A stretch of 64,000 nucleotides of DNA from Sediminispirochaeta bajacaliforniensis DSM 16054 (lineage in GTDB: Bacteria > Spirochaetota > Spirochaetia > DSM-16054 > Sediminispirochaetaceae). Positions 1-64,000 of the stretch are shown here, piece after piece. The position numbers and the translations under genes were made by a program. Below the pieces are notes generated by a model. That model searched no databases. It was not told the DNA's origin and saw only the letters and a program-made list of their open reading frames with translations. The DNA lies in NCBI RefSeq assembly GCF_000378205.1, contig NZ_KB899413.1:62001-126000 (forward strand), written 5' to 3'. Positions within the stretch are counted from its first letter, which is position 1, and the number at the start of each line of letters is the position of its first letter.

Positions 1-529
1 AAACCGCCTGATAGATCACCCTGACTTTTGAGGGCGATGGATCGCCAGCTGCGGAAAGGCTAGAAAAATCATGGCTGCCCAATAGCGGAGAGACGGCCCT
101 GTTGAGAGACCCAATAGACGGCAGGGACCTAGGAGCATAACAATAGGGGCGTAGAAACGGGGAAACGCAAACTCCCGGGTAAAGGAAATAGCGATAACTT
201 CGGGCCTTCGCAGAGTAGCGGGCGTGAAAATCATCGGGAACGGCAGAGGAGCCGACAATACGTACGTCGGCGGGCAGGATGGCGTTCAAGGCAGGAGCGA
301 ATCTATCCGCTTCAATTGAGGAAAGGGTCGTATCAAAATGGACGACCTGGCCCCTGGCGTGGACCCCCGAATCGGTACGACCGGCGGCGGTCACCCTCAC
401 CGTTTGCTTCTCCATCGACTCCAGGGCGGCTTCAATAACACCCTGGACGGTTCTCTCTTCCCTTTGGACCTGCCATCCGGAAAATTTTTTTCCGTCATAG
501 GCAACGATCATCTTTATCCTTCGAGCCAT
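1..529 (-). CDS. truA: tRNA pseudouridine synthase A (5' part; gene runs off the window)
   Basis: Converts U38-U40 of the tRNA anticodon arm to pseudouridine. The reading frame on the minus strand starts MARRIKMIVAYDGKKFSGWQ and contains the family's catalytic motif AGRTDSGVHA with the nucleophile at Asp53, followed by the HARYSAKARSYRY segment typical of TruA. About 176 codons are present; the C-terminal part lies before base 1. The ATG is one base after the stop of the DUF2225 gene (TAA-C-ATG), so the two are very likely cotranscribed. TruA is sure from the motif; only the missing end prevents a check of full length. Confidence 0.93.
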   Translation of the reverse strand, partial: MARRIKMIVAYDGKKFSGWQVQREERTVQGVIEAALESMEKQTVRVTAAGRTDSGVHARGQVVHFDTTLSSIEADRFAPALNAILPADVRIVGSSAVPDDFHARYSAKARSYRYFLYPGVCVSPFLRPYCYAPRSLPSIGSLNRAVSPLLGSHDFSSLSAAGDPSPSKVRVIYQAV

Positions 530-530
530 G

Positions 531-1400
531 TTACCCCAAAGAGTCCTGAAGGTGTTTTACCTCATTGCCGATGGCGGAATGCAGCTCCTTGGCCTTTTCA
601 AGAAGAGCCGCAGGCTTATTCTTAGAGGCCTTGCCCATTCCGAAGATACGGGCTACGGTCCTTTTGGCACGCTCAAGGCTCTTAATCCTGGAAGAAATAT
701 CATCGTCGCTGCCGTGATAGTACTCAAGCAAAGCCGCAATGTAGAGTGCACCGTCATAACCGTAATTCTTGTCAAGATCGGGGCCAAGGTGACCTGCGTC
801 GCTGATACTCTGATGTCCGTCCCCTTCATACTCAATGGCAAGGGTGTAAAAAAAACGGGCCTTGTTGTAAAGGACATTTGCGAGGTAGTCGTAGTTTTCC
901 TCAGGATACTTATGATGAAGGTCTCCTGCGAGCCAGGCGGCCCGGAGAGAGGAGAGTCCCTGTTTGATGGTGGGGCTCCTATCGGAGGGAAAGGCGTCCA
1001 TGGAGGAAGTGGTGAGAATATAGCCGGCCGTTCCTTCGGCAAGCGTTCGCCGTCCACGAAAATCGAGGGAAGGGAAAAGTGAATCGACAAGCCGGTGTCT
1101 CTGATCCTGCTGATCACGCAGCTTAGCAGCAACAGACTCTTCGACCGTAGGAAAATCTGCCGCAAATGCCGCATAAAAGCAGACGGGGCAGACGGTGATG
1201 GTATAGATGAGGGGATAGACCTCGCCATATTTTTGGCTGGGCTCATAGAGACGACGAAGTTCGTCGGTCAATTCACCGGCAATTAAACGCCCCCTACCGG
1301 TACGGAGCTCTTCCCGGTAAAATGTGGCGCCACAGACAGGGCATTCGATCTCATCCTTGCTGAAAAAGGTCAAAGTGGAAACAGCTTGTTCATCACTCAT
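531..1400 (-). CDS. DUF2225 family protein
   Basis: A 289-residue soluble protein of unknown function. The N-terminus carries two CxxC pairs (IECPVCGATF near residue 20 and VCPVCFYAA near residue 72) that could bind a metal, followed by a mostly helical region with Tyr-rich stretches resembling TPR-like helices. The N-terminal pattern FFSKDEIECPVCGATFYREEL matches what I know of DUF2225, a family common in spirochaetes and clostridia. The ATG overlaps the acpS stop as ATGA and has an AAGGAG site upstream inside acpS. No biochemical role can be stated; the genes around it concern lipid, envelope and tRNA functions. Confidence 0.75.
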   Translation of the reverse strand: MSDEQAVSTLTFFSKDEIECPVCGATFYREELRTGRGRLIAGELTDELRRLYEPSQKYGEVYPLIYTITVCPVCFYAAFAADFPTVEESVAAKLRDQQDQRHRLVDSLFPSLDFRGRRTLAEGTAGYILTTSSMDAFPSDRSPTIKQGLSSLRAAWLAGDLHHKYPEENYDYLANVLYNKARFFYTLAIEYEGDGHQSISDAGHLGPDLDKNYGYDGALYIAALLEYYHGSDDDISSRIKSLERAKRTVARIFGMGKASKNKPAALLEKAKELHSAIGNEVKHLQDSLG

Positions 1401-1777
1401 ATGGGATCTCCTTCTATGACAACCATTGCCACGGCAGCCTTTTTTTCATGGGTGAGGCTGAGATGGAGAAACCTGCCGCCGGAGCGCCTGAAGGCCCTGA
1501 GGGCCGTTCCGTAGAGCTGAATCTCCGGTTTTCCGTTATGTTGATTGATTACCTCTATATCACGCAAAACGAGCCCCCGCATACCGGTACCGAGGGCCTT
1601 GCCAAAGGCCTCTTTTGCGGCAAAACGCGCCGCAAGGGAGAGAACCGCGGCTGCCCCCCGATCCAGGGCGGCGGCTACCTCAGCGGGATGAAAGAAACGG
1701 GCGAGCATCTTTGGATTGTTGACCCAATGCTCAAGCCGTTCCGTGTCGACGACATCCACCCCTATTCCGATAATCAC
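1397..1777 (-). CDS. acpS: holo-[acyl-carrier-protein] synthase
   Basis: Transfers the 4'-phosphopantetheine arm of CoA to acyl carrier protein, activating fatty-acid synthesis. At 126 residues it has the normal AcpS length. The family signatures are present: IGVDVVD with Mg-binding Asp8, and FAAKEAFGKALGTG with Glu56 in the second metal/CoA motif. The ATG overlaps the stop of the upstream ybbR-like gene as ATGA, so translation is probably coupled. Its position downstream of cdaA/ybbR and upstream of DUF2225 and truA suggests a housekeeping operon. Confidence 0.95.
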   Translation of the reverse strand: MIIGIGVDVVDTERLEHWVNNPKMLARFFHPAEVAAALDRGAAAVLSLAARFAAKEAFGKALGTGMRGLVLRDIEVINQHNGKPEIQLYGTALRAFRRSGGRFLHLSLTHEKKAAVAMVVIEGDPI

Positions 1778-2736
1778 TGTTGCTGCTCCTGAACTTCGGC
1801 ATAACGCACATCAACCCTCACCTCCGCAGGATCATAGCGCAAAACGAGGATTCCCTGAGGCACATCGGGAACCAGCGGCAGGAGATAGGTTCCCGGACGT
1901 TCAATGGCGCTGCAATCGATGGTAAATCGAATATCCCCCTGACCAAGCCCTTCAAGGAGAAGCTGCCGTCCCTGAATCCGCATCTGATTCGGCGGCATCT
2001 CTCCACTAAGTTCAAAAGAGGGATCAAGATCGAGGGCAATCACATCAAGGTTTTCAAGGCTTTTCAGAATCACACTCTCCTGGACCACTCCGTAGAATTC
2101 AACCACATCACCACCGGGGAAGCGGGTTGTCTGATCAGGTCGTTCCAACCTCACCCTGACGGTAAAGTCCTCGGTCTTACCGCCGATATCGATATCTTCG
2201 GTGGAAACAGAACTCAGATGTTCGATGGTGCTGCGCACGCCCTCCACCTCAACGGTGGTGGGGGTAAGAAAATACTGACCCAATTCGTATCCCTTGGCAG
2301 GAAAGCCCGTCACATTAGGCGAGACCTCCACACTTTTGCGCATTCGTTTTTCAAAGCGTATCGTCAAGGTCGCAGGATCGACCCTAATCTCTATGGGGTC
2401 GGCATGAAGTGCTGCACCTTTTTTCTCAATCTGGACCGCTGCCGAAAATGTTCCTTCGTGATCGAAATCGCTGAAATCGATCCAGGCCCTGATATCTTCG
2501 GCCAAAATCAAATTCACCTCCTGACTTCGCCCCCGAATTGTAACCCTTACGTTTTCGGGAAGTGATTCTGCAGGGATGAAATTCTCGCTGCTGAGGACCT
2601 CCAGAGGGACAGAAAAGAAGCGTTCCTCGAGGGTCGCCATACGGTTGAAAAGAAAAAGAAAGATCGCAATGGCAACGGAAAGCACCTTTGCAGGCCAGTT
2701 ATGCAGAAGCCGTTCAAAGAGCAGATCAGATCTCAT
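1774..2736 (-). CDS. YbbR-like domain protein (CdaA regulator type)
   Basis: A 320-residue membrane-anchored protein. It starts MRSDLLFERLLHNWPAKVLS, then has one N-terminal membrane segment (AIAIFLFLFNRM) and a long beta-rich extracytoplasmic part with repeated YbbR-type units (for example VRVTIRGRSQEV, VEVSPNVTGFPAKGYELG, TVEVEGVRSTIEHL). In Firmicutes the protein next to CdaA is CdaR, which modulates the cyclase; order and overlap (11 bp) with cdaA fit that role, as inference. An in-frame extension to base 2913 is possible but would run entirely inside cdaA; the internal ATG at 2736 matches the known family N-terminus, so I chose it. Confidence 0.85.
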   Translation of the reverse strand: MRSDLLFERLLHNWPAKVLSVAIAIFLFLFNRMATLEERFFSVPLEVLSSENFIPAESLPENVRVTIRGRSQEVNLILAEDIRAWIDFSDFDHEGTFSAAVQIEKKGAALHADPIEIRVDPATLTIRFEKRMRKSVEVSPNVTGFPAKGYELGQYFLTPTTVEVEGVRSTIEHLSSVSTEDIDIGGKTEDFTVRVRLERPDQTTRFPGGDVVEFYGVVQESVILKSLENLDVIALDLDPSFELSGEMPPNQMRIQGRQLLLEGLGQGDIRFTIDCSAIERPGTYLLPLVPDVPQGILVLRYDPAEVRVDVRYAEVQEQQQ

Positions 2737-3550
2737 CCTCTCTCTCCTCTCCCCGTATTTCTCGCTTTTGCTCCTGCTTTTCATCTGCGGGGGATTCAAG
2801 AAGTTCCCGCAAGGTACCGGCCACCTCTGCAGAGGAAAGATCATATTGAAGGTTCGCGTCGAAGGCAAGGGAGATAGCTCCGCTCTCCTCCGAAACCACG
2901 AGTACCACCGCATCGGTATCCTCGGCCATACCTAAAGCCGCACGGTGACGGGTCCCAAAGCTCCGGCGAATATCGGTCTGCTCACTCATAGGCAGGAAGC
3001 AGCCGGCGGAAAGAAGCTTTCCCCCGGAAACGATAACGGCTCCGTCATGAAGAGGGGTGTCATGCCCGAAAATCGTCAAAAGCAGGCTGCTTGAGAGATC
3101 GGCATTCAACTTTGTCCCCTGATCGATCAAATTCTTAATACCCACCTTACGGGGGAATACAATTAACGCCCCCCGACGACGTGCTGCAAGAATTTCCACG
3201 GCATTTATGACTGTATCAAGTTGTTCCGGCCTTGCCCGGCTAGCGCTTCTAAACCATTCTCCTCTTCCGATTCTAGTAAAAATATTTCTTAGCTCGGGTT
3301 GGAAAACAATAGCAATAATAATGACAATAACAGTCGCCAAGCTGTTCATGATCCACAGCATGGTTTCCAACTTCAGAAAAAAGGCGACGGCATAAAGTAT
3401 TCCGAGAAATAGCGCACCCTTTATCAGCTGAATCGCCCTGGTCTCCGCCACAATCATATAGAGCTGATAGAGTAAAAACGCGAGTATGGAAATATCAAGG
3501 AGAAGCCGAAGGACTTCTCCAACTGTTCCGATATCGACAAACAGATCCAT
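2726..3550 (-). CDS. cdaA: diadenylate cyclase (membrane type)
   Basis: Makes cyclic di-AMP from two ATP. The 274-residue protein has three N-terminal membrane helices (about residues 12-80), then a DAC domain with both catalytic signatures: DGA at 169-171 (HDTPLHDGAVIV) and RHR at 201-203 (FGTRHRAALG). The C-terminus is charged (EKQEQKREIRGEEREDE). It overlaps the ybbR-like gene by 11 bp, the usual cdaA-cdaR order. In other bacteria c-di-AMP controls osmolyte and potassium transport and wall homeostasis. No phosphodiesterase or c-di-AMP receptor gene is visible in this window. Confidence 0.94.
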   Translation of the reverse strand: MDLFVDIGTVGEVLRLLLDISILAFLLYQLYMIVAETRAIQLIKGALFLGILYAVAFFLKLETMLWIMNSLATVIVIIIAIVFQPELRNIFTRIGRGEWFRSASRARPEQLDTVINAVEILAARRRGALIVFPRKVGIKNLIDQGTKLNADLSSSLLLTIFGHDTPLHDGAVIVSGGKLLSAGCFLPMSEQTDIRRSFGTRHRAALGMAEDTDAVVLVVSEESGAISLAFDANLQYDLSSAEVAGTLRELLESPADEKQEQKREIRGEEREDEI

Positions 3551-3612
3551 GCTGGTTCAACCATACCGCAGGAACGAAAATTGTTCCAGCGCTTTTCACT
3601 GTATCCCCGGCA

Positions 3613-5064
3613 TCAAAGTACGGGCGCAATCATCCTAAAGACGCCGTTACGCAGGCGAGCAGGAAAGCTAAGTTTGTTATAGATATCGGGGGTCAGCTTT
3701 CGACATTCCTGCAGATCCCTCCGGAACTGTTCAACAAGTCCTTTACAGACCGTCTCACCATAGAAGAGCATGTTAAGTTCATAATCAAGGTGAAAGCTCC
3801 TTACATCCATGTTGCAGCTGCCCACCGTGGCAATATTGCCATCGACAACCAGCATCTTCGGATGGAAAAATCCCTTTTCATAAAAATAGATGTTGACGCC
3901 GGCCTTTAGCAGGGACTCGAAATAGGTATGAGCCACCCAGAAAGGAACACGTTTGTCGGCAACCCCGGTCATGATGAGATGGACTTCGACCCCGGAAAGG
4001 CTCGATGCCTCCAAAGCACTCCGAATACTCTCGTCGGGAATGAAGTAGGGGCTTTGAATGAGAACTTCACCGTTTGCATTTGCTATTAAGTTAAAATAGA
4101 GCTTTTTCAGGGTGTACCAATTTGAATCAGGGCCGCTGCAGACCACCTGGATGGGCAGATAGTTGTCTACGGCATCCGGTTCGGGAAAGAAACGCTCGTC
4201 GATAATCTTCTCCCCTCCCGAATTATACCAGTCGGACAGAAAAACCCCCTGGAGCATGGCAACCGATTCACCGGTAACCCGTATGTGGGTATCCCGCCAG
4301 GATGAAAAGCGCTTTCCTCCGTCTATATATTCATCACCGATGTTCATTCCCCCGGTATAGGCTGTTTTTCCGTCGATAACGACGATTTTTCGGTGATTGC
4401 AGTAATTCAGCAACCTTCCGGTAAGAACGTTGAAAGGGTCGAGAAAATAGCGAACCTCGACACCGCTTTCCCGAAGCTCACGCTTAAAGCGCCAGCTCAT
4501 CTTCCGAAAATTCCCGACGCCATCGAAAAGAACGCGGACCTTCACTCCTCTTCGGGCCTTTCGTTTCAAGATCTCCCCGATGCGCTGTCCGATCCTGTCA
4601 CTTTTATAGATAAAGTACTCCAGATGGATCGTCTCCGCCGCCCCTTCCAAATCCTCGATCATCCGCTCAAAAAGGGAACCGCCCTCATAAAAAAAATCGA
4701 CATGATTATCGAGGGTGATAATGGCGTTACTCGAGTTAAGGACAAGAGAAACCGTCTTGGCCATGTCGTTGTCGATCTTCCTGCTGACCGCCTCGAGGAA
4801 ATGGCGCTGCTGTTCTAAAATCGATCCGAGATATGTTTCAAAGGTCACCTCGGGGAGCTGTTTGACGATTTTTCGCCTCTTCCAGTTGACCCCGCTGAGC
4901 AAATAGATCACAGCACCCACATAAGGAAGAAAGTAGATGGCAAGGAGCCAGGCGACAGTCACCTCAGGGGGCTTGTTATCCAAAAGAATAGTAATCGTCA
5001 GTACGATAACAAAGAGAAAATAAATATAATACAGGTAGGGGCTTATTACATTGAGAATCGGCAT
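3613..5064 (-). CDS. cls: cardiolipin synthase
   Basis: Condenses two phosphatidylglycerols into cardiolipin. The 483-residue protein has two N-terminal transmembrane helices (about residues 8-60, ending YLLSGVNWKRRK) and two phospholipase D domains with intact HKD motifs: CNHRKIVVIDG in the first half and FFHPKMLVVDG in the second. Length and architecture are those of the bacterial ClsA type. It lies 19 bases downstream of glpK on the same strand, so it is probably cotranscribed with it, which couples glycerol phosphorylation to glycerophospholipid metabolism. Confidence 0.93.
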   Translation of the reverse strand: MPILNVISPYLYYIYFLFVIVLTITILLDNKPPEVTVAWLLAIYFLPYVGAVIYLLSGVNWKRRKIVKQLPEVTFETYLGSILEQQRHFLEAVSRKIDNDMAKTVSLVLNSSNAIITLDNHVDFFYEGGSLFERMIEDLEGAAETIHLEYFIYKSDRIGQRIGEILKRKARRGVKVRVLFDGVGNFRKMSWRFKRELRESGVEVRYFLDPFNVLTGRLLNYCNHRKIVVIDGKTAYTGGMNIGDEYIDGGKRFSSWRDTHIRVTGESVAMLQGVFLSDWYNSGGEKIIDERFFPEPDAVDNYLPIQVVCSGPDSNWYTLKKLYFNLIANANGEVLIQSPYFIPDESIRSALEASSLSGVEVHLIMTGVADKRVPFWVAHTYFESLLKAGVNIYFYEKGFFHPKMLVVDGNIATVGSCNMDVRSFHLDYELNMLFYGETVCKGLVEQFRRDLQECRKLTPDIYNKLSFPARLRNGVFRMIAPVL

Positions 5065-5083
5065 CGTGTATCCTGCCTGCGGT

Positions 5084-6601
5084 TCAGTCCAGCCACCCTT
5101 TGGTGCGCTCTACCGCTTTGTGCCAGAAACGGAGTCGTTTCTCCCGTTCTTCCGTATCCATTACGGCAATCCATCGTTTCTCCTCCCTCCAGTGGCCCGT
5201 CAACTCCGATGGACCACTCCAGAATCCTGCCGACAGACCAGCGGCATACGCGGCTCCGAGCGCCGTGGTCTCGGTCACTTCGGGGCGAATAACGGGGATG
5301 GAGAGAAGATCGGCCTGGAACTGCATCAAAAGCTCATCGACAACAGCTCCTCCATCCACCTTAAGCTCGCTAAGCGTGAGACCGGAATCTTTCTCCATCG
5401 CATCGCAGATATCTTTCGTCTGGAAAGCGGTTGATTCGATGACCGCCCGGGCTATATGGCCCGAATCGACATATCCGGTGAGACCGGCAATGATGCCCCG
5501 GGCCTCCGTCCGCCAATAGGGGGCAAAGAGCCCGCTGAATGCGGGAACGATGTAGACACCGCCGTTATCCTTCACGCGGGAAGCAAGCTCCCGGATTTCC
5601 CCGGACTCTTTGATCAGACCGAGCTTATCACGCACCCACTGGACAAGGAGCCCCGCAACGGCAACAGACCCTTCGAGTGCATAGGTTGCAGGTTGCTTGC
5701 CGATGCGGCAGGCGACGGTGGTGAGAAGACCGTGATGGGAATGAACAATTTCTTCCCCGGTATGCAGTAACAGGAAGCAGCCCGTTCCATAGGTATTTTT
5801 GCTGCTTCCCCTCTCGAAACAGGCCTGTCCGAAAAGGGCCGCCTGCTGATCACCGAGTATCCCGGAAATAGGAACAAGTCCCCCCAAAGGACCACCACCA
5901 TCGGTAACGCCGTAGGCAGTAGCCGCAACAGAGCTTCGAATTTCGGGGAGCATGTTGCGGGGGATGGAGAAGAGGTTCAAAAGCTCCTGGTCCCAACAAA
6001 GTTCGGTGATGTTCATGAGAAAGGTGCGGCTTGCATTGGTGACGTCGGTTACCAGGATTCCCCGCCCGGGGCCACCGGTAAGTTGCCAAATGATATAGGT
6101 GTCGATGGTACCGAAAACGGCTTCACCTTTTGCGGCAGCCTTTCTGAGACCGGGGATAGTATCCAGCATCCATTTCATCTTCGAGCCTGAAAAATAGGCG
6201 GCAAGGGGCAAGCCTGTTTTCAGGCGGAAGCGGTCGTAGCCACCGTCGGCGGCAAGAGCCTCGATATAATCACTTGTCCTCATATCCTGCCAAACAATGG
6301 CATTGTAAAAGGGTTTTCCGGTCTTTGGATTCCAGCAGACCACCGTCTCCCGCTGATTCGTAACACCGATCGAGACAAGCTCATCGGCGACAACGCCGCT
6401 TTTCTGGAGGGTGGCACGGATAACATCGCAACAACGTTGCCAGATTTCAAGAGGATCATGCTCGACCCACCCTGGTTTAGGGTAGATCTGGCGGTGTTCC
6501 AGTTGATGGCCGGCAACAATCCTTCCCCCGTGGTCAAAAAGAATAAACCGGCTGCTGGTGGTTCCCTGGTCCAGGGCACCGATATAACGATGTTGCCCCA
6601 T
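5084..6601 (-). CDS. glpK: glycerol kinase
   Basis: Phosphorylates glycerol to glycerol-3-phosphate using ATP. The 505-residue length is standard for GlpK. FGGY-family features are visible: N-terminal ALDQGTTSSRFILFDHGG, NQRETVV..W, the glycerol/ATP region GILGDQQAALFGQ, the phrase NTYGTGCFLLLHTGE, and VDGGAVVDELLMQFQADLL near the C-terminus. The ATG has a purine-rich GAGTGAGG site upstream. A promoter of form TTGGAA-17-TACAAT lies upstream, between this gene and the divergent RNA methyltransferase. No glycerol facilitator or glycerol-3-phosphate dehydrogenase is seen nearby. Confidence 0.95.
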   Translation of the reverse strand: MGQHRYIGALDQGTTSSRFILFDHGGRIVAGHQLEHRQIYPKPGWVEHDPLEIWQRCCDVIRATLQKSGVVADELVSIGVTNQRETVVCWNPKTGKPFYNAIVWQDMRTSDYIEALAADGGYDRFRLKTGLPLAAYFSGSKMKWMLDTIPGLRKAAAKGEAVFGTIDTYIIWQLTGGPGRGILVTDVTNASRTFLMNITELCWDQELLNLFSIPRNMLPEIRSSVAATAYGVTDGGGPLGGLVPISGILGDQQAALFGQACFERGSSKNTYGTGCFLLLHTGEEIVHSHHGLLTTVACRIGKQPATYALEGSVAVAGLLVQWVRDKLGLIKESGEIRELASRVKDNGGVYIVPAFSGLFAPYWRTEARGIIAGLTGYVDSGHIARAVIESTAFQTKDICDAMEKDSGLTLSELKVDGGAVVDELLMQFQADLLSIPVIRPEVTETTALGAAYAAGLSAGFWSGPSELTGHWREEKRWIAVMDTEEREKRLRFWHKAVERTKGWLD

Positions 6602-6636
6602 ACGTTACCTCACTCTTTTTGTTTTCCTCAGGTATT

Positions 6637-6665
6637 ATTGTAAACTGGATTAAAACTATTTCCAA
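6637..6665 (-). promoter_or_regulatory. promoter for glpK operon
   Basis: On the minus strand TTGGAA (6660-6665) and TACAAT (6637-6642) are separated by exactly 17 bases, about 30 bases ahead of the glpK SD and ATG. It is the only good sigma-70-type pair in the divergent gap. Seen in sequence; activity is inferred. Confidence 0.55.
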
Positions 6666-6687
6666 CAGGGAAATTATTCCCTATGAT
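6659..6687 (+). promoter_or_regulatory. candidate promoter giving a leaderless RNA methyltransferase mRNA
   Basis: TTTCCA (6659-6664), a 17-base spacer and TATGAT (6682-6687). The predicted start of transcription falls on or next to the ATG at 6694, and no Shine-Dalgarno site precedes that ATG. The -35 is only a 4/6 match and overlaps the glpK -35 on the other strand. Confidence 0.4.
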
Positions 6688-6693
6688 GGTGCC

Positions 6694-7869
6694 ATGAATG
6701 TCGACACCTATCATATTACGATAGAAAGCCTTGCCTTCGGGGGAGACGGAGTGGGGACAATAGAGGCCCCCCAAAGCTCACTGAATGGCATACGTTGCTT
6801 TGTCCCCTTCTCCGCCCCAGGTGATGTGCTCTCCATACGGATACGTCACCGGGGAAAGCGTTTCGTGAGGGGAGAACTGCTTTCGATCGAAATTCCTTCT
6901 CCAAACAGAACAAACCCGAGGTGCCCCCATTTTGGCTCATGCGGAGGCTGCCAATGGCAGCATATAGACTACACAACCCAACTTAAAAGCAAGAGTGAGA
7001 TTCTTCGCCAGAATCTTGCACGCATAGCAACAATAGACATCACGCCGGAAGAAGCCATAGCCTCTCCCAGAGTCTACGGCTATAGAAGCAGGGCCCGGCT
7101 TCGATCCGGAGAAAACGGACGATTAGGCTATCATGCGGCATCAAGCCACAGTGTGATAGCGATTGATCGGTGCCCCGTCCTGACTCCCGACCTGGAAAAG
7201 AGGGTGATCGGGGGCATAGAAAGCTCAACAGAGTTTCCGCACGATACTCAGTTTCTTTTCCAGGAGACGGGTGGGAACGGGCATCAGGTTCAGTGGGAAC
7301 GAATAGGGAGCGGAGGGGATGAGTCAATCGGTTTTCGCCAGGCAAACGAAGGGGTCAACCACCTGTTGCAGGATGAAATTGCCCGGTTTATTACTCAAAG
7401 TGAAGCCAAAGTTCTCGACCTTTACTGCGGAGACGGTAACCTTTCCCTTCCCCTGGCCAGGCAAGGCTGCCGGATCAGAGGTTTTGATATCGCCACCTCA
7501 TCGATCAAGCAGGCAAACAGGCTCTGGAGGGAAGGCCCGGCCGATACGCATCAGGTATCCTACCAAAGGCTCGATGCGATAGAAGCAGTAAAGGCCATAA
7601 AACGGGGAGCAATACGCCCATTTGGTACAGAAAGGCCCGATGTAATCCTCTTGGATCCGCCCCGCAGCGGTGTGGGAAGTGAGGGGATGCAAGCGCTCTG
7701 CACTCTGAAAGCCCAACGCATACTCTACCTTTCCTGTGATCCGGCGACCCTTTCCCGGGACCTAAAAACTGCAACCGCGGCAGGGTATCACCTTCTCACC
7801 GTGCGGGCCGCGGATATGTTTCCCCAAACCTACCACCTGGAATCCTTTGCTGTGCTGGAAAGGAGGTAA
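6694..7869 (+). CDS. class I SAM-dependent 23S rRNA/tRNA m5U methyltransferase (RumA/RlmD family)
   Basis: Methylates C5 of a uridine in rRNA or tRNA. With the ATG at 6694 the protein has 392 residues. In order it has an N-terminal TRAM domain (ITIESLAFGGDGVGTIE), a four-Cys Fe-S motif (CPHFGSCGGCQWQ plus a later CPVL), a SAM-binding motif LDLYCGDGNLSLPLA, the DPPRSG loop, and the catalytic Cys in LSCDPATLSRDL. An upstream in-frame start (6619) would add 25 residues before the TRAM domain with no family support, so I rejected it. Whether the target is 23S U1939, U747 or a tRNA position cannot be decided from sequence alone. Confidence 0.88.
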   Translation: MNVDTYHITIESLAFGGDGVGTIEAPQSSLNGIRCFVPFSAPGDVLSIRIRHRGKRFVRGELLSIEIPSPNRTNPRCPHFGSCGGCQWQHIDYTTQLKSKSEILRQNLARIATIDITPEEAIASPRVYGYRSRARLRSGENGRLGYHAASSHSVIAIDRCPVLTPDLEKRVIGGIESSTEFPHDTQFLFQETGGNGHQVQWERIGSGGDESIGFRQANEGVNHLLQDEIARFITQSEAKVLDLYCGDGNLSLPLARQGCRIRGFDIATSSIKQANRLWREGPADTHQVSYQRLDAIEAVKAIKRGAIRPFGTERPDVILLDPPRSGVGSEGMQALCTLKAQRILYLSCDPATLSRDLKTATAAGYHLLTVRAADMFPQTYHLESFAVLERR

Positions 7870-7874
7870 AGCAG

Positions 7875-8492
7875 ATGGAAGGCGGAACGGAAGAGCAACA
7901 AGAGGCTGTGCATCGGTTAAGGAACGACAAACGCGCACTCAGGCGGGAAATCATCGATCTGCTTACAAAAACGACAGAAGCGCAACGCCTTGAGGAAAGC
8001 AGCCACGCTGCGAACCGCGTCATTTCAACAAGGCTGTGGCACAGTGCCAAGCGAATTTTTATCTTTCGTTCTATGGACAGGGAGATCGATACCACCCAGA
8101 TCATCGACCATGCCTTGACCTGCGGTAAGGTCGTTGCCCTGCCGAGGATGGAGGGGAGAAAGATTGTATTTCACCGAATAGAAGATCTAAAAGGGCCTTT
8201 CACCAGACATGCTTACGGCATCACAGAGCCGGCTGCGACGCTTCCGGTGGAAGAACCTCGGGACAAAGAATATGACCTGCTCATCGCGCCCGGGGCTGCC
8301 TTTACCCGCGAAGGCAAACGCCTTGGATATGGAAAGGGATACTACGACCGATACCTTGCCGCCTACAGAGATCGAGTAATAACAGTCGGTCTTTGCTTTT
8401 CCTTTCAGCTTGTCGAAGATATTCCCACCGGCGCTTTCGACATACCCGTGGAATATGTTGTCGCGGGAGAAGATCAGGAAGAGAAATGGTGA
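7875..8492 (+). CDS. 5-formyltetrahydrofolate cyclo-ligase
   Basis: Converts 5-formyl-THF to 5,10-methenyl-THF with ATP, returning folate to the one-carbon pool. The 205-residue protein carries the family's C-terminal signature RLGYGKGYYDRYLA and the preceding DLLIAPGAAFTREGKRLG segment; the N-terminus (KRALRREI) has the usual basic helix. An AGGAGG site ends 8 bases before the ATG. It is five bases from the RNA methyltransferase, so the two form an operon. Its last 19 bases overlap the end of the convergent EIIA gene. Confidence 0.92.
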   Translation: MEGGTEEQQEAVHRLRNDKRALRREIIDLLTKTTEAQRLEESSHAANRVISTRLWHSAKRIFIFRSMDREIDTTQIIDHALTCGKVVALPRMEGRKIVFHRIEDLKGPFTRHAYGITEPAATLPVEEPRDKEYDLLIAPGAAFTREGKRLGYGKGYYDRYLAAYRDRVITVGLCFSFQLVEDIPTGAFDIPVEYVVAGEDQEEKW

Positions 8493-9043
8493 GATCGCAG
8501 CCGTTCGACAAAGGCCCTGCATGAACCTTCGGGATCGATCAGACTCAGGCAGGGACATACCAGAGCCCTGCGCAAGGTTGCGTTTTTCAGAAAGCGCATC
8601 AGCCACGAAAGGGTTTTGAGATATTCATTCTGACGATCGGGATGGCTTGCAATCACAAAAAGCAAATGGACAGGCTGATTGTCGACAGCATCGAAACAGA
8701 TCCCCTCATGGCATATACCGAGTCCAACGGAAACCCGCCCAACCCCCTCGAACTTTCCATGGGCGATAGCCACACCGTGGCCGATCCCGGTACTTTGCAG
8801 CCGTTCCCGTTGGCAAACGGCATCAATAAATCCCTCTTTGTTCACGATTTCCGAAAAAACCTGGCATCGTTCGACAACTTCACGAATGGCTTCGAATTTA
8901 TCCTTTTGGGTGATCCGACAGATGGGGGAATCAAAATGAGGAAAGCCCTTGATCCCTGCAAAATAACCACCTGCAGCCAGAAGCTCAGGGATTTGTTCCC
9001 TGGTCACAGCACGTCGCATCTGTTGCATTTCCAAATAGTACAC
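8474..9043 (-). CDS. PTS fructose/nitrogen-type EIIA domain protein
   Basis: A 189-residue protein. From about residue 45 it is a PTS EIIA type-2 domain (PtsN/FruA-like) with the active-site histidine in GIGHGVAIAHGK (His95 by this start). The first 45 residues (RAVTREQIPELLAAGGYFAGIKGF) are an extra N-terminal piece I do not recognise. No EIIB, EIIC or EI gene is nearby, so it may act in regulation and not in sugar transport; that is inference. The start is uncertain: GTG at 9043, TTG at 9034 and ATG at 9028 are all in frame, and the AGAGG site is best placed for the TTG. Confidence 0.8.
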   Translation of the reverse strand: MYYLEMQQMRRAVTREQIPELLAAGGYFAGIKGFPHFDSPICRITQKDKFEAIREVVERCQVFSEIVNKEGFIDAVCQRERLQSTGIGHGVAIAHGKFEGVGRVSVGLGICHEGICFDAVDNQPVHLLFVIASHPDRQNEYLKTLSWLMRFLKNATLRRALVCPCLSLIDPEGSCRAFVERLRSHHFSS

Positions 9044-9076
9044 CTCTACATGCGTCGAAACATTATAAACACCCCA

Positions 9077-9110
9077 AAAGAAAAGGCCCGCGTTTAAACA
9101 AACGCAGGCC
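9077..9110 (-). terminator. rho-independent terminator of the nfnA-nfnB operon
   Basis: Arms 9085-9095 and 9100-9110 form an 11-bp GC-rich stem with one G-U pair and a 4-base loop, followed on the minus strand by TTTTCTTT (9077-9084). It lies 16 bases past the nfnB stop. Confidence 0.9.
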
Positions 9111-9125
9111 CCCTCTCATGTACTC

Positions 9126-10616
9126 CTATACTTCCTCGGCAAGCATGCGGTTGATCGCAGCAGCCGCTTTACGTCCTTGCCCCATGGCCAGAATAACCGT
9201 GGCTGCACCGAGAACGATATCGCCTCCGGCATACACCCGATCCATGGATGTCTTTCCGTCCTCATCGGCGATGATATTTCCCCACTTGTTGGTCTCAAGC
9301 CCTTCGGTAGTCTGCTTCAGCAGGGGGTTGGAATCATTCCCAATGGAAACGATGACAGTATCTACATCAAGGATGCTTTCGCTGCCTTCGATTGGTACGG
9401 GACGGCGACGCCCCGATTCATCGGGCTCACCAAGCTCATAGCTCAACACTTCGATGGCGCGAACCCGACCCTTCTCATCCCCGATAATTCGTTTGGGATT
9501 GCGGAGAAGAAGGAACTCAACCCCCTCTTCCTTTGCATGGCCGACCTCTTCCACCCTGGCAGGCATCTCAACCTCGGTCCGGCGATAGACGATATACACC
9601 TTCTCGGCACCAAGCCGAATCGCGGTACGGGCCGCATCCATGGCCACGTTACCACCTCCGAGGACCGCAACCCTGCGACTCTTGTAGGTCGGGGTGGCGG
9701 CATGTTCGGGATCATAGGCCTTCATGAGGTTGGAGCGGGTCAGATACTCATTGGCACTGAGCACTCCCACCAGATTCTCGCCTTCGATGTGCATAAACTT
9801 CGGAAGCCCCGCACCGCTACCGATGAAAACGGCATCAAAGCCATCTTTATCAATCAGGTCTTTCAGCTTTCGGGTCCGTCCGACCAGAAAATTAGGCTCA
9901 ATATCGACGCCCATTTCTTCAAGGGTATGAATTTCCTCTTCAACAATACTCTTAGGAAGCCTGAATTCGGGAATTCCGTAAACCAGAACGCCACCGGGCT
10001 TGTGAAAAGCCTCGAAAACCGTTACATCATGCCCGGCCTTTCGGATATCGGCGGCTGCGGTAATACCGGCAGGGCCACTGCCGATGATGGCAACCTTTTT
10101 CCCTGTTGAAGGGGCTATCTGCGGAATATTCTTCGTGCCTTTTGCACGCTCGTAATCGGCGACAAAGCGCTCGATACGGCCGATCGACACAGCCCTGTTC
10201 ACATCCTTCAGGCTCTTTCCGACGGTACAGTGTTCCTGACACTGTGACTCCTGGGGACAAACCCGTCCACAGATAGAGGGAAGCAGGCTGCTTTCGCGGA
10301 TAACCGCAAGAGAATCCTCAAAACGCCCCTCTTCGGCCGCCTTAATAAAACGGGGAATATCGATGGAAACCGGGCAGCCCTTTACACAGGGAGCACTCTT
10401 GCACTGGAGGCAGCGGGAAGCCTCGACACGAACCTGTTCCTCGCTGTACCCCACGGCAACCTCAGCCATGTTGCGAATCCTGACCGACGGTTCCTGGCTC
10501 GGCATATCCTGACAGGGAATTGCAAGCCGATCTTTCGGTTTAAGCTCCTTTCCCTGCAGGTCGGCCCAAAGCACCTTTGCTTCACTCTTTAACGTATCGA
10601 CGTTTTTGTGACTCAT
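9126..10616 (-). CDS. nfnB: NADPH-dependent glutamate synthase small-chain-like / NfnB (NfnL) flavoprotein
   Basis: A 496-residue Fe-S flavoprotein. The N-terminal domain has two four-Cys ferredoxin-like clusters (CLQCKSAPCVKGCPVSIDIPRF and CGRVCPQESQCQEHC). Next comes an FAD-binding motif (VAIIGSGPAGITAAADI) and an NADPH-binding Rossmann (VAVLGGGNVAMDAARTAIRLG). It ends with the AGGDIVLGAATVILAMGQGRKAA motif of the GltD family. Such proteins are often named homotetrameric glutamate synthase. Here the partner upstream is an NfnA-type subunit, so I favour NADH-dependent reduced ferredoxin:NADP oxidoreductase. The ATG at 10616 overlaps the nfnA stop as ATGA; a 16-residue longer start is less likely. 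Confidence 0.88.
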   Translation of the reverse strand: MSHKNVDTLKSEAKVLWADLQGKELKPKDRLAIPCQDMPSQEPSVRIRNMAEVAVGYSEEQVRVEASRCLQCKSAPCVKGCPVSIDIPRFIKAAEEGRFEDSLAVIRESSLLPSICGRVCPQESQCQEHCTVGKSLKDVNRAVSIGRIERFVADYERAKGTKNIPQIAPSTGKKVAIIGSGPAGITAAADIRKAGHDVTVFEAFHKPGGVLVYGIPEFRLPKSIVEEEIHTLEEMGVDIEPNFLVGRTRKLKDLIDKDGFDAVFIGSGAGLPKFMHIEGENLVGVLSANEYLTRSNLMKAYDPEHAATPTYKSRRVAVLGGGNVAMDAARTAIRLGAEKVYIVYRRTEVEMPARVEEVGHAKEEGVEFLLLRNPKRIIGDEKGRVRAIEVLSYELGEPDESGRRRPVPIEGSESILDVDTVIVSIGNDSNPLLKQTTEGLETNKWGNIIADEDGKTSMDRVYAGGDIVLGAATVILAMGQGRKAAAAINRMLAEEV

Positions 10617-11473
10617 CGAAGTGCCCCCTGCTTCTTTTTCGCAATCTCCATATCGAGGTGGCACTGATGGTGGTCTTCCTGCTCCCGCTCTTTAAAGGCG
10701 CCGAGACGCAGCATCATATTATCAAAATCGACCAGATGGCCGTCGAATTCCGGCCCATCGACACATACAAATTTGGTTTCTCCCCCGACCGTAACGCGAC
10801 AGCCTCCGCACATACCGGTGCCGTCGACCATGATCGTATTCAAGCTGACGATCGTTTTCACACCATAGGGTCTGGTGGTTTCCGCACAGAATTTCATCAT
10901 GATGGGAGGACCGATGGCCACGGCCATGGCGGGGTTGGCACTCTCACAGTATTCCTTCAGAGGCTCGGTGACCAGCGCTTTTCTTCCGTAACTGCCATCG
11001 TCGGTACACACAATCAGCTCATCGGCAATAGCTTTCATCTCATCTTCCATGATGATAAGCTCCCGATTTCGGGCGCCCATGATGATAACGACATGATTAC
11101 CGGCTGCCTTCATCGCCTGAGCAATGGGGTGAAGAGGTGCGACACCGATTCCGCCGCCCACACATACGACGGTTCCGACCTTCTCAATATGAGTCGGCTG
11201 ACCGAGCGGTCCAAGAACATTTTCAAAGGAATCACCAACTTCGAAAAGGGCCATCTCATGGGTTGTTTTACCAACCGTCTGAAAAATAATGGTAATCGAC
11301 CCCTCATCGGGATCGGCATCCGCGATGGTCAACGGAATACGTTCTCCATAATTGGTGTCTTTCTGGATAATAACAAACTGCCCGGGTTTTCGCTCTCTGG
11401 CAATCAGCGGCGCTTCAATCTTCATCCGAAACACTTCTTCGGAAAGCTGCCGCTTTTCGAGAATCTTGTTCAT
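10613..11473 (-). CDS. nfnA: NfnA / sulfide dehydrogenase beta-type ferredoxin-NADP reductase subunit
   Basis: A 286-residue FNR-like flavoprotein. It has an FAD-binding barrel (GERIPLTIADADPDEGSITIIFQTVG), an NAD-binding region (VCVGGGIGVAPLHPIAQAMKAAG) and a C-terminal [2Fe-2S] site with Cys pattern MCGGCRV...FVCVDGPEFDGH. This is the small subunit architecture of NfnAB/SudBA, which by electron bifurcation links NADH, NADPH and reduced ferredoxin in anaerobes. Translation of nfnB is coupled through ATGA. A TTGTCA-17-TGTAAT promoter lies about 50 bases upstream. Confidence 0.88.
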   Translation of the reverse strand: MNKILEKRQLSEEVFRMKIEAPLIARERKPGQFVIIQKDTNYGERIPLTIADADPDEGSITIIFQTVGKTTHEMALFEVGDSFENVLGPLGQPTHIEKVGTVVCVGGGIGVAPLHPIAQAMKAAGNHVVIIMGARNRELIIMEDEMKAIADELIVCTDDGSYGRKALVTEPLKEYCESANPAMAVAIGPPIMMKFCAETTRPYGVKTIVSLNTIMVDGTGMCGGCRVTVGGETKFVCVDGPEFDGHLVDFDNMMLRLGAFKEREQEDHHQCHLDMEIAKKKQGALR

Positions 11474-11524
11474 TCTGCTACCTCACTCATAGTTTGCCCC
11501 CCTGCACCTGTGAGACCACTATAG

Positions 11525-11553
11525 ATTACACATGAATTTCGTCATTCTGACAA
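11525..11553 (-). promoter_or_regulatory. promoter for nfnA-nfnB
   Basis: Minus strand: TTGTCA (11548-11553), 17-base spacer, TGTAAT (11525-11530). The predicted transcript has a leader of about 45 bases before the ATG at 11473, with GAGG near the start codon. Confidence 0.6.
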
Positions 11554-11587
11554 CCCTTTTACCGATAATTATAGAGGGTAAAAAAAG

Positions 11588-11616
11588 CTGACAAAAACGA
11601 GAGTTCATGTTAAGAT
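11588..11616 (+). promoter_or_regulatory. promoter for the small unknown gene
   Basis: CTGACA (11588-11593), exactly 17 bases, TAAGAT (11611-11616). It predicts a leader of about 16 bases before the TTG start at 11639, containing an AAAGGA ribosome-binding site. Confidence 0.5.
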
Positions 11617-11638
11617 TCAGGCTATAAAGGACAGAATA

Positions 11639-11917
11639 TTGGATAATATTGAATATATAAAGGAAATTGATAGATTTGCTGAAATTCTCAAACGGGAAGC
11701 ACGGAATACCGTAAAAGAGGGGCTTAATCGCTCCCTAATGATCCCCACGCTCAGGCAGCTTTGGAGGATCCACGGCTATTTTGAGATAAGTCAGATTTAC
11801 ACATCCCGATCAACGGCCAAGGAAAAAAGGGAGGCAGGCGAAACCATCCCGGCTTATATTCCAACCCTTCATGAAGATAATTCGCTTATGCATCACTCGT
11901 CGCATAATCCAGAATAA
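11639..11917 (+). CDS. small protein of unknown function (92 aa)
   Basis: Starts at TTG with a well-placed AAAGGA site about 6 bases upstream and a good promoter just before it, which is why I call it real. The protein is soluble, mixed charge, with a helical N-terminal half (EYIKEIDRFAEILKREARN) and no Cys, signal peptide or membrane segment. I recognise no family. Its last 32 bases overlap the 3' end of the convergent ABC ATPase gene, and it ends with a His-rich tail (MHHSSHNPE) encoded inside that overlap. The tail may be an extension produced by loss of an earlier stop. Confidence 0.5.
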   Translation: MDNIEYIKEIDRFAEILKREARNTVKEGLNRSLMIPTLRQLWRIHGYFEISQIYTSRSTAKEKREAGETIPAYIPTLHEDNSLMHHSSHNPE

Positions 11918-13382
11918 TCTCTTTGCTTGCTTCGGAGCGGGGTACATCACATACGATACGGCCACCCGCAAGCACAAGCACACGGTCGCACATACCCAGT
12001 ATCTCTTCTATCTCTGAGGATATCAAAATAACAGAGGCACCTTTGCTGATGAGATCATTGATGGCGTTGTAGATATCAACCTTGGCCGCGGCATCAACAC
12101 CACGGGTAGGTTCATCCATGATGTAAATCTTCGCCCGATACATGAACCAACGGGTGAGCAGGACCTTCTGCTGATTCCCACCCGAATAGAAACGGAGGAT
12201 ATCGTCGTGCTGTCCCGGAGAAATCCGCAGGCGCTTCACATACTCGGCGGCAAGCTGCCTCATATAGGGTTCGTTGAGGTGCATACCGTCTTTAAAACGA
12301 GAAAGGGTTGCAATGGTGGAATTCGTCAGCAAATCCAGGGGGGGGAACATTCCATTCTGAGCCCTGTTTTCAGGAATCAAAATCAAGCCGCTCTGCATTG
12401 CATTCAGAGGATGGGAAAAACGCTTCTTTTTTCCGTCGACAACGATTTCGCCATCGGATATCTCAGCCACCCCGAAAAGACAGTTACTCAAAAGCGTCCT
12501 TCCGGACCCCATCAAACCAGTGATCCCCAGTATCTCCTGCTTGCGAAGGGAAAACGAAACATCCCGAAGGATAGGCTTACTCACAAGATGCCGAACCTCA
12601 AGGATAGGCTTGCCCGGCTTAATACGCAAGCGCGGGTACCGCTCCTGATGCGGCTCTTCTATCATCATCCCCACCAAGGTACTTCGGTCGATTTCATGAA
12701 TGGAATTCGTAGAGACAAGCCGCCCTTTATGAAGTACGCTAACCCGGTCACCAACCCGCTTTATTTCATCCATCCTATGAGAAATATAAAAAATACCTTC
12801 GGCTCTTACCCGAAGGCGGTCGAGAAGTGAGAAAAATATATCACGCTCGATCTCGCTCATTGCGGATGTCGGTTCGTCAAACATGATAATCTCCGCTCCG
12901 GAAACATAGGCTTTGACAGCGGAAAGAAGCTGACGCTGGGCATAGCCCAGATCCCGAACGCAGGATCGGGGAGAGATATCTATGTGTAATTCCTTAAAAA
13001 GCCTGTAACAATCGGCATCAAGCCGCGTTCTGTTGAAAAGCCGGAGAAGCGGAACGCTTGCCGCCAAACGATCAAAATAGACATTTTCGGCCACACTTAA
13101 ATTCTCAAAAAGCTGATTATCCTGATGCTGATAAAAAACACCATTTTTCCTGGCCTCATGAAAGGTTTCAAAGTTCACGCTCTTACCAAAGAGCTCGATG
13201 TCCCCGGAATCACGGGAATAGAGTCCACAGATGGTCTTCATCAATGCGGATTTACCCGAGCCGTTTTCACCGAGGATGACATGAACCTCTCCTTCAAAAA
13301 GCTCAAGGTTGATGTGATCAAGAAAGAATTCATTTGCAAAGTTTTTCGTCACATTTTTCAACAATAGTATGGGATACCCCAC
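11886..13382 (-). CDS. sugar ABC transporter ATP-binding protein, RbsA/MglA type (solitary)
   Basis: A 498-residue tandem ABC ATPase. The first domain has Walker A GENGSGKSALM, an RDLGYAQRQLLSAV signature region and Walker B IIMFDEPTSAM. The second has the degenerate Walker A usual in this family (GLMGSGRTLLSNC), signature [11 protein letters not shown] and Walker B IYIMDEPTRGVD. It energises import of monosaccharides in CUT2 systems. Unusually, no permease or binding protein is on its own transcript, which holds only the upstream deoR-type gene (stop 2 bases before this start). It may share the permease of the divergent chvE-gguAB operon. The start is GTG with only a weak ribosome-binding site. 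Confidence 0.88.
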   Translation of the reverse strand: MGYPILLLKNVTKNFANEFFLDHINLELFEGEVHVILGENGSGKSALMKTICGLYSRDSGDIELFGKSVNFETFHEARKNGVFYQHQDNQLFENLSVAENVYFDRLAASVPLLRLFNRTRLDADCYRLFKELHIDISPRSCVRDLGYAQRQLLSAVKAYVSGAEIIMFDEPTSAMSEIERDIFFSLLDRLRVRAEGIFYISHRMDEIKRVGDRVSVLHKGRLVSTNSIHEIDRSTLVGMMIEEPHQERYPRLRIKPGKPILEVRHLVSKPILRDVSFSLRKQEILGITGLMGSGRTLLSNCLFGVAEISDGEIVVDGKKKRFSHPLNAMQSGLILIPENRAQNGMFPPLDLLTNSTIATLSRFKDGMHLNEPYMRQLAAEYVKRLRISPGQHDDILRFYSGGNQQKVLLTRWFMYRAKIYIMDEPTRGVDAAAKVDIYNAINDLISKGASVILISSEIEEILGMCDRVLVLAGGRIVCDVPRSEASKEIILDYATSDA

Positions 13383-13384
13383 GC

Positions 13385-14161
13385 CTATACCCTACCCTCA
13401 AAAACATTGATGGAAGTGTGTAACTGAATGTTGCTTATGAAAATCCTGTTTTTGAACTCATCCGATATGGAAGGATTGGTAATGATCTTATCGGCCAAAC
13501 TGAGTTTACCCAGCTTAAAAAAAGCGCTTTTAGCAAAATTCTCAGCGATGCAAACGAAAATTCGTTCTTCGGCGGAGGCCATTGCAGCCTCAATTAATTC
13601 GGCCTTTTCATGGCTTACAACGGTAACATCAAGGGCATCGTTTATACCGTCGACTTCGGCAAAAAGACGATTGACGTGAAAGCGACGGAGATTTGCAACC
13701 GAGATGGAGCCGTAGAGCGACTTACCGTCGGCGGCAACATCGCCACCCAAAAGAACGACCCGGTTCGCCGGCTGGGACGCGATTTCGACGGCAACGGATA
13801 TGTGGTTGGTGACAACCGTCACCCCGGAACGTTCCACCAAACGCTTTGCAACACACTCCCCGACGCCACCGCTTGTCAGCATGATCACATCCCCGTCTTC
13901 GATCATATTGATGGCAACGGAAGCAATCTCCCTGGCATCGTCGACCGCCTCGGCTGATCCGGAGGGTTCCTCGCCCAATTCGCTGCGGATAACCGCGCCC
14001 CCGTAGGTTCTCGTCAAAAGCCCTTCTTGTTCAAGCTTTTCAAGATCCCGCCGGATGGTCACCTCCGAAACATTGAGCATGGTGCTGAGAGAGTGCACCT
14101 CCACCTGCTGATTTTCAAAGAGGTAATTCTTTATGATTCGCATTCGTTCAAGTGCAAACAT
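13385..14161 (-). CDS. DeoR family transcriptional regulator
   Basis: A 258-residue repressor-type protein. The N-terminal DeoR helix-turn-helix is clear: MRIIKNYLFENQQVEVHSLS, then LNVSEVTIRRDLEKLEQEGLLTRTYGGAV. The C-terminal DeoRC sensor domain has VVLLGGDVAADGKSLYGSISV, where sugar phosphates usually bind. It is first in a two-gene transcript with the solitary ABC ATPase and divergent from the ChvE-type importer, so it probably controls both. A TTGCCA-18-TATAGT promoter precedes it and a 14-bp palindrome sits near the divergent promoter. Confidence 0.92.
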   Translation of the reverse strand: MFALERMRIIKNYLFENQQVEVHSLSTMLNVSEVTIRRDLEKLEQEGLLTRTYGGAVIRSELGEEPSGSAEAVDDAREIASVAINMIEDGDVIMLTSGGVGECVAKRLVERSGVTVVTNHISVAVEIASQPANRVVLLGGDVAADGKSLYGSISVANLRRFHVNRLFAEVDGINDALDVTVVSHEKAELIEAAMASAEERIFVCIAENFAKSAFFKLGKLSLADKIITNPSISDEFKNRIFISNIQLHTSINVFEGRV

Positions 14162-14177
14162 GTCCTTCCGATTACGT

Positions 14178-14207
14178 ACTATAACGCAATAGCCAGAAAG
14201 TTGGCAA
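14178..14207 (-). promoter_or_regulatory. promoter for the deoR-type gene
   Basis: Minus strand TTGCCA (14202-14207), 18-base spacer, TATAGT (14178-14183). It gives a short leader with GGAAGGA directly before the ATG at 14161. Confidence 0.5.
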
Positions 14208-14233
14208 TCGATAAAGTGCCGAGAAACTTTTTG

Positions 14234-14262
14234 TTGACGGTAAAAAAAAGCAGTGCTACGAT
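14234..14262 (+). promoter_or_regulatory. promoter for the ChvE-GguAB importer operon
   Basis: TTGACG (14234-14239), exactly 17 bases, TACGAT (14257-14262). Transcription would start near 14269, leaving a leader of about 125 bases before the binding-protein gene. Confidence 0.65.
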
Positions 14263-14272
14263 TTATTCATAT

Positions 14273-14286
14273 TCGTTCATGAACGA
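14273..14286. promoter_or_regulatory. 14-bp perfect palindrome, candidate DeoR operator
   Basis: TCGTTCATGAACGA is a perfect palindrome that starts about 4 bases past the predicted transcription start of the importer operon, a position suited to repression. The DeoR-type regulator is encoded divergently next to it. Binding is inferred. Confidence 0.5.
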
Positions 14287-14394
14287 TGATTGTTTATGAT
14301 CATTTAGAAATGCGTTTACGTCCACGCAAGGGATTCATCCCTGGATCTTATGATCAAAGGGTTTTGAATACAACATAACAGAAGGAGAAGAAGT

Positions 14395-15471
14395 ATGGAT
14401 CGATTCGTAAAGACACTTGCGGCGATTGCACTCTGCTCGGCTATTGTCATGCCCCTGATGACCGGCTGTCAGAAAAAAGACTCAAAGCAGCAGATCGTAG
14501 GAATCGCAATGCCGACCCAGTCCTCTCAGCGGTGGATTCAGGACGGCGGAAACATGAAGAAGATCCTCGAGGACCGGGGATACAAAGTAGACCTACAGTA
14601 TGCCGAAGATAATATCGATGCCCAGGTTAATCAGCTGGAAAATATGATTGTAAAGGGAGCCCATGCACTTGTCATTGCCTCCATCGATGGAGAATCCCTG
14701 ACCAATGTTCTTGAAAAGGCCGCCGATCAGGATATTCCGGTTATTGCCTATGACCGTTTGATCCGAAACAGCCCTTATGTCAGCTATTATGCTACCTTCG
14801 ATAACTTTCTTGTCGGTGTCCAGCAGGGAAGCTACCTTGTTGATAAGCTGGGGCTCAAAGAGGGGAAAGGACCCTACAATATCGAAATCTTCGCAGGATC
14901 ACCCGACGACAACAACGCCTATTTCTTCTTCGACGGAGCCATGTCGGAACTTCAACCCTACATCGATAACGGACAGTTGGTGGTAAAAAGCGGGCAAACC
15001 GATTTTGATCAGGTGGCGACCCTTCGTTGGGACGGCGCAACGGCACAACAGCGTATGGATAATATTCTCACGGCTCACTATTCAGATGCGAATGTCGACG
15101 CGGTGCTTTCTCCCTACGATGGGATTTCTATTGGCATTCTTTCATCGTTGAAAAGCGTGGGCTACGGCACATCCAAGCCGATGCCGGTCGTGACCGGTCA
15201 GGACGCCGAAATTCCTTCTGTCAAGTCGATCCTGGCGGGAGAACAGGCCCAAACCGTCTTTAAGGACACAAGAGTCCTTGCCCAACGTGCCGCCGACATG
15301 GTTGATGCGGTGCTGCAGGGAAAGAAGGCCGAGGTCAACGATACCACGACGTATAACAACGGAGTAAAGATTGTTCCCTCATATCTTGAGGAACCCGTCT
15401 CCGTCGATATCACGAACTGGGAAGAAGCGTTGATCGATACCGGATACTACACCAAAGATCAACTGCAGTAG
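14395..15471 (+). CDS. chvE: monosaccharide ABC transporter substrate-binding lipoprotein, ChvE type
   Basis: A 358-residue periplasmic sugar-binding protein. The signal peptide (hydrophobic residues 7-20) ends in the lipobox LMTGC with Cys24, so it is probably an envelope lipoprotein. The mature part has the Peripla_BP_4 pattern of Chv[35 protein letters not shown], and [33 protein letters not shown] site precedes the ATG. ChvE proteins bind several aldoses such as galactose, glucose, arabinose and xylose; the actual ligand here is not known. First gene of an operon with gguA and gguB. Confidence 0.9.
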
Positions 15472-15480
15472 CATACAAAT

Positions 15481-15515
15481 TGGGATTCGGAGGCCGATTG
15501 GCCTACCGGGTCCCA
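15481..15515 (+). other. intercistronic stem-loop between chvE and gguA
   Basis: Nested arms TGGGA/TCCCA, CGG/CCG and AGGCC/GGCCT around a GATT loop make a 13-bp interrupted stem without a T tract. Such hairpins after a binding-protein gene often protect its mRNA and raise its level over the ATPase; that role is inferred. Confidence 0.5.
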
Positions 15516-15551
15516 TACTATTCTTCGATTCCGGAAAGAAAGGCAAAACAT

Positions 15552-17102
15552 ATGGCTGAGACACATCTTGAGATGCGCAGAATCACGAAACGATTCCCTG
15601 GGTTACTTGCCCTCGACGAGGTAACGATGAAGGTCAATACCCAGGAGATACACGCGCTGGTGGGGGAAAACGGTGCGGGGAAATCCACCTTGATGAATAT
15701 TCTAAGCGGAGTCTACCCCTACGGGAGCTACGAGGGAGAGATCATTCTCAATGGTAATGAATGCAGATTCAAGGATATTAGAGACAGTGAAAAGTTCGGC
15801 ATCGTGATTATCCATCAGGAACTGGCGCTTATTCCCTATCTCTCTATCGCCGAAAATATCTTCCTCGGAAATGAACAGGCAAAAAACAGCATCATCGATT
15901 GGAACAAAACATCCTCCCGAGCCATGGAGTTGCTCAAGGTTGTGGGACTGAATGAGAATCCGGCTACTCTGGTCTCCGATATCGGCGTTGGGAAACAACA
16001 AATGGTGGAGATTGCCAAGGCTCTGGCAAAAGATGTGAGGCTGCTGATCCTCGACGAGCCCACTGCCGCCCTGAACGATGAAGAGAGTAATAAGCTGCTT
16101 GATCTTTTGCTTGAGCTGAAGCAAAAAGGCATCACCTCCATTCTTATTTCACACAAACTGAACGAAGTCGAACAAGTTGCCGATGCCATTACCGTTATCC
16201 GCGACGGGAAAGTGATCGACAACCTTGTAAAAGGAAAAGATACCATTGATGAAGACAGAATCATAAAAAGTATGGTGGGCAGAGACATCGTCGACCGCTT
16301 TCCCTCCCGAACCTCTCAGATAGGCGAGGTTGTCTTTGAGGTAAAAGAGTGGACCGTCTATCATCCCCAGCATAATGAGCGCAAGGTTATTAAAAATGCC
16401 AGCTTTAACGTCAGGAAGGGAGAGGTCGTAGGCTTTGCCGGGCTCATGGGCGCTGGACGTACAGAACTCGCAATGAGCCTTTTCGGGAAATCCTATGGAC
16501 AAAAGCACCAGGGGAGCATCGTAAAAGCGGGAAACGAGGTGGTCCTCAATAGTGTCAGCGATGCAATCGACAACGGAATCGCCTATATGACCGAGGATCG
16601 CAAAGGCTACGGCCTCGTCCTGATCGACGATATCCGCCACAACATAACCCTTCCATCCCTGCAAAAGGTAAGTGAGAAGGGCGTTCTCAATTCAAATGAA
16701 GAAATTATCTCCGCAGAAAAATATCGCAAGAAAATCACCATCAAGTGTTCGGGAATCGATCAGATGGTGGATAGCCTCTCGGGAGGAAACCAACAAAAGG
16801 TCGTGCTGGGAAAATGGATTATGGCGGAACCGGAGGTCCTGATCCTCGACGAACCGACACGGGGAATCGATGTCGGTGCAAAATACGAAATCTATCAGAT
16901 CATTAATCAGCTTGCGTTGGAAGGAAAGTCGATTATCATGATTTCATCGGAGATGCCGGAATTGCTGGGAATGTGCGACCGGATATATGTCGTTGCAGCC
17001 GGAGAGATTGCAGGGGAATTACAAAGGGAAGAGGCCAGCCAGGAAAGCATCATGAAAATAATCATGACTCATCAAAAACGAGCAAAGGAAATTACGGTAT
17101 GA
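15552..17102 (+). CDS. gguA: monosaccharide ABC transporter ATP-binding protein GguA/MmsA
   Basis: A 516-residue tandem ABC ATPase that drives import with GguB. Domain one: Walker [18 protein letters not shown]-loop [19 protein letters not shown], Walker [12 protein letters not shown]. Domain two: degenerate Walker [17 protein letters not shown], signature [15 protein letters not shown], Walker [12 protein letters not shown]. The ATG at 15552 was chosen because the family starts just before the first beta strand and a GGAAAGAAAGG site lies upstream; the 24-residue longer frame reads through the stem-loop. The stop overlaps the gguB start as ATGA. Confidence 0.92.
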
Positions 17103-18271
17103 ATAGTATCAAAACCTATTTTAGGAGCAATATCCGTCAATACGGTATGGTGATCGCGCTATTCCTGATCATGATCTTTTTTCAGATCGTTACCAGAGGG
17201 ATCCTTTTCAAACCCGCAAATATCACAAACCTTATCTTGCAGAATAGTTACGTACTGATTCTTGCGGTCGGGATGCTGCTCTGTATTCTGACGGGAAACA
17301 TCGATTTGTCCGTCGGTTCCGTCGTAGCCTTCGTGGGGGCCATTGCCGCGGTCATTATGGTGGACATGAAGATACCGGTGGCCCCGGCCATTCTCATCTC
17401 GCTCTTGGTCGGAGTCGCTGTAGGAGCCTTCCACGGCCTTTTTATCGCCTATTTCAGGGTCCCGCCCTTTATCGTCACCCTCGCCGGGATGCTTACCTTC
17501 AGGGGGCTTACCATGGTCATCCTTAAAGGACAGACAAAGGCGCCCTTCCAGAAATCTTTTCAGGCTATTGCTGCAGGGTATCTGCCGGGAAGAGAATGGA
17601 CGATAGGACCTTTCAACGCCATCGCTCTCATTCTCGGGATACTTTTTTCCACGCTCTTTATCATCGCTATTCTAAGCGGCAGACGAAACAAGGTAAAATA
17701 CGGCTTCGAAATTCTTCCCTTCGGATTTGAGGTTGTTCGGATTTTCATCGTTGTCGTCGCCATCAACTGGCTCACGCTGAGTCTTGCACTCTACAACGGG
17801 ATTCCCATTATCATGGTTCTTCTCATCGGTCTGGTACTGTTGTACACCTTCATAACCCAAAAAACCATCTTCGGCCGCCACATCTACGCCCTCGGCGGTA
17901 ATGAAAAGGCGGCAAAGCTTTCCGGGGTTAAGACAAAGCGTGTTATGTTTCTCGTCTATACCAATATGGGGCTGCTCTCGGCACTTGCCGGCATGGTGGT
18001 GGCGGGGCGCCTGAATGCCGCAACCCCCAAAGCGGGAAACATGTTCGAACTGGACGCCATTGCCTCCTGTTTTATTGGCGGGGCCTCTGCTTCAGGCGGC
18101 GTTGGTACCGTCGTAGGGGCAATTGTCGGCGCTCTGGTAATGGGTGTATTGAATAACGGCATGTCGATTATGGGCGTCAGTGTCGACTGGCAGCAGGCGA
18201 TCAAGGGCCTCGTACTTCTTGGCGCCGTCTGTTTCGATGTCTACACAAAATCGAAATCCCAGGCAGCATAG
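17099..18271 (+). CDS. gguB: monosaccharide ABC transporter permease GguB/MmsB
   Basis: A 390-residue integral membrane protein with about ten hydrophobic segments, of the BPD_transp_2 (RbsC/XylH) family: [45 protein letters not shown], and [24 protein letters not shown] near the end, the usual ATPase-contact loop. It forms the channel of the ChvE-GguA importer. The start at 17099 overlaps gguA by 4 bp; a 42-residue upstream extension would be hydrophilic and inside gguA, so it was rejected. Confidence 0.92.
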
Positions 18272-18279
18272 CGGTATCG

Positions 18280-18312
18280 GGGACGAAAGGGTGCCAAGCA
18301 TTCTCTCGTCCC
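18280..18312 (+). other. hairpin after gguB (no T tract)
   Basis: GGGACGA (18280-18286) and TCGTCCC (18306-18312) form a 7-bp stem with a 19-base loop 9 bases past the gguB stop. It lacks a U-run, so it may be an mRNA 3' stabiliser and not a terminator. The rest of the gap up to 18397 shows no cobalamin riboswitch that I can recognise. Confidence 0.35.
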
Positions 18313-18397
18313 ACCCTACTCAGCAATTACTAATGACAATTTCTCCTCTAACAGATAGTATGTTCCCATCATACGCATAAGAATGGAGCCTTAAGGT

Positions 18398-18958
18398 ATG
18401 GGACATCTGACGTTGGTACTCGGAGGAACAAAAAGCGGAAAAACCGGCTGGGCGCAAAAACGGGCCGCAGAACGAGAAAAGCAGACAGGAAAAACTATTC
18501 TCTATCTGGCCACGGCTCAAGGCTTGGATCCGGGGATGGAAGAGAGGATACGGCACCACCGAGCCTCCCGGCCCGACTCCTGGATAACCGTTGAAGAGCC
18601 CTACTTTGTCGCTGATGTGCTGGATGAAGCGGCACGGGACAAGGGCGCGGTCATCCTCGACTGCCTTACCCTTCTGGCCACCAATATCATACTCATGAAA
18701 GGTGAGGCTCCCGATCCGAAAGAGGCACAGGAGGCCGTATTGGCCGAGGTGGAAGCGATCATTTCCGCCTCACGCCGGATAGAGCCGGAGCTTATCATCG
18801 TATCGAATCACGTGGAAGAGGGCCTTGTCTCTCCAACCCCGCTGGGAGGGATGTTTCAGGATATTGCAGGTCTCAGTCATCAGCTTATTGCCCGCCATGC
18901 GGACGAGGTGGTTTATATGATTGCGGGAATAGCAAACACGCTAAAGGGGCAGAGGTAA
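18398..18958 (+). CDS. cobU: adenosylcobinamide kinase / adenosylcobinamide-phosphate guanylyltransferase
   Basis: Phosphorylates adenosylcobinamide and attaches GMP, the first step of nucleotide-loop assembly of B12. The 186-residue protein has the P-loop LGGTKSGKTGWAQKRA, the HRASRP(D)SW(I)TVEEP region with the guanylylated histidine, and the CobU signature SNHVEEGLVSPTPLGGMFQDIAG. It starts a cobU-cobS-cobC cluster with one-base or shorter gaps. No corrin-ring synthesis genes are nearby, so the cluster would support both de novo synthesis and cobinamide salvage. Confidence 0.93.
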   Translation: MGHLTLVLGGTKSGKTGWAQKRAAEREKQTGKTILYLATAQGLDPGMEERIRHHRASRPDSWITVEEPYFVADVLDEAARDKGAVILDCLTLLATNIILMKGEAPDPKEAQEAVLAEVEAIISASRRIEPELIIVSNHVEEGLVSPTPLGGMFQDIAGLSHQLIARHADEVVYMIAGIANTLKGQR

Positions 18959-19698
18959 TGAAATTACTCTACGCCCTGAGATTTTTGACGATCATACCGA
19001 TTCCCTATCGTGAGGATGAAAATCTTGAGGCAGTTGCAGCTTCGGCCCTCTATTATCCCCTGGTCGGAACCCTTATCGGAGCACTCCTTTTTGCCATATC
19101 AAAGGGGGCTTCACTGCTTTGGTCGCAGGAAACCGCCTCCGTTCTTGTCCTCCTCATCTGGACGCTTGTGACCGGCGGGCTCCACCTTGATGGTTTGTCG
19201 GACCTTGTCGACGGAATCGGAGGAGGGAAAACCAAAGAAGAGAAGCTTGCGATTATGAAGGACAGCAGGGTCGGAGCCTTCGGTGCCATAACGCTCATGC
19301 TTTTCCTTCTGACCAAGTGGCGTATGGCCGCGGAGAGTATGGAAGCTGGCCTGGCCACGGTCCTTTTAGCGGCTCCGACGGCGGGACGTTGGGCAACATT
19401 GCTTGCCATTCGCCTCTTCCCCGCCGCCCGTCGTGAGGGTATGGGGCAGTTCTTCAAACGCTACGGTAAGTTTCGGGAAGTTGTAATCGGAGGAGTTTTT
19501 GCCATCCTTGTCGCGCTGCTGGTCTCCGGTCCCGCAGGACTCATAGCCGTCATGCTTGCGGTGGCATTGACAATGCTTGCTGCAGCGTGGGTCTCCTCCC
19601 AACTCGGGGGGCTTACCGGGGATGTCTACGGCGCGGTAATCGAATTCTGCGAACTTTGCGTACTCATACTCATCGTCCCCATCTCGAAATTTTTCTGA
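18958..19698 (+). CDS. cobS: adenosylcobinamide-GDP ribazoletransferase (cobalamin synthase)
   Basis: Joins adenosylcobinamide-GDP to alpha-ribazole in the membrane. The 246-residue polytopic protein has the CobS catalytic motif LHLDGLSDLVDGIGGGKTKEEKLAIMKDSRVGAFG, with Asp residues for Mg binding, then several hydrophobic helices and LTGDVYGAVIEFCEL near the C-terminus. Its ATG shares a base with the cobU stop (TAATG). Confidence 0.94.
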   Translation: MKLLYALRFLTIIPIPYREDENLEAVAASALYYPLVGTLIGALLFAISKGASLLWSQETASVLVLLIWTLVTGGLHLDGLSDLVDGIGGGKTKEEKLAIMKDSRVGAFGAITLMLFLLTKWRMAAESMEAGLATVLLAAPTAGRWATLLAIRLFPAARREGMGQFFKRYGKFREVVIGGVFAILVALLVSGPAGLIAVMLAVALTMLAAAWVSSQLGGLTGDVYGAVIEFCELCVLILIVPISKFF

Positions 19699-19699
19699 C

Positions 19700-20302
19700 A
19701 TGAAAACGATCATCCTGCTTCGTCACGCCGAATGCGAGGGAGTCGGTTATATCGGGCGGGGGAGCAATCCGCCCCTCTCTCAGGAAGGAAGAGAACGGGC
19801 CGGGGAGCTTATCGCCCCCCTGCTTACCTTTGCCCCAAAACAAATTTTCTCGAGTCCCCTGCTTCGTTGTCGTCAAACCATCGATCCCTTTTGGACCGCG
19901 AAGAAGGGAGAAGGTGGCTGTGCCATGGTAAGCTGGGACAAACGGCTCGAAGAGTTGGATTTCGGTCGCTGGGAAGGATGCCGATCAAAAACTGTCAAAG
20001 CACATGATCCGGATCTCTTTGACAGGTGGCTTACCGATCCAAGCTTCCCCGCGCCCGGAGGAGAAAGTCTCGCCATGCTTCAGGAACGGGTTGAAGCGTT
20101 TTGGAGACAGGAAATAGCAGGGGCGGAAGCCGAGAGAATTCTCATTCTCACCCACGGCGGCCCCATACGATGTCTTCTATCCCTGTTGGTCGGAAGGGGA
20201 ACAGATGGTCACTGGCTCTTCTCCGTCGATCGGGGAAATTTCTGTACAATAAAAATTTTCGACGATGGAAATTACCTCATTGATGGGGTAAATCTTCATT
20301 AA
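19700..20302 (+). CDS. cobC: histidine phosphatase family protein, probable alpha-ribazole phosphatase
   Basis: A 200-residue phosphoglycerate-mutase-like phosphatase with catalytic RHAE (ILLRHAECEG), the SSPLLRCRQT motif, ELDFGRWEG, and the second histidine in LTHGGPIRCLL. Position directly after cobU and cobS points to CobC, which removes phosphate from alpha-ribazole-5-phosphate or adenosylcobalamin-5-phosphate. It converges on the MOSC/MogA gene and shares the palindromic TTAA, so that each gene takes its TAA stop from it. Confidence 0.82.
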   Translation: MKTIILLRHAECEGVGYIGRGSNPPLSQEGRERAGELIAPLLTFAPKQIFSSPLLRCRQTIDPFWTAKKGEGGCAMVSWDKRLEELDFGRWEGCRSKTVKAHDPDLFDRWLTDPSFPAPGGESLAMLQERVEAFWRQEIAGAEAERILILTHGGPIRCLLSLLVGRGTDGHWLFSVDRGNFCTIKIFDDGNYLIDGVNLH

Positions 20303-21225
20303 TGGCCAATGCCGTGGATCATGATAACCATGTGGTCGATCATGCCCAGCAATTCCCGCATATATTCTTCCACCGCCCGAACGCTGCCCGGAAGGGCAAA
20401 GATACTTGAGCTTCCCGATATGGCGCAGAGGCTTCTGGAAAAAAGGGCGTTTGGCTTTTCCGCCCCATATTTGAGACGAATATGGTCCATAACACCGGGC
20501 AGGATCTTGTCGGCGACGGCCATAACCGCCTCAGGTGTCACATCGCGGGGCCCGATACCTGTACCGCCGGTAGTAAAAATCAGATTATCTCCCGCTTCCA
20601 CGGCACTCCGAAGAGCAGCCTCAATGGCAGCCTGATCATCGGGAAGAAGCTGGTAAATAGTTTTCAGATGGTAACGCTTCGTCGAAAAGCCTGCTTTTAC
20701 CAATTCGGTGATTCTCGGGCCTGAGATATCCTCGTAGACACCGGCATGCGCCCTATCGCTGATGGTTATGACCCGAACGGTAAAGGGCCGGGGCAGATAT
20801 TCCATCTCGGCCCCCTGTTGTATGGTGCCTTGCTTTATGACCCTGGCAAAGAGCCCTTCCTTGGGCATGACACACTTTCCCACCTCACGATAGATGGCGC
20901 AGTCGTCGCCGTGGCAGCTCTTTCCAATCTGTGTAATCTCCAGCTCAACATCGCCGATCCGAAATCGGTCCAGAACGGCGACATCGTTCAGATCTATCCC
21001 GTCGACGGTAATATTTTCACCGAATTCTCCCGGACCGATCTTTCTTGTCATGCGTTCTTCGAAACGTCTGATACTCGGGTTCCCGAGCAGACTAATCTGG
21101 CGATGCCAATCACCGGCATGGGCATCGCCACGAAAGCCGTGGTCATAGACTTCAATGTGAGGAACCGGATGCTTTGCCGTTCCCTTCTCCTCCGATATAT
21201 TGATCGATTCAACTGTGATCTTCAT
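20299..21225 (-). CDS. MOSC domain / MogA-type molybdopterin adenylyltransferase fusion
   Basis: A 308-residue two-domain protein. Residues 1 to about 145 are a MOSC domain ([29 protein letters not shown], and the conserved Cys in [10 protein letters not shown]), a fold that handles Mo-cofactor sulfur. Residues 150-308 are a MoaB/MogA domain ([38 protein letters not shown]) that adenylates molybdopterin. The ATG overlaps the moaC stop (ATGA). MOSC-Mog fusions are known in anaerobes; here it closes the moeA-moaA-moaC operon. Confidence 0.9.
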
Positions 21226-21716
21226 TCGATTACTTCCTTCCGTTTTTCAACAAGGTGAATTCCTTCCATAACCATACCTTTATCCACGGCCTTGCACATA
21301 TCGTATACCGTAAGCAGGGCCACATGCACGGCGGTCAGGGCCTCCATCTCGACCCCGGTCTTTCCGGTACACCGGGCCTCGCCCTCTACCATTACCCCGT
21401 CATCGGTGAGTTTGGTACGGACATCGACCTTGGTGAGGGGTAAGGGGTGGCAAAGAGGGATCAAATGATGGGTATGTTTTGCAGCCTGAATTCCCGCAAT
21501 CTGGGCCACCGTCAAAACGTCCCCCTTTTTTACCTTATTCTCCCGTATAAGTGCCACCGTAGAGGGGGCCAGTCTAATACGCCCCGCCGCTATGGCGACT
21601 CGTCTGACAGGAACCTTGTCTCCCACATCAATCATGGACGCCCTACCCGTCTCATCGACATGGGTTAATCTTCCCTCCGCCTTTCTGATTTCACCGGAAG
21701 GGTCATATTCGCTCAT
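21222..21716 (-). CDS. moaC: cyclic pyranopterin monophosphate synthase
   Basis: Works with MoaA to make cyclic pyranopterin monophosphate, the first Mo-cofactor intermediate. The 164-residue protein has the MoaC signatures [48 protein letters not shown] and the catalytic region [28 protein letters not shown]. The ATG at 21716 starts just before the conserved N-terminus and 2 bases after the moaA stop; the longer in-frame start at 21767 lies within moaA. Confidence 0.95.
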
Positions 21717-21718
21717 AG

Positions 21719-22522
21719 CTATCCTCCGAGGCCATAGAAGGTATTTCCGCTGCCGGGAACACCACATTTCGGTTTACCGCGTACGGCGGCAAGGATTGCC
21801 TCCCGTGCGCCTAATGTCCTTACATCAAATCCTATATCATTGAAGAGGCAGGGGTAAATAACCCCGCGACTTGAAAGCCTGAGACGGCTACAGTGTGCAC
21901 AATCCCCTCCCTCGCCCCCTTCGACAACGGTAAATTCACCGGCATGAAGATCCATCTGGTGAATAAAACGTACCTCAAATCCCTGTTCTTCGCCAAAACG
22001 GGCGACATCCCCGGCAGCCAGGGGGCCGGCATTAAAGGGAACCACGGCATTGAGCTTAATCGGCGAAAGCCCAGCAGCCTTTGCGGCGGCGAGCCCTTCA
22101 AGGACATCTTCTATCCGTCCACCCCTGGTTATCTCCGCATAACGGACCGGATCCATGGTATCCAGGCTGACATTCACCCGCATCAAGCCCGCGGCTTTCA
22201 GATCAGCGGCAAAGGCTGAGAGCAATATGCCGTTGGTGGTCATTGCAAGATCACGAAGGCCTTCGAAGGAGGCAATCATCGCCACCAGATCGACAATTCC
22301 TTTTCGAACCAGCGGTTCTCCGCCGGTCAACCTTATTTTGTCTATTCCCAGGGAAATGGCGACCTTCACGATATCACGAATTTCCTCAAGGGAGAGAATT
22401 TGATCATGAGGGATAAGGGGAACGCCCTCTTCCGGCATACAGTAGAGGCAACGTAGATTACAACGATCGGTAACCGATATACGAAGGTAGTGTATGTGAC
22501 GTTTATATAGGTCTAACAACAA
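21719..22522 (-). CDS. moaA: GTP 3',8-cyclase (short form)
   Basis: Radical SAM enzyme that rearranges GTP. It has the N-terminal cluster motif [17 protein letters not shown], the SAM-binding [12 protein letters not shown], and the C-terminal cluster [20 protein letters not shown], and ends GLGG as MoaA tails do with GG. At 267 residues it is about 60 shorter than E. coli MoaA. The missing part lies between [16 protein letters not shown] and the second cluster, where most family members have an extra segment. The start is TTG at 22522, overlapping moeA by 20 bp behind an AAAGGA site; a second TTG follows directly. Confidence 0.9.
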
Positions 22523-23735
22523 CCATTTTTCCTTTCTTCATCTCTGATATTCCCCGATCAATTCTCATGAATCCATCGGCGGCAGGTAACGCCTGGAAAT
22601 GGCCTGAGCCATGGTAGGCAATGGGCCTTGCGTAGCCATCGTCCCCGATGGCTACGGGAAACCACTCCTCACGCTCGGCATCACGGCGGAGAAACGCTTC
22701 CGCCAAGGGACAGAGGAGCATACGAGGCTGAAAGTGTGCCCCCATAAGGCGGTAGAGATAGGGTTTGACAAGCAGTTCCGTTATCACAAAACTGGAAACG
22801 GGATTTCCCGGAAGGCCAAAAAGATCGGCACGTTCTGAGACGGCAAAGGTCGACGGACGTCCGGGCTTCACTGCTATTCTGTCATAAAGGATGGTAAACC
22901 CGTTTTCGGTAATGGCATCGGGTGCAAAATCATAATCCCCCATGGAGACACCGCCGCTCATCAGTATGAGATCATTTTCCATAGCGGCATGCTTAAGCAC
23001 GGAAGAAAGCTGCCCGACATCATCGGGAACGATACCGTAGTAGCGGGGGCGTATTCCCAAGTCTCCTAATTGAGCCATTGCCTGGTTCGCATTTGCGTTT
23101 CTAACCTGAAAAAGGTCAGGGTTTTCTTCAGGTTCTATCACTTCATTCCCGCTCGCAAGAAGACCGACCCTTGGAAGACGTTTCACCAAGGCCCTTGCAT
23201 ACCCGACCGAAGCAAGGAGAGCGATATGCTTGGACGAAAGGACGGTCCCGGCGCTAAGAACCAGCGAACCAGCCTTTACATCCTCACCCCGGGGACTAAA
23301 GTTGGAAGAACCGCCAATAATACGGTCATCCTCCAGAGTAACAAAGGTGGTGCCACCGTCGGTATGCTCTGCAGAGTACTCGACCATTGCAACCATGTCG
23401 GCCCCATCCGGCAATACAGTCCCCGTCATCACCTTGACACATGTTTCCGGTTCGACTTTCAGCCGATCACGACTGCCGGCTGCGCTGTCGCCGATAAGTC
23501 GCAACGTACCCGGAAGATCACACCTCCGGCAGGCATATCCATCCATAGCAACCCTATCAAAGGGGGGAAGCTCGCGGTCGGTACATATATCCATGGCAAG
23601 CACCCTGCCCCGGCATAGTCCCGGCTCCACCTCTTCAGTGGAAGCATATCTACCGGCAAGCTCAGCTGCCCTTGCAATGGTCAAATCATAAACTTCATTA
23701 AAATCCCGAAGTTGCTTATCATTCTTCTCTCTCAC
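22503..23735 (-). CDS. moeA: molybdopterin molybdenumtransferase
   Basis: Inserts molybdate into adenylated molybdopterin. With the GTG start at 23735 the protein has 410 residues, the usual MoeA length. Signatures are RELPPFDRVAMDGYA near the N-terminus, VMTGTVLPDGADMVAMVEY, LMSGGVSMGDYDF and FGLPGNPVSSFV. A TTG start at 23795 would add 20 residues but would place the start codon inside a 10-bp inverted repeat that looks like an operator; GTGGAG upstream supports the GTG. First gene of the moeA-moaA-moaC-MOSC/mog operon. Confidence 0.9.
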   Translation of the reverse strand: MREKNDKQLRDFNEVYDLTIARAAELAGRYASTEEVEPGLCRGRVLAMDICTDRELPPFDRVAMDGYACRRCDLPGTLRLIGDSAAGSRDRLKVEPETCVKVMTGTVLPDGADMVAMVEYSAEHTDGGTTFVTLEDDRIIGGSSNFSPRGEDVKAGSLVLSAGTVLSSKHIALLASVGYARALVKRLPRVGLLASGNEVIEPEENPDLFQVRNANANQAMAQLGDLGIRPRYYGIVPDDVGQLSSVLKHAAMENDLILMSGGVSMGDYDFAPDAITENGFTILYDRIAVKPGRPSTFAVSERADLFGLPGNPVSSFVITELLVKPYLYRLMGAHFQPRMLLCPLAEAFLRRDAEREEWFPVAIGDDGYARPIAYHGSGHFQALPAADGFMRIDRGISEMKKGKMVVVRPI

Positions 23736-23771
23736 AGCGTATGAACTCCACGATGCATATTTTAGCGTCAG

Positions 23772-23798
23772 CCATTGTATCATGAAAGGATACAATGG
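23772..23798. promoter_or_regulatory. 10-bp inverted repeat upstream of moeA, candidate operator
   Basis: CCATTGTATC (23772-23781) and GATACAATGG (23789-23798) are perfect inverted arms with a 7-base spacer. The site lies between moeA and the divergent FMN-binding protein gene. Size and spacing resemble a dimer operator such as that of ModE, but the bases differ from the E. coli ModE box. The regulator is unknown. Confidence 0.5.
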
Positions 23799-23853
23799 AA
23801 AAGATAGAAGGTGGACTGCGAGTGGAGAATAAGAAGCAAATAGATATTTTTTC

Positions 23854-23882
23854 TTGACTAATTTGGTCAGAATGCATAAAAT
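23854..23882 (+). promoter_or_regulatory. promoter for the FMN-binding protein gene
   Basis: TTGACT (23854-23859), exactly 17 bases, TAAAAT (23877-23882). The leader is about 30 bases and includes AAGGAG at 23908-23913, 6 bases before the ATG. Confidence 0.75.
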
Positions 23883-23919
23883 TTTATTACCAGGTATTTT
23901 CTATAATAAGGAGTGTGTT

Positions 23920-24429
23920 ATGAAGCGAAAGATTCTTCTCATTTCATCCATTATGTTGTTGGCCCTTTCCGTCGGCCTATTTGCCCAACAGTCGACCAGG
24001 TCCGATGCCGATTTCGTAAAACAGGCAATGACCAGTTTTCAGCTTGATGCCGTTCGTCCCGCGTACATTGAAGCAGACAGAATGGAAGCAAACTATCGTT
24101 TTTATCCTGCCGTAAAAGGTGGTAAGGTTATCGGTTACCTCTGGTGGGCACGGGATTTTCGTATTGCAAACCACTTTGAGGACATCATTCTGTTGGTGAA
24201 AGCGGATGGGCAGAAGGCAAAGCTTGCCGATTTCTGGATTTCACACAACGATCATCATATGAACATGTCGGAACAGGCAACCAAAGATCAGTTTGCCGGT
24301 ATGACCTACGACTCATCGATCGATACCGTTTCAGGCTCGACCCTCTCTTCCATGCAGGTGACCACAGCCGCGAAAACAACCCTTTTTGTTTTTGAAAAAT
24401 ACGTTATTGAAAAGGACCTGCTGAAGTAA
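23920..24429 (+). CDS. secreted FMN-binding domain protein
   Basis: A 169-residue protein. Residues 1-24 form a signal peptide (MKRKILLISSIMLLALSVGLFAQ). The mature part resembles the FMN-binding domain of RnfG/NqrC/NosR-type proteins: near residue 145 is SIDTVSGSTLSS, which fits the D-x-x-(S/T)-G-(A/S)-(T/S) signal where ApbE attaches FMN through phosphoester to the second Thr/Ser. The function is probably electron transfer outside the cytoplasm. It is monocistronic, with its own promoter and a strong terminator. The ATG at 23920 was chosen for the AAGGAG site and signal peptide. An apbE gene lies at 51460-52500. Confidence 0.72.
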   Translation: MKRKILLISSIMLLALSVGLFAQQSTRSDADFVKQAMTSFQLDAVRPAYIEADRMEANYRFYPAVKGGKVIGYLWWARDFRIANHFEDIILLVKADGQKAKLADFWISHNDHHMNMSEQATKDQFAGMTYDSSIDTVSGSTLSSMQVTTAAKTTLFVFEKYVIEKDLLK

Positions 24430-24451
24430 ACACGGCAAAACAATGAATGCA

Positions 24452-24485
24452 GCCGGTGCAGTATACCCTGCACCGGCCTTTTTTT
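24452..24485 (+). terminator. rho-independent terminator
   Basis: Perfect 10-bp stem (24452-24461 with 24468-24477), 6-base loop, then C and seven T. It lies 22 bases past the FMN-binding protein stop and a few bases before the end of the convergent permease gene. Confidence 0.95.
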
Positions 24486-24488
24486 ATA

Positions 24489-25331
24489 TTACTTCACCCC
24501 GCCGAAGGTAAGTCCGCTCACATAGTAACGCTGGAGGAAAAGAGATAAGGTTACCACAGGAATAATTGCAACCACTCCCATGGCGGCCATGTAGGTCCAG
24601 CCCTGCTGCAGCACTCCATAGGTACTGAGCATTCCAAGGGGAAGCGTTGCGGTATCCGGACTTGTCAGGGTAAGGGCAAAGAGGAAATCGTTCCAGGAAA
24701 AGATAAAGGCGAAGAGGGCCGAGGTAACAAGGCCCGGCTTGCTGAGGGGCACAGCGACAAGAAGAAAGGCCTGGATGGGTGTACACCCGTCGATACGCGC
24801 AGCCTCCTCAAGATCCTCCGGAATCGACTCGAAAATACCGCTCATAAGCCAAAAGGTAAAGGCAGCATTATAGACCGTATCAATAAGAACAACGGCAAAC
24901 CTCGTTCCCAAGACCCCTATCGATTGCATGATGACCCGAAAGGGTAGAACGATGACAATGGTAGGTAAAGCTCTGGTAAGCAAAATTACTATAAGCAACA
25001 ACCTCTTTCCGGTAAAGTTGACCCGTGAAAAGGCATAGCCTGCGGGAACACCAATGATAAGGGAAAGGACCATGGTCCCTAACGAAATGATGAGGCTGTT
25101 CAGCGTCCAGGTAAGCACCGGCATCTGGGTAAAGATATAAGAAAAATTCTTCCATGTAGGCTTCGAAAAGAGCTGAGGAGGAAGCTTAAACATGGCAATA
25201 CGCTGAGCAAGACTGGTTGTAAGAATCCAGACCACCGGCAGCATAAAAAAGATTACCAAACAAATAACGACCAGAGTGCGCAGGGTCCAGAGCGTATATT
25301 TGGTTCCGTTCGTATATCCGGCTACCGCCAT
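24489..25331 (-). CDS. carbohydrate ABC transporter permease (MalG/UgpE type)
   Basis: A 280-residue inner-membrane protein with six hydrophobic segments and the EAA loop EDLEEAARIDGCTPIQAFLLVAVPLSKPG that contacts the ATPase. It is a CUT1-family permease and ends LTFGGVK, typical of the MalG branch. One base separates it from the MalF-type gene, and AAGGAGG lies 6 bases before the ATG. No ATPase gene is in the operon; CUT1 permeases often share one MsmX-like ATPase encoded elsewhere. Confidence 0.92.
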   Translation of the reverse strand: MAVAGYTNGTKYTLWTLRTLVVICLVIFFMLPVVWILTTSLAQRIAMFKLPPQLFSKPTWKNFSYIFTQMPVLTWTLNSLIISLGTMVLSLIIGVPAGYAFSRVNFTGKRLLLIVILLTRALPTIVIVLPFRVIMQSIGVLGTRFAVVLIDTVYNAAFTFWLMSGIFESIPEDLEEAARIDGCTPIQAFLLVAVPLSKPGLVTSALFAFIFSWNDFLFALTLTSPDTATLPLGMLSTYGVLQQGWTYMAAMGVVAIIPVVTLSLFLQRYYVSGLTFGGVK

Positions 25332-25332
25332 G

Positions 25333-26226
25333 TCAAGCCTCCTTTCCCTTGTATAAGGACTGAACGAAGAATACTCCGGCTATGACGCCGAAAACCAAAA
25401 GGACATTGGAAAGAGCGGCAGCATAGCCAATCTTCAGATGCTGCATACCAACCTCGTAAATCCGCAGGTTTGCGACGGTCGTTGTCGTCCCCGGACCGCC
25501 ACCGGTTATTGCCCAAATAATGTCGAAAATCTTTAGGGCATCAAGGGTACGTATCAAGAGCGCGACCACCAACGTGGGGCGTAACAGGGGAAGGGTTATC
25601 CGAAAAAAGATTTGCAAGCGGGAAGCGCCGTCCAGCATGGCGGCCTCATAGGGGTCCTTCGGAAGGCTCTTAAGGCCGGCAAGGATAACAATAACCATCA
25701 AGGGTGTCCATTCCCACACATCAACCAAGATTACCGAAAAAAGGGCGGATGATCGCTCTACGGTCAAACCGCGCCCGATATCCAAACCAATCTTCCGAAG
25801 ATAGTAGGTATACATGCCTAAATCGGGGTGATACAAGGCCTTCCACACCAAACCGGCGACGAGGGGAGTAAAAACGGTGGGAATAAGAATGATGGTCCTG
25901 ATACCTTGCATCAACGGATGCTCATTGTTCAAGAGAAGTGCTATGATCATTCCCAGGACCAATTCGGCAACCACTGCCGCAACAACGAATACCATGGTGG
26001 TTATAAGCGAGCCCATGTATTGGGAATCATTCAGCATGGCACGGTAGTTACCAAAACCAACGAACTGCGCCTGACTACCCAACCGATAATCAAAAAAACT
26101 GATATAGATATCGTAGATTACCGGGTATAGAAAGAAAAAAAGAAGATAGACGGTGATTGGAACCAGAAACCACATGAGCGACCGGTTCTTCTTCGTCTTA
26201 ATAAATCCTGTTGTATCTGTTTCCAT
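25333..26226 (-). CDS. carbohydrate ABC transporter permease (MalF/UgpA type)
   Basis: A 297-residue membrane protein with about six transmembrane segments starting at residue 16 (SLMWFLVPITVYLLFFFLYP) and the EAA loop SLPKDPYEAAMLDGASRLQIFFRITLPLLRP. It pairs with the next gene as the heterodimeric channel of a CUT1 importer for the sugar bound by the protein at 26308-27648. AGGAG precedes the ATG. Confidence 0.92.
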   Translation of the reverse strand: METDTTGFIKTKKNRSLMWFLVPITVYLLFFFLYPVIYDIYISFFDYRLGSQAQFVGFGNYRAMLNDSQYMGSLITTMVFVVAAVVAELVLGMIIALLLNNEHPLMQGIRTIILIPTVFTPLVAGLVWKALYHPDLGMYTYYLRKIGLDIGRGLTVERSSALFSVILVDVWEWTPLMVIVILAGLKSLPKDPYEAAMLDGASRLQIFFRITLPLLRPTLVVALLIRTLDALKIFDIIWAITGGGPGTTTTVANLRIYEVGMQHLKIGYAAALSNVLLVFGVIAGVFFVQSLYKGKEA

Positions 26227-26307
26227 TCTCGTCTCCTGCTGTTATCAAGCCGGAGGAGCAGATATCCACTCCCCCGGGAAACATATCAGTTCTTAATGGA
26301 GAGCAGG

Positions 26308-27648
26308 CTATTTCAACGCCTTGATCTCTTTTGCAGCCTCGGAGAGAGCCTGCTCCGGAGTCAACTCGTGGGTAATGGCCTGGTTGATCCGCAGGGCAAG
26401 AATCGACTGGATCTCATTCGAGTTGGGGTCTCTGGGGCGATAATCGCCGTTCCCATTTTCAAAAACCGTGAGGATCTCACCGAGCCAGGGCATCTGTTTT
26501 TCCAGATCAGGATCGGTAAGGGTAGAGCGACGGATTGGAGCTCCGTCATGAAGCATCCACTCTTTCTGTGCTTCCTTCCCGGTAATAAACTTAATGAAGG
26601 CCCAAGAAGCCTCTTTTTGTGCATCGGAGATATCGGCATTTATACCGACGCCCCAACCACCAAAACCGTATTCGGCAGCAGTGCCTTCGACACGAGGAGA
26701 GGGGGTCATTCCGGTTTTTCCGGCAACAAGACTAATCTCTTCGTTCTCATATCCTGCTCGTGCAATACTCCAGGAGGACTGCATAACGGCCTGGCCGGTA
26801 CGATATGCGGTTTCCCGGTCGTCCCACCAGTATCCAATGGCTCCAGGTGGTGCCCATTTATCGAAAATATTGACAAAGAACTTCAAAGAAGCAAGGGAGG
26901 CAGGACTGTCGACTACAACATTTCCATTTGCATCGAAAATCGCCGCTCCGAAACTGCGCATATACTCCATCCAATCCTGGGCCACGGCAGAACCTCTGGC
27001 ACCGTTTGCAACCAAGCCGTAGAGGTTTTCATCGGGCCGGGTAAAAAACTCGGCAGCATCGCCAAGCTGCTTGATTGTCGTCGGGGGAGCCAGCTCATAG
27101 CCATACTTAGCCTTGAAAGCCGACTTCTCTTTCGGGTCGCTAAAAAGGTCTTTTCGATAGATCAGACTGTTGGCATAACCTGCCATGGGAAAGGCAACCT
27201 GCTTGCCGTTCCAGGAGCCGAGGGTCCAGGTAACCGGCATAATGTCGTCATAGTCGATTTCCGCCTTGTCCCGATTGATCATCGGCGTCAGATCCTCTGT
27301 CCAGCCGTTTTTGGCAAATTCTCCGGACCACATAATATCAACAGTCAAAAGATCATACTGTTTCGTATCGGTGGTGAAATCCTGGGTAATCTTCTGATAA
27401 AGTTCGGTATACCCGAGGATATCGACATTGACCTTTGCTCCGGTCTTCTGCCCGAATTCCTGCGCCAAAACCTTCGTGTAATCGGCGAACTGGTCCGCCA
27501 TAACGGCAAAGCGCAGTTCCACCCCCGCGTAGGGAAGATCGCTTCCACCACCGGCTGGTGCTGCTGCTTCCTGCTTTCCACCGGCAAAAAGCATGGTCGA
27601 ACATAGCAGCATTCCGGCTGCCATTCCCATAAGTCGTTTCATATTCAT
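26308..27648 (-). CDS. extracellular solute-binding protein of a CUT1 sugar ABC transporter
   Basis: A 446-residue family 1 solute-binding protein. The signal peptide ends LLCSTMLFAGGKQEAAAP; this FAGGKQE form is common in spirochaetal binding proteins, and the Gly/Ala/Pro-rich stretch after it acts as a tether. Whether it is cleaved by signal peptidase I or processed as a lipoprotein at Cys16 is unclear. The body has SBP features (YRKDLFSDPKEKSAFKAKYGYELAPPTTIKQL, GWGVGINADISDAQKEASWAFIKFITGKEAQ). The bound sugar is not deducible; the operon suggests a polyol or rare sugar. Confidence 0.88.
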   Translation of the reverse strand: MNMKRLMGMAAGMLLCSTMLFAGGKQEAAAPAGGGSDLPYAGVELRFAVMADQFADYTKVLAQEFGQKTGAKVNVDILGYTELYQKITQDFTTDTKQYDLLTVDIMWSGEFAKNGWTEDLTPMINRDKAEIDYDDIMPVTWTLGSWNGKQVAFPMAGYANSLIYRKDLFSDPKEKSAFKAKYGYELAPPTTIKQLGDAAEFFTRPDENLYGLVANGARGSAVAQDWMEYMRSFGAAIFDANGNVVVDSPASLASLKFFVNIFDKWAPPGAIGYWWDDRETAYRTGQAVMQSSWSIARAGYENEEISLVAGKTGMTPSPRVEGTAAEYGFGGWGVGINADISDAQKEASWAFIKFITGKEAQKEWMLHDGAPIRRSTLTDPDLEKQMPWLGEILTVFENGNGDYRPRDPNSNEIQSILALRINQAITHELTPEQALSEAAKEIKALK

Positions 27649-27650
27649 CG

Positions 27651-28700
27651 CTACCTCCTTATATGACTATCGATCCGAATGCCTACCCTGTAGGTATCCG
27701 GCCGAAGCGATGCCGTAAAAGCCTCCTGCGCCTTTTCCATCGGAAAAATTTCCGAGATAAAGGGTTTAGGATCGATCAACTTTGCGGAAAGTAATCGTGT
27801 CGCCCGAAAAAAATCCACCGTCGAAGGACTGTATGAGCCAGTTATCACGTACTCCTTGTAATGAACAGCATTCGGATCGGTGGGGATGGGCTCATTGGGA
27901 TGGAATGAACCGTACAGTACCAAGGTTCCCATTTTCCGCAGCATCGATACCGCGGAAGCAGCCACAGAACTTTTCGTCACTGTACTAAATACGGCTTCGA
28001 CCCCTTCGCCATCGGTAAGCCGCAGGACCTGTTCGACAGGATCGGAAGCCAAAGGATCCACACCGAGATGAGCGCCAAGACTGAGAGCAAGCTCTCTTCT
28101 CGTTTTATCGGGTTCGACCACAATAACGCGGGCACCACGCAAGCGGGCGAGCAGTGCGTGAAGCTGCCCCATAATTCCCGCTCCGATAACGGCAACGGTG
28201 TCTCCCAAATTAAGCTCCACCCGTCCCATGCTGTGGACACAGCAGGCAAGAGGTTCGGCAAAAGCGGCACAAACGGGATCAAGATCAGCGGCAACGGGAA
28301 AAATCTTGGAAACATCGAGGGTGATGTATTCAGCCAGTCCCCCGCTTCCCGCCATCCCGCCGTAACTCCGCTTCTTTGCTGTTCCTGTGCATTGGTTCGT
28401 ATGCCCCTGATAACAGTATGAGCAGTGCCCACAATGATCGAGGGTCTTAAATACGACCTTATCGCCGACCTTAAACGAGGTGACGGTTCCTTCGGGGATC
28501 TCCTCAATTGTTCCTGATGCCTCGTGGCCGGGGACGAAGGGCAGCGTCGTGCTCGAATCTCCGCCGAACATGCGTTGCTCCCAGGTACACAAAAGGCAGG
28601 TGTCGATCTTTATCAGGACCTCGCCGGCCATTGCCTCAGGGCGGGGCACCTCACGAATTTCGGCACGTTCCTTACCCGTTATTGCTACAACCTTCATCAT
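27651..28700 (-). CDS. zinc-dependent medium-chain alcohol/polyol dehydrogenase
   Basis: A 349-residue MDR-family dehydrogenase. The catalytic zinc site is present (Cys in TCLLCTWEQRMFGGD, His-Glu in VPGHEASGTIEEIPEG). The structural zinc cysteines lie in FKTLDHCGHCSYCYQGHTNQC, and the NAD-binding motif is VAVIGAGIMGQLHALLA. The closest relatives by pattern are sorbitol or threonine dehydrogenase-like enzymes. In this operon it probably oxidises an imported polyol to a ketose before phosphorylation. AGGAGG lies 7 bases before the ATG; the stop is 2 bases before the binding-protein start. Confidence 0.85.
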   Translation of the reverse strand: MMKVVAITGKERAEIREVPRPEAMAGEVLIKIDTCLLCTWEQRMFGGDSSTTLPFVPGHEASGTIEEIPEGTVTSFKVGDKVVFKTLDHCGHCSYCYQGHTNQCTGTAKKRSYGGMAGSGGLAEYITLDVSKIFPVAADLDPVCAAFAEPLACCVHSMGRVELNLGDTVAVIGAGIMGQLHALLARLRGARVIVVEPDKTRRELALSLGAHLGVDPLASDPVEQVLRLTDGEGVEAVFSTVTKSSVAASAVSMLRKMGTLVLYGSFHPNEPIPTDPNAVHYKEYVITGSYSPSTVDFFRATRLLSAKLIDPKPFISEIFPMEKAQEAFTASLRPDTYRVGIRIDSHIRR

Positions 28701-28711
28701 CCCAATGCCTC

Positions 28712-29482
28712 CTATAGATTAGAGCCGACTTCTCCGGCGCTCTTTCCCTCGTGAACCAATTCGACCAAGGCCTGGGTAACGGCACCGGGATCCGGATGTT
28801 TCCAGACGTTTCTGCCGATTGCAACGCCGGAAGCACCGGCTTCCATCGCCTGCTCGATTATCAGAAAGAGCCCTGCAAGATTCGAGGATTTTTCTCCTCC
28901 GAGAATAACAACGGGTCGGAAACAGCCGTCGACCACGCTCTTAAACTCTTTGGGCGTACCGGTATAGACGGTTTTGATGATATCGGCCCCGCATTCCGCC
29001 CCTATTCTTGCAGCAAGGCGGATATTTTCCACGCTGTTGGGAGGTTCCGGAGCAAAACCACCGGGCAACATCTCGGCCATCAGAGGCATCCCCCATTTTC
29101 GTGCCTCCACCGCATAACGAGACAGTTGGGTCAAGGTGGCTACTTCGTTTTCAGCGCCGGGAAACCCCATACATGCACAGCCGTCGCTTCCTATCCTTAC
29201 CGCATCCTCCGGAGAGAATACCTGGTTACCGGCAGGATTTTTCGATAATGCACTGTTCCCGCCGTCAAGCCGAAGAATCAGACCTGTTCCGGAAATTTCT
29301 TCTTCATATCGTGTTGCTATCCCGTAACTGGTCAGGATGGCGTCCGCCCCTCCCGCAACGATCTTCTGCAGGACATCTCCCGTCTTGTTCAAATTAGGCA
29401 ATACCGACAAACCTGTCCCGTGGTCCATTGCCACAATAACTGTCCGGCCGTCGCCGCGAAAAATTTTGTTCATGCGTCTCAT
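28712..29482 (-). CDS. class I aldolase, DeoC/FbaB/LsrF family
   Basis: A 256-residue Schiff-base aldolase. Family motifs are VIVAMDHGTGLS near the N-terminus, GGADAILTSYGIATRY, the Schiff-base lysine region GADIIKTVYTGTPKEFK, and PVVILGGEKSS followed by GASGVAIGRNVWKHPDP, the phosphate-binding segment. It cleaves a phosphorylated ketose into a C3 phosphate and an aldehyde. The ATG overlaps the kinase stop (ATGA) and has AAGGAG upstream. LsrF, fructose-1-phosphate or sulfofructose-phosphate aldolases are all possible relatives. Confidence 0.85.
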   Translation of the reverse strand: MRRMNKIFRGDGRTVIVAMDHGTGLSVLPNLNKTGDVLQKIVAGGADAILTSYGIATRYEEEISGTGLILRLDGGNSALSKNPAGNQVFSPEDAVRIGSDGCACMGFPGAENEVATLTQLSRYAVEARKWGMPLMAEMLPGGFAPEPPNSVENIRLAARIGAECGADIIKTVYTGTPKEFKSVVDGCFRPVVILGGEKSSNLAGLFLIIEQAMEAGASGVAIGRNVWKHPDPGAVTQALVELVHEGKSAGEVGSNL

Positions 29483-30894
29483 TTTCTTCTCCTTTCCTCT
29501 GCCAGCAATTTCATTTCATCCTTCACGATTTCATACAACCGGCGATAAGAACCGGCAAGTCTCCCATACTGTTCGTTCACGGCCGGATCCGGTTCAATGA
29601 TACGTTCGATCTTTGCAAATCGCTTTGTAAGCTCACAAAGCGATCCCTGTCCGGAACCGAAGGCCGCCAGAATCGCGGCGCCCAGGGGCGATGCGTCCTT
29701 TTCTTTCATGACCGCAAAAGGCGCCCCGGTAATCCCCGCCTTCATACCGAGCCAGGGGAGATTCCCTGCCCCCCCTCCGACGGCTCTGACAATGCTACCT
29801 TCAATCTCCGGGGTGATGAGGGAGAGACATTGCCCCACCGCACAGGCAGTTCCCTGAAGTACGGCATGCATCACAGCCCCTGCATCATGACTGCTGCGAA
29901 GACCGATAAAAAGGGCAGAAGCATCTTCATCCCAGATCGGACTCCGCTCCCCTATGAGATAGGGAAGAAAGATAAGCGGGATCGGTCCGGAAACATGGTA
30001 GCCCTGTTTCCAGCGATCGACAGATAAACCGAGCAGCTGCTCCGCCCAGCGAATGCTTCCCCCTGTAAAGGAGATGGTTTCGATACGATAGCTTTTGTCG
30101 GGGATCACATGCGCCAAGGGCTCCTCACCCTCGGCCCGGCAGATACTCAGGCAGGTGGAGGTCCCTGAGCCGTCAACCAACATCCCCTCTTCTACTGCTC
30201 CCGCTCCCAAAGCTTCGCACCAGGCATCTATCCCTCCGCCGAAAATCGGTATTCCGTCCTCAAGCCCGCAGGCCTTACTGAAGGCGGTACCGGTACGCCC
30301 CACCTCTTCCCAGGAATCAAGAACCTCCGGAAAAAAGCGTTCGTCGATGCCGAATAAGGGCTGACGCCAGGTAGATGCATCGGCATCGTAAAAGCCAAGG
30401 GTCGTTGCCGTCGAACGGTCGGTAAAGATTCGGCCGCACAAAAGATAAAGGGCGAAATCCTTCGGATAAAGGGCCCTCTCGCCGTGCCACACAGAACCGA
30501 GGCGGCGCCAGGCGGATAAAACCTTGGCCTCCCAACATTCGCCGGTTTTCGAAAAGCCGGGGATGGCAGCCGCAATCTCTCCCGCTTCCACCGAAGCGGA
30601 GGCATCCTGCCAGGTCAGGAAACTCGGCTCGGCCTCTCCCCGATCATTGAGCACCACTAAACTGGGACCATGTCCCGAAGCCGAAAGGGCTTTGATCGCC
30701 TCTCCCGAAGAACGGGCGAAATTCGTCGCTTCTCCGAGTAAGCGACTCAAGGCGTCCATCAACGCCCTGCTTTCCTGACAGCCTACACTTCCGTGTAATC
30801 CCTCGTAGCCTGCCGAAAAAGTTTTCACACTTCCCGCTTCGGAAAGTAGTGTGCACTTTACGCTGCCGGTACCGATATCAAAACCCAAAAACAT
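29479..30894 (-). CDS. FGGY-family carbohydrate kinase (xylulokinase-like)
   Basis: A 471-residue sugar kinase: N-terminal FLGFDIGTGSVKCTLLSEAG for ATP, SGHGPSLVVLND, the sugar-site segment GGGIDAWCEALGAGAVEEG, and VRAVGGGAGNLPWLGMKAGITGAPF near the C-terminus. It is somewhat shorter than typical xylulokinases (about 490-500). The probable job is phosphorylation of the ketose formed by the dehydrogenase, feeding the aldolase. The AGAGG site is 6 bases before the ATG, right after the gntR stop. Confidence 0.86.
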   Translation of the reverse strand: MFLGFDIGTGSVKCTLLSEAGSVKTFSAGYEGLHGSVGCQESRALMDALSRLLGEATNFARSSGEAIKALSASGHGPSLVVLNDRGEAEPSFLTWQDASASVEAGEIAAAIPGFSKTGECWEAKVLSAWRRLGSVWHGERALYPKDFALYLLCGRIFTDRSTATTLGFYDADASTWRQPLFGIDERFFPEVLDSWEEVGRTGTAFSKACGLEDGIPIFGGGIDAWCEALGAGAVEEGMLVDGSGTSTCLSICRAEGEEPLAHVIPDKSYRIETISFTGGSIRWAEQLLGLSVDRWKQGYHVSGPIPLIFLPYLIGERSPIWDEDASALFIGLRSSHDAGAVMHAVLQGTACAVGQCLSLITPEIEGSIVRAVGGGAGNLPWLGMKAGITGAPFAVMKEKDASPLGAAILAAFGSGQGSLCELTKRFAKIERIIEPDPAVNEQYGRLAGSYRRLYEIVKDEMKLLAEERRRK

Positions 30895-30897
30895 GCG

Positions 30898-31647
30898 CTA
30901 CCTCTTGAGCCGCACAATATATTTATAACGATCGGCGCGGTACACTCCCTCGGCATATTCGATCGGAAGGTTACCCTCGGCAAAGGTCGTATGTCGAATA
31001 ATTAGAGTCGAATCGCCCTCCTGAAGATGGAGAAGAGCAGCCTCCTCACCCTGGGCACAACTTGCCTCGATACTCTTTTCAGCACCGATAATCTTCAACT
31101 TGTGGTCCTTTTCGAAAATTTCATAGATGGATCTGGTAAAGTCCTCGTCCTCACCAATACCGAGCTCGGCCCTGATATAGCTTTCAAAAACGGCAACGGG
31201 CTCGTCATCGATAAGACGAAGTCGTTTGATATAAATCAGTGTATCGGAAACGGGAATCTTCAGATGCGCCCCGATTCTTTCCGAAGCGCTAATCCGCTCG
31301 GCACGGAGGACACGGGTTTCAATCCTGCCGGGGTCTGTTCCCAAATCCCTCATCTTTTCGGTAAAGCTTTTGAGACGGGAAAAATCCTCGACGATTCGGG
31401 GTAAGGCAACCATGGTACCATGGCCCTGCTTTTTTACCAAAAGATCCTCGAAAACCAGGCCGTTAATGGCATTTCTGACCGTAATTCTACTGACACCGAA
31501 CCGTTCCTGTAGTTCCTTTTCACTTGGAATAAGGTCTCCCGGTTTGTACTCCCCGGCTCCAATTTGTTTGCGAAGAATCTCCTGCAACTGGAAATAGAGG
31601 GGGACAGGGCTGGAAGGATCAAGTCCGCTGTTTTGTTTCACAGACAC
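30898..31647 (-). CDS. GntR family regulator with UTRA domain (HutC type)
   Basis: A 249-residue regulator. The N-terminal winged helix is clear (PVPLYFQLQEILRKQIGAGEYKPGDLIPSEKELQERFGVSRITVRNAINGL), followed by a UTRA effector-binding domain (ISASERIGAHLKIPVSDTLIYIKRLRLIDDEPVAVFESYI and DSTLIIRHTTFAEGNLPIEYAEGVYRADRYKY). It opens the catabolic operon and probably represses it until a phosphorylated sugar appears. The start is GTG behind GAGG. A strong promoter and a 10-bp inverted repeat lie directly upstream. Confidence 0.92.
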   Translation of the reverse strand: MSVKQNSGLDPSSPVPLYFQLQEILRKQIGAGEYKPGDLIPSEKELQERFGVSRITVRNAINGLVFEDLLVKKQGHGTMVALPRIVEDFSRLKSFTEKMRDLGTDPGRIETRVLRAERISASERIGAHLKIPVSDTLIYIKRLRLIDDEPVAVFESYIRAELGIGEDEDFTRSIYEIFEKDHKLKIIGAEKSIEASCAQGEEAALLHLQEGDSTLIIRHTTFAEGNLPIEYAEGVYRADRYKYIVRLKR

Positions 31648-31659
31648 CTCACAAATAAT

Positions 31660-31685
31660 ATATCGTTATTTTGTTATAACGATAT
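31660..31685. promoter_or_regulatory. inverted-repeat operator candidate for the GntR-type regulator
   Basis: ATATCGTTAT (31660-31669) and ATAACGATAT (31676-31685) are perfect inverted arms with a 6-base spacer. They begin about 7 bases past the predicted transcription start of the gntR operon, a repressing position. A shorter palindrome GTTATAAC (31673-31680) overlaps it, close to GntR half-site patterns. Confidence 0.65.
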
Positions 31686-31698
31686 AACCTTTACAAAA

Positions 31699-31727
31699 AT
31701 AATATACCGACCTTTCTCTCTTGTCAA
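31699..31727 (-). promoter_or_regulatory. promoter for the gntR catabolic operon
   Basis: Minus strand consensus TTGACA (31722-31727), exactly 17 bases, TATTAT (31699-31704). One of the best sigma-70-type promoters in the window; it would drive the seven-gene transcript down to 24489. Confidence 0.85.
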
Positions 31728-31745
31728 GGAAAGATAGCCATCAAT

Positions 31746-31768
31746 CCGGGAGCGCTTAGCGCCCCCGG
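31746..31768 (-). terminator. hairpin at the end of the DUF2087 regulator gene
   Basis: Arms 31746-31755 and 31759-31768 form a 10-bp stem with one G-U pair; the three loop bases are the TAA stop codon itself. No T tract follows at once, so termination is likely but unproven. Confidence 0.5.
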
Positions 31769-32547
31769 TGATATTCACCCCCTCCCTCTTTTCGTTCCAA
31801 CAGGCCGTAATCGATGAGATAACGCCGTATGGTGACATACTCATCGGTGATGGATCCGAGAATATCATTCACCTCGACTTCAGAATAATGCTTCCCCGCT
31901 TCAAATCGGCGAACGATCCGATCGAGAATAAGGAGTTTTTCTTTTTGTTTTTTTGGCCATTTTTTCAAGCATACCACATGTCCGTCGGCGGCACGATCAA
32001 GACATTTCCGCATGATTGTTTCTGCCTCCCGGCGAGTTACCACGGTACGGTCGTCATGGACCGACAAGCCGGCGGCAAAGGAGTACAGCCCATCTTGGTC
32101 ATTACCCTCTTTTTCTCTTTTTTCCAAGAGGTTGAGGATAGCCAACTGAATTAAGGCCTCCCTTCTCCTGCGACGGAATTGGAAACGATGATTTCGAACG
32201 GTCGATGTCGCCTTTCCGCCGCTCATCGCAGCAATTTCCTGATCGCTTTTCCCTTCATACATAAGAGAAAGCATGTCACACTGTAGTTGAGAAAAACCGT
32301 GAAGCTCTTTTCCGGCCTTAAGAAGAGCGGCGAAGACCCCTCCATGACGTTCCTGCAGATGATAACGCATGGAAGCCTCGGCATCCAGCAAAAGATCATC
32401 CTGGGGATATACACGTCCCTTTTCACGGACCATGCTGCAGAAAAGACAACAACAGAGCTCTCCCCCTGGTGAAGACTCGATCCGGTAACCGCGGGAAAGA
32501 TCTTCCTGAATGGTCTTTGATAGATAAATATCGTTATTGTTTAACAT
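31756..32547 (-). CDS. regulator with N-terminal CxxC/HxxxxH motif, HTH and C-terminal DUF2087
   Basis: A 263-residue protein in three parts. Residues 32-68 have CCCLFC followed after about 30 residues by HLQERH, which could be a zinc-finger-like site. Residues 85-130 look like a LuxR/sigma-4-type helix-turn-helix (FSQLQCDMLSLMYEGKSDQEIAAMSGGKATSTVRNHRFQFRR). The C-terminal 70 residues are a DUF2087 domain (KEKLLILDRIVRRFEAGKHYSEVEVNDIL... YVTIRRYLIDYGLLERKEGGGEY), found in many transcription factors. The targets are unknown; the gntR operon starts just downstream. The 10-mer ATATCGTTAT lies inside its first codons. Confidence 0.8.
   Translation of the reverse strand: MLNNNDIYLSKTIQEDLSRGYRIESSPGGELCCCLFCSMVREKGRVYPQDDLLLDAEASMRYHLQERHGGVFAALLKAGKELHGFSQLQCDMLSLMYEGKSDQEIAAMSGGKATSTVRNHRFQFRRRRREALIQLAILNLLEKREKEGNDQDGLYSFAAGLSVHDDRTVVTRREAETIMRKCLDRAADGHVVCLKKWPKKQKEKLLILDRIVRRFEAGKHYSEVEVNDILGSITDEYVTIRRYLIDYGLLERKEGGGEYHRGR
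32528..32537. promoter_or_regulatory. second copy of the GntR-operator half-site
   Basis: The exact 10-mer ATATCGTTAT of the gntR operator recurs here inside the first codons of the DUF2087 gene, with an inexact inverted partner CGATAT about 25 bases away. It suggests shared control; a chance match is not excluded. Confidence 0.35.
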
Positions 32548-32554
32548 AAAAAAG

Positions 32555-32583
32555 ACAATACGATATGTTGTTTAATTAATCAA
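32555..32583 (-). promoter_or_regulatory. candidate promoter for the DUF2087 regulator gene
   Basis: Minus strand TTGATT (32578-32583), 17 bases, TATTGT (32555-32560). The predicted leader is very short (about 1 base) and no Shine-Dalgarno site is visible before the ATG at 32547. Confidence 0.4.
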
Positions 32584-32587
32584 GTAC

Positions 32588-34324
32588 CTATATTTCGACA
32601 ATAGCCCCATCTGCAAAAGAAAGAGTCACACCACTGGTTGCTTTTTTATAGAGTCGTAAGTCATCCATCATCTGGACCGATACACGCGGAACAAGCTGCC
32701 CATGTATCGTGATTTTCAAAAGTTCGGGATTGTGCTGATAGACCGCTTTCTTCCGTCGATCCAGCTCAAGAAAAAGCTCCTCTCGTTTGGCGGTATGCAT
32801 CTTTAATTCAACAAGTTTTCCTTTCAATTTTGCACGTTGATCCGGTCGCATATTTATAATTCGGTCCTTTGCCTTTGACAGATCCAGATCAAGTCCGATA
32901 TGACTCATGAGCTTATTGATATGAAGCTCAAGAGCCGCTATTGCCTCCTCGATATTTCGAAGGGATTGTTCCGCATAGCTGTTGTAACCGGCAATGAGAG
33001 AGGTATCCTGGACCAAAGAACCGACACTGTGAAGGCGAAGTTCCAGCATTGCCGCGCAACTACCGCCGCTCACGGCCTGGTGCCGTTCCTTTATTCCCTT
33101 ACCAAAGACGGAAAGAACTCCTCCTGCAAAAAGATGTGCATTGAGTGCATACTTGTTGATCAGCAGATTACCTTCACAATAGACACGGGCATCCTGTACA
33201 AAGCCGAAAGCGGCATCCCCTCCCGCCTGGATCTTGGTATCGGAACCAATGACACCACCTTGAACAGAAAGATTACCTTCGCTTCGAAGCTCCACACCGT
33301 TTTCCACCAGGCCGGTAATGAAGACCGATCCTTTGGAAAAAACGGAAAAACCGCTTAGTACCGATCCCTTGATGAGTACATCTTTTTCATAGACGACGTT
33401 GCCAGTTTTCAGATCGACATTGCCTTCGACGACCATAAGCTCGGTAACAGACACACTGTGATCGGAAAGATGAACCACGCCACCGATGGCCGCAAAAAAA
33501 CAGGTCACGCCATCTTTTGATTCGGCCCGGATATTTTCTTCTCCGCTAAAGGGACGATCCTTACCGGGATCAACCTCGATACGCTTGCCGTCGACGGTAA
33601 CGCCTGTTCGTCCAGCCGTCGCCTCTTCTTTTTCAACCAGAAGCTGATCGGTAGAGGCGACAATATAGTGATGGAAATCCCGATAATCGACCTGATCGAG
33701 CAGAGAATCCACGGGCGTCTCTTCCTTAACCAGAACACGAATCCTGGCATCTCTGCCGGGAATCGGCTCAAGGCCTCTGATTAATGGGGTCTCAACCTCA
33801 GGCATAGAGGGAAGCTGCGCAGCCTCTTCTGGAGAGAGAATGGTAATATTCGGATCAAGGTTGCTGCGGCGGCGTGTTTCACAGAAGGTTGAAAGGTGGA
33901 GGGAGAGGCCCTCACTGCCGTCGCACAGTGGCAGTTTTCGAAAACTGAGAAGATAGGGAGAGAGTCGAAGAATCGGAGAAATAACGGTAAGGCCCTCATT
34001 CCACACAAGATAGCCGGAGAGCTTTGCCTGGTACAAAAACCATTTTCCATCCCGTGAAAACTCGATACTTTGGCGGTCAAAGGGGAGTTGCCGAGAAAGG
34101 GAAAGCCCCTCTGCAGAAGCAACATCGGCCATAAGACGGCAGACAGGATCACCTTCGGCAAGAAAAACGGTTTTGGGAAGCTGGTCGAACGCTTCTCCTC
34201 CGCCCTCCGGTGCCATTGCAGTATAAAGCCGCATAAGAGATTCCCTAAGTTGAAGAAGATCTTTCAGGCTGTGAATATCTTCAAATCCCGTCACTTCAAG
34301 CAGCGTGTCATCAGGTAGCGGCAT
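32588..34324 (-). CDS. FapA/DUF342 family polymer-forming protein
   Basis: A 578-residue protein. The middle is a DUF342 (FapA) region of short beta-helix turns, many with Gly-Asn or Gly-Ser: VEGNVDLKTGNVVYEKDVLIKGSVLSGFSVFSKGSVFITGLVENGVELRSEGNLSVQGGVIG. A coiled-coil follows (about residues 470-540) and a beta-strand tail. FapA-like proteins polymerise and in some bacteria aid flagellar assembly or two-component signalling. It overlaps the preceding receiver gene by 14 bp, so it is the last gene of the kinase/receiver cluster and probably part of its output. Confidence 0.85.
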   Translation of the reverse strand: MPLPDDTLLEVTGFEDIHSLKDLLQLRESLMRLYTAMAPEGGGEAFDQLPKTVFLAEGDPVCRLMADVASAEGLSLSRQLPFDRQSIEFSRDGKWFLYQAKLSGYLVWNEGLTVISPILRLSPYLLSFRKLPLCDGSEGLSLHLSTFCETRRRSNLDPNITILSPEEAAQLPSMPEVETPLIRGLEPIPGRDARIRVLVKEETPVDSLLDQVDYRDFHHYIVASTDQLLVEKEEATAGRTGVTVDGKRIEVDPGKDRPFSGEENIRAESKDGVTCFFAAIGGVVHLSDHSVSVTELMVVEGNVDLKTGNVVYEKDVLIKGSVLSGFSVFSKGSVFITGLVENGVELRSEGNLSVQGGVIGSDTKIQAGGDAAFGFVQDARVYCEGNLLINKYALNAHLFAGGVLSVFGKGIKERHQAVSGGSCAAMLELRLHSVGSLVQDTSLIAGYNSYAEQSLRNIEEAIAALELHINKLMSHIGLDLDLSKAKDRIINMRPDQRAKLKGKLVELKMHTAKREELFLELDRRKKAVYQHNPELLKITIHGQLVPRVSVQMMDDLRLYKKATSGVTLSFADGAIVEI

Positions 34325-35237
34325 CGGCTTCCTCGATCATCATATCGATGGAACTGATAATTTCGGACGAGGATCCGACAAGTTCCTGCTGAGAAAGATA
34401 GAGCCGTATCCCCGAGAGTACATTTGCCATCCGGTGAAGCAGGGCCGGAACATCGCCTCGGCCCGCTCCGGTAAGAGACAGGATACCAAGAAGCCGATCG
34501 CGTCTAAGAAGGGGGATATAAAGATCGGCACCGGATACTACGGCCTTCAGGCTCTTTTTCAGCTGATCAAGAATTTTCTCCCCGATTTCCACGGGGGGCA
34601 CCCCCTTCTGTGAGGTAAAACTGTTTCCACTCACTAAGGAGTAGGCTAAAACAGGAACATTCCCTGCAAGTTTAGAAATAATGAGAGCCCCCTGTTCCAG
34701 GATATCCTGCTCCCCAGTGCCCTTGAGAATGGAATTAAGAAGCAGATTGCTGGCCTTAATCTCCCAGGTGCGTGCCTGAACGATCTTCTCTAAATTTTCA
34801 TTCAACTCTTTCAGAGCTTCATTTTTCTCTTTCAGCTCCTGCAACATCTCTTTTTCCCGAATGCGCCGTTCGTACATCTCGCATGCATTCATCAAGGTGA
34901 TCATGAGGTCGGCCTCTCTCCATGGTTTGGTAATATAGCTATGGATATGGCCGCCGTTCACGGCGCTCATAATGTCGTCGATATCCGAATAACCGGAGAG
35001 GATAATCTTCACACTCAAAGGATCAATCTCGTTTGCGGCACGGACAAGCTCGACCCCGTTCATCTCCGGCATCCGCATATCCGAAACAATCACGCTCAAG
35101 CGCTCTTTTTTTATGATCTCGAGCCCTTCTTTGGCGCTGGATGCAAAAAAACAGGTGTAGCCGGTCTTTCTCATCAGCCGGCCGAGCGCTTTCAGAATAT
35201 TTTCTTCATCATCGACAAAAAGAATCGTGTGATCCAT
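34311..35237 (-). CDS. response regulator with coiled coil and GAF-like output
   Basis: A 308-residue protein: an N-terminal receiver (FVDDEENILKALGRLMRKTGY, phospho-acceptor Asp in VIVSDMRMPEMNG, signalling Lys in YITKPWREADLMI), a coiled coil (about residues 125-160, EKNEALKELNENLEKI) and a C-terminal region that looks GAF-like (YIPLLRRDRLLGILSLTGAG). It has no DNA-binding domain or known enzymatic output, so it probably acts by protein contact, perhaps with the downstream FapA-like protein. GAGGAG lies 4-8 bases before the ATG. Confidence 0.85.
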   Translation of the reverse strand: MDHTILFVDDEENILKALGRLMRKTGYTCFFASSAKEGLEIIKKERLSVIVSDMRMPEMNGVELVRAANEIDPLSVKIILSGYSDIDDIMSAVNGGHIHSYITKPWREADLMITLMNACEMYERRIREKEMLQELKEKNEALKELNENLEKIVQARTWEIKASNLLLNSILKGTGEQDILEQGALIISKLAGNVPVLAYSLVSGNSFTSQKGVPPVEIGEKILDQLKKSLKAVVSGADLYIPLLRRDRLLGILSLTGAGRGDVPALLHRMANVLSGIRLYLSQQELVGSSSEIISSIDMMIEEADAAT

Positions 35238-35239
35238 TT

Positions 35240-36856
35240 TTACTCCTCAATCGATTCCAAATTTCTGGGAATGGAAACGAGAAAACAGGCACCGTTTTCC
35301 GAAGGTTTCACCTCCAGCTTTCCCTTATGCTTATTCACAATAATATCATGGGCCAGGGTCAGCCCAAGTCCGCTACCGCCGCCTATCGGTTTGGTCGTAA
35401 AAAAGGGATCGAATATTTTTCGCACATGTTCTTCACTGATTCCGGGGCCATTGTCACAGATGCGGAAGTAGCTGTACTTGTTGTCCTGACTTGTTTCAAT
35501 AGTGATCAAGCCCCGTTCGGCCCTCCCCTTCTTTTGCTGGATAGCCTCTACTGCATTGATCAGAAGATTCAACAGGACCTGGTTTATCTCGGCAGCAATA
35601 CAGAGAAACTGCTGAACCTTACCGTAGTGTTCTTCAATATCAATCGAATACTTATACTCGTTTTTTGAAATGATAAGGGTGTCTTTTACTGCAGCGTTAA
35701 GATCATAGTAGCTCAGCCGGTCGGTTTGATCCTTACGGGCAAAGCTTTTAAGACTTCCGAGAAGTTTCTTGATGCGATCGATACCCTCATGATTTTCCTG
35801 TTCAATGGAAGTGATATCGTCGAAAACGAAATCAAGGTCAAGCCGCTTATCAAGCGACTGGATCTCGGAGATCTTAAGAGCGGGCTCACCTTCCTGTCCG
35901 TAGAGTTCCCTCACGGTGGTAACGAAACTCTTCAGATCCTTAAAATGATTCATCAACACGGTAACATTATTGAAGATAAAACCGAGGGGATTGTTAATCT
36001 CATGGGCCATACCGGCAGCAAGAAGCCCCAAAGCCGCCATCTTTTCCTGGGAAAGCATCGAGGCATAGGCCCTGTTCAGCTCCTCATTTAATTCGCTCAA
36101 CTCCATGTTCATCTGAAGCTGGCCGGTAAAAGCCTCGGTTTGGAGTGTCGTATCCTTGATATGGAAATAGTACATCTGGGGTTCATCGTCACCGTACGAG
36201 AGGGCGAAAATCGAAGCAAGTCCGGAAATATGTCCGCCCCCCTTTTGGTTTAAAAGCAACTCGAATTCGGTAATGGAGTTCCCCGTGGCCAGCTCACCTG
36301 CAATATACTTCATCGCCTCTTCCGAAAGGATAAAAACGGTATCGATATCTTCATTCAGGGCTTCATCCTTGGAAGCGTATCCGAGCTTAAGGTAGCCTGC
36401 GCTATTGATGTCGGCAATGTGCCATGTACTGTCCACGCAGATAACAAGATCGGGGTTGCTGTTGTAATAGCCTTCAAACTGTGTATACATCTGCAAGAGC
36501 TGGAGGATGCTTGATTTATCAAAGGGCAGGGCTATAAAGGTGATGGAATTTTCCAGATGGCCTAATCTCTCAAAACAGAGGTAGGAGACCTTTCTTTTTC
36601 CGAAAAAAAAGGGCTTTATAGAAACACTTTCGTTGGTCAGCTGAGAGAACATGGTTTGTGGATATGAAGCCGGGAAGGTTTTGGGGAAGACATCGCTCAG
36701 GCGAACGGGATCGGAAAGCCCGGAAAGATCGATGATGCGTCTAAGTTGATCATTCGTATTGGAAAGAACCCCCTCATGATCGTATTCTCCCTTTAAAACC
36801 TCAAAGGGACTATTCGGGATAGAGGAAAGTTTATTGAAAACGCTAAACAGTCTCAT
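35240..36856 (-). CDS. PAS-domain sensor histidine kinase
   Basis: A 538-residue soluble kinase without membrane segments. It has an N-terminal sensory region, a PAS-like segment (about residues 120-240: NPDLVICVDSTWHIADINSAGYLKLGYASKDEAL) and a HisKA dimerisation helix with phospho-His in LAAGMAHEINNPLGF. The HATPase domain follows (NLLINAVEAIQ, CDNGPGISEEHVRKIFDPFFTTK, GSGLGLTLAHDI). The ATG overlaps the stop of the receiver gene 36853-37200 as ATGA. It resembles NtrY/AtoS-type cytoplasmic kinases. Confidence 0.9.
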   Translation of the reverse strand: MRLFSVFNKLSSIPNSPFEVLKGEYDHEGVLSNTNDQLRRIIDLSGLSDPVRLSDVFPKTFPASYPQTMFSQLTNESVSIKPFFFGKRKVSYLCFERLGHLENSITFIALPFDKSSILQLLQMYTQFEGYYNSNPDLVICVDSTWHIADINSAGYLKLGYASKDEALNEDIDTVFILSEEAMKYIAGELATGNSITEFELLLNQKGGGHISGLASIFALSYGDDEPQMYYFHIKDTTLQTEAFTGQLQMNMELSELNEELNRAYASMLSQEKMAALGLLAAGMAHEINNPLGFIFNNVTVLMNHFKDLKSFVTTVRELYGQEGEPALKISEIQSLDKRLDLDFVFDDITSIEQENHEGIDRIKKLLGSLKSFARKDQTDRLSYYDLNAAVKDTLIISKNEYKYSIDIEEHYGKVQQFLCIAAEINQVLLNLLINAVEAIQQKKGRAERGLITIETSQDNKYSYFRICDNGPGISEEHVRKIFDPFFTTKPIGGGSGLGLTLAHDIIVNKHKGKLEVKPSENGACFLVSIPRNLESIEE

Positions 36857-37200
36857 GCTTCATACTTCTCCAAAATATCGATGATATCCTCAACATCGCA
36901 AGGCTTCTCAAGAAAAAAGTCGATACCAAGTTCATCGGGAAAGCTTGCACCGACCTCTCCGCTTAAAATAATCGTTACGAGGCCGGGAACGCGTTCCTTC
37001 AGCAACCTGATCAAGTCCATGCCGGAAAGTCCCGGCATCATGGCATCCGTAATCAAAACATCAGGGAGAATATCGGAGGCGAGGACCTCGTTTCCGTTAT
37101 TGAAAAAGGAGAAATCAAACTGTTTTCGATAATACTGAAGCAAGCGACGAAAACTATTCAGTATACTTGTATCATCGTCAACCAAAAACACCTTCAGCAT
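36853..37200 (-). CDS. single-domain response regulator
   Basis: A 115-residue stand-alone receiver. It has the acidic pocket (FLVDDDTSILNSFRRLL), the phospho-acceptor Asp in DVLITDAMMPGLSGMDLI and the conserved Lys in FLEKPCDVEDI. The ATG at 37200 is 4 bases after the upstream kinase stop; a 21-residue longer frame starts inside that kinase. It sits between two histidine kinases, so it may shuttle phosphate between them. Confidence 0.9.
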   Translation of the reverse strand: MLKVFLVDDDTSILNSFRRLLQYYRKQFDFSFFNNGNEVLASDILPDVLITDAMMPGLSGMDLIRLLKERVPGLVTIILSGEVGASFPDELGIDFFLEKPCDVEDIIDILEKYEA

Positions 37201-37204
37201 GCTC

Positions 37205-38356
37205 TCATCCTTTCGGAACCTCGATGGTGAATGTGGTACCCTCTCCGGAAAGAGAATCCACATGGATCGAACCCCTATGCTTACCGGTTATGGCCGTATA
37301 AACAAGAGCAAGGCCCTGCCCCGTGCCCTTGCCCGGAGGCTTTGTGGTAAAAAAAGGCTCAAATATCCTACTTTTCACCTCTTCGGTCATCCCCATACCG
37401 TTGTCGCTGATATGAATTACCACCCTGCTGCCAGCCTCTTCAAGTTCTATCTCAATAATCCCCTTGGAAAGAGCGTCATCGCCGAATCGTTCTTCTATGG
37501 CATGGGTAGCGTTTATAATCATATTGACCATGGCCTGAGAAAAGAGCGAAGGGAAGCCCTGAACCATGATAGGCTTTTCCGAAAAACGGGTATGAAGTCG
37601 GGCTATATGTTTCCACTGATTCTCGGAAATCGTCACTGCATCCTCAAGGGCCTGTGTGGGAGAAAAGGGCACCGGCTTATCATAGCCCGGATGTGCATAA
37701 TTACGGAGAGATCGAATGATGCTGGTGATACGATCGATTCCTTCTATGGATTGGTGAAGGACCTCCGGAAAATCCTCCAGGGTCGAAAGAATCTCCCTCT
37801 TTCCCTCGCTTCCCGGCGTGTTAAACCAAGAACGTAGCTCATCACTACAGGCATTCAGATATTGCAGATTGTTCTTTATAAATTGGACAGGGGTATTGAT
37901 TTCGTGGATAATCCCCGCAGCCATCTCTCCTATGGCACGGAATTTCTGACTTTCTTCATTTTGTCGCTTTATCTCCCTGGTTTCGGTAATGTCCTTTCCA
38001 TCGATAAGAAAACCGGCATGAGTACCGCTTTGGAGATAGATCGGAACAACATTCAACCCGATATATCGTCCGATATCATTCTCCTGTCTGATGTAAAGGT
38101 CGGGGAGAAATACCTGCCATCGTTTTTCCACCGCTTCTTTGACGGCCTCCATGACCGGTTTTATAAATTGAGGAATGGCTATAGCGCTTAGTTTTCGTCC
38201 CCGGACAGAGGACTCTTTTATATTAAAAAACTGTTCCGCTTTCTCGTTCCAAAATTTAATGTGAACATCGGCATCGGCAATAATGATAATGGTATCGGTG
38301 GATTTGAGAAGATTTTGAAAAAATGTGAGGATCTCTTCAGAACTCTCGATTTCCAT
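37205..38356 (-). CDS. PAS-domain sensor histidine kinase
   Basis: A 383-residue soluble kinase: a PAS domain (about residues 15-130, ADVHIKFWNEKAEQFFNI), HisKA with phospho-His in EMAAGIIHEINTPVQFI, and HATPase (NMIINATHAIEERFGDD, SDNGMGMTEEVKSRIFEPFFTTKP, GTGQGLALVYT). The ATG at 38356 was chosen because GGGAG lies 6 bases before it; a TTG six codons upstream would place that site inside the gene. It leads the five-gene signalling cluster ending in fapA. Confidence 0.9.
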   Translation of the reverse strand: MEIESSEEILTFFQNLLKSTDTIIIIADADVHIKFWNEKAEQFFNIKESSVRGRKLSAIAIPQFIKPVMEAVKEAVEKRWQVFLPDLYIRQENDIGRYIGLNVVPIYLQSGTHAGFLIDGKDITETREIKRQNEESQKFRAIGEMAAGIIHEINTPVQFIKNNLQYLNACSDELRSWFNTPGSEGKREILSTLEDFPEVLHQSIEGIDRITSIIRSLRNYAHPGYDKPVPFSPTQALEDAVTISENQWKHIARLHTRFSEKPIMVQGFPSLFSQAMVNMIINATHAIEERFGDDALSKGIIEIELEEAGSRVVIHISDNGMGMTEEVKSRIFEPFFTTKPPGKGTGQGLALVYTAITGKHRGSIHVDSLSGEGTTFTIEVPKG

Positions 38357-38411
38357 GTGTCGCTCCCTGCTCAAAGGTGTCTTTCAAACAATCCAGACCC
38401 TTTCTCTCACA

Positions 38412-38440
38412 ATTTTATATGTCGAAAGCAGAAAACGCAA
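38412..38440 (-). promoter_or_regulatory. promoter for the kinase/receiver/FapA cluster
   Basis: Minus strand TTGCGT (38435-38440), 17 bases, TAAAAT (38412-38417). It would start transcription about 50 bases before the first kinase gene. Confidence 0.5.
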
Positions 38441-38454
38441 ATAAAGAAAAAATA

Positions 38455-38476
38455 TATTGGTATTAATGCACCAATA
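38455..38476. promoter_or_regulatory. 7-bp inverted repeat upstream of the signalling cluster
   Basis: TATTGGT (38455-38461) and ACCAATA (38470-38476) with an 8-base spacer lie 15 bases upstream of the -35 of the cluster promoter, where an activator could bind. It also lies just past the leuB terminator. Confidence 0.35.
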
Positions 38477-38481
38477 CATAC

Positions 38482-38516
38482 AAAAATAGCGGCGATCCCA
38501 GAAGGGCCCGCCGCTA
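38482..38516 (-). terminator. rho-independent terminator of the ilv-leu operon
   Basis: Arms 38487-38494 and 38509-38516 form a perfect 8-bp GC-rich stem, with a loop that can pair further (GGGCCC...GGGA), followed on the minus strand by TTTTT (38482-38486). It lies 20 bases past the leuB stop. Confidence 0.88.
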
Positions 38517-38536
38517 TACGTGATAAAAAAGTTACC

Positions 38537-39598
38537 TCAGGAGAGTCGTTCGATCACCGCGTCAGCCATCTGGCGGGTTCCGACAGATGGGCCGCCACCG
38601 GCTACGTCGCCGGTGCGAACGCCGTCGTTTAAGGCAGCCTCAATGGCAGCTTCAACGGCACGTGCGGCATCCACCCGGTCGAAGGAATATTCGAACATCA
38701 TGGCTCCAGAAAGGATCTGGGCAATCGGATTTGCAATGCCCTTTCCCGCAATGTCGGGTGCAGATCCCCCGGACGGTTCAAAAAGATTCACGCTTTCACC
38801 AATGCTTGCCGAAGGAAGCATTCCCAGGCTGCCTGCAAGGGCCGCCGATTCGTCGGAGAGGATGTCACCGAAAAGATTCCCCGTTACGACAACATCGAAG
38901 CCTCCTGGATTAAGGATAAGCTGCATGGCAGCATTGTCAACATACATATGGTTCAGCGCAACGGAAGGGTAATCGGCTCCCATTTTTGCCACCACAGTAC
39001 GCCAGAGGATGCTGGCGGAAAGTACATTTGCCTTGTCCACACTGGTCAATGTTCCCCTGCGCCGAGCTGCCGCCTCGAAGGCCACCTTTGCAATTCGGCT
39101 CACCGTCTCTGCCTCATACAGCATCGTATCGAGGCCATGGCTCTCATCAAGCTCTTTCGGCTCTCCAAAGTAGATTCCCGAAGAAAGCTCTCTGACCGTT
39201 AACAGATCGACACCCGATCCCGAAGGAATCCGAACCGGACACTGATCAAAAAGCGCGGGATAGAGGCGAACCGGCCGCAGGTTTGCATAGAGCTTGAGGG
39301 CCTTGCGAATGGCAAGCAAGCCACCCAACTCCGGCCGCTGTTTCGGCGGCAAGTTGTCCCATTTCGGTCCGCCGACAGAACCGAGGAGAACGGCATCCGC
39401 AGAGCGGCAGAGGTCGAGGGTTTCATCAGGAAGGGGAGATCCCTTAGCATCGATGGCGGCCCCACCGATAAGCGCCTGGTCGAATTCCATCGCTATGTCA
39501 TACTTCTTTCCGGCCGCCTTGAGGACCCGAAGGCTCTCGGTCATGACCTCCGGACCGATACCGTCTCCGGGAAGGACTGCAACACGAAAGGTCTTCAT
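38537..39598 (-). CDS. leuB: 3-isopropylmalate dehydrogenase
   Basis: Oxidises and decarboxylates 3-isopropylmalate in leucine synthesis and, by the same chemistry, 3-methylmalate in the citramalate route to isoleucine. The 353-residue protein has VLPGDGIGPEVMTESLRVL, the substrate Tyr-Glu region, the catalytic Lys/Asp segment SVDKANVLSASILWR, and the NAD motif GSAPDIAGKGIANPIAQILSGAMM. The ATG at 39598 overlaps the leuD stop as ATGA. Last gene of the operon. Confidence 0.95.
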   Translation of the reverse strand: MKTFRVAVLPGDGIGPEVMTESLRVLKAAGKKYDIAMEFDQALIGGAAIDAKGSPLPDETLDLCRSADAVLLGSVGGPKWDNLPPKQRPELGGLLAIRKALKLYANLRPVRLYPALFDQCPVRIPSGSGVDLLTVRELSSGIYFGEPKELDESHGLDTMLYEAETVSRIAKVAFEAAARRRGTLTSVDKANVLSASILWRTVVAKMGADYPSVALNHMYVDNAAMQLILNPGGFDVVVTGNLFGDILSDESAALAGSLGMLPSASIGESVNLFEPSGGSAPDIAGKGIANPIAQILSGAMMFEYSFDRVDAARAVEAAIEAALNDGVRTGDVAGGGPSVGTRQMADAVIERLS

Positions 39599-40113
39599 GC
39601 TCCCTCCTTCATCAATTCGGCCTTGGCATAGGAAAGCCACCCCCCGTAATCGATCACCTTTTTCAAAAACTCAGGGTAGGGATTGAACGTAAACTCTTTA
39701 TTCTTCGTAAGGTTACGCACAAGACCCCGATCAAAATCGATCTCGACCTCGTCGCCCTCGCCGAATTGGTCGGCTTCGGGAAGCTCAATGATGGGAAGAC
39801 CGATATTGAAGCTGTTGCGCAGGAATATCCGAGCAAAGCTCTTGGCGATGACGCAGCCGATACCCGAGGCCTTGATCGATATGGGGGCATGTTCGCGGCT
39901 GGAGCCGCAGCCGAAGTTTTCACCGGCAATCATAATCGATCCGGAAAGATCGTCCCTGCGACCGAAGCCGCTTCTGGCATCCTCCATGCAGTAGAGAGCC
40001 AACTCTGCCGGGTCGCTGGTGGAAAGGTAGCGTGCGGGGATGATCTCGTCGGTATTCACGTTATCCCCAAAGACAAAGCAGCTGCCCTTGCGTTTCATAG
40101 TGGTATTACTCAT
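39595..40113 (-). CDS. leuD: 3-isopropylmalate dehydratase small subunit
   Basis: Forms isopropylmalate isomerase with LeuC. The 172-residue length fits the short homoaconitase/IPMI type. Motifs: VFGDNVNTDEIIPARYL near the N-terminus and GENFGCGSSREHAPISIKASGI, which closes the substrate pocket. ATG directly follows the leuC stop (TAAATG). In a citramalate pathway this pair also isomerises citramalate. Confidence 0.95.
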   Translation of the reverse strand: MSNTTMKRKGSCFVFGDNVNTDEIIPARYLSTSDPAELALYCMEDARSGFGRRDDLSGSIMIAGENFGCGSSREHAPISIKASGIGCVIAKSFARIFLRNSFNIGLPIIELPEADQFGEGDEVEIDFDRGLVRNLTKNKEFTFNPYPEFLKKVIDYGGWLSYAKAELMKEGA

Positions 40114-41382
40114 TTACGCCCCCTCACGGATGTCGGTGATGTAGCCGGTAATCGCCGAATGCGCGGCGACCGCCGGTCCTGCAAGATAGACCTTACTTTT
40201 TAGATGCCCCATTCTTCCGACGAAGTTTCGGTTTGTGGTACTCAAGGCAACCTCATCCTCGGCAAGGATCCCCATGTGGCCGCCAAGGCAGGGACCGCAG
40301 GTTGGTGTGGAGAAGGCACATTCGGCATCTACAAAAATCGAGGCGAGGCCCTCCTCCACAGCCTGGCGATAGATCTTCTGGCTTCCCGGGAAGATGATAC
40401 ACCTCACGGATGGCGCAACCTTTTTTCCTTTCAGGATTTCGGCAGCTACCCTGAGGTCTTCGATCCTTCCGTTGGTACAGCTTCCGATGACGACCTGATC
40501 GATTTTCACCTTCTCCTTCTCTGCCTCTGCCGCACTCTTACCGTTGGAGGGAAGGAAGGGGTATGCAACCATGGGAGGAACATCGGAGAGATCGATATCA
40601 ATGCTGCGTTCCCAGGCGACATCCTCGTCGGCCGCAAAGGGCTCAACCTTGATACCTCGCTCCGCTTCGTAGGCAATGGTGATGTCATCTACGGGAAAAA
40701 GTCCAGCCTTACCGCCGGCCTCAATAGCCATATTGCTGACGGTAAAACGGCTGTCCATGGAAACATTGGCGACTCCCGGACCGGTGAATTCCATTGCCCG
40801 ATAGTTGGCCCCATCTACTCCGAGGATGTGAATCAGATAAAGTACCAGATCCTTTCCAGCCACACCCTTTCGAAATTTTCCTGTAAGCCGGACTTGTATG
40901 GCTGAAGGGACCTTGAACCACGCCTTGCCGGTGAGATACACACCGGCAAGGTCCGTAGAGCCGACACCGGTAGCAAAGGCACCAAGGGCCCCGTAGGTGC
41001 AGGTATGGCTGTCCGCGCCGACAACCAAATCACCGGACTTTACGATCCCCATCTCCGGCAGGATCACATGCTCTATTCCCATACGTCCCACTTCGAAGAA
41101 GTGTTTCACGCCCTGCTCATTGGCAAAATCCCTCACCAGCTTCACCTGCTGGGCGGACTTGATATCCTTGTTCGGCGCAAAATGGTCGGGAACAAGGACC
41201 ACACGGTCGGGGTAACGAAGGTTTTTCCCTCCCGCCTTCCGAAACTCGTTAATGGCCACCGGGGCGGTAATATCGTTTCCCAGGGCGACATCAACATCGA
41301 GCATCAGGTACTCTCCCGGGCTGACCCTTCGGTCCGCCTTTCGGGAGAAAATTTTCTCACTCATACTCTGGCCTGTTGCCAC
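40114..41382 (-). CDS. leuC: 3-isopropylmalate dehydratase large subunit
   Basis: The 422-residue aconitase-like subunit. [4Fe-4S] cluster cysteines lie in VVIGSCTNGRIEDL and CAFSTPTCGPCLGGHMG; GADSHTCTYGALGAFATGVGSTD carries substrate-binding residues. The size matches the short archaeal/anaerobe type that pairs with the 160-170-residue LeuD. The start is GTG at 41382 with AAAGGAG placed 6 bases upstream. Confidence 0.95.
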   Translation of the reverse strand: MATGQSMSEKIFSRKADRRVSPGEYLMLDVDVALGNDITAPVAINEFRKAGGKNLRYPDRVVLVPDHFAPNKDIKSAQQVKLVRDFANEQGVKHFFEVGRMGIEHVILPEMGIVKSGDLVVGADSHTCTYGALGAFATGVGSTDLAGVYLTGKAWFKVPSAIQVRLTGKFRKGVAGKDLVLYLIHILGVDGANYRAMEFTGPGVANVSMDSRFTVSNMAIEAGGKAGLFPVDDITIAYEAERGIKVEPFAADEDVAWERSIDIDLSDVPPMVAYPFLPSNGKSAAEAEKEKVKIDQVVIGSCTNGRIEDLRVAAEILKGKKVAPSVRCIIFPGSQKIYRQAVEEGLASIFVDAECAFSTPTCGPCLGGHMGILAEDEVALSTTNRNFVGRMGHLKSKVYLAGPAVAAHSAITGYITDIREGA

Positions 41383-41452
41383 ATCAATCTCCTTTACTCA
41401 AGTGTATTGTCTCATCACGTTTCGTTGCTTCATGTTTTTGTATGTCCACTTC

Positions 41453-42970
41453 TCACCGCTTACGCAGCTCAAAACGATTAACAGCATTCAGGTAGGCCAT
41501 GGCAGAGGCCTCGATAATATCCGTTGACGAGGCCTTTCCCCCGTAGGTAGCGCCCTCTATCTCAACCTCAAGCTTTACCTCTCCCTGAGCATCCTTTCCC
41601 GATCCAATGGCGTGGATAATGTACTCTTTCAGTTTGGCGTTTATGCCGACACACTCATCTATGGCATTAAAGACCGCATCAACGGGGCCATCGCCGGTTG
41701 CCGAGGCAACCTTTTCTCCTGCCTCGGAACGTACCTTTACCGTGGCTCCGGGGATGAGACTGTTACCGGTAAATGTATGAAAATACAACAGGGAGAAGCC
41801 CTTCACCACCCCACCTAAAACGGTACCGACGATGGAAAAGAGATCTTCGTCGTACACCTCTTTCTTTTTATCCGCAACCGCGGTAAAGCGGGCAAAGACA
41901 TCCTCAAATTGCTGACGGGTCAGTTTTATATTGTACTGGGAAAGCTTATCTTCCAGCGCATGCTTTCCTGAGTGGCGCCCCATGATGATGGTTTCGCTGG
42001 ACCTTCCGATCCGTTCCGGCTTCATAATCTCATAGGTTTCCCGCTTATTGAGTACCCCATGCTGATGTATCCCGGATTCGTGAACAAAGACATTGTCTCC
42101 GAAGATCGGCTTATTTCGCGGGATCAACAATCCGGTAATGCTTTGAAGCAGTTTCCCCGTGGGATAGAGATACTCGGTGTGAACCCCGGTTTCGACATCG
42201 AACATGTCTTTTCTTACATCGAGGCTCATAATAAGCTCTTCCATGGGACAGTTTCCCGCCCTCTCCCCTATACCGTTAAGGGTAACCTCAACCTGACTGG
42301 CTCCACTGCGAACAGCAGCCAGGCTGTTTGCCAGGGCAAGGCCCAGATCGTTATGACAATGAACAGAGAGATCAACCGAACCGTTGGAAAACTGAGGGAC
42401 CTGTTCGACAAGAAAGCTTATAAGCTCTCCGAATTCTTTAGGAACCGCGTAACCGACGGTATCGGGAATATTGATGCTGGTGGCACCGCACTCGATGGCA
42501 GTTTTTACCACCTCGACAAGGTAATCAGGCTCGGTACGGCTGGCATCCTCAGGACTGAATTCCATCCGTGAAAAGCCTTTTCCACCGTAATTAAGGCATT
42601 CCCGGACCGTATCGAGAATCTCCTCCTTACTTTTCTTCAGTTTGTACTCCCGGTGCAGGGGACTGGTGGCGATGAAAATATGGAGCATGGGATGGGCGGC
42701 ATCCCGAAGTGCATCATAGGCGGCGTCAATATCACGCTGTACACAGCGGGCCAGTCCCACGACTTCCGCCTTCTTTACCGTTGCACTGACCCGTTGAACG
42801 GCCTCGAACTGCACAGGACTTGAAACGGGAAAGCCCGCTTCAATCCTATCGACACCAAGGCGCTCCAGGGCACTGGCCATCTTTATTTTCTGCTCCAGCG
42901 ACATGGATGCGCCGGGGGATTGTTCGCCATCTCTCAGGGTTGTATCGAAAATCTTAATTCTGCGCGGCAT
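41453..42970 (-). CDS. leuA: 2-isopropylmalate synthase
   Basis: Condenses 2-ketoisovalerate with acetyl-CoA, the first step to leucine. With the ATG at 42970 it has 505 residues: TIM-barrel start [24 protein letters not shown], metal-binding VHCHNDLGLALANSL, NGIGERAGNCPMEELIMSL, and a C-terminal LeuA allosteric domain (about residues 380-505) that binds leucine. A 17-bp overlap with cimA and lack of a conserved N-terminal extension support this start over the one at 43027. Confidence 0.95.
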   Translation of the reverse strand: MPRRIKIFDTTLRDGEQSPGASMSLEQKIKMASALERLGVDRIEAGFPVSSPVQFEAVQRVSATVKKAEVVGLARCVQRDIDAAYDALRDAAHPMLHIFIATSPLHREYKLKKSKEEILDTVRECLNYGGKGFSRMEFSPEDASRTEPDYLVEVVKTAIECGATSINIPDTVGYAVPKEFGELISFLVEQVPQFSNGSVDLSVHCHNDLGLALANSLAAVRSGASQVEVTLNGIGERAGNCPMEELIMSLDVRKDMFDVETGVHTEYLYPTGKLLQSITGLLIPRNKPIFGDNVFVHESGIHQHGVLNKRETYEIMKPERIGRSSETIIMGRHSGKHALEDKLSQYNIKLTRQQFEDVFARFTAVADKKKEVYDEDLFSIVGTVLGGVVKGFSLLYFHTFTGNSLIPGATVKVRSEAGEKVASATGDGPVDAVFNAIDECVGINAKLKEYIIHAIGSGKDAQGEVKLEVEIEGATYGGKASSTDIIEASAMAYLNAVNRFELRKR

Positions 42971-44630
42971 ACGCCACCTCCTTATCCACTTCAATGCTCC
43001 CGCCGCCGGAATGGCGGCGGGATTCATCCTCTTTCTTCAGTTTATAAATAAGCGAATCACAAAGAGCATGCCATGATGCATCCAGGATATTGTCGGAAAC
43101 ACCCACGGTGGTCCAATGATCGACCCCGTCGGTGCTGCTTATCATGACTCGTGTGGTCGCATTCGTGCCAGCCTCTTCATTGAGAATTCGCACCTTATAG
43201 TCCGAAAGCTTTACCGTCCCAAGAACGGGGTAAAATTTTTCAAGAACCTTCCTAAGGGCCCTGTCAAGGGCCTCCACAGGGCCGCTTCCGTCGGCCGAGG
43301 TGTGTTCCACGGGATCGGAATAGCCGCCGGATAGGCTGACCTCTTCGGGAACCGCTGCCTTGATGGTGGCTTCGGACCAGGACTTGCCATCTCCCTCCGC
43401 CCAGGTAAGAACCCTGAAGCCCTGAAGGGTAAAGTAATCCTTCAAGGTCCCCAGTTCCCTTGCCGAAAGCAGTTCAAAGGATGCATCGGCACCCTCGAAA
43501 TGATAGCCTCTGGCCTCCAACTCCTTCACCGCTTTGAGGATTCCTGCGGTCCGTTTCGGATCGTCGGAAAGATCGATCCCCAGCTTTTTCACCTTCTCAA
43601 GAACATTGCTCTTCCCCGATAGTTCGCTGATAGTCACGATACGGTCGTTGCCTACAAGCTCGGGGGAAACATGTTCATAACAGCGGCTATTTTTCCGAAC
43701 TGCAGAGACATGGATACCTCCCTTATGCGCAAAGGCATTCCGTCCGACATAGGGAAGCCAGTCGGGCTGGCTTCGGTTCGCCGCCTCGCTGACAAGATGA
43801 CTTATATGAGTAAGCTTTTCCAGTTGTCCCTCGGGAAGACAGTGAAAGTTTCCTTTCAATTCAAGATTGGGGATCACGCTGCAGAGATTGGCATTCCCGC
43901 ATCGCTCTCCAAGACCGTTTATCGTTCCCTGCACCATTCTTGCCCCCGCACCGACGGCGACGAGGCTGTTGGCAACGGCAAGCTCACTATCGTTGTGGGC
44001 GTGAATACCGAGGGGAACGGTAACCCGGGCGGCGGCTGCCTCCTGCGCTTCAAGAATCTCCGAAGGCAGGGAACCGCCATTGGTATCACAAAGGGCAATC
44101 CAGTCCGCCCCCGCCGACGCCGCTGCTTCGATGACCGCCAGGGCATAGCCCCGGTCGGCCTTGAAGCCGTCGAAAAAATGCTCCGCATCGAAAACGATCT
44201 TCTCAAAACGGCCGCGAAGATAGGCGATGGTCGAGGAAACCATTGCAAGGTTTTCATCCAGCGAGGTTTCAAGAGCCTCGGTTACATGGAGGTCCCAACT
44301 TTTACCGAAGATCGCCACCGCCGGTACCCCTGTCTCGCAAAGGGTCCTGATATTGGTGTCCTCTTCCACCGCCATATTCTTCATCCGCGTGGAGCTGAAG
44401 GCGGTCAGACTGGCATGGGAAAGAGGTGCCTTTTTCATCTCGTGAAAGAAAGCGACATCCTTGGGATTGCTCCCGGGCCAGCCCCCCTCGATGAAATCGA
44501 CACCAAGTTGGTCCAGTCCCCGGGCGATCCTGATTTTATCCTCCACCGAAAAGGCGACACCCCTGGTCTGGGCGCCATCCCTGAGGGTGGTATCAAAGAT
44601 CATGATCTTTTCACGCGAAGAATCACTCAT
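42954..44630 (-). CDS. cimA: (R)-citramalate synthase
   Basis: Condenses pyruvate and acetyl-CoA to citramalate, the entry of the threonine-independent isoleucine route. At 558 residues it has a DRE-TIM barrel ([23 protein letters not shown]), [49 protein letters not shown] and [22 protein letters not shown], then a LeuA-type regulatory domain. [16 protein letters not shown] with Arg-Gly-Val is the CimA-type variant (LeuA has EQSPGASM). It overlaps ilvD (ATGA) and leuA. No threonine deaminase gene is in the operon. Confidence 0.9.
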
Positions 44631-46366
44631 GACGTTTCTCCCGATTGAAGCCGCTTCACCGACTCGGAGGCAGCCTCAACAAAATCCTTACGGTAGATGG
44701 CCCCCTCGGCGGCACTGCCGACAAATATCGAATAGCGTGCAAGATAACCATCGGGATTGTGCTTGGCGGTCACAGGTTTTCCGGCCGAGGCCGCAGCCAA
44801 GGCACCTGCACGCCGTTTCTTTTCGTCCTCCCCCACCAGGAGGTCGAGGCTACGTTTGTTGAAATCGACTCGTATGCGATCTCCCTCCTGAACAAGGCCG
44901 ATGGGGCCTCCATTTGCCGCCTCGGGAGAAACGTGGCCGATAACCGCTCCCGTCGACCCGCCGGAAAAGCGACCGTCCGTGATCAAAACGACTTTCTCTA
45001 TCAAGCCCAGGCCGACGATGGCGCTTGTGGGGCTGAGCATCTCACGCATACCCGGGCCGCCTTTGGGGCCTTCGTTACGAATCACAACAACATCTCCGCT
45101 TTTCACCTTACCGGCCAGGATGGCCTCGGTCGCGACTTCCCCATCTTCATAAACAACGGCAGGCCCTTCGTGAACGCGGAGGGCTTCAGGAACCCCGGCA
45201 AGTTTGACAACGGCGCCGTCCGGTGCAAGCGAACCGTGAAGGACGGCAAGCCCCCCTTCCGCATGATATGGATGGCCTACAGGACGAACCACCTCATCAT
45301 CCCAAACCCGGGAAGCATCGGCAATCTCACCGATGGTTTTTCCGGTCACGCTTTTCGCATCCCTTTTTAATTCTCCCAACTCGTTGAGACGGGAAAGAAT
45401 CGCACCGATGCCGCCCGCGGCCTCCAAATCCTGGATATGGTGTTTTCCCACAGGGGAGAGATTGCAGAGATGGGGAATCCTGCGGCCGAGCAGGTCGAAG
45501 TTGTCGATTGAGAAATCAACATCGAAAGCCTTGGCTATGGCAGGAAGGTGCAGTGCGGTATTGGAAGAGCCGCCAAGGGCGAGGTCTGCGGCAACGGCGT
45601 TCATAAAAGAATCTCCGGTTGCAATATCTCTGGGGCAGATACCCTCTTCCACCAGCCTGACCACCGCCATTCCGGCCTCCTTGGCAAGGCGGATGCGACC
45701 GGAATCGACGGCAGGAATGGTTCCGTTTCCGGGAAGGGCAAGCCCAAGCACTTCGGCAAGGGAGTTCATGGAGTTTGCGGTAAAAAGACCGGAACAGCTT
45801 CCCGCTCCCGGACAGGCATAGCTTTCGATAGCGGTCAGCTCATCATCGTCGATATCGCCCTGGGCGTGGCGCCCTACCGCTTCGAAGACCGAGATAAGAT
45901 CCAGGCTCTTGCCGTGGTAGTTACCGGCAAGCATGGGACCGCCGCTTATCAGAACCGAAGGGATATTGAGTCTCCCCATGGCCATAAGCATACCCGGAGT
46001 TATTTTATCGCAGTTGGAAATAAAGACCATACCGTCGAAGGGGTGGCCTTCGGCCACGATCTCGATGGAATCGGCAATGAGTTCCCGGCTGGGCAGGGAG
46101 TAGTACATCCCCTTATGATCCATGGCGATCCCGTCACAGACACCGATGGTGGAAAATCGCAGGGGCGTGGCGCCGGCCATTCGAACACCGGCCTTTACCG
46201 CATCCTCAACCTGAGCGAGGTGCATATGACCGGGAATGAGTTCACTCGCCGACGAGGCAATCCCGATAATAGGACCGGCAATCTCCCGGTCGGTGAGTCC
46301 CAGCGCCTTCATCAAAGATCGGTGGGGAGCCCGTTTCGATCCCAGTTTCATTTTATCACTTCGCAT
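44627..46366 (-). CDS. ilvD: dihydroxy-acid dehydratase
   Basis: Fe-S enzyme that dehydrates dihydroxyisovalerate and dihydroxymethylvalerate to the keto acids of valine and isoleucine. With the ATG at 46366 it has 579 residues. Motifs: [56 protein letters not shown] and the C-terminal [34 protein letters not shown] lies upstream of this ATG, which is why I rejected the 20-residue longer start at 46426. Confidence 0.95.
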
Positions 46367-46432
46367 AGTTCCCTTCTCCTTTGTTTCGAAAAACCCCGGC
46401 GACCCTGGCCGCCGGAGTTTCTTCATGGTTTT

Positions 46433-47494
<1,062 letters not shown>

Positions 47495-48004
47495 CTATCG
47501 GGTCTGCTTCTTTTCCCACCGGTTCATCGCAACGATGCCGGTTCTCGCCACCTCAACCACCTGCTGAGGTGGAAAAAGGCCGATAAACGAGTCCACTTTT
47601 TCACTGCTTCCGACGATCTCCACAACAAAGCCGCCGGGGCCGGAATCGATCACCTGGCCCTTGAATACGTTGACCATCTGCAGAACCTCATTCCGAGATC
47701 CGTTGGTGGCCCTGAGTTTGATAAGTCCAATCTCTCGTTCAACCTTATTGCGCGGGTCAATGGGACTCACCTTTACCGTATCGACGATCTTGTAAAGCTG
47801 TTTCTGAATCTGTTCCACACTCTGGTCATCGCCCTTTACAATGATGGTGAGCCTGAACATATCGGGATCTTTGGTCGGCCCGGCAGCGATCGACTCGATA
47901 TTAAAGCCCCTCCTGGTAATCAGACTGGTCAGCTTCGAAAGAACCCCCGGGTGGTTGTTCACCAACACGGAAATGGTGTGATCGGTATATTCTTCTTCGC
48001 GCAT
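47495..48004 (-). CDS. ilvN: acetolactate synthase small (regulatory) subunit
   Basis: A 169-residue regulatory subunit. The N-terminal ACT domain is clear (HTISVLVNNHPGVLSKLTSLITRRGFNIESIAAGPT), followed by the ALS_ss_C domain (ELGLIKLRATN-like EIGLIKLRATNGSRNEVLQMVNVFKGQVID). It gives valine feedback control and raises activity of the large subunit encoded just upstream. Size is that of the IlvH/IlvN long form. Confidence 0.94.
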   Translation of the reverse strand: MREEEYTDHTISVLVNNHPGVLSKLTSLITRRGFNIESIAAGPTKDPDMFRLTIIVKGDDQSVEQIQKQLYKIVDTVKVSPIDPRNKVEREIGLIKLRATNGSRNEVLQMVNVFKGQVIDSGPGGFVVEIVGSSEKVDSFIGLFPPQQVVEVARTGIVAMNRWEKKQTR

Positions 48005-48024
48005 ACGCCTCTCCTTTCTATCGA

Positions 48025-49707
48025 TCAGATCTTCTCAACAACTTGTTCAAGGGGTTTACCCGCAGGGACCATCGGAAGGACGTTTGCCGACGGACTGACA
48101 TGGGCATGAAGCAGCATCGGCCCCTCGCATTCGGCAAGTTCCCTGAGAACATCTTGCGCATCCTTGGCATCCCGGAGCGTGCGGCCGTGGATGCCGAAGA
48201 CCTCGGCAAGGGCGGCAAAATCGGGATTATCATCCATGACGGTACCGGCGTAACGCTTCTCGAAGAGAAGCTCCTGCCATTGGCGAACCATTCCGAGATA
48301 ACCGTTGTCTATCACCAGCATCTTTACAGGAAGACGATAACGCCTGATGGTGGCAAGCTCCTGAAGGTTCATCTGAAAACCTCCGTCGCCGCTTATCATC
48401 AACACCGGTTTGTCGGGATTTCCGACAGCCGCCCCTATTGCCGCGGGAAGGCCGAAGCCCATGGTCCCAAGTCCCCCGCTGGTAAGAAAGGAGCGTCCCC
48501 TGGAAAAGCCGAAAAACAGGGCGGCCCACATCTGGTTCTGTCCCACATCCGTGACGACTATGGTCTCTTTGGGGAAAATTTCCCCGGCAAGCTGGATCAA
48601 TCGTTGCGGGGCCAGCCCCCCGGGATTCTTCGGATCCTCGGCAACCAGAGGGTGGGCGGATCGATACTCGACGAGTTCGCGGATCCACTGTTCGGAATCA
48701 ACCGGAATATCGGCCTTGTTCAAATCCCCCAGCACCGATTGGATCGTACCGACGATGGGAAGGTCGGCCTTGATGCTCTTTCCGATCTCTGCGGGATCAA
48801 TGTCCACATGGACCAGTTTTGCCTTCGGGGCAAAACCTGCCCCGTCACCGACGATACGGTCTGAAAAACGGACCCCAAGGGCAAGGATGAGATCGGCATG
48901 TTGAACGGCATAATTACCGTAGAGGGTACCATGCATTCCGATAGGTCCAAGAAGCAGCTCACTTCGCTTCGGCATCACGCCATGCCCCATAAGGGTACAG
49001 ACAACGGGAATACCCTTCTCGTCCGCAAGACGATTCACCATTTCCGTTGCTCCGGAAAGATTGACACCACCGCCGGCGATGATCAAAGGTTTACGTGACT
49101 GTTTCAACATGCCGATGACCGACTTAATCTGCTTCGGATGGCCGTTCATGTTCGGCTTGTATCCTCGTAGCTCAATCGTATCCGGATAGTCAAAGGAGAC
49201 ATCCTGGGCCTGTACATCCCCGGGGATATCGATAACCACAGGGCCGGGGCGGCCGGTGGTTGCAAGGTGAAAGGCCTTCTTTACCGTATAGGCGATCTCA
49301 CTTGCATCCCGTACCAGAAAATTGGCCTTTGTGATCGGCATGGTAATTCCAACTACATCTGCTTCCTGAAAAGCATCGCTTCCGATTTGATCTAGGTTGA
49401 CCTGCCCGGTTATGACAACCATGGGAACGGAATCCATATAGGCTGTCGCAATGCCGGTGACAGTGTTGGTGGCGCCGGGACCGGAGGTAACAATAACAAC
49501 ACCAGGCCTGCCGGTGGAGCGGGCATAGCCATCAGCCGCATGGGTCCCCCCTTGCTCATGACGGGGGAGAATCAAACGGACACGATCCTCAAATTCCTGC
49601 AGTTGATCAAAGATGGAAATAACTTTCCCGCCGGTATAGGCAAAAATCGTGTCCACACCTTCGAGTAAAAGACTTTCAACCAATATTCGTGCACCTTTCA
49701 AGATCAT
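48025..49707 (-). CDS. ilvB: acetolactate synthase large subunit
   Basis: ThDP enzyme that forms acetolactate or acetohydroxybutyrate. With the ATG at 49707 it has 560 residues. Seen: GVDTIFAYTGGKVISIFDQL, where the usual P of YPGG is T; the catalytic Glu in LPRHEQGGTHAADGYARSTGRPGV; SGPGATNTVTGIATAYMDSVPMVVITGQV; and the ThDP/Mg motif ISGDGGFQMNLQELATIRRYRLPVKMLVIDN. AGGAGG stands only 2 bases before this ATG; a TTG two codons further in (49701) has better spacing. Expression is probably set by the attenuator directly upstream. Confidence 0.94.
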   Translation of the reverse strand: MILKGARILVESLLLEGVDTIFAYTGGKVISIFDQLQEFEDRVRLILPRHEQGGTHAADGYARSTGRPGVVIVTSGPGATNTVTGIATAYMDSVPMVVITGQVNLDQIGSDAFQEADVVGITMPITKANFLVRDASEIAYTVKKAFHLATTGRPGPVVIDIPGDVQAQDVSFDYPDTIELRGYKPNMNGHPKQIKSVIGMLKQSRKPLIIAGGGVNLSGATEMVNRLADEKGIPVVCTLMGHGVMPKRSELLLGPIGMHGTLYGNYAVQHADLILALGVRFSDRIVGDGAGFAPKAKLVHVDIDPAEIGKSIKADLPIVGTIQSVLGDLNKADIPVDSEQWIRELVEYRSAHPLVAEDPKNPGGLAPQRLIQLAGEIFPKETIVVTDVGQNQMWAALFFGFSRGRSFLTSGGLGTMGFGLPAAIGAAVGNPDKPVLMISGDGGFQMNLQELATIRRYRLPVKMLVIDNGYLGMVRQWQELLFEKRYAGTVMDDNPDFAALAEVFGIHGRTLRDAKDAQDVLRELAECEGPMLLHAHVSPSANVLPMVPAGKPLEQVVEKI

Positions 49708-49735
49708 AACCTCCTTGATCTTCCCCGGGCACGAC

Positions 49736-49786
49736 AAAACCTCTCCGGCATTCCCGGTGCATATGGATGCACCTTCCGGGAGGGAG
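49736..49786 (-). terminator. attenuator terminator upstream of ilvB
   Basis: On the minus strand a GC-rich hairpin: inner stem GGTGCAT/ATGCACC with a CCAT loop, outer arms CTCCCGG and CCGGAGAG, then G and TTTT (49736-49739). It lies between the leader peptide and ilvB, so it would stop transcription unless prevented. The U-run is short and the outer stem has a bulge. Confidence 0.7.
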
Positions 49787-49796
49787 ACAGCGAGTC

Positions 49797-49880
49797 AGTT
49801 TCGTCGTTCGGGGTAATTTAGGTCAGGTAACCGAGCCTAACAGGCTTGGTTACCTGCCGCCATACTCGAACGGCGAAACT
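49797..49880 (-). promoter_or_regulatory. leader RNA secondary structure of the ilv-leu attenuator
   Basis: Two nested pairings. A long-range stem joins 49867-49880 (inside the leader peptide gene) with 49797-49810, 13 of 14 bases paired. Inside it is a perfect 9-bp stem, 49848-49856 with 49824-49832, extended by 4 bp, whose loop region holds the leader peptide TAG stop. A ribosome stalled on the last Ile codons would cover the outer 5' arm. Which alternative pairing acts as antiterminator I could not settle by eye. Confidence 0.65.
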
Positions 49881-50001
49881 TTCCAATAATGGATAGAATA
49901 ATAATCGAAATTGGTAGGCTGGAGAGGAGGATGTTTACGATAATAATAATGCTCATAACCGGGACAATAAGGTTTATGGACCGAGCAATAATCGTAAACA
50001 T
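49837..50001 (-). CDS. ilv-leu operon leader peptide, Ile-rich (54 aa)
   Basis: ATG at 50001 with AAGGAG at 50010-50015, 8 bases upstream; TAG at 49837-49839. Of 54 residues, 15 are Ile, 5 Leu and 3 Val, including runs of four (codons at 49939-49950), three and two Ile; 12 of the 15 Ile codons are ATT. The peptide begins MFTIIARSINLIVPV. A short ORF full of codons for the products of the operon, lying between its promoter and a terminator, is the classic mark of ribosome-mediated attenuation. When Ile-tRNA is scarce the ribosome stalls and the downstream genes are read. It is longer than the E. coli ilvL peptide (32 residues). Confidence 0.85.
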   Translation of the reverse strand: MFTIIARSINLIVPVMSIIIIVNILLSSLPISIIILSIIGKFRRSSMAAGNQAC

Positions 50002-50036
50002 ACCTTGGACTCCTTAAAGGAAAAATCTTAGAACTA

Positions 50037-50065
50037 AGGGTATCGGGGGGGAAAAAACGTGTCAA
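50037..50065 (-). promoter_or_regulatory. promoter of the ilv-leu operon
   Basis: Minus strand consensus TTGACA (50060-50065), 17-base spacer, TACCCT (50037-50042). The -35 overlaps the stop codon of the upstream membrane-protein gene. The predicted start near 50030 gives about 30 bases before the leader peptide ATG. The weak -10 suits a regulated promoter. Confidence 0.65.
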
Positions 50066-50679
50066 GCCTTTACAACTTGTGAAATCACAAAAAGCGTCCA
50101 GAAGAGGAGAATCAGGACCACAATATAGATACGAATCCCGATCAGAGGCACCGCAGCCTCCCTCCTCTTCCCGGCAAGGGGGTCAGCCGGTGACTCGTCA
50201 GCCTCTTCAAAGCAAAAAAGAAGGATCTGATCCAGCCGCTTTCCAAGGTGAGTAAGGGCATACCAGAAACCCTTCTCTTTCGCCGGAGGATCGAAGTCTA
50301 TAATTTTCTCAAAATAATACAGGGTCCTGGCGACAAGAGCTCCCCCCTTTCCTGGAAGGGCGAGGGATGCGCTTATCGAAGAACGGGAAAGGTAGACAAG
50401 GCCGATAAAGAGTAAGGCCCGCATCAGGCCCTGGACCAGAGCAACGGAGGTGACCGGGAAGGTTCCGATACGAAAGAGGACCTCCCCTACCGGAGTAAGG
50501 AGATTTGCTGCAGTGACTCCCAGCAAGAGGGCAATATTGGGAAGAAATCGGAACCGGCGCCCCAGAAGCAGGGAGTAGACGATAAGCAGGACGACTTGAA
50601 TAATCCTGAAAAAAAGCGACTGCTGAAATACGAAGGCGGGAATCAAAAGGACTCCCGCCATAAAACGAAATTTATTCAA
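50062..50679 (-). CDS. membrane protein of unknown function next to the Gx transporter
   Basis: A 205-residue protein with four or five hydrophobic segments: residues 6-35, 45-65, 75-100 and a final helix 180-203 (IRIYIVVLILLFWTLFVISQ), plus a charged cytoplasmic stretch at about 125-175 (FEKIIDFDPPAKEKGFWYAL, FCFEEADESPADPLAGKRRE). I do not recognise the family. It lies 3 bases downstream of the Gx transporter gene, and its shape (few helices plus a cytoplasmic helical part) could fit an ECF transporter T-like partner, but no EAA-type coupling motif is clear. Confidence 0.7.
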   Translation of the reverse strand: MNKFRFMAGVLLIPAFVFQQSLFFRIIQVVLLIVYSLLLGRRFRFLPNIALLLGVTAANLLTPVGEVLFRIGTFPVTSVALVQGLMRALLFIGLVYLSRSSISASLALPGKGGALVARTLYYFEKIIDFDPPAKEKGFWYALTHLGKRLDQILLFCFEEADESPADPLAGKRREAAVPLIGIRIYIVVLILLFWTLFVISQVVKA

Positions 50680-50682
50680 TGT

Positions 50683-51195
50683 TCAAGCCTCCGTGAAGGT
50701 ACGAGCCCAAAGGCTTCCGGCAATAAACCGATCACCGAAAAATCCCATGATGGCCCCGCTGATCAAACCGATAATCAGAAAGGGAGGGGCTATAAGAAGG
50801 GCCGCATTACCGAAAATAAAGCGGTTGGCAAGCAATATCTGCGACAAATTTCCGACAAAGGCTCCCGCCACACTAATACCGACGAGACTGATACCCTTCC
50901 TTGCAAAGCGCCGAAGCAGGACCATAACAGCAACACTGACAAGGGTTCCCGTAGCGGAAAAAAGGATGATATATGAAAAGAGTGTCCCATTTACAATCCC
51001 TTGTCCTGCAATCTTTAGAAAGGCCAAAAGCCACACGTCGCGATCATCGAAGAGGGCAAGTGCAATAAGAATCGGAATATTCGCAATTCCCAAGCGCATA
51101 AAGGGCACGGGCTTGGGTATCATAAACTCCAAGACCGAAAGGAAAAGCGCCAGCCCGCCCAAGACCGCAATGGGCTTGTGACGATCACCACTCAT
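50683..51195 (-). CDS. Gx transporter family protein (Hpre_diP_synt_I type)
   Basis: A 170-residue membrane protein with five or six helices and the family pattern GGLALFLSVLEFMIPKPVPFMRLGIANIPILIALALF followed by GTLFSYIILFSATGTLVSVAVM and GAFVGNLSQILLANRF. The family was once called heptaprenyl diphosphate synthase component I but resembles ECF S-components. It often stands beside ApbE or NusG-II domain proteins, as here. The substrate is unknown; flavin or quinone-precursor uptake is a guess from context. The ATG at 51195 overlaps the preceding gene by 11 bp. Confidence 0.78.
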   Translation of the reverse strand: MSGDRHKPIAVLGGLALFLSVLEFMIPKPVPFMRLGIANIPILIALALFDDRDVWLLAFLKIAGQGIVNGTLFSYIILFSATGTLVSVAVMVLLRRFARKGISLVGISVAGAFVGNLSQILLANRFIFGNAALLIAPPFLIIGLISGAIMGFFGDRFIAGSLWARTFTEA

Positions 51196-51463
51196 CAGAT
51201 TCTCCGTCCACTTCATCCTCATCATCGAGGAAATCTTCGATACGGTAGCTGATCTCTTCGGGAGGATCTATAGGCACAAGATCGACAAGATGGGGCAGAA
51301 TATCCGCGGCAGCTTTTCTGCTCTCGTCGGGAAATTCAAAAAAGGTAACCACCCCCTCGTCGGATTCTTCCATAATACAGCAGGCGGTAAAACTCTTGCC
51401 CATGGAAAGGTCAAGTCGGTACCACACTCCGGAAATAAGCCGGACATCGTCAAATTTACTCAT
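51185..51463 (-). CDS. small acidic protein of unknown function (92 aa)
   Basis: A soluble protein with a beta-rich start (FDDVRLISGVWYRLDLSMGKSFTACCIMEES) and a very acidic C-terminal tail (EDFLDDEDEVDGESDEW). There is no signal peptide, and no CxxC. I recognise no family. It is tied into the operon on both sides: its ATG overlaps the apbE stop (ATGA), and its end overlaps the Gx transporter start. It is probably a real accessory gene of this cluster. Confidence 0.7.
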   Translation of the reverse strand: MSKFDDVRLISGVWYRLDLSMGKSFTACCIMEESDEGVVTFFEFPDESRKAAADILPHLVDLVPIDPPEEISYRIEDFLDDEDEVDGESDEW

Positions 51464-52500
51464 TCCGTCACCTCGTTATCCTGCACAAAATGGTACCGAC
51501 TGTCCTCTATCGTAAGCCACCCGTCGGGGTCGGAGGATGTCAGCACCGATTTATCTTCCATAACAAACACTGCCTGGAGAAAGGGGGTCTCTCTGGCCAG
51601 CCGCAGGCCTTTCTCCGGGCCTAAGGCAAACAACATGGTAGAGAAAGCGTCCGCCCGGGTCGAGTCCCTGGCTACAATCGTCACCGAGGCTATCCCGTTT
51701 TCTATCGGATAACCGTCGACGGTACTGAGGATATGGTGATAACGCACGCCGTCCTGAATGAAGAAACGTTCATATTTCCCGCTGGTGACAACGGCACTAT
51801 CCTCGACTCGGGCAATGGCGATATAGTTTCCCCGCTCGGCGTCGGGGTCCTGAATTCCAATCTTCCAGGGCCCATCTCCGTAACGCTGCCCCATTGCAAA
51901 AACATTCCCGCCGAAGTTGATAATGGCATACGGCACCTCGCCATCCTTCAGAACCTGTGCGGCGGCATCCGCGGCATAGCCCTTGGCGATGGCTCCAAGA
52001 TCGACGGCCATTCCTTTTTCCAGGAGTTCGGCTGTACGATGCTCACTATTGAGAACCAGATTGTGATAATCAATCAATGCAAGTGCATCCAAGATTTCGG
52101 GTCGCTCCGGAAGCCTTGCTGCGTCACTTCCTATTCCCCAGAGAGAGACAAGAGGCCCGACGGTGGGGTCAAAGGCACCACCCGAAAGCTGGGCATACTC
52201 CTTTGCCTTGGAAAGAAGAAAAAAGGTATCATCGGAGAGCTGCAAAGGATCCCTGCCTGCATGATCATTGAGAACCGAGATCTCCGAATCATCCAAATTC
52301 ACACTCATGAGAGACTCCACACGGTGAACGGCGTCAAAGGCTTCTTGTATATGATGGGCATCCGCCTTTCGAAAGACCGTGATGGTGCAGGTTGTCCCCA
52401 AAGCAAAACGTGTCTCCGCTATAGGATCTTGCGATTTCTCCGTCCCGCATGACGATAGAATACATAGTAAGGAAAAAAAAGCATATAGACGATATTTCAT
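51460..52500 (-). CDS. apbE: FAD:protein FMN transferase lipoprotein
   Basis: Attaches FMN from FAD to Ser/Thr of extracytoplasmic flavoproteins. The 346-residue protein has a lipoprotein signal (FFSLLCILSSC, Cys18). ApbE motifs follow: FALGTTCTITVFRKADAHH, LMSVNLDDSEISVLN, LSGGAFDPTVGPLVSLWGIG, VDLGAIAKGYAADAAAQVL and YAIINFGGNVFAMG, then VVTSGKYERFF. A likely client in this window is the secreted FMN-binding protein at 23920-24429. First gene of the cluster that continues into the Gx transporter. Confidence 0.93.
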   Translation of the reverse strand: MKYRLYAFFSLLCILSSCGTEKSQDPIAETRFALGTTCTITVFRKADAHHIQEAFDAVHRVESLMSVNLDDSEISVLNDHAGRDPLQLSDDTFFLLSKAKEYAQLSGGAFDPTVGPLVSLWGIGSDAARLPERPEILDALALIDYHNLVLNSEHRTAELLEKGMAVDLGAIAKGYAADAAAQVLKDGEVPYAIINFGGNVFAMGQRYGDGPWKIGIQDPDAERGNYIAIARVEDSAVVTSGKYERFFIQDGVRYHHILSTVDGYPIENGIASVTIVARDSTRADAFSTMLFALGPEKGLRLARETPFLQAVFVMEDKSVLTSSDPDGWLTIEDSRYHFVQDNEVTE

Positions 52501-52566
52501 GGTGCGAAAATTTCTCTTATTTCTCTTGAAAAGTCAACCTTCTGACAGAAGCATGTAGTTGCAGAA

Positions 52567-52580
52567 AAGATAATTATCTT
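52567..52580. promoter_or_regulatory. 14-bp perfect palindrome upstream of the NDH-2 gene
   Basis: AAGATAATTATCTT, self-complementary, in the divergent gap between apbE and the NDH-2 fusion gene. GATAAT resembles half-sites of Fur-type regulators, but the match is short. Confidence 0.4.
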
Positions 52581-52596
52581 CTATCATCACTAAAGC

Positions 52597-52613
52597 ATGA
52601 TCGAATCGATCAT
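52597..52613. promoter_or_regulatory. 17-bp near-perfect palindrome upstream of the NDH-2 gene
   Basis: ATGATCGA and TCGATCAT are perfect arms around a single central A. It lies 16 bases past the first palindrome and 54 bases before the ATG. The cognate regulator is unknown. Confidence 0.45.
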
Positions 52614-52625
52614 ATTTAGAAAATA

Positions 52626-52641
52626 TTCACAATAACGTGAA
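52626..52641. promoter_or_regulatory. TTCAC-N6-GTGAA inverted repeat before the NDH-2 gene
   Basis: Arms 52626-52630 and 52637-52641. It is reminiscent of redox or Crp-type boxes but in the opposite order to a Rex site. It lies about 26 bases before the ATG at 52668, which has GGAGGAAGG as ribosome-binding site. Confidence 0.35.
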
Positions 52642-52667
52642 AATCATAACAGAATCTGGAGGAAGGA

Positions 52668-54752
52668 ATGGGTAAAACCAAAATTGTGATTCTTGGCGGT
52701 GGATATGGGGGTGTTGAAACTGCAAAGAAATTACATAAACAGTTCAAGAAACGACCTGAGATAGAAATTACCCTTATAGACCGAAACCCCTATCATACCC
52801 TGATGACGGAACTCCACGAAGTCGCGGGAGCAAGGGTTGAGCCTGATTCGGTCAGGGTCTCCTTTGCACGTATTTTTTCCGGAAAACGAGTACATATTGT
52901 TCTCGATGAGATTACCGCTATCGACTTCACAGGAAAGAAATTAACAGGAAAAAGCGACTCTTATGAGTACGACTACCTGGTTCTTGGGACCGGTGCCGAG
53001 CCATGTTTTTTTGGTGTCCCGGGAGCACAAGAACACGCTTTCACGCTCTGGTCCTTTGAAGATGCGATGAAGATCCGTGAGCATACCGAGCGGATGTTTT
53101 TGGAAGCAAGCCAGACATCGGATCCAGAAGAGCGTAAAAAGCTTCTGACATTTGCCGTGGCTGGTGCCGGTTTTACCGGTATCGAACTGGCGGGAGAGTT
53201 GGTTGAACGGCGAAGTACACTCTGCAGAGAGTACGGCATCGATGAATCGGAAGTAAGGATCATGGTTGTCGAGGCCCTCGGTGAAATACTTCCGATCCTG
53301 CCGGAAAAGCTTCAGCAGAAAACGATGAAGTATCTCGAAAAACACGGCGTGGAAATCTGCCTCGAAAGCAGAATTACCGAAGTAACTCCCGATGGCTTTT
53401 CAACAAACAACTGTGATTCCCACGACGCAAAAACCTTTATCTGGACCTGCGGCGTTTTCGGAACGGCCTTCGGCGGGGAGTTGGATCTCGAGCAGGGACA
53501 CTGTAGCAGACAGCGGGTGGATGAATATCTGAGAAGTCCGGGAAAAGAGAATGTCTTTCTTACCGGGGATATGGTGTGGTTCCTTGAAAATGAAAAGCCA
53601 CTTCCCCAGATTGTAGAGACGGCATTGCAAACCGCAGAGGTGGTTGCTCACAATATTATCGCTTCCATCGAGGGAAGCCCCATGAAGGCTTTTAAGTCGA
53701 ACTACCATGGTTTCATGGTCTCTATCGGTGGAAAATATGCAGTAAGCCACAACATGGGCATGTCCATGTCGGGCTTTTTCGCAATGGCCCTAAAGCACCT
53801 CATCAACGTTCATTATCTTCTTGGTCTTGCAGGTTTCAATGCGGTATGGGGCTACCTGAGACACGAAATCCTCGATATCAAAGAGGGCCGTTCTCTGGTT
53901 CGAAACCTTATCTCAGCGAAGATTCCCAATTACTGGGCATTCCCTTTGCGCCTCTGGCTTGGCCTGATGTGGGTCATCGAAGGGGTCAATAAGATCGGTG
54001 AAGGATGGTTTCATTTCTCGGCCGGTTCGAAATCGGCATGGATGTTTAGCCAGGGAGTAGTTCAGGCGGGCGTACAGGCAGTTACAGACGCAACCAGCGC
54101 CGCTTCCGCTGCAGAGGCAGGAACACAGGCTGCTCAGACTGCCACCGAGGCGGTCACTGCCGCAAGTGGTGCCGCAACAGATGCAGCCGCCACCGTGGCC
54201 CATGCAGCCTCAGATGCCGTTACAGCCGCAAGCGGTGCAGCGGCAGACGCCGCCGCAAATACGGTCAAGGCAGCTTCAGACGCTGTATCCGCCGCTTCCG
54301 ATGCCGTTGCAGGTGCCGCATCCACTGCAGTTGCCTATGCCGAGCAGGTCTTCCATACTATCTGGGATACGACGAACTCTATCCTTGCCTATGATAATCC
54401 CCTGGTGACATGGTTTCGCCAAACCTTTATGGACGGCATCTTTGTTCACCTACCCTTTCAGTTGTTTCAGGTTATGGTTGTTGTCACAGAGCTTGGTATC
54501 GGTCTTGCCCTTATGGGTGGCCTTTTTACCTGGCTTGCCGCAGTTGTATCGATCGGTATGTGCCTGATCTTCACCTTGTCTGGAATGTTCAGCTGGAATC
54601 AGCTCTGGTTTGTATTCGCGGCCATTCTTATGATGGGCGGAGCAGGTCGCGGCCTAGGTCTTGACCACTGGGTAATGCCCTGGATCAAAAAGTGGTGGAA
54701 TGGAACAAAATTGGCGAAAAAGAGCTACCTCTACAGTGGTGAACCCAAATAG
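52668..54752 (+). CDS. type II NADH dehydrogenase fused to a DoxX-like membrane domain with an Ala-rich 22-residue repeat
   Basis: A 694-residue fusion. Residues 1-400 are an NDH-2-type flavoprotein: FAD motif IVILGGGYGGVETAKKL, NAD motif FAVAGAGFTGIELAGELVE, and the second FAD contact FLTGDMVWF...PQIVETALQTAEVVAHNI. After a first membrane helix (LRLWLGLMWVIEGVNKIGEG) comes a long Ala/Ser/Thr/Asp stretch, about residues 463-560, whose last 66 residues are three tandem 22-residue units (54150-54347). Three more helices follow (VMVVVTELGIGLALMGGLFTWL to AAILMMGGAGRGLGLDHW), which with the first resemble DoxX. It probably oxidises NADH and passes electrons to a quinone or other membrane acceptor. 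Confidence 0.87.
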   Translation: MGKTKIVILGGGYGGVETAKKLHKQFKKRPEIEITLIDRNPYHTLMTELHEVAGARVEPDSVRVSFARIFSGKRVHIVLDEITAIDFTGKKLTGKSDSYEYDYLVLGTGAEPCFFGVPGAQEHAFTLWSFEDAMKIREHTERMFLEASQTSDPEERKKLLTFAVAGAGFTGIELAGELVERRSTLCREYGIDESEVRIMVVEALGEILPILPEKLQQKTMKYLEKHGVEICLESRITEVTPDGFSTNNCDSHDAKTFIWTCGVFGTAFGGELDLEQGHCSRQRVDEYLRSPGKENVFLTGDMVWFLENEKPLPQIVETALQTAEVVAHNIIASIEGSPMKAFKSNYHGFMVSIGGKYAVSHNMGMSMSGFFAMALKHLINVHYLLGLAGFNAVWGYLRHEILDIKEGRSLVRNLISAKIPNYWAFPLRLWLGLMWVIEGVNKIGEGWFHFSAGSKSAWMFSQGVVQAGVQAVTDATSAASAAEAGTQAAQTATEAVTAASGAATDAAATVAHAASDAVTAASGAAADAAANTVKAASDAVSAASDAVAGAASTAVAYAEQVFHTIWDTTNSILAYDNPLVTWFRQTFMDGIFVHLPFQLFQVMVVVTELGIGLALMGGLFTWLAAVVSIGMCLIFTLSGMFSWNQLWFVFAAILMMGGAGRGLGLDHWVMPWIKKWWNGTKLAKKSYLYSGEPK
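54150..54347 (+). repeat. three tandem 66-bp in-frame repeats (22-residue units)
   Basis: Units at 54150-54215, 54216-54281 and 54282-54347. Units 1 and 2 both start AVTAASGAA(T/A)DAAA and end AASD; unit 3 is diverged (AVSAASDAVAGAAS). The 22-residue period (two 11-mers) suggests an amphipathic helix or surface helix like those of apolipoprotein or LEA-type repeats. Sequence drift at DNA level shows it is not a recent slippage product. Confidence 0.75.
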
Positions 54753-55721
54753 ATGAAGCAATCCGTTCTTGGTATTCCCTCCCTCGACTCCGATCTCCTT
54801 CGGGTCAGGGAGGTTATACTTACTCATATTAGAAACAGCAGCCCGACAATCAGAGAGGGACTTGAAGAGCTTATTCTTGCACAGGGTAAGATGCTCAGGC
54901 CATCCTTTCTCCTTCTCACGGCGCGATGCGGTAAGTTCTCTAAAAAAAAGGCGTACGATATAGCCGCGGCCATTGAGATGCTTCATATCGCGACACTTAT
55001 TCATGACGACGTCATCGACGATGCGGATACCCGTAGGGGAGTTCCCGCCGTTCATACAAAAATAGGCATTCGAAAGGCTATTCTGATGGGGGACTACCTC
55101 TTCAGTCGCTGTTTTTCGATTGCCGCCCAATATGCGACAATTGAAAACGGCAGGTCCCTTAGCACTGCTGTTGGTTTTATCTGTCAAAGCGAAATTGATC
55201 AGTCCACAAAAGAGTACGATTTTGCCGTTTCCCGCAGGACATATCTTCGAAGAATTGCGGGAAAGACAGCAGCGCTTTTCCTTCTTGCATTTCATGCAGG
55301 AGCGAGCCAAAGCAAAATGAATAAAACTCAGGTGATGTGGGCACGACGGGCCGGGTATGCCATAGGCATGGCATTTCAGATCATCGACGACATCCTTGAT
55401 TACACAGGCAGCAAAGAGGTACTTGGAAAACCTGCGGGCAGTGATCTGCGCCAAGGCGTATGTACCCTACCGTTGATTATTGCCAGAGAAACAAAGCACG
55501 CGGAAGAGATCTCCGCTTTGATTCAACGACTGCCCAATGATCCCGACGTAGTTGATGCGCTTCTTTCGATAGTGGAAGAAAGCGGGGCCCTCGCCACCGC
55601 CCGGGAGGAAGCTCGACGCTACACAGACAGGGCCATAGAGGCACTTGATCATCTTCCGGCAAACCAGGCAAGAGAGCAGCTACTTGAGCTGACCAGGACC
55701 GTCCTGGCTCGATCCTATTAA
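54753..55721 (+). CDS. polyprenyl diphosphate synthase
   Basis: Elongates isoprenyl diphosphates. The 322-residue protein has both Asp-rich motifs, LIHDDVIDDADTRRG (first) and MAFQIIDDILDYTGS (second), plus the GKMLRPSFLLL region and GSDLRQGVCTLPLI. It is of the long-chain class (octaprenyl/heptaprenyl, IspB/HepT-like); two residues before the first DDxxD there is no bulky aromatic that would make a short product. It starts immediately after the NDH-2 stop, so the pair is cotranscribed, hinting at a quinone side chain. Convergent with the MCP gene across a shared TTAA. Confidence 0.92.
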   Translation: MKQSVLGIPSLDSDLLRVREVILTHIRNSSPTIREGLEELILAQGKMLRPSFLLLTARCGKFSKKKAYDIAAAIEMLHIATLIHDDVIDDADTRRGVPAVHTKIGIRKAILMGDYLFSRCFSIAAQYATIENGRSLSTAVGFICQSEIDQSTKEYDFAVSRRTYLRRIAGKTAALFLLAFHAGASQSKMNKTQVMWARRAGYAIGMAFQIIDDILDYTGSKEVLGKPAGSDLRQGVCTLPLIIARETKHAEEISALIQRLPNDPDVVDALLSIVEESGALATAREEARRYTDRAIEALDHLPANQAREQLLELTRTVLARSY

Positions 55722-57508
55722 TCTTCCAATCGAAACCGGCCGATTTTTTCTGCAAGAGAGGCAATCACGGCAGCAGCACTGCGGCCGGCCTCTCCCAGCT
55801 GCGTCACCCTTTCGCCCATCGACAGGACCGCTTTGCCAAGGTCTGTGGTCGCATTTTCCATGGTGGAAGCATGCCCGCCCACCTGTCCGATGGTCTTGCT
55901 TACCTTCAACGACGCATTGTCCATCTCCGCAGACCGTTCATCCATTTCCACAGATGTATCACGGATAGAGAGGATCGCTCTGGTAATTTCTCCGCTTCCG
56001 GAAAGAATCTCTTCCATTGCTCCGACGATCTCCGACATCGACGACTGAGCCCTATCGCTTTCCGCAAGGATATCCCGAAAGAGCTGTAAGGTATTGACTG
56101 CCCCCTGGTTCATCTCCACAGATCGCTTTGCAGCCGTTTCAATGGCTTCCTGAATCATATGGGCATTTTCACCTGTGCTATCGGCAAGCCTGCGAATCTC
56201 ACCGGCAAGAACGGCAAAGCCCTTACCCGCCTCTCCCGCATGAGCCGCCTGGATAGCGGCATTCATCGAAAGCAGGTTAGTCTTTTCGCTTATGTCGTTA
56301 ATAATAGTAACGATGTCTTTGATTTTTTCCATATCAGAAACCGTATCGGAGACCATTTTTCCGGTTGCCTCAAGCATCGCATGCCCTTTCTGAGTACTTA
56401 CGGCAAGTCGGCCGGAAGCTTCCTGTCGTTCTCTTGCAATACGGGTGGCACTTGCGATTGAGGCGTTCATCTCCTCCACTGCGGCACTCGATTCACTAAT
56501 CGAAGTGTTCTGAGTTGAAAGCTTCACACTGAGATCGGAAAACCCTTTTCGAAGATCTTTTAGTTCCGACTCACCAGCGGATACCATTGTGTGGAGCTGT
56601 TCCGCCTCTTCCTCAGCAGTATTGACACCAGCGACAGCCTCTTCGCGTACACGATCGGAGGTCTCAATAATACCTATCGTTTCCTTTTGACTTTCATGAT
56701 GAGCAAAGATGATTTTACGAACATCATGCAATAGTTCTCTTAAGAGGATAATAAACTGATTCATCGCCTCGGCAATAGCCGAGAACTCATCCCGTCCAGA
56801 CAGGACCACATCGGAAGAAATATCCCCTGTCTCAAAACGGAGAAGTTGCCGCCGGAATTCCCCTATTCTTCTATCAAGCCCCCTGATCGTTAGAAGCGAA
56901 AAAAATGTGAGTATAAAAAGAATAGCGGCAGAAACAACGATCGAGAACCGAATTGCCGAGGTTGCAAGCCGAGCATTCTGTCGAGACACCTCGTCAACAA
57001 GTGCTTTCAGGCGTACCGTAAGGGTTTCGCTTAAATAGGTTGAAAGCTGTAACACCTCTTTTGCAGCTCGATCGATGGTAAAAACCTGGTAGTAGGAGTA
57101 AGCCTCGACCAACCCGGGCAGGTAATCGGGGTAACGCTTTTCGATCTCCTCAACCTTTGCCAAAACCGATTCCAGCTGCCGTTTTGTAACATCGTATATC
57201 TCAAGAACATCTTTGGTTTCCCGGGGAGCCGTCTTAACACTCGCTGTAAGATACGTTTCGATTCTATCATCGACACGACGGACCTGTGCGGTAACCTCAG
57301 GAAGCGTATCGTGTAAGTCCTCGGTAAGCAGGATCTCCTTCGTAAGGTTGCTTAACTCATGGAGTTCGCCTATGAGGCTGGTTCCTTCAAGGCCGATATG
57401 GTATTCGGACATAAGTGTCCGGATGGAAAGGGTCAGTACAAATCCGGCACAGACAAAACCGACTAAAAAAACAACATTCAGTAAGAGCAATTTTGAACGA
57501 ACTTTCAT
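55718..57508 (-). CDS. methyl-accepting chemotaxis protein
   Basis: A 596-residue receptor. One transmembrane helix at residues 7-30 (LLLLNVVFLVGFVCAGFVLTL), a periplasmic helical sensor domain (about 30-185, 4HB-like), a second helix (FSIVVSAAILFILTFFSLL), a HAMP segment, then the cytoplasmic hairpin with the conserved tip EKTNLLSMNAAIQAAHAGEAGKGFAVLAGEIRRLAD. The open frame reaches 57925, but the ATG at 57508 starts directly before the first membrane helix. There is no Shine-Dalgarno site; a promoter lies so close that the mRNA may be leaderless. The adapter CheW and CheR/CheB are not in the window. Confidence 0.93.
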   Translation of the reverse strand: MKVRSKLLLLNVVFLVGFVCAGFVLTLSIRTLMSEYHIGLEGTSLIGELHELSNLTKEILLTEDLHDTLPEVTAQVRRVDDRIETYLTASVKTAPRETKDVLEIYDVTKRQLESVLAKVEEIEKRYPDYLPGLVEAYSYYQVFTIDRAAKEVLQLSTYLSETLTVRLKALVDEVSRQNARLATSAIRFSIVVSAAILFILTFFSLLTIRGLDRRIGEFRRQLLRFETGDISSDVVLSGRDEFSAIAEAMNQFIILLRELLHDVRKIIFAHHESQKETIGIIETSDRVREEAVAGVNTAEEEAEQLHTMVSAGESELKDLRKGFSDLSVKLSTQNTSISESSAAVEEMNASIASATRIARERQEASGRLAVSTQKGHAMLEATGKMVSDTVSDMEKIKDIVTIINDISEKTNLLSMNAAIQAAHAGEAGKGFAVLAGEIRRLADSTGENAHMIQEAIETAAKRSVEMNQGAVNTLQLFRDILAESDRAQSSMSEIVGAMEEILSGSGEITRAILSIRDTSVEMDERSAEMDNASLKVSKTIGQVGGHASTMENATTDLGKAVLSMGERVTQLGEAGRSAAAVIASLAEKIGRFRLED

Positions 57509-57514
57509 GGAATA

Positions 57515-57543
57515 ATAGTATCTGACTTTTTCTTTGTAGTAAA
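57515..57543 (-). promoter_or_regulatory. promoter of the MCP gene, predicting a leaderless mRNA
   Basis: Minus strand TTTACT (57538-57543), 17 bases, TACTAT (57515-57520). Transcription would start at about 57508, the A of the ATG itself. Confidence 0.5.
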
Positions 57544-57630
57544 TAGTGTCCGGAATCCTGGTGGCATCCACCGATTGGCTATCTTCCCTCGTATGCCTGG
57601 GGCTGAGAATCACCAGGATTCGGAACACTA
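57544..57630. repeat. 87-bp element with 20-bp imperfect terminal inverted repeats
   Basis: Arms 57544-57563 and 57611-57630 match at 18 of 20 positions, outer ends TAGTGT and ACACTA, inner ends CCTGGTG and CACCAGG. The 47-base centre has no ORF. It sits between the divergent MCP and HPr genes. Shape suits a MITE or a transposon remnant, but I see no target-site duplication; a large RNA hairpin or operator pair is the alternative. Confidence 0.5.
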
Positions 57631-57676
57631 CCCTTTGCTCTGGTAAAATGTTCGTGACTTTTATATACTTTCCGTT

Positions 57677-57958
57677 ATGGTTCAGCGTTCTGCAGTGATA
57701 CAAAACAAGGCGGGAATTCATGTTCGGCCTTCCGGTGTCATTATGAATGAGGTCTCGCCGTACGAAGGGAAAGTCATCCTGGAAAAAGAGGATGTCGAGG
57801 TCGAATTGACAAGCATCATGGCATTGCTTTCCCTCGGCCTTGTCCAGGGTGACAGGATAACAATCCGCATTGAAGGTCCCGACGAAAATAAAACGGCAGA
57901 GAAACTGGTAGAGTTGTTTCAACACAATTTTGACTATCCTGGGAGGGAATCGGGATGA
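57677..57958 (+). CDS. phosphocarrier protein HPr
   Basis: A 93-residue HPr. Counting from the ATG at 57677 the phosphorylated histidine is exactly His15 (QNKAGIHVRPSGVI) and the regulatory serine exactly Ser46 (VELTSIMALLSLGL), as in Firmicutes HPr, which validates the start. Ser46 implies an HPr kinase/phosphorylase in the genome. No EI or EII genes are adjacent, so it may serve regulation as well as transport. No Shine-Dalgarno site precedes the ATG, and TATACT stands 7 bases before it. It overlaps the cupin gene by 4 bp. Confidence 0.93.
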   Translation: MVQRSAVIQNKAGIHVRPSGVIMNEVSPYEGKVILEKEDVEVELTSIMALLSLGLVQGDRITIRIEGPDENKTAEKLVELFQHNFDYPGRESG

Positions 57959-58320
57959 TTATTAGACAGGCGTCGATGCGCAACGAAGTGAAAGAGCACA
58001 TGAGGGACGGAGCAGGTACTGTCGCTTTACGTCATTTGCTCTCACCGGAGCAGGTACCGGGAGGACGTCTTTTCAGTGAGCTGACTCTTGCTCCCGGCTC
58101 GTCTATCGGACAACATACCCACACGGGAGAAACCGAATACTATTACATTCTTGAGGGGGCAGGAGAAGTCGACGAAGGGGGCGGACCTATAGCGATAGCA
58201 GCCGGAGATTTGGTGGTGACCGGCAACGGGGAAAGTCACAGCATTAGAAACGACGGAGATACGCCCCTTCGCTTTATCGCTCTCATTCTCTTCGACCAGG
58301 AGAATCGTTCATCGCACTGA
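57955..58320 (+). CDS. cupin domain protein
   Basis: A 121-residue single-domain cupin. Metal-binding motif 1 is GQHTHTGETEYYYILEGAGEV (His, His, Glu) and motif 2 is GDLVVTGNGESHSIRN (His). It may bind a metal and a small molecule, or act as a sugar-phosphate isomerase-like protein; the substrate is unknown. The ATG overlaps the HPr stop (ATGA), so it is translationally coupled to HPr. Its last 38 bases overlap the convergent PfkB kinase gene. Confidence 0.85.
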   Translation: MIIRQASMRNEVKEHMRDGAGTVALRHLLSPEQVPGGRLFSELTLAPGSSIGQHTHTGETEYYYILEGAGEVDEGGGPIAIAAGDLVVTGNGESHSIRNDGDTPLRFIALILFDQENRSSH

Positions 58321-59215
58321 TGTCATCAAGGATCCACCCCGTATATGTGGGGACGGCACCGCTGCTGCCTGCGACGAAACTGCTTAGTCTGCTTGCAAAG
58401 CGAAGGGCCTTTGCTTTGCTCAGCCCCTTGAGATAGGCAGTCAGGAAGGCGGCCGAGAAACTGTCTCCCGCTCCCACGGTATCCACAACGGGGATATCAA
58501 CAATTGGCTCGTCGTAGCGCACCTTTCCGTCAAAGAGTGTCGATCCATCTTTCCCTTTGGTTATACATATCATCCGGACGGGAAAGGTATCAAAAATGGC
58601 TTTACAAAACTCCTCCTCCCTCATGGTTCGGGAAAACAGAGCATCGGAGACTATGGGAACCTCTTCGTCATTCAATTTAAGAATAGTGGTAAGCATAAGG
58701 GACTCATGGAGAATTTCCGCTGAATAATAGCTGAGTCTGAGATTTACATCAAAAAAGCGCTCGCGTGCATTGCTGTGATCCACAAGCTCTTTGAGCACCT
58801 GACGATTTGGCCCGCTTCGTTGGGCAAGGGTACCGAAAATAAAGAGATCCCAATTGCGATTCGAGATAGCCTCCAAAGCCGCATCCGAAAGGGTTATCGC
58901 ATCCCAGGCAACGTTCTCAACGATTTCGTACTCCGGTTTGCCTTGAGCATCAAGGGTAACAGGAACCGTTCCCGTAGCCAGATAAGGATGAATATTGATA
59001 AACCTATTGTCAATACCGAGGAGCTTCACCTTTTCGAGGGCTGCAGTCCCAAGGCGATCCTTGCCGACGGCCGAAGCTATTGAGACTTCTCCGCCGAGGG
59101 CCGCCATATGCGCGGCGAGATTGAAGGGGGCCCCGCCGATATGGGGTTCTTGATCTATAATATCCCAGAGGATCTCTCCAAAAGCAAGTGCATGAATTGT
59201 GCCGTGTTTCTCCAT
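58283..59215 (-). CDS. PfkB-family carbohydrate kinase (fructokinase-like)
   Basis: A 310-residue ribokinase-like sugar kinase: N-terminal FGEILWDIIDQEPHIGGAPFNLAAHMAALGG, which matches the fructokinase GGAPANVA pattern, and the C-terminal catalytic DTVGAGDSFSAAFLTAYLKG with the base Asp. The probable reaction is fructose to fructose-6-phosphate. The start is 2 bases after the ettA stop, making it the last gene of the operon from hsp70. Confidence 0.88.
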   Translation of the reverse strand: MEKHGTIHALAFGEILWDIIDQEPHIGGAPFNLAAHMAALGGEVSIASAVGKDRLGTAALEKVKLLGIDNRFINIHPYLATGTVPVTLDAQGKPEYEIVENVAWDAITLSDAALEAISNRNWDLFIFGTLAQRSGPNRQVLKELVDHSNARERFFDVNLRLSYYSAEILHESLMLTTILKLNDEEVPIVSDALFSRTMREEEFCKAIFDTFPVRMICITKGKDGSTLFDGKVRYDEPIVDIPVVDTVGAGDSFSAAFLTAYLKGLSKAKALRFASRLSSFVAGSSGAVPTYTGWILDDISAMNDSPGRRE

Positions 59216-59217
59216 TA

Positions 59218-60903
59218 TCAGTCCCTTGTAAGTTTTCGAAATTTAATCCTGTGAGGAATGAGAGCATCATCACCAAGTCGGCGACGACGGTCCGCAGCAT
59301 ATTCGCTGTAATTACCTTCAAACCAGAAAACCTTGCTTTCTCCCTCGAATGCAAGAATATGGCTCGCTATCCTGTCCAGAAACCAGCGGTCATGGCTGAC
59401 CACCATAACCGATCCCCCGAAGTCGATAAGGCCTTCCTCCAAAGCCCGCATGGTATTAACGTCCAGATCGTTTGTAGGCTCATCGAGTAGTAAAAGATTG
59501 GCACCGCTTTTAAGTATCATGGCAAGTTGTACCCGATTTCGTTCTCCACCGGAAAGGTTCTGCAACTTTTTCTGCTGGTCCGCTCCCAGAAAGTTGAACT
59601 GAGCAACATAGGCCCTGCTGTTGACACTTCTCTTTCCAAGCGGAATTTCATCTTCACCGCCAGAAATCTGTTCCCAGACACTCTTCTCCGGGTCAAGAGA
59701 GGCTCGGGTCTGTTCCACATAGGCAAGACGTACGCTCTCGCCGATACGAAGCGTTCCCGAATCGGGAACCTCACTGCCCGTCATCATACGAAACAACGTT
59801 GTTTTTCCTGCTCCATTCGGACCGACAATACCGACAATTGCACCAGGCGGAACAGAAAAGCTCATATCTTCTACCAGAATATTTTCGCCGTACGCCTTGG
59901 AAACGGCTTGGGCCGATACCACCAGGGAACCTAAACGTGGCCCCGGCGGTATGTAGATTTGGAGATCACGATCCCGCTGTGTGGATTCCTGGGAGAGTAG
60001 TGATTCGTAGGCGTTGACCCTTGCTTTTCCCTTGGCATGTCGCCCCTTCGGCGCCATTTTTATCCACTCAAGTTCCCGCTCAAGGGTTTTTCGGCGACTG
60101 GTTTCCTGCTTTTCTTCGGTAGCCAGCCGTCGGTTCTTTTGCTCGAGCCAACTCGAATAGTTTCCCTTCCAGGGAATTCCTTTTCCACGGTCCAATTCGA
60201 GAATCCAGCCCGCCACATTATCAAGAAAATAGCGGTCATGGGTGACCGCTATAACGGTGCCGCTATATGTTTGCAGATGATGTTCGAGCCAGGCAACGGT
60301 TTCTGCATCAAGATGGTTTGTCGGCTCATCAAGCAGAAGGATATCGGGCCTTTGAAGGAGCAGCCGACACAGGGCGACGCGCCGACGTTCTCCACCGGAA
60401 AGGGAATCAACGATCTGATCTTGAGGTGGGCAACGAAGGGCATCCATGGCAAGTTCAAGCCGGCTGTCGAGATTCCAGGCATCAAGATGATCCAATGCCT
60501 CCTGAACCTCACCCAGGCGGGCAAGCACTTTTTCCATCTGTGTATCATCCATCGGTTCGGAAAAGCTCTCATTGATCGCATCATATTCGGCAAGAAGGGC
60601 AACAAGCTCCTGGACACCCTCTTCAACAATTTCACGAACAGAAGCGCCCTTTCTCAGCCGAGGTTCCTGCTCAAGGTACCCGATGGAAAGACCGGGAGCC
60701 AGAATGGTCTGACCATCGAAATCTTTGTCGGCCCTGGCAAGAATCTTCAAGAGTGAGCTTTTACCCGCTCCATTGAGACCAAGGACTCCTATCTTTGCAC
60801 CGTAGAAGTAGGATAGGGAGATTGAGTCGAGAATCGTTTTGGGTCCGTGCCGCTTACTGACACGGACCATCGAATAGATGATCTTCCGATCGTCGTCGGC
60901 CAT
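59218..60903 (-). CDS. ettA: ABC-F translation factor EttA
   Basis: Energy-dependent translational throttle, an ABC-F ATPase acting in the ribosomal E site. The 561-residue protein begins YSMVRVSKRHGPKTILDSIS as EttA does. Domain 1: Walker A GLNGAGKSSLLKIL, signature SLSGGERRRVALC, Walker B LLLDEPTNHLDA, followed by a linker rich in charge (SWLEQKNRRLATEEKQ). Domain 2: GPNGAGKTTLFRMMTG, NLSGGERNRVQLA, LLLDEPTNDLD. The tail FRKLTRD is present. AGGAG is 6 bases before the ATG. Confidence 0.95.
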   Translation of the reverse strand: MADDDRKIIYSMVRVSKRHGPKTILDSISLSYFYGAKIGVLGLNGAGKSSLLKILARADKDFDGQTILAPGLSIGYLEQEPRLRKGASVREIVEEGVQELVALLAEYDAINESFSEPMDDTQMEKVLARLGEVQEALDHLDAWNLDSRLELAMDALRCPPQDQIVDSLSGGERRRVALCRLLLQRPDILLLDEPTNHLDAETVAWLEHHLQTYSGTVIAVTHDRYFLDNVAGWILELDRGKGIPWKGNYSSWLEQKNRRLATEEKQETSRRKTLERELEWIKMAPKGRHAKGKARVNAYESLLSQESTQRDRDLQIYIPPGPRLGSLVVSAQAVSKAYGENILVEDMSFSVPPGAIVGIVGPNGAGKTTLFRMMTGSEVPDSGTLRIGESVRLAYVEQTRASLDPEKSVWEQISGGEDEIPLGKRSVNSRAYVAQFNFLGADQQKKLQNLSGGERNRVQLAMILKSGANLLLLDEPTNDLDVNTMRALEEGLIDFGGSVMVVSHDRWFLDRIASHILAFEGESKVFWFEGNYSEYAADRRRRLGDDALIPHRIKFRKLTRD

Positions 60904-60927
60904 GAAATGCTCCTGTCATCCGATGTG

Positions 60928-62916
60928 TTAGTTGATCGCCACAACCGAAGGCGAAAGATAGAGGAAACCGCTTTTACGCCCTCCTATTGAGCTACGGTAG
61001 AGAAACGGGCTCTCCTCCACAAAGAGGGTAAACTGCTCTTCGGGCACTTCTCTGGTAAAGAGGAGTTCGTCAACCAAAAAGGCACCCTTACGATCAAGGT
61101 GCTGCATGATAAGAACAAGCTCTTGAGGAGGAAGGCGATCGGTTCGGAAAAGGCGTCCATCGGGACTAAAAACCGGTATGCCGTTCCACTCAAGGCGCCC
61201 TTCAGCATCCCCTCCGAAGGTCCCGTCCGAGGCCTCTTCGACAGAGAGAATACTTCGTTCAGGAACAGCCAAGACAAACCGCTCGCAGCGTACCATTTTC
61301 AGGGTAATGAAGGAAGCCCCTCCAGGTATGGTAATGGTAAACATAGTACCCTTTCCATCTTCACTCTCCGCTTCAAAATATGCTCCCTCGATGCGACCTA
61401 TCTTTCGGTATACAATATCCAAGCCAAAGCCACGGCCGGAAAGATCCGTCGCTTCATCCTTTGTCGTTATTCCCGGCCTGGCAAGAAGTGCGGCAAGTCT
61501 GTTGGCCCGACCACCGTCCGTTCCCTCAGAATCCCCATCCAAGGTGATATCTTCACCAAGCCTGGCAGAAAGCTTTTCTTTATCAATCCCCCTTCCGTCG
61601 TCGGATACCGAAAGGCTCAAGCCTCCAGCTCCACGATGGACATCAAGGCGAATCGTTCCTTCTTCGTCCTTGCCCGCTTTCAGGCGTTCCCCGGGAAACT
61701 CAATCCCGTGATCAACGCCGTTCCTCAAAAGATGGAGAATCGTCTCCCCCAGAAGTTCGGCGATTCTTCGATCGACATCAAGCTCTCCCCCGGACAAGAC
61801 AAGCCTGATTTTTTTCCCAAGCCTCCGGGCCATCTCTGCCACATATCCGGGATATCCGGCAAAAAGTTCCGAGAGACGAACCTTTGAAAGGGTCTTACCG
61901 ACCGATTCCAATCCCTCCACAAGATTACCCAATTCCGATAGGTTGGAGGCAACTGCCTCCGGTTCTTCTTTCCGTCTATCGATTCGCCGTTCTAGCTGAT
62001 GAAGTGAAAGTTTCAACTCGTCAATGTAACCGGCAAGGAGATTCAGCAGTCTCGGTTCGACCCTAATGGTAGCCGAAATATCCCCATGCACCCCTTCATC
62101 TTCTTCGCCCTCGCCTTCCAGCACTGCGGCATAGGAGACGGGCGTCAGGCTGATCGAATCGACCTGATCGATATGCACGGCCTGATACAGCTGCTTTACA
62201 GCACCCTTGCTTGTAAGGAAAATGGTCAGAGTCCTAAAATCATCACCATTGGCAGAGATATCCTGATCAGGACGAAAAAGCGGAATGGTGCGAATCACAT
62301 TGGAGACCTGTTCCAGGTTACTCAAAAGGAGATAAGCCTTGGCAAAAGGCATGACCGCTTCACGGCTAATATTCAAAAAGAGGCGGTAAAGCCCTTCGCC
62401 CCGGCGACGGGCTTCTTTCAGCAAACTGGTTTCGAAGGGTGAAAAATCGGGAAGGGCCGTTCCGACGATGTCCGGGATCGAAGTGCTGACCCGTTCCTTT
62501 CGGCCGGAAAGGAACGGGCCGTTTGAACAAGGCTGCACAGGGGACGTCTCCGAATCCTGTGAGCCTTGGCCGGATATAGTGTCCTTTGAATCGCCTCCGG
62601 ATAGAAGAAAATCAAGAATCTCCCCGATGCGATCGTTGGAAAAAATCAGGTCACCCACCTTCCGTGAAGAAAGGAGCTCTTTGCCTGACAAAGCAAGATT
62701 AATGGTCGTTTCCATCTGATGGGCAATGGAGGTGACCTCATCAATTCCGATATAGGCGGCCTCGGATTTAAGCGAGTGGGTGTTTCGCAGAAGCTGACGA
62801 AGGAATTCCACACTGTTCGGTCTGGAGCTCAGCTTCAGCAATAAATGGTGAATATTTTGAGAAAAGGCCTTTCCGTCGTCGAGAAAGGTCGTATACAAGC
62901 GATCGCCACTCTGCAT
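60928..62916 (-). CDS. CheA-like chemotaxis histidine kinase
   Basis: A 662-residue CheA-type protein. Residues 1-105 are an Hpt domain with the phospho-His in LLRNTHSLKSEAAYIG. Residues 300-370 form a helical dimerisation-like region. Next comes a HATPase domain with N box ILHLLRNGVDHGIEF, G1 VSDDGRGIDKEKL and G2 SGRGFGLDIVYRKIGRIEG, and a C-terminal CheW-like domain (ITLKMVRCERFVLAVPERSILSVEEA). Compared with normal CheA there is no clear P2 domain but a long unrelated middle (about 140-290). It is cotranscribed with hsp70/J-HEAT and not with che genes, so its input may not be taxis. Confidence 0.85.
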   Translation of the reverse strand: MQSGDRLYTTFLDDGKAFSQNIHHLLLKLSSRPNSVEFLRQLLRNTHSLKSEAAYIGIDEVTSIAHQMETTINLALSGKELLSSRKVGDLIFSNDRIGEILDFLLSGGDSKDTISGQGSQDSETSPVQPCSNGPFLSGRKERVSTSIPDIVGTALPDFSPFETSLLKEARRRGEGLYRLFLNISREAVMPFAKAYLLLSNLEQVSNVIRTIPLFRPDQDISANGDDFRTLTIFLTSKGAVKQLYQAVHIDQVDSISLTPVSYAAVLEGEGEEDEGVHGDISATIRVEPRLLNLLAGYIDELKLSLHQLERRIDRRKEEPEAVASNLSELGNLVEGLESVGKTLSKVRLSELFAGYPGYVAEMARRLGKKIRLVLSGGELDVDRRIAELLGETILHLLRNGVDHGIEFPGERLKAGKDEEGTIRLDVHRGAGGLSLSVSDDGRGIDKEKLSARLGEDITLDGDSEGTDGGRANRLAALLARPGITTKDEATDLSGRGFGLDIVYRKIGRIEGAYFEAESEDGKGTMFTITIPGGASFITLKMVRCERFVLAVPERSILSVEEASDGTFGGDAEGRLEWNGIPVFSPDGRLFRTDRLPPQELVLIMQHLDRKGAFLVDELLFTREVPEEQFTLFVEESPFLYRSSIGGRKSGFLYLSPSVVAIN

Positions 62917-62919
62917 TCC

Positions 62920-63555
62920 TTAAGCCCCTTTTCCTGCGACGAACAGAGTAACGGCCCGATTCCTGACCGCTCTGTTTCCATCCTGCATTGCAAGATTGAT
63001 GATCGTGGAAAAGCCTCCGCCCCCTATCCGTCCCACAGCATCCAAAACGGCAAGCCGTATTTCCTGATCGGAACGGGAAAAGACAGCGGAAAGCTCACCG
63101 GCACATTGCCGGACACCAAGCTTTCCCACCGCATCAACAGCCGATCGTACCACAAGAGGGGCGGGATCAAAAAGGGCCTTTCGAATGAATTGATAGCTAC
63201 TTCGCTTACCGCTGTTACCCAATTGTTTTACGGCAAAGGCACGGAGTTCGGGCACTTTTGCCTCCGTGACCATTCTGCCGAGGGCATCGGTATTGATCTC
63301 TTTTTTTGTAGTCTGGGCGCGGGGCGAGGGCCGTTTACGCCCCCCGCCGGGAAACTGTATACAACTGCCTTCCACCTGCCTTACACTTAATACCTTATAG
63401 GCACGAACTACCCGTTTAAACTGCTCGCTTGTGGCAGGGGTGTGAGAAAGATCGGGATGAAGCTGTTTGACGAGCCTTCTGTAGGCAGATTTTATCTCTT
63501 CCTGGCTGGCCCCACGCCGAAGGCCAAGAATTTGGTAGAGTCGACTATCATCCAT
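62920..63555 (-). CDS. J-domain protein with HEAT-like repeats
   Basis: A 211-residue protein. It starts MDDSRLYQILGLRRGASQEEIKSAYRRLVKQLHPDLSHT, a J domain with the HPD tripeptide needed to stimulate Hsp70. After a basic linker (RKRPSPRAQTTKKE) come about three HEAT/PBS-lyase-type helical repeats (SYQFIRKALFDPAPLVVRSAVDAVGKLG, and IRLAVLDAVGRIGGGGFSTIINLAMQDGNRAVRNRAVTLF). It probably recruits the Hsp70 encoded upstream to a partner. The ATG at 63555 overlaps the hsp70 stop by 8 bp; a longer start adds 11 residues not seen in J domains. Confidence 0.88.
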   Translation of the reverse strand: MDDSRLYQILGLRRGASQEEIKSAYRRLVKQLHPDLSHTPATSEQFKRVVRAYKVLSVRQVEGSCIQFPGGGRKRPSPRAQTTKKEINTDALGRMVTEAKVPELRAFAVKQLGNSGKRSSYQFIRKALFDPAPLVVRSAVDAVGKLGVRQCAGELSAVFSRSDQEIRLAVLDAVGRIGGGGFSTIINLAMQDGNRAVRNRAVTLFVAGKGA

Positions 63556-64000
63556 ATTTGAGCTCCTGATCACGAAGAATGGCCTCAATCTCGCCCAATA
63601 CTGTTTCCAAAGCGATACGACAACTGTTCAACTCTTTTCCTCCATTGCCTTCACACGCTTTTGCCGCAGCAAGGAGGATTTCGGAAATTTCTTTATGAAA
63701 AGAGGAGTCGATGCCACTACCGGCTCGCCGCCTTCCCTGCTTCACCCGATCGACAAGACGGAGGACCTTGTCCCGTACACCTGTTTCGAAATTACCCGAA
63801 ACCGGCGAGGGATTCGGTTCTCTGCTGATCGTCACTTGCTGAAGCGATCCCGTATCTACATCGCGTGCAAGGGCATGGAGAATACCATCCTCGTCGACCC
63901 GAAAACTAACTTCGATTAAGGGTTCGCCCTTGCAACCGTTTCGAATACCACCGAGCAAAAATCGTCCAAGAGAAGTGTTCGCTTCGACCCTTTTATTGTT
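63548..64000 (-). CDS. Hsp70 family chaperone (C-terminal part; gene continues beyond the window)
   Basis: 150 residues of an Hsp70 substrate-binding domain are inside the window: NNKRVEANTSLGRFLLGGIRNG, then PLIEVSFRVDEDGILHALARDVDTGSLQQVTI, matching the DnaK pattern of a beta sandwich ending in (I/V)TI, followed by a short helical lid. The lid is shorter than in DnaK and lacks the EEVD-like or acidic tail, so this is likely a DnaK-like paralogue specialised for the adjacent J/HEAT protein. The frame is open to base 64000. Confidence 0.88.
   Translation of the reverse strand, partial: NNKRVEANTSLGRFLLGGIRNGCKGEPLIEVSFRVDEDGILHALARDVDTGSLQQVTISREPNPSPVSGNFETGVRDKVLRLVDRVKQGRRRAGSGIDSSFHKEISEILLAAAKACEGNGGKELNSCRIALETVLGEIEAILRDQELKYG

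Follow-up and report, generated by a model that had tools for sequence, protein, structure and literature searches.

The ilv-leu operon on the minus strand of the window (the whole 64,000-nucleotide stretch of Sediminispirochaeta bajacaliforniensis DNA that was analysed) is preceded by a leader ORF rich in isoleucine codons and by a chain of mutually exclusive helices, the last of which can form over the ilvB start region. Folding models suggest that this arrangement serves as a ribosome-mediated, isoleucine-responsive switch of the operon, with initiation of ilvB translation as its most likely output, a reading to which a probability of roughly 0.6 is assigned. That a ribosome-mediated isoleucine attenuator operates here, whatever its output, is considered very probable.

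Leader ORF and competing helices upstream of ilvB

An earlier note, made from the sequence of this region, had described a promoter, a Shine-Dalgarno (SD) sequence, a 54-codon ORF containing 15 Ile, 5 Leu and 3 Val codons, a stem with 13 of 14 positions paired, an inner hairpin and a GC-rich hairpin, all of which are present on the minus strand (Table 1). Its central proposal, a leader ORF of Ile codons and alternative helices that exclude one another ahead of a branched-chain operon, is supported, and NCBIfam annotation verified the downstream genes, the content of which indicates synthesis of isoleucine (via citramalate), valine and leucine. The citramalate synthase gene, cimA, is located within the operon at window positions 42954-44630, and isoleucine is therefore probably made by the citramalate route in this organism; control of such an operon by isoleucine would represent a testable physiological link. 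As in leader-peptide attenuators generally, the ORF is translatable, equipped with a promoter and an SD, and rich in codons for the products of the operon. The −10 box reads as weak, with three of six consensus matches, and the −35 box (50060-50065) shares bases with the stop codon of the gene upstream (50062-50679). With regard to the choice of ilvB start (49699-49707), the TTG agrees with the starts of orthologues (MKGARI), and the ATG is separated from the SD by just 2 nt. A Tyr-rich second frame, also mentioned in the earlier note, does exist, being merely the (ATT)n runs read as (TAT)n.

Table 1. Features of the ilvB leader region and operon in the window
Feature	Positions	Strand	Sequence or content	Remarks
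Promoter (putative)	50037..50065	−	TTGACA-17-TACCCT	TTGACA 50065-50060, 17 nt, TACCCT 50042-50037; from sequence
Leader-ORF SD	50010..50015	−	AAGGAG	8 nt before ATG 50001; from sequence
Leader ORF	49837..50001	−	MFTIIARSINLIVPVMSIIIIVNILLSSLPISIIILSIIGKFRRSSMAAGNQAC, then stop	54 codons; last Ile codons 38/39
Leader-start hairpin	49931..50001	−	ATGTTTACGAT/ATCGTAAACAT	Pairs leader start with first Ile run; from folding
Segment 1	49867..49880	−	AGTTTCGCCGTTCG	Codons 41-45, directly 3' of last Ile codons
Stop-codon hairpin	49824..49856	−	CAGGTAACC-AGCCT/AGGCT-GGTTACCTG	From folding
Segment 2	49797..49813	−	CCCCGAACGACGAAACT	Partner is segment 1 or segment 3
GC-rich hairpin	49740..49783 (about)	−	Hairpin, then TTTTGTCG	Read as a terminator in the earlier note; from folding
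Segment 3	49716..49741	−	GGTTTTGTCGTGCCCGGGGAAGATCA	Segment 2 is the partner of its 5' part, segment 4 of its 3' part
ilvB SD	49710..49715	−	AGGAGG	2 nt before ATG 49707, 8 nt before TTG 49701
Segment 4	49687..49706	−	TGATCTT...GCACGA	ilvB start region and early codons; pairs with segment 3
ilvB	48025..49707	−	Acetolactate synthase large subunit	NCBIfam TIGR00118; start ATG 49707 or TTG 49701
ilvN, ilvC, ilvD, cimA, leuA, leuC, leuD, leuB	38537..48004	−	In this order after ilvB	NCBIfam

The composition of the leader was compared with that of dinucleotide shuffles, none of which (0/2000) contained 15 Ile codons in one ORF of at least 20 codons (shuffle mean 3.1, maximum 12). Isoleucine is encoded by ATT at 12 of the 15 leader positions, as opposed to 77 of 236 in the operon. 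Folding of the leader RNA, which the earlier note had advised, revealed it to be considerably more stable than its shuffles (z = −6.35). Segment 1 pairs at 13 of 14 positions with CGAACGACGAAACT (49810-49797), 57 nt away, whereas helix 2:3 comprises 11 contiguous base pairs plus a 5-bp CCCCG/CGGGG extension, formed between segment 2 and positions 49741-49723. Duplex energies in the window are −17.9 (1:2), −23.8 (2:3) and −20.4 kcal/mol (3:4).

When isoleucine is plentiful, the ribosome would finish the leader and depart at its stop codon, whereupon segment 1, at the end of the leader ORF, would pair with segment 2, leaving segment 3 free to fold over the ilvB SD and start region, the OFF state. 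When Ile-tRNA is short, the ribosome would halt on the last Ile codons and cover segment 1, such that segment 2 would capture segment 3 and the start region would be freed, the ON state. We infer such switching in cells, its response to isoleucine and its effect on translation rather than transcription. In the model, the ribosome was represented by masking the RNA as far as approximately 12 nt beyond the A-site codon, and folding was restricted to the RNA ahead of it. As the ribosome is advanced in the model from codon 36 to codon 38 of the window leader, the probability of helix 1:2 falls from 0.87 to 0.05, that of 2:3 rises from 0.12 to 0.91, and that of the outer part of 3:4 falls from 0.85 to 0.06. 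The flip occurs at the last two Ile codons, 38 and 39, and Ile codons before codon 38 had no predicted effect in the model, which argues against the graded control by dispersed Ile runs that the earlier note had envisaged. With segment 1 free, modelled window transcripts ending approximately −8 to +11 relative to ilvB favour helix 2:3, and ilvB codons up to about +20 are needed for 1:2 and 3:4 together to prevail over it; the ilvB start region is therefore taken as the fourth segment of the chain. With segment 1 masked, helix 2:3 is predicted to win once segment 3 is present.

Leaders in the same family and the output at the ilvB start

Four leaders were available in the family, namely those of the window's genome (G000), a same-genus genome (G001), the MAG JAIPFV01 (G002) and a further MAG (G003), the last two being the only other family members found. 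Between G000 and G001 there are four differences from the leader start to early ilvB, three of which lie in the stop-codon hairpin, where each preserves or adds a pair. G002 and G003 are considerably more diverged, with IlvB proteins approximately 65% identical to that of the window and leader DNA identical to one another at 277 of 430 positions. A search of relatives for Ile-rich short ORFs upstream of ilvB, as proposed in the earlier note, was fruitful in both, each of which has a long leader rich in Ile at the corresponding position: MQNAIMNVMIAISISS...SGRSNTAPAHC of 67 codons in G002, and MRNAIISMMSIITIIS...SDRARTAFTSC of 63 codons in G003. Conversely, family f23, with IlvB proteins 62-67% identical to that of the window, yielded no convincing leader. 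A TTGACA-17-TAnnnT promoter precedes the leaders in G001, G002 and G003, and the same order of elements recurs in the window, G002 and G003, in which the TTGACA promoter and SD are followed by the Ile runs, segment 1 comes behind the last Ile codon, and segment 2, a hairpin, segment 3 and ilvB then succeed one another. A hairpin in which the first Ile run pairs with the start of the leader has a similar folded layout in G002. The sequence itself is not conserved between species, whereas the ORF and the pairing scheme are, and the leader peptides of the window genus and of G002 and G003 have in common mainly an Ile/Leu/Val-rich composition and a short C-terminal motif. When helix 1:2 is read by eye and in register, four of its seven pairs differ between G002 (CGAGGUG/CACCUUG) and G003 (UCGGGGGA/UCCCUCGA) with pairing preserved, two of them at both bases and two at one base; this is no more than suggestive, the automatic alignment being one base off at this point.

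Segment 3 in G002 and G003 corresponds to the anti-SD strand (UCCUCCUUUUCUCAAU against AUUGAGAGGAGGAG in G002), and the conserved segment-2 core, GAAAAGCACAGGAACAA, is able to pair with it. In the modelled OFF state of these leaders the ilvB SD is paired, with unpaired probabilities of approximately 0.0-0.1 across most of its length. The modelled cost of opening the start region falls in G003 from 15.6 to 9.6 kcal/mol at the last Ile codon (codon 44), and in G002 from 21.6 through 12.7 to 6.5 kcal/mol over codons 46-53 (last Ile codon 47); in both, helix 2:3 takes over completely in the base-pair model only once the ribosome stands 4-6 codons beyond the last Ile. When helix 1:2 or helix 2:3 was locked, the opening costs were 16.8/7.9 kcal/mol in the window, the other two pairs of values being 22.5/9.5 and 18.9/10.3 kcal/mol; the drop from 16.8 to 7.9 assumes that one or other helix has already formed, which is reasonable for co-transcriptional folding, yet is an assumption. 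At equilibrium the opening cost in the window does not fall (6.6 to 6.6, later 8.4 kcal/mol), and likewise with a different ribosome footprint. A start region hidden by default, the hallmark of translational attenuators, is thus predicted for G002 and G003 at equilibrium and for the window only with locked helices. Since in the window the SD is in the loop of a hairpin whichever state is modelled, with nearly the same unpaired probability (0.85-0.9) in each, and the opening cost does not drop at equilibrium, the case for a translational output rests mainly on G002 and G003. On balance the models favour ilvB translation over a terminator as the output, least strongly in the window's own species.

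The pairing of one segment with two partners was also compared with shuffled sequence. Since a looser duplex-energy test for double partners was not significant (60/200 shuffles as good for the window, the other two figures being 16/200 and 47/200), a helix-based and a position-fixed test were used. In the former, two partners sharing one segment were matched by 8/400 shuffles for the window, 28/400 for G002 and 292/400 for G003. In the latter, segment 1 was confined to the 40 nt that follow the last Ile codon, and segment 3 to the 45 nt preceding the ilvB SD, a geometry chosen after the segments, first picked by inspection, had been seen; the observed best shared partner was reached by 13/500 shuffles for the window, a modest result, 0/500 for G002 and 1/500 for G003, results that are not fully independent given the common ancestry of G002 and G003. 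Exclusive helices selected by a ribosome at the control codons, as in leader-peptide attenuators, are therefore indicated by the modelling together with the 13/500 figure. When applied to unrelated long leaders (Aminicenantes and family f53), the position-fixed test was not significant, with 19 to 200 of 200 shuffles as good, and the gaps in several f53 leaders were too short for it.

ilvB leaders elsewhere in the Spirochaetota and alternative readings

The wider survey covered 91 upstream loci in Spirochaetota, which are the top matches of several searches and hence a non-random set with some duplicates. A strong Ile/Leu/Val-rich leader ORF was flagged in 32 of the 91, the window's own included, and was accompanied by a terminator in 22 of the 32; a few of the ten terminator-less loci may be AT-rich false positives. 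The 22 terminator-bearing leaders are 16-38 codons long, mostly with a CCGTTCTYCC terminator and U-run. Classical leader-plus-terminator loci occur in many Spirochaetia families (L007-L011, L013, L016-L018, L029, L042, L044, L047, L049, L051-L053, L056, L057, L061 and L071), and those scanned matched no Rfam family. In eight terminator-type leaders that were modelled, the antiterminator tends to be favoured with the ribosome in the Ile/Leu/Val run and then falls, from 0.91 to approximately 0.2 in L010 and more weakly in others. The window's genome itself contains a second ilvB-ilvN locus (G000:C13; L039 and L074), the 31-codon leader of which, MTATVRNLVVSLSVLVVVVLVVVDAGRRRSG, is rich in Val (11 Val, 0 Ile) and is accompanied by the terminator AGGGCCTGCCGCC-GATT-GGCGACAGGCCCT-TTTTTT; by its sequence this is a classical attenuator with a different codon specificity.

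Other leaders were observed before ilvB. In the phylum-level family f53 (L175-L181 and L183), SD-preceded leader ORFs of 24-50 codons, most with LNILLSIL-like ends, have no evident terminator. Aminicenantes MAGs (L083, L084 and L086) have Ile/Leu-rich leaders of 56-63 codons with a recurring stem near the end and a common C-terminal QRTS motif. These two groups of long leaders were considered as being of the same type as the window leader; a fixed geometry was not clearly shown, and the assignment is thus not claimed. Bacteroidota/Kryptoniota MAGs (L091, L092, L093 and L097) share a leader of 54-62 codons ending in LLSEGNILLGIIS, in which GGAATAACC-like segments recur and might serve as alternative pairing partners, with no Rfam match, and in L157 (G395, another phylum member) many short GTGCT...AGCAC repeats lie upstream of ilvB.

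The earlier note had read the window locus as an attenuator in which isoleucine starvation permits read-through of a terminator into ilvB. Ribosome-mediated control at Ile codons, the first half of that reading, is well supported; the terminator half is not. A classical transcription attenuator, in which transcription ends at the GC-rich hairpin with UUUUGUCG except when a ribosome has stalled on the Ile codons, would be the usual form of ilvB leader in other Spirochaetia and the form of the sister ilvBN operon in the same genome, and a U-tract is indeed present, albeit a weak one with 5 U in 8. Nevertheless, competition between segments 1, 2 and 3 hardly reaches the hairpin before the U-tract (approximately 2 bp), as opposed to a classical antiterminator that contains the 5' arm of the terminator; segment 3 would still be untranscribed at the moment of termination, the TTTT itself lying inside it (GGUUUUGUCGU); the equivalent hairpins of both G002 and G003 lack a U-run; a terminator scan gave no site at the GC-rich hairpin; and the chain of segments ends on the ilvB SD and start. 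Transcription attenuation at this locus is accordingly regarded as unlikely. The combination of both layers, in which ilvB translation is blocked and the untranslated mRNA is then lost via Rho-dependent termination or decay, such that mRNA levels change too, is consistent with the same modelled helices, and loss of mRNA is a known consequence of blocked translation in bacteria; nothing specific was observed that speaks against it, and it is judged rather improbable as the account of this locus. That the leader ORF encodes a functional small membrane protein with incidental RNA folds fits a strongly hydrophobic peptide kept in the family, but is very improbable given the limited peptide similarity between the window genus and the two MAGs, the lack of a Pfam match for the peptide, the strong ATT bias, the involvement of the ORF end in the RNA switch and a position matching that of the attenuator leaders of relatives. 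Equally hard to credit is a metabolite riboswitch or T-box overlapping a short ORF by chance: the leader is structured, and ppGpp riboswitches and T-boxes control branched-chain amino acid (BCAA) or aminoacyl-tRNA synthetase genes elsewhere (PMC8632094; PMC1262725), but Rfam 15, with its T-boxes, ppGpp and other riboswitches and known leaders, gave zero matches above the gathering threshold for the window and for 15 related leader loci, and what is kept from species to species is the ORF and the pairing scheme, not the sequence.

With a translational switch as the preferred reading of the main operon, the chances are about even that the Spirochaetia employ one sensing device, a BCAA-codon leader ORF with competing helices, with two outputs: terminators in most families and a hairpin sequestering the ilvB start in the Sediminispirochaeta family. 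One genome would then hold both, with Ile codons governing a translational switch at the main operon and Val codons a transcriptional one at the second acetolactate synthase. Amino acid attenuation is usually drawn with a terminator; were this scheme true, the output part of an attenuator would be exchangeable, as in riboswitches, with a ribosome-binding-site switch beside relatives and a sister operon that use terminators, and control of ilvB in spirochaetes would generally involve attenuation.

Comparison with known systems

The enteric ilvGMEDA, ilvBN and leu operons are controlled by ribosome-mediated transcription attenuation. The present leaders resemble theirs in having an ORF rich in codons for the product amino acids and, as modelled, a stalled ribosome that selects between exclusive helices, and differ in their length of 54-67 codons, in the absence of a clear terminator and in a last helix that lies over the ilvB start region. 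A stalled leader-ORF ribosome that frees a hidden ribosome-binding site is also the principle of the erm-type translational attenuators of antibiotic-resistance genes, in which the signal is a drug, unlike uncharged tRNA.

The earlier note knew of no account of such a leader in this group, and none was found for this spirochaete group in the open-access literature; BCAA-rich uORFs before ilvB have been published for Corynebacterium, for ilvB-OMG and, within the phylum, for the Leptospira ilvB motif (PMC10272879; PMC8632094). The Corynebacterium ilvB-II motif, or ilvBNC attenuator (PMC10272879; PMC11857589), likewise combines a BCAA-rich uORF before ilvB with attenuation, but its uORF is mostly 15-17 codons long and is followed by a strong terminator stem and U residues. 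In the Leptospira motif (PMC8632094; reread as a uORF in PMC10272879) the BCAA-rich uORF lies approximately 70 nt before ilvB and contains Val and Thr codons. BCAA leader uORFs have also been predicted in Actinobacteria, where the LEU element of leuA involves the SD (PMC1262725); it is similar in having a leader ORF with a Leu run and pairing that includes the SD of the biosynthetic gene, and different in that its Leu run pairs directly with the SD and a pseudoknot is involved, whereas a separate segment 3 lies over the start region here. The leader-plus-terminator ilvB attenuators of other Spirochaetia share with the window the BCAA leader ORF before ilvB and a modelled antiterminator that tracks ribosome position, and differ in their shorter ORFs and U-run terminators. 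The sensing half of the window leader is of a known kind, and its proposed output is deduced from folding.
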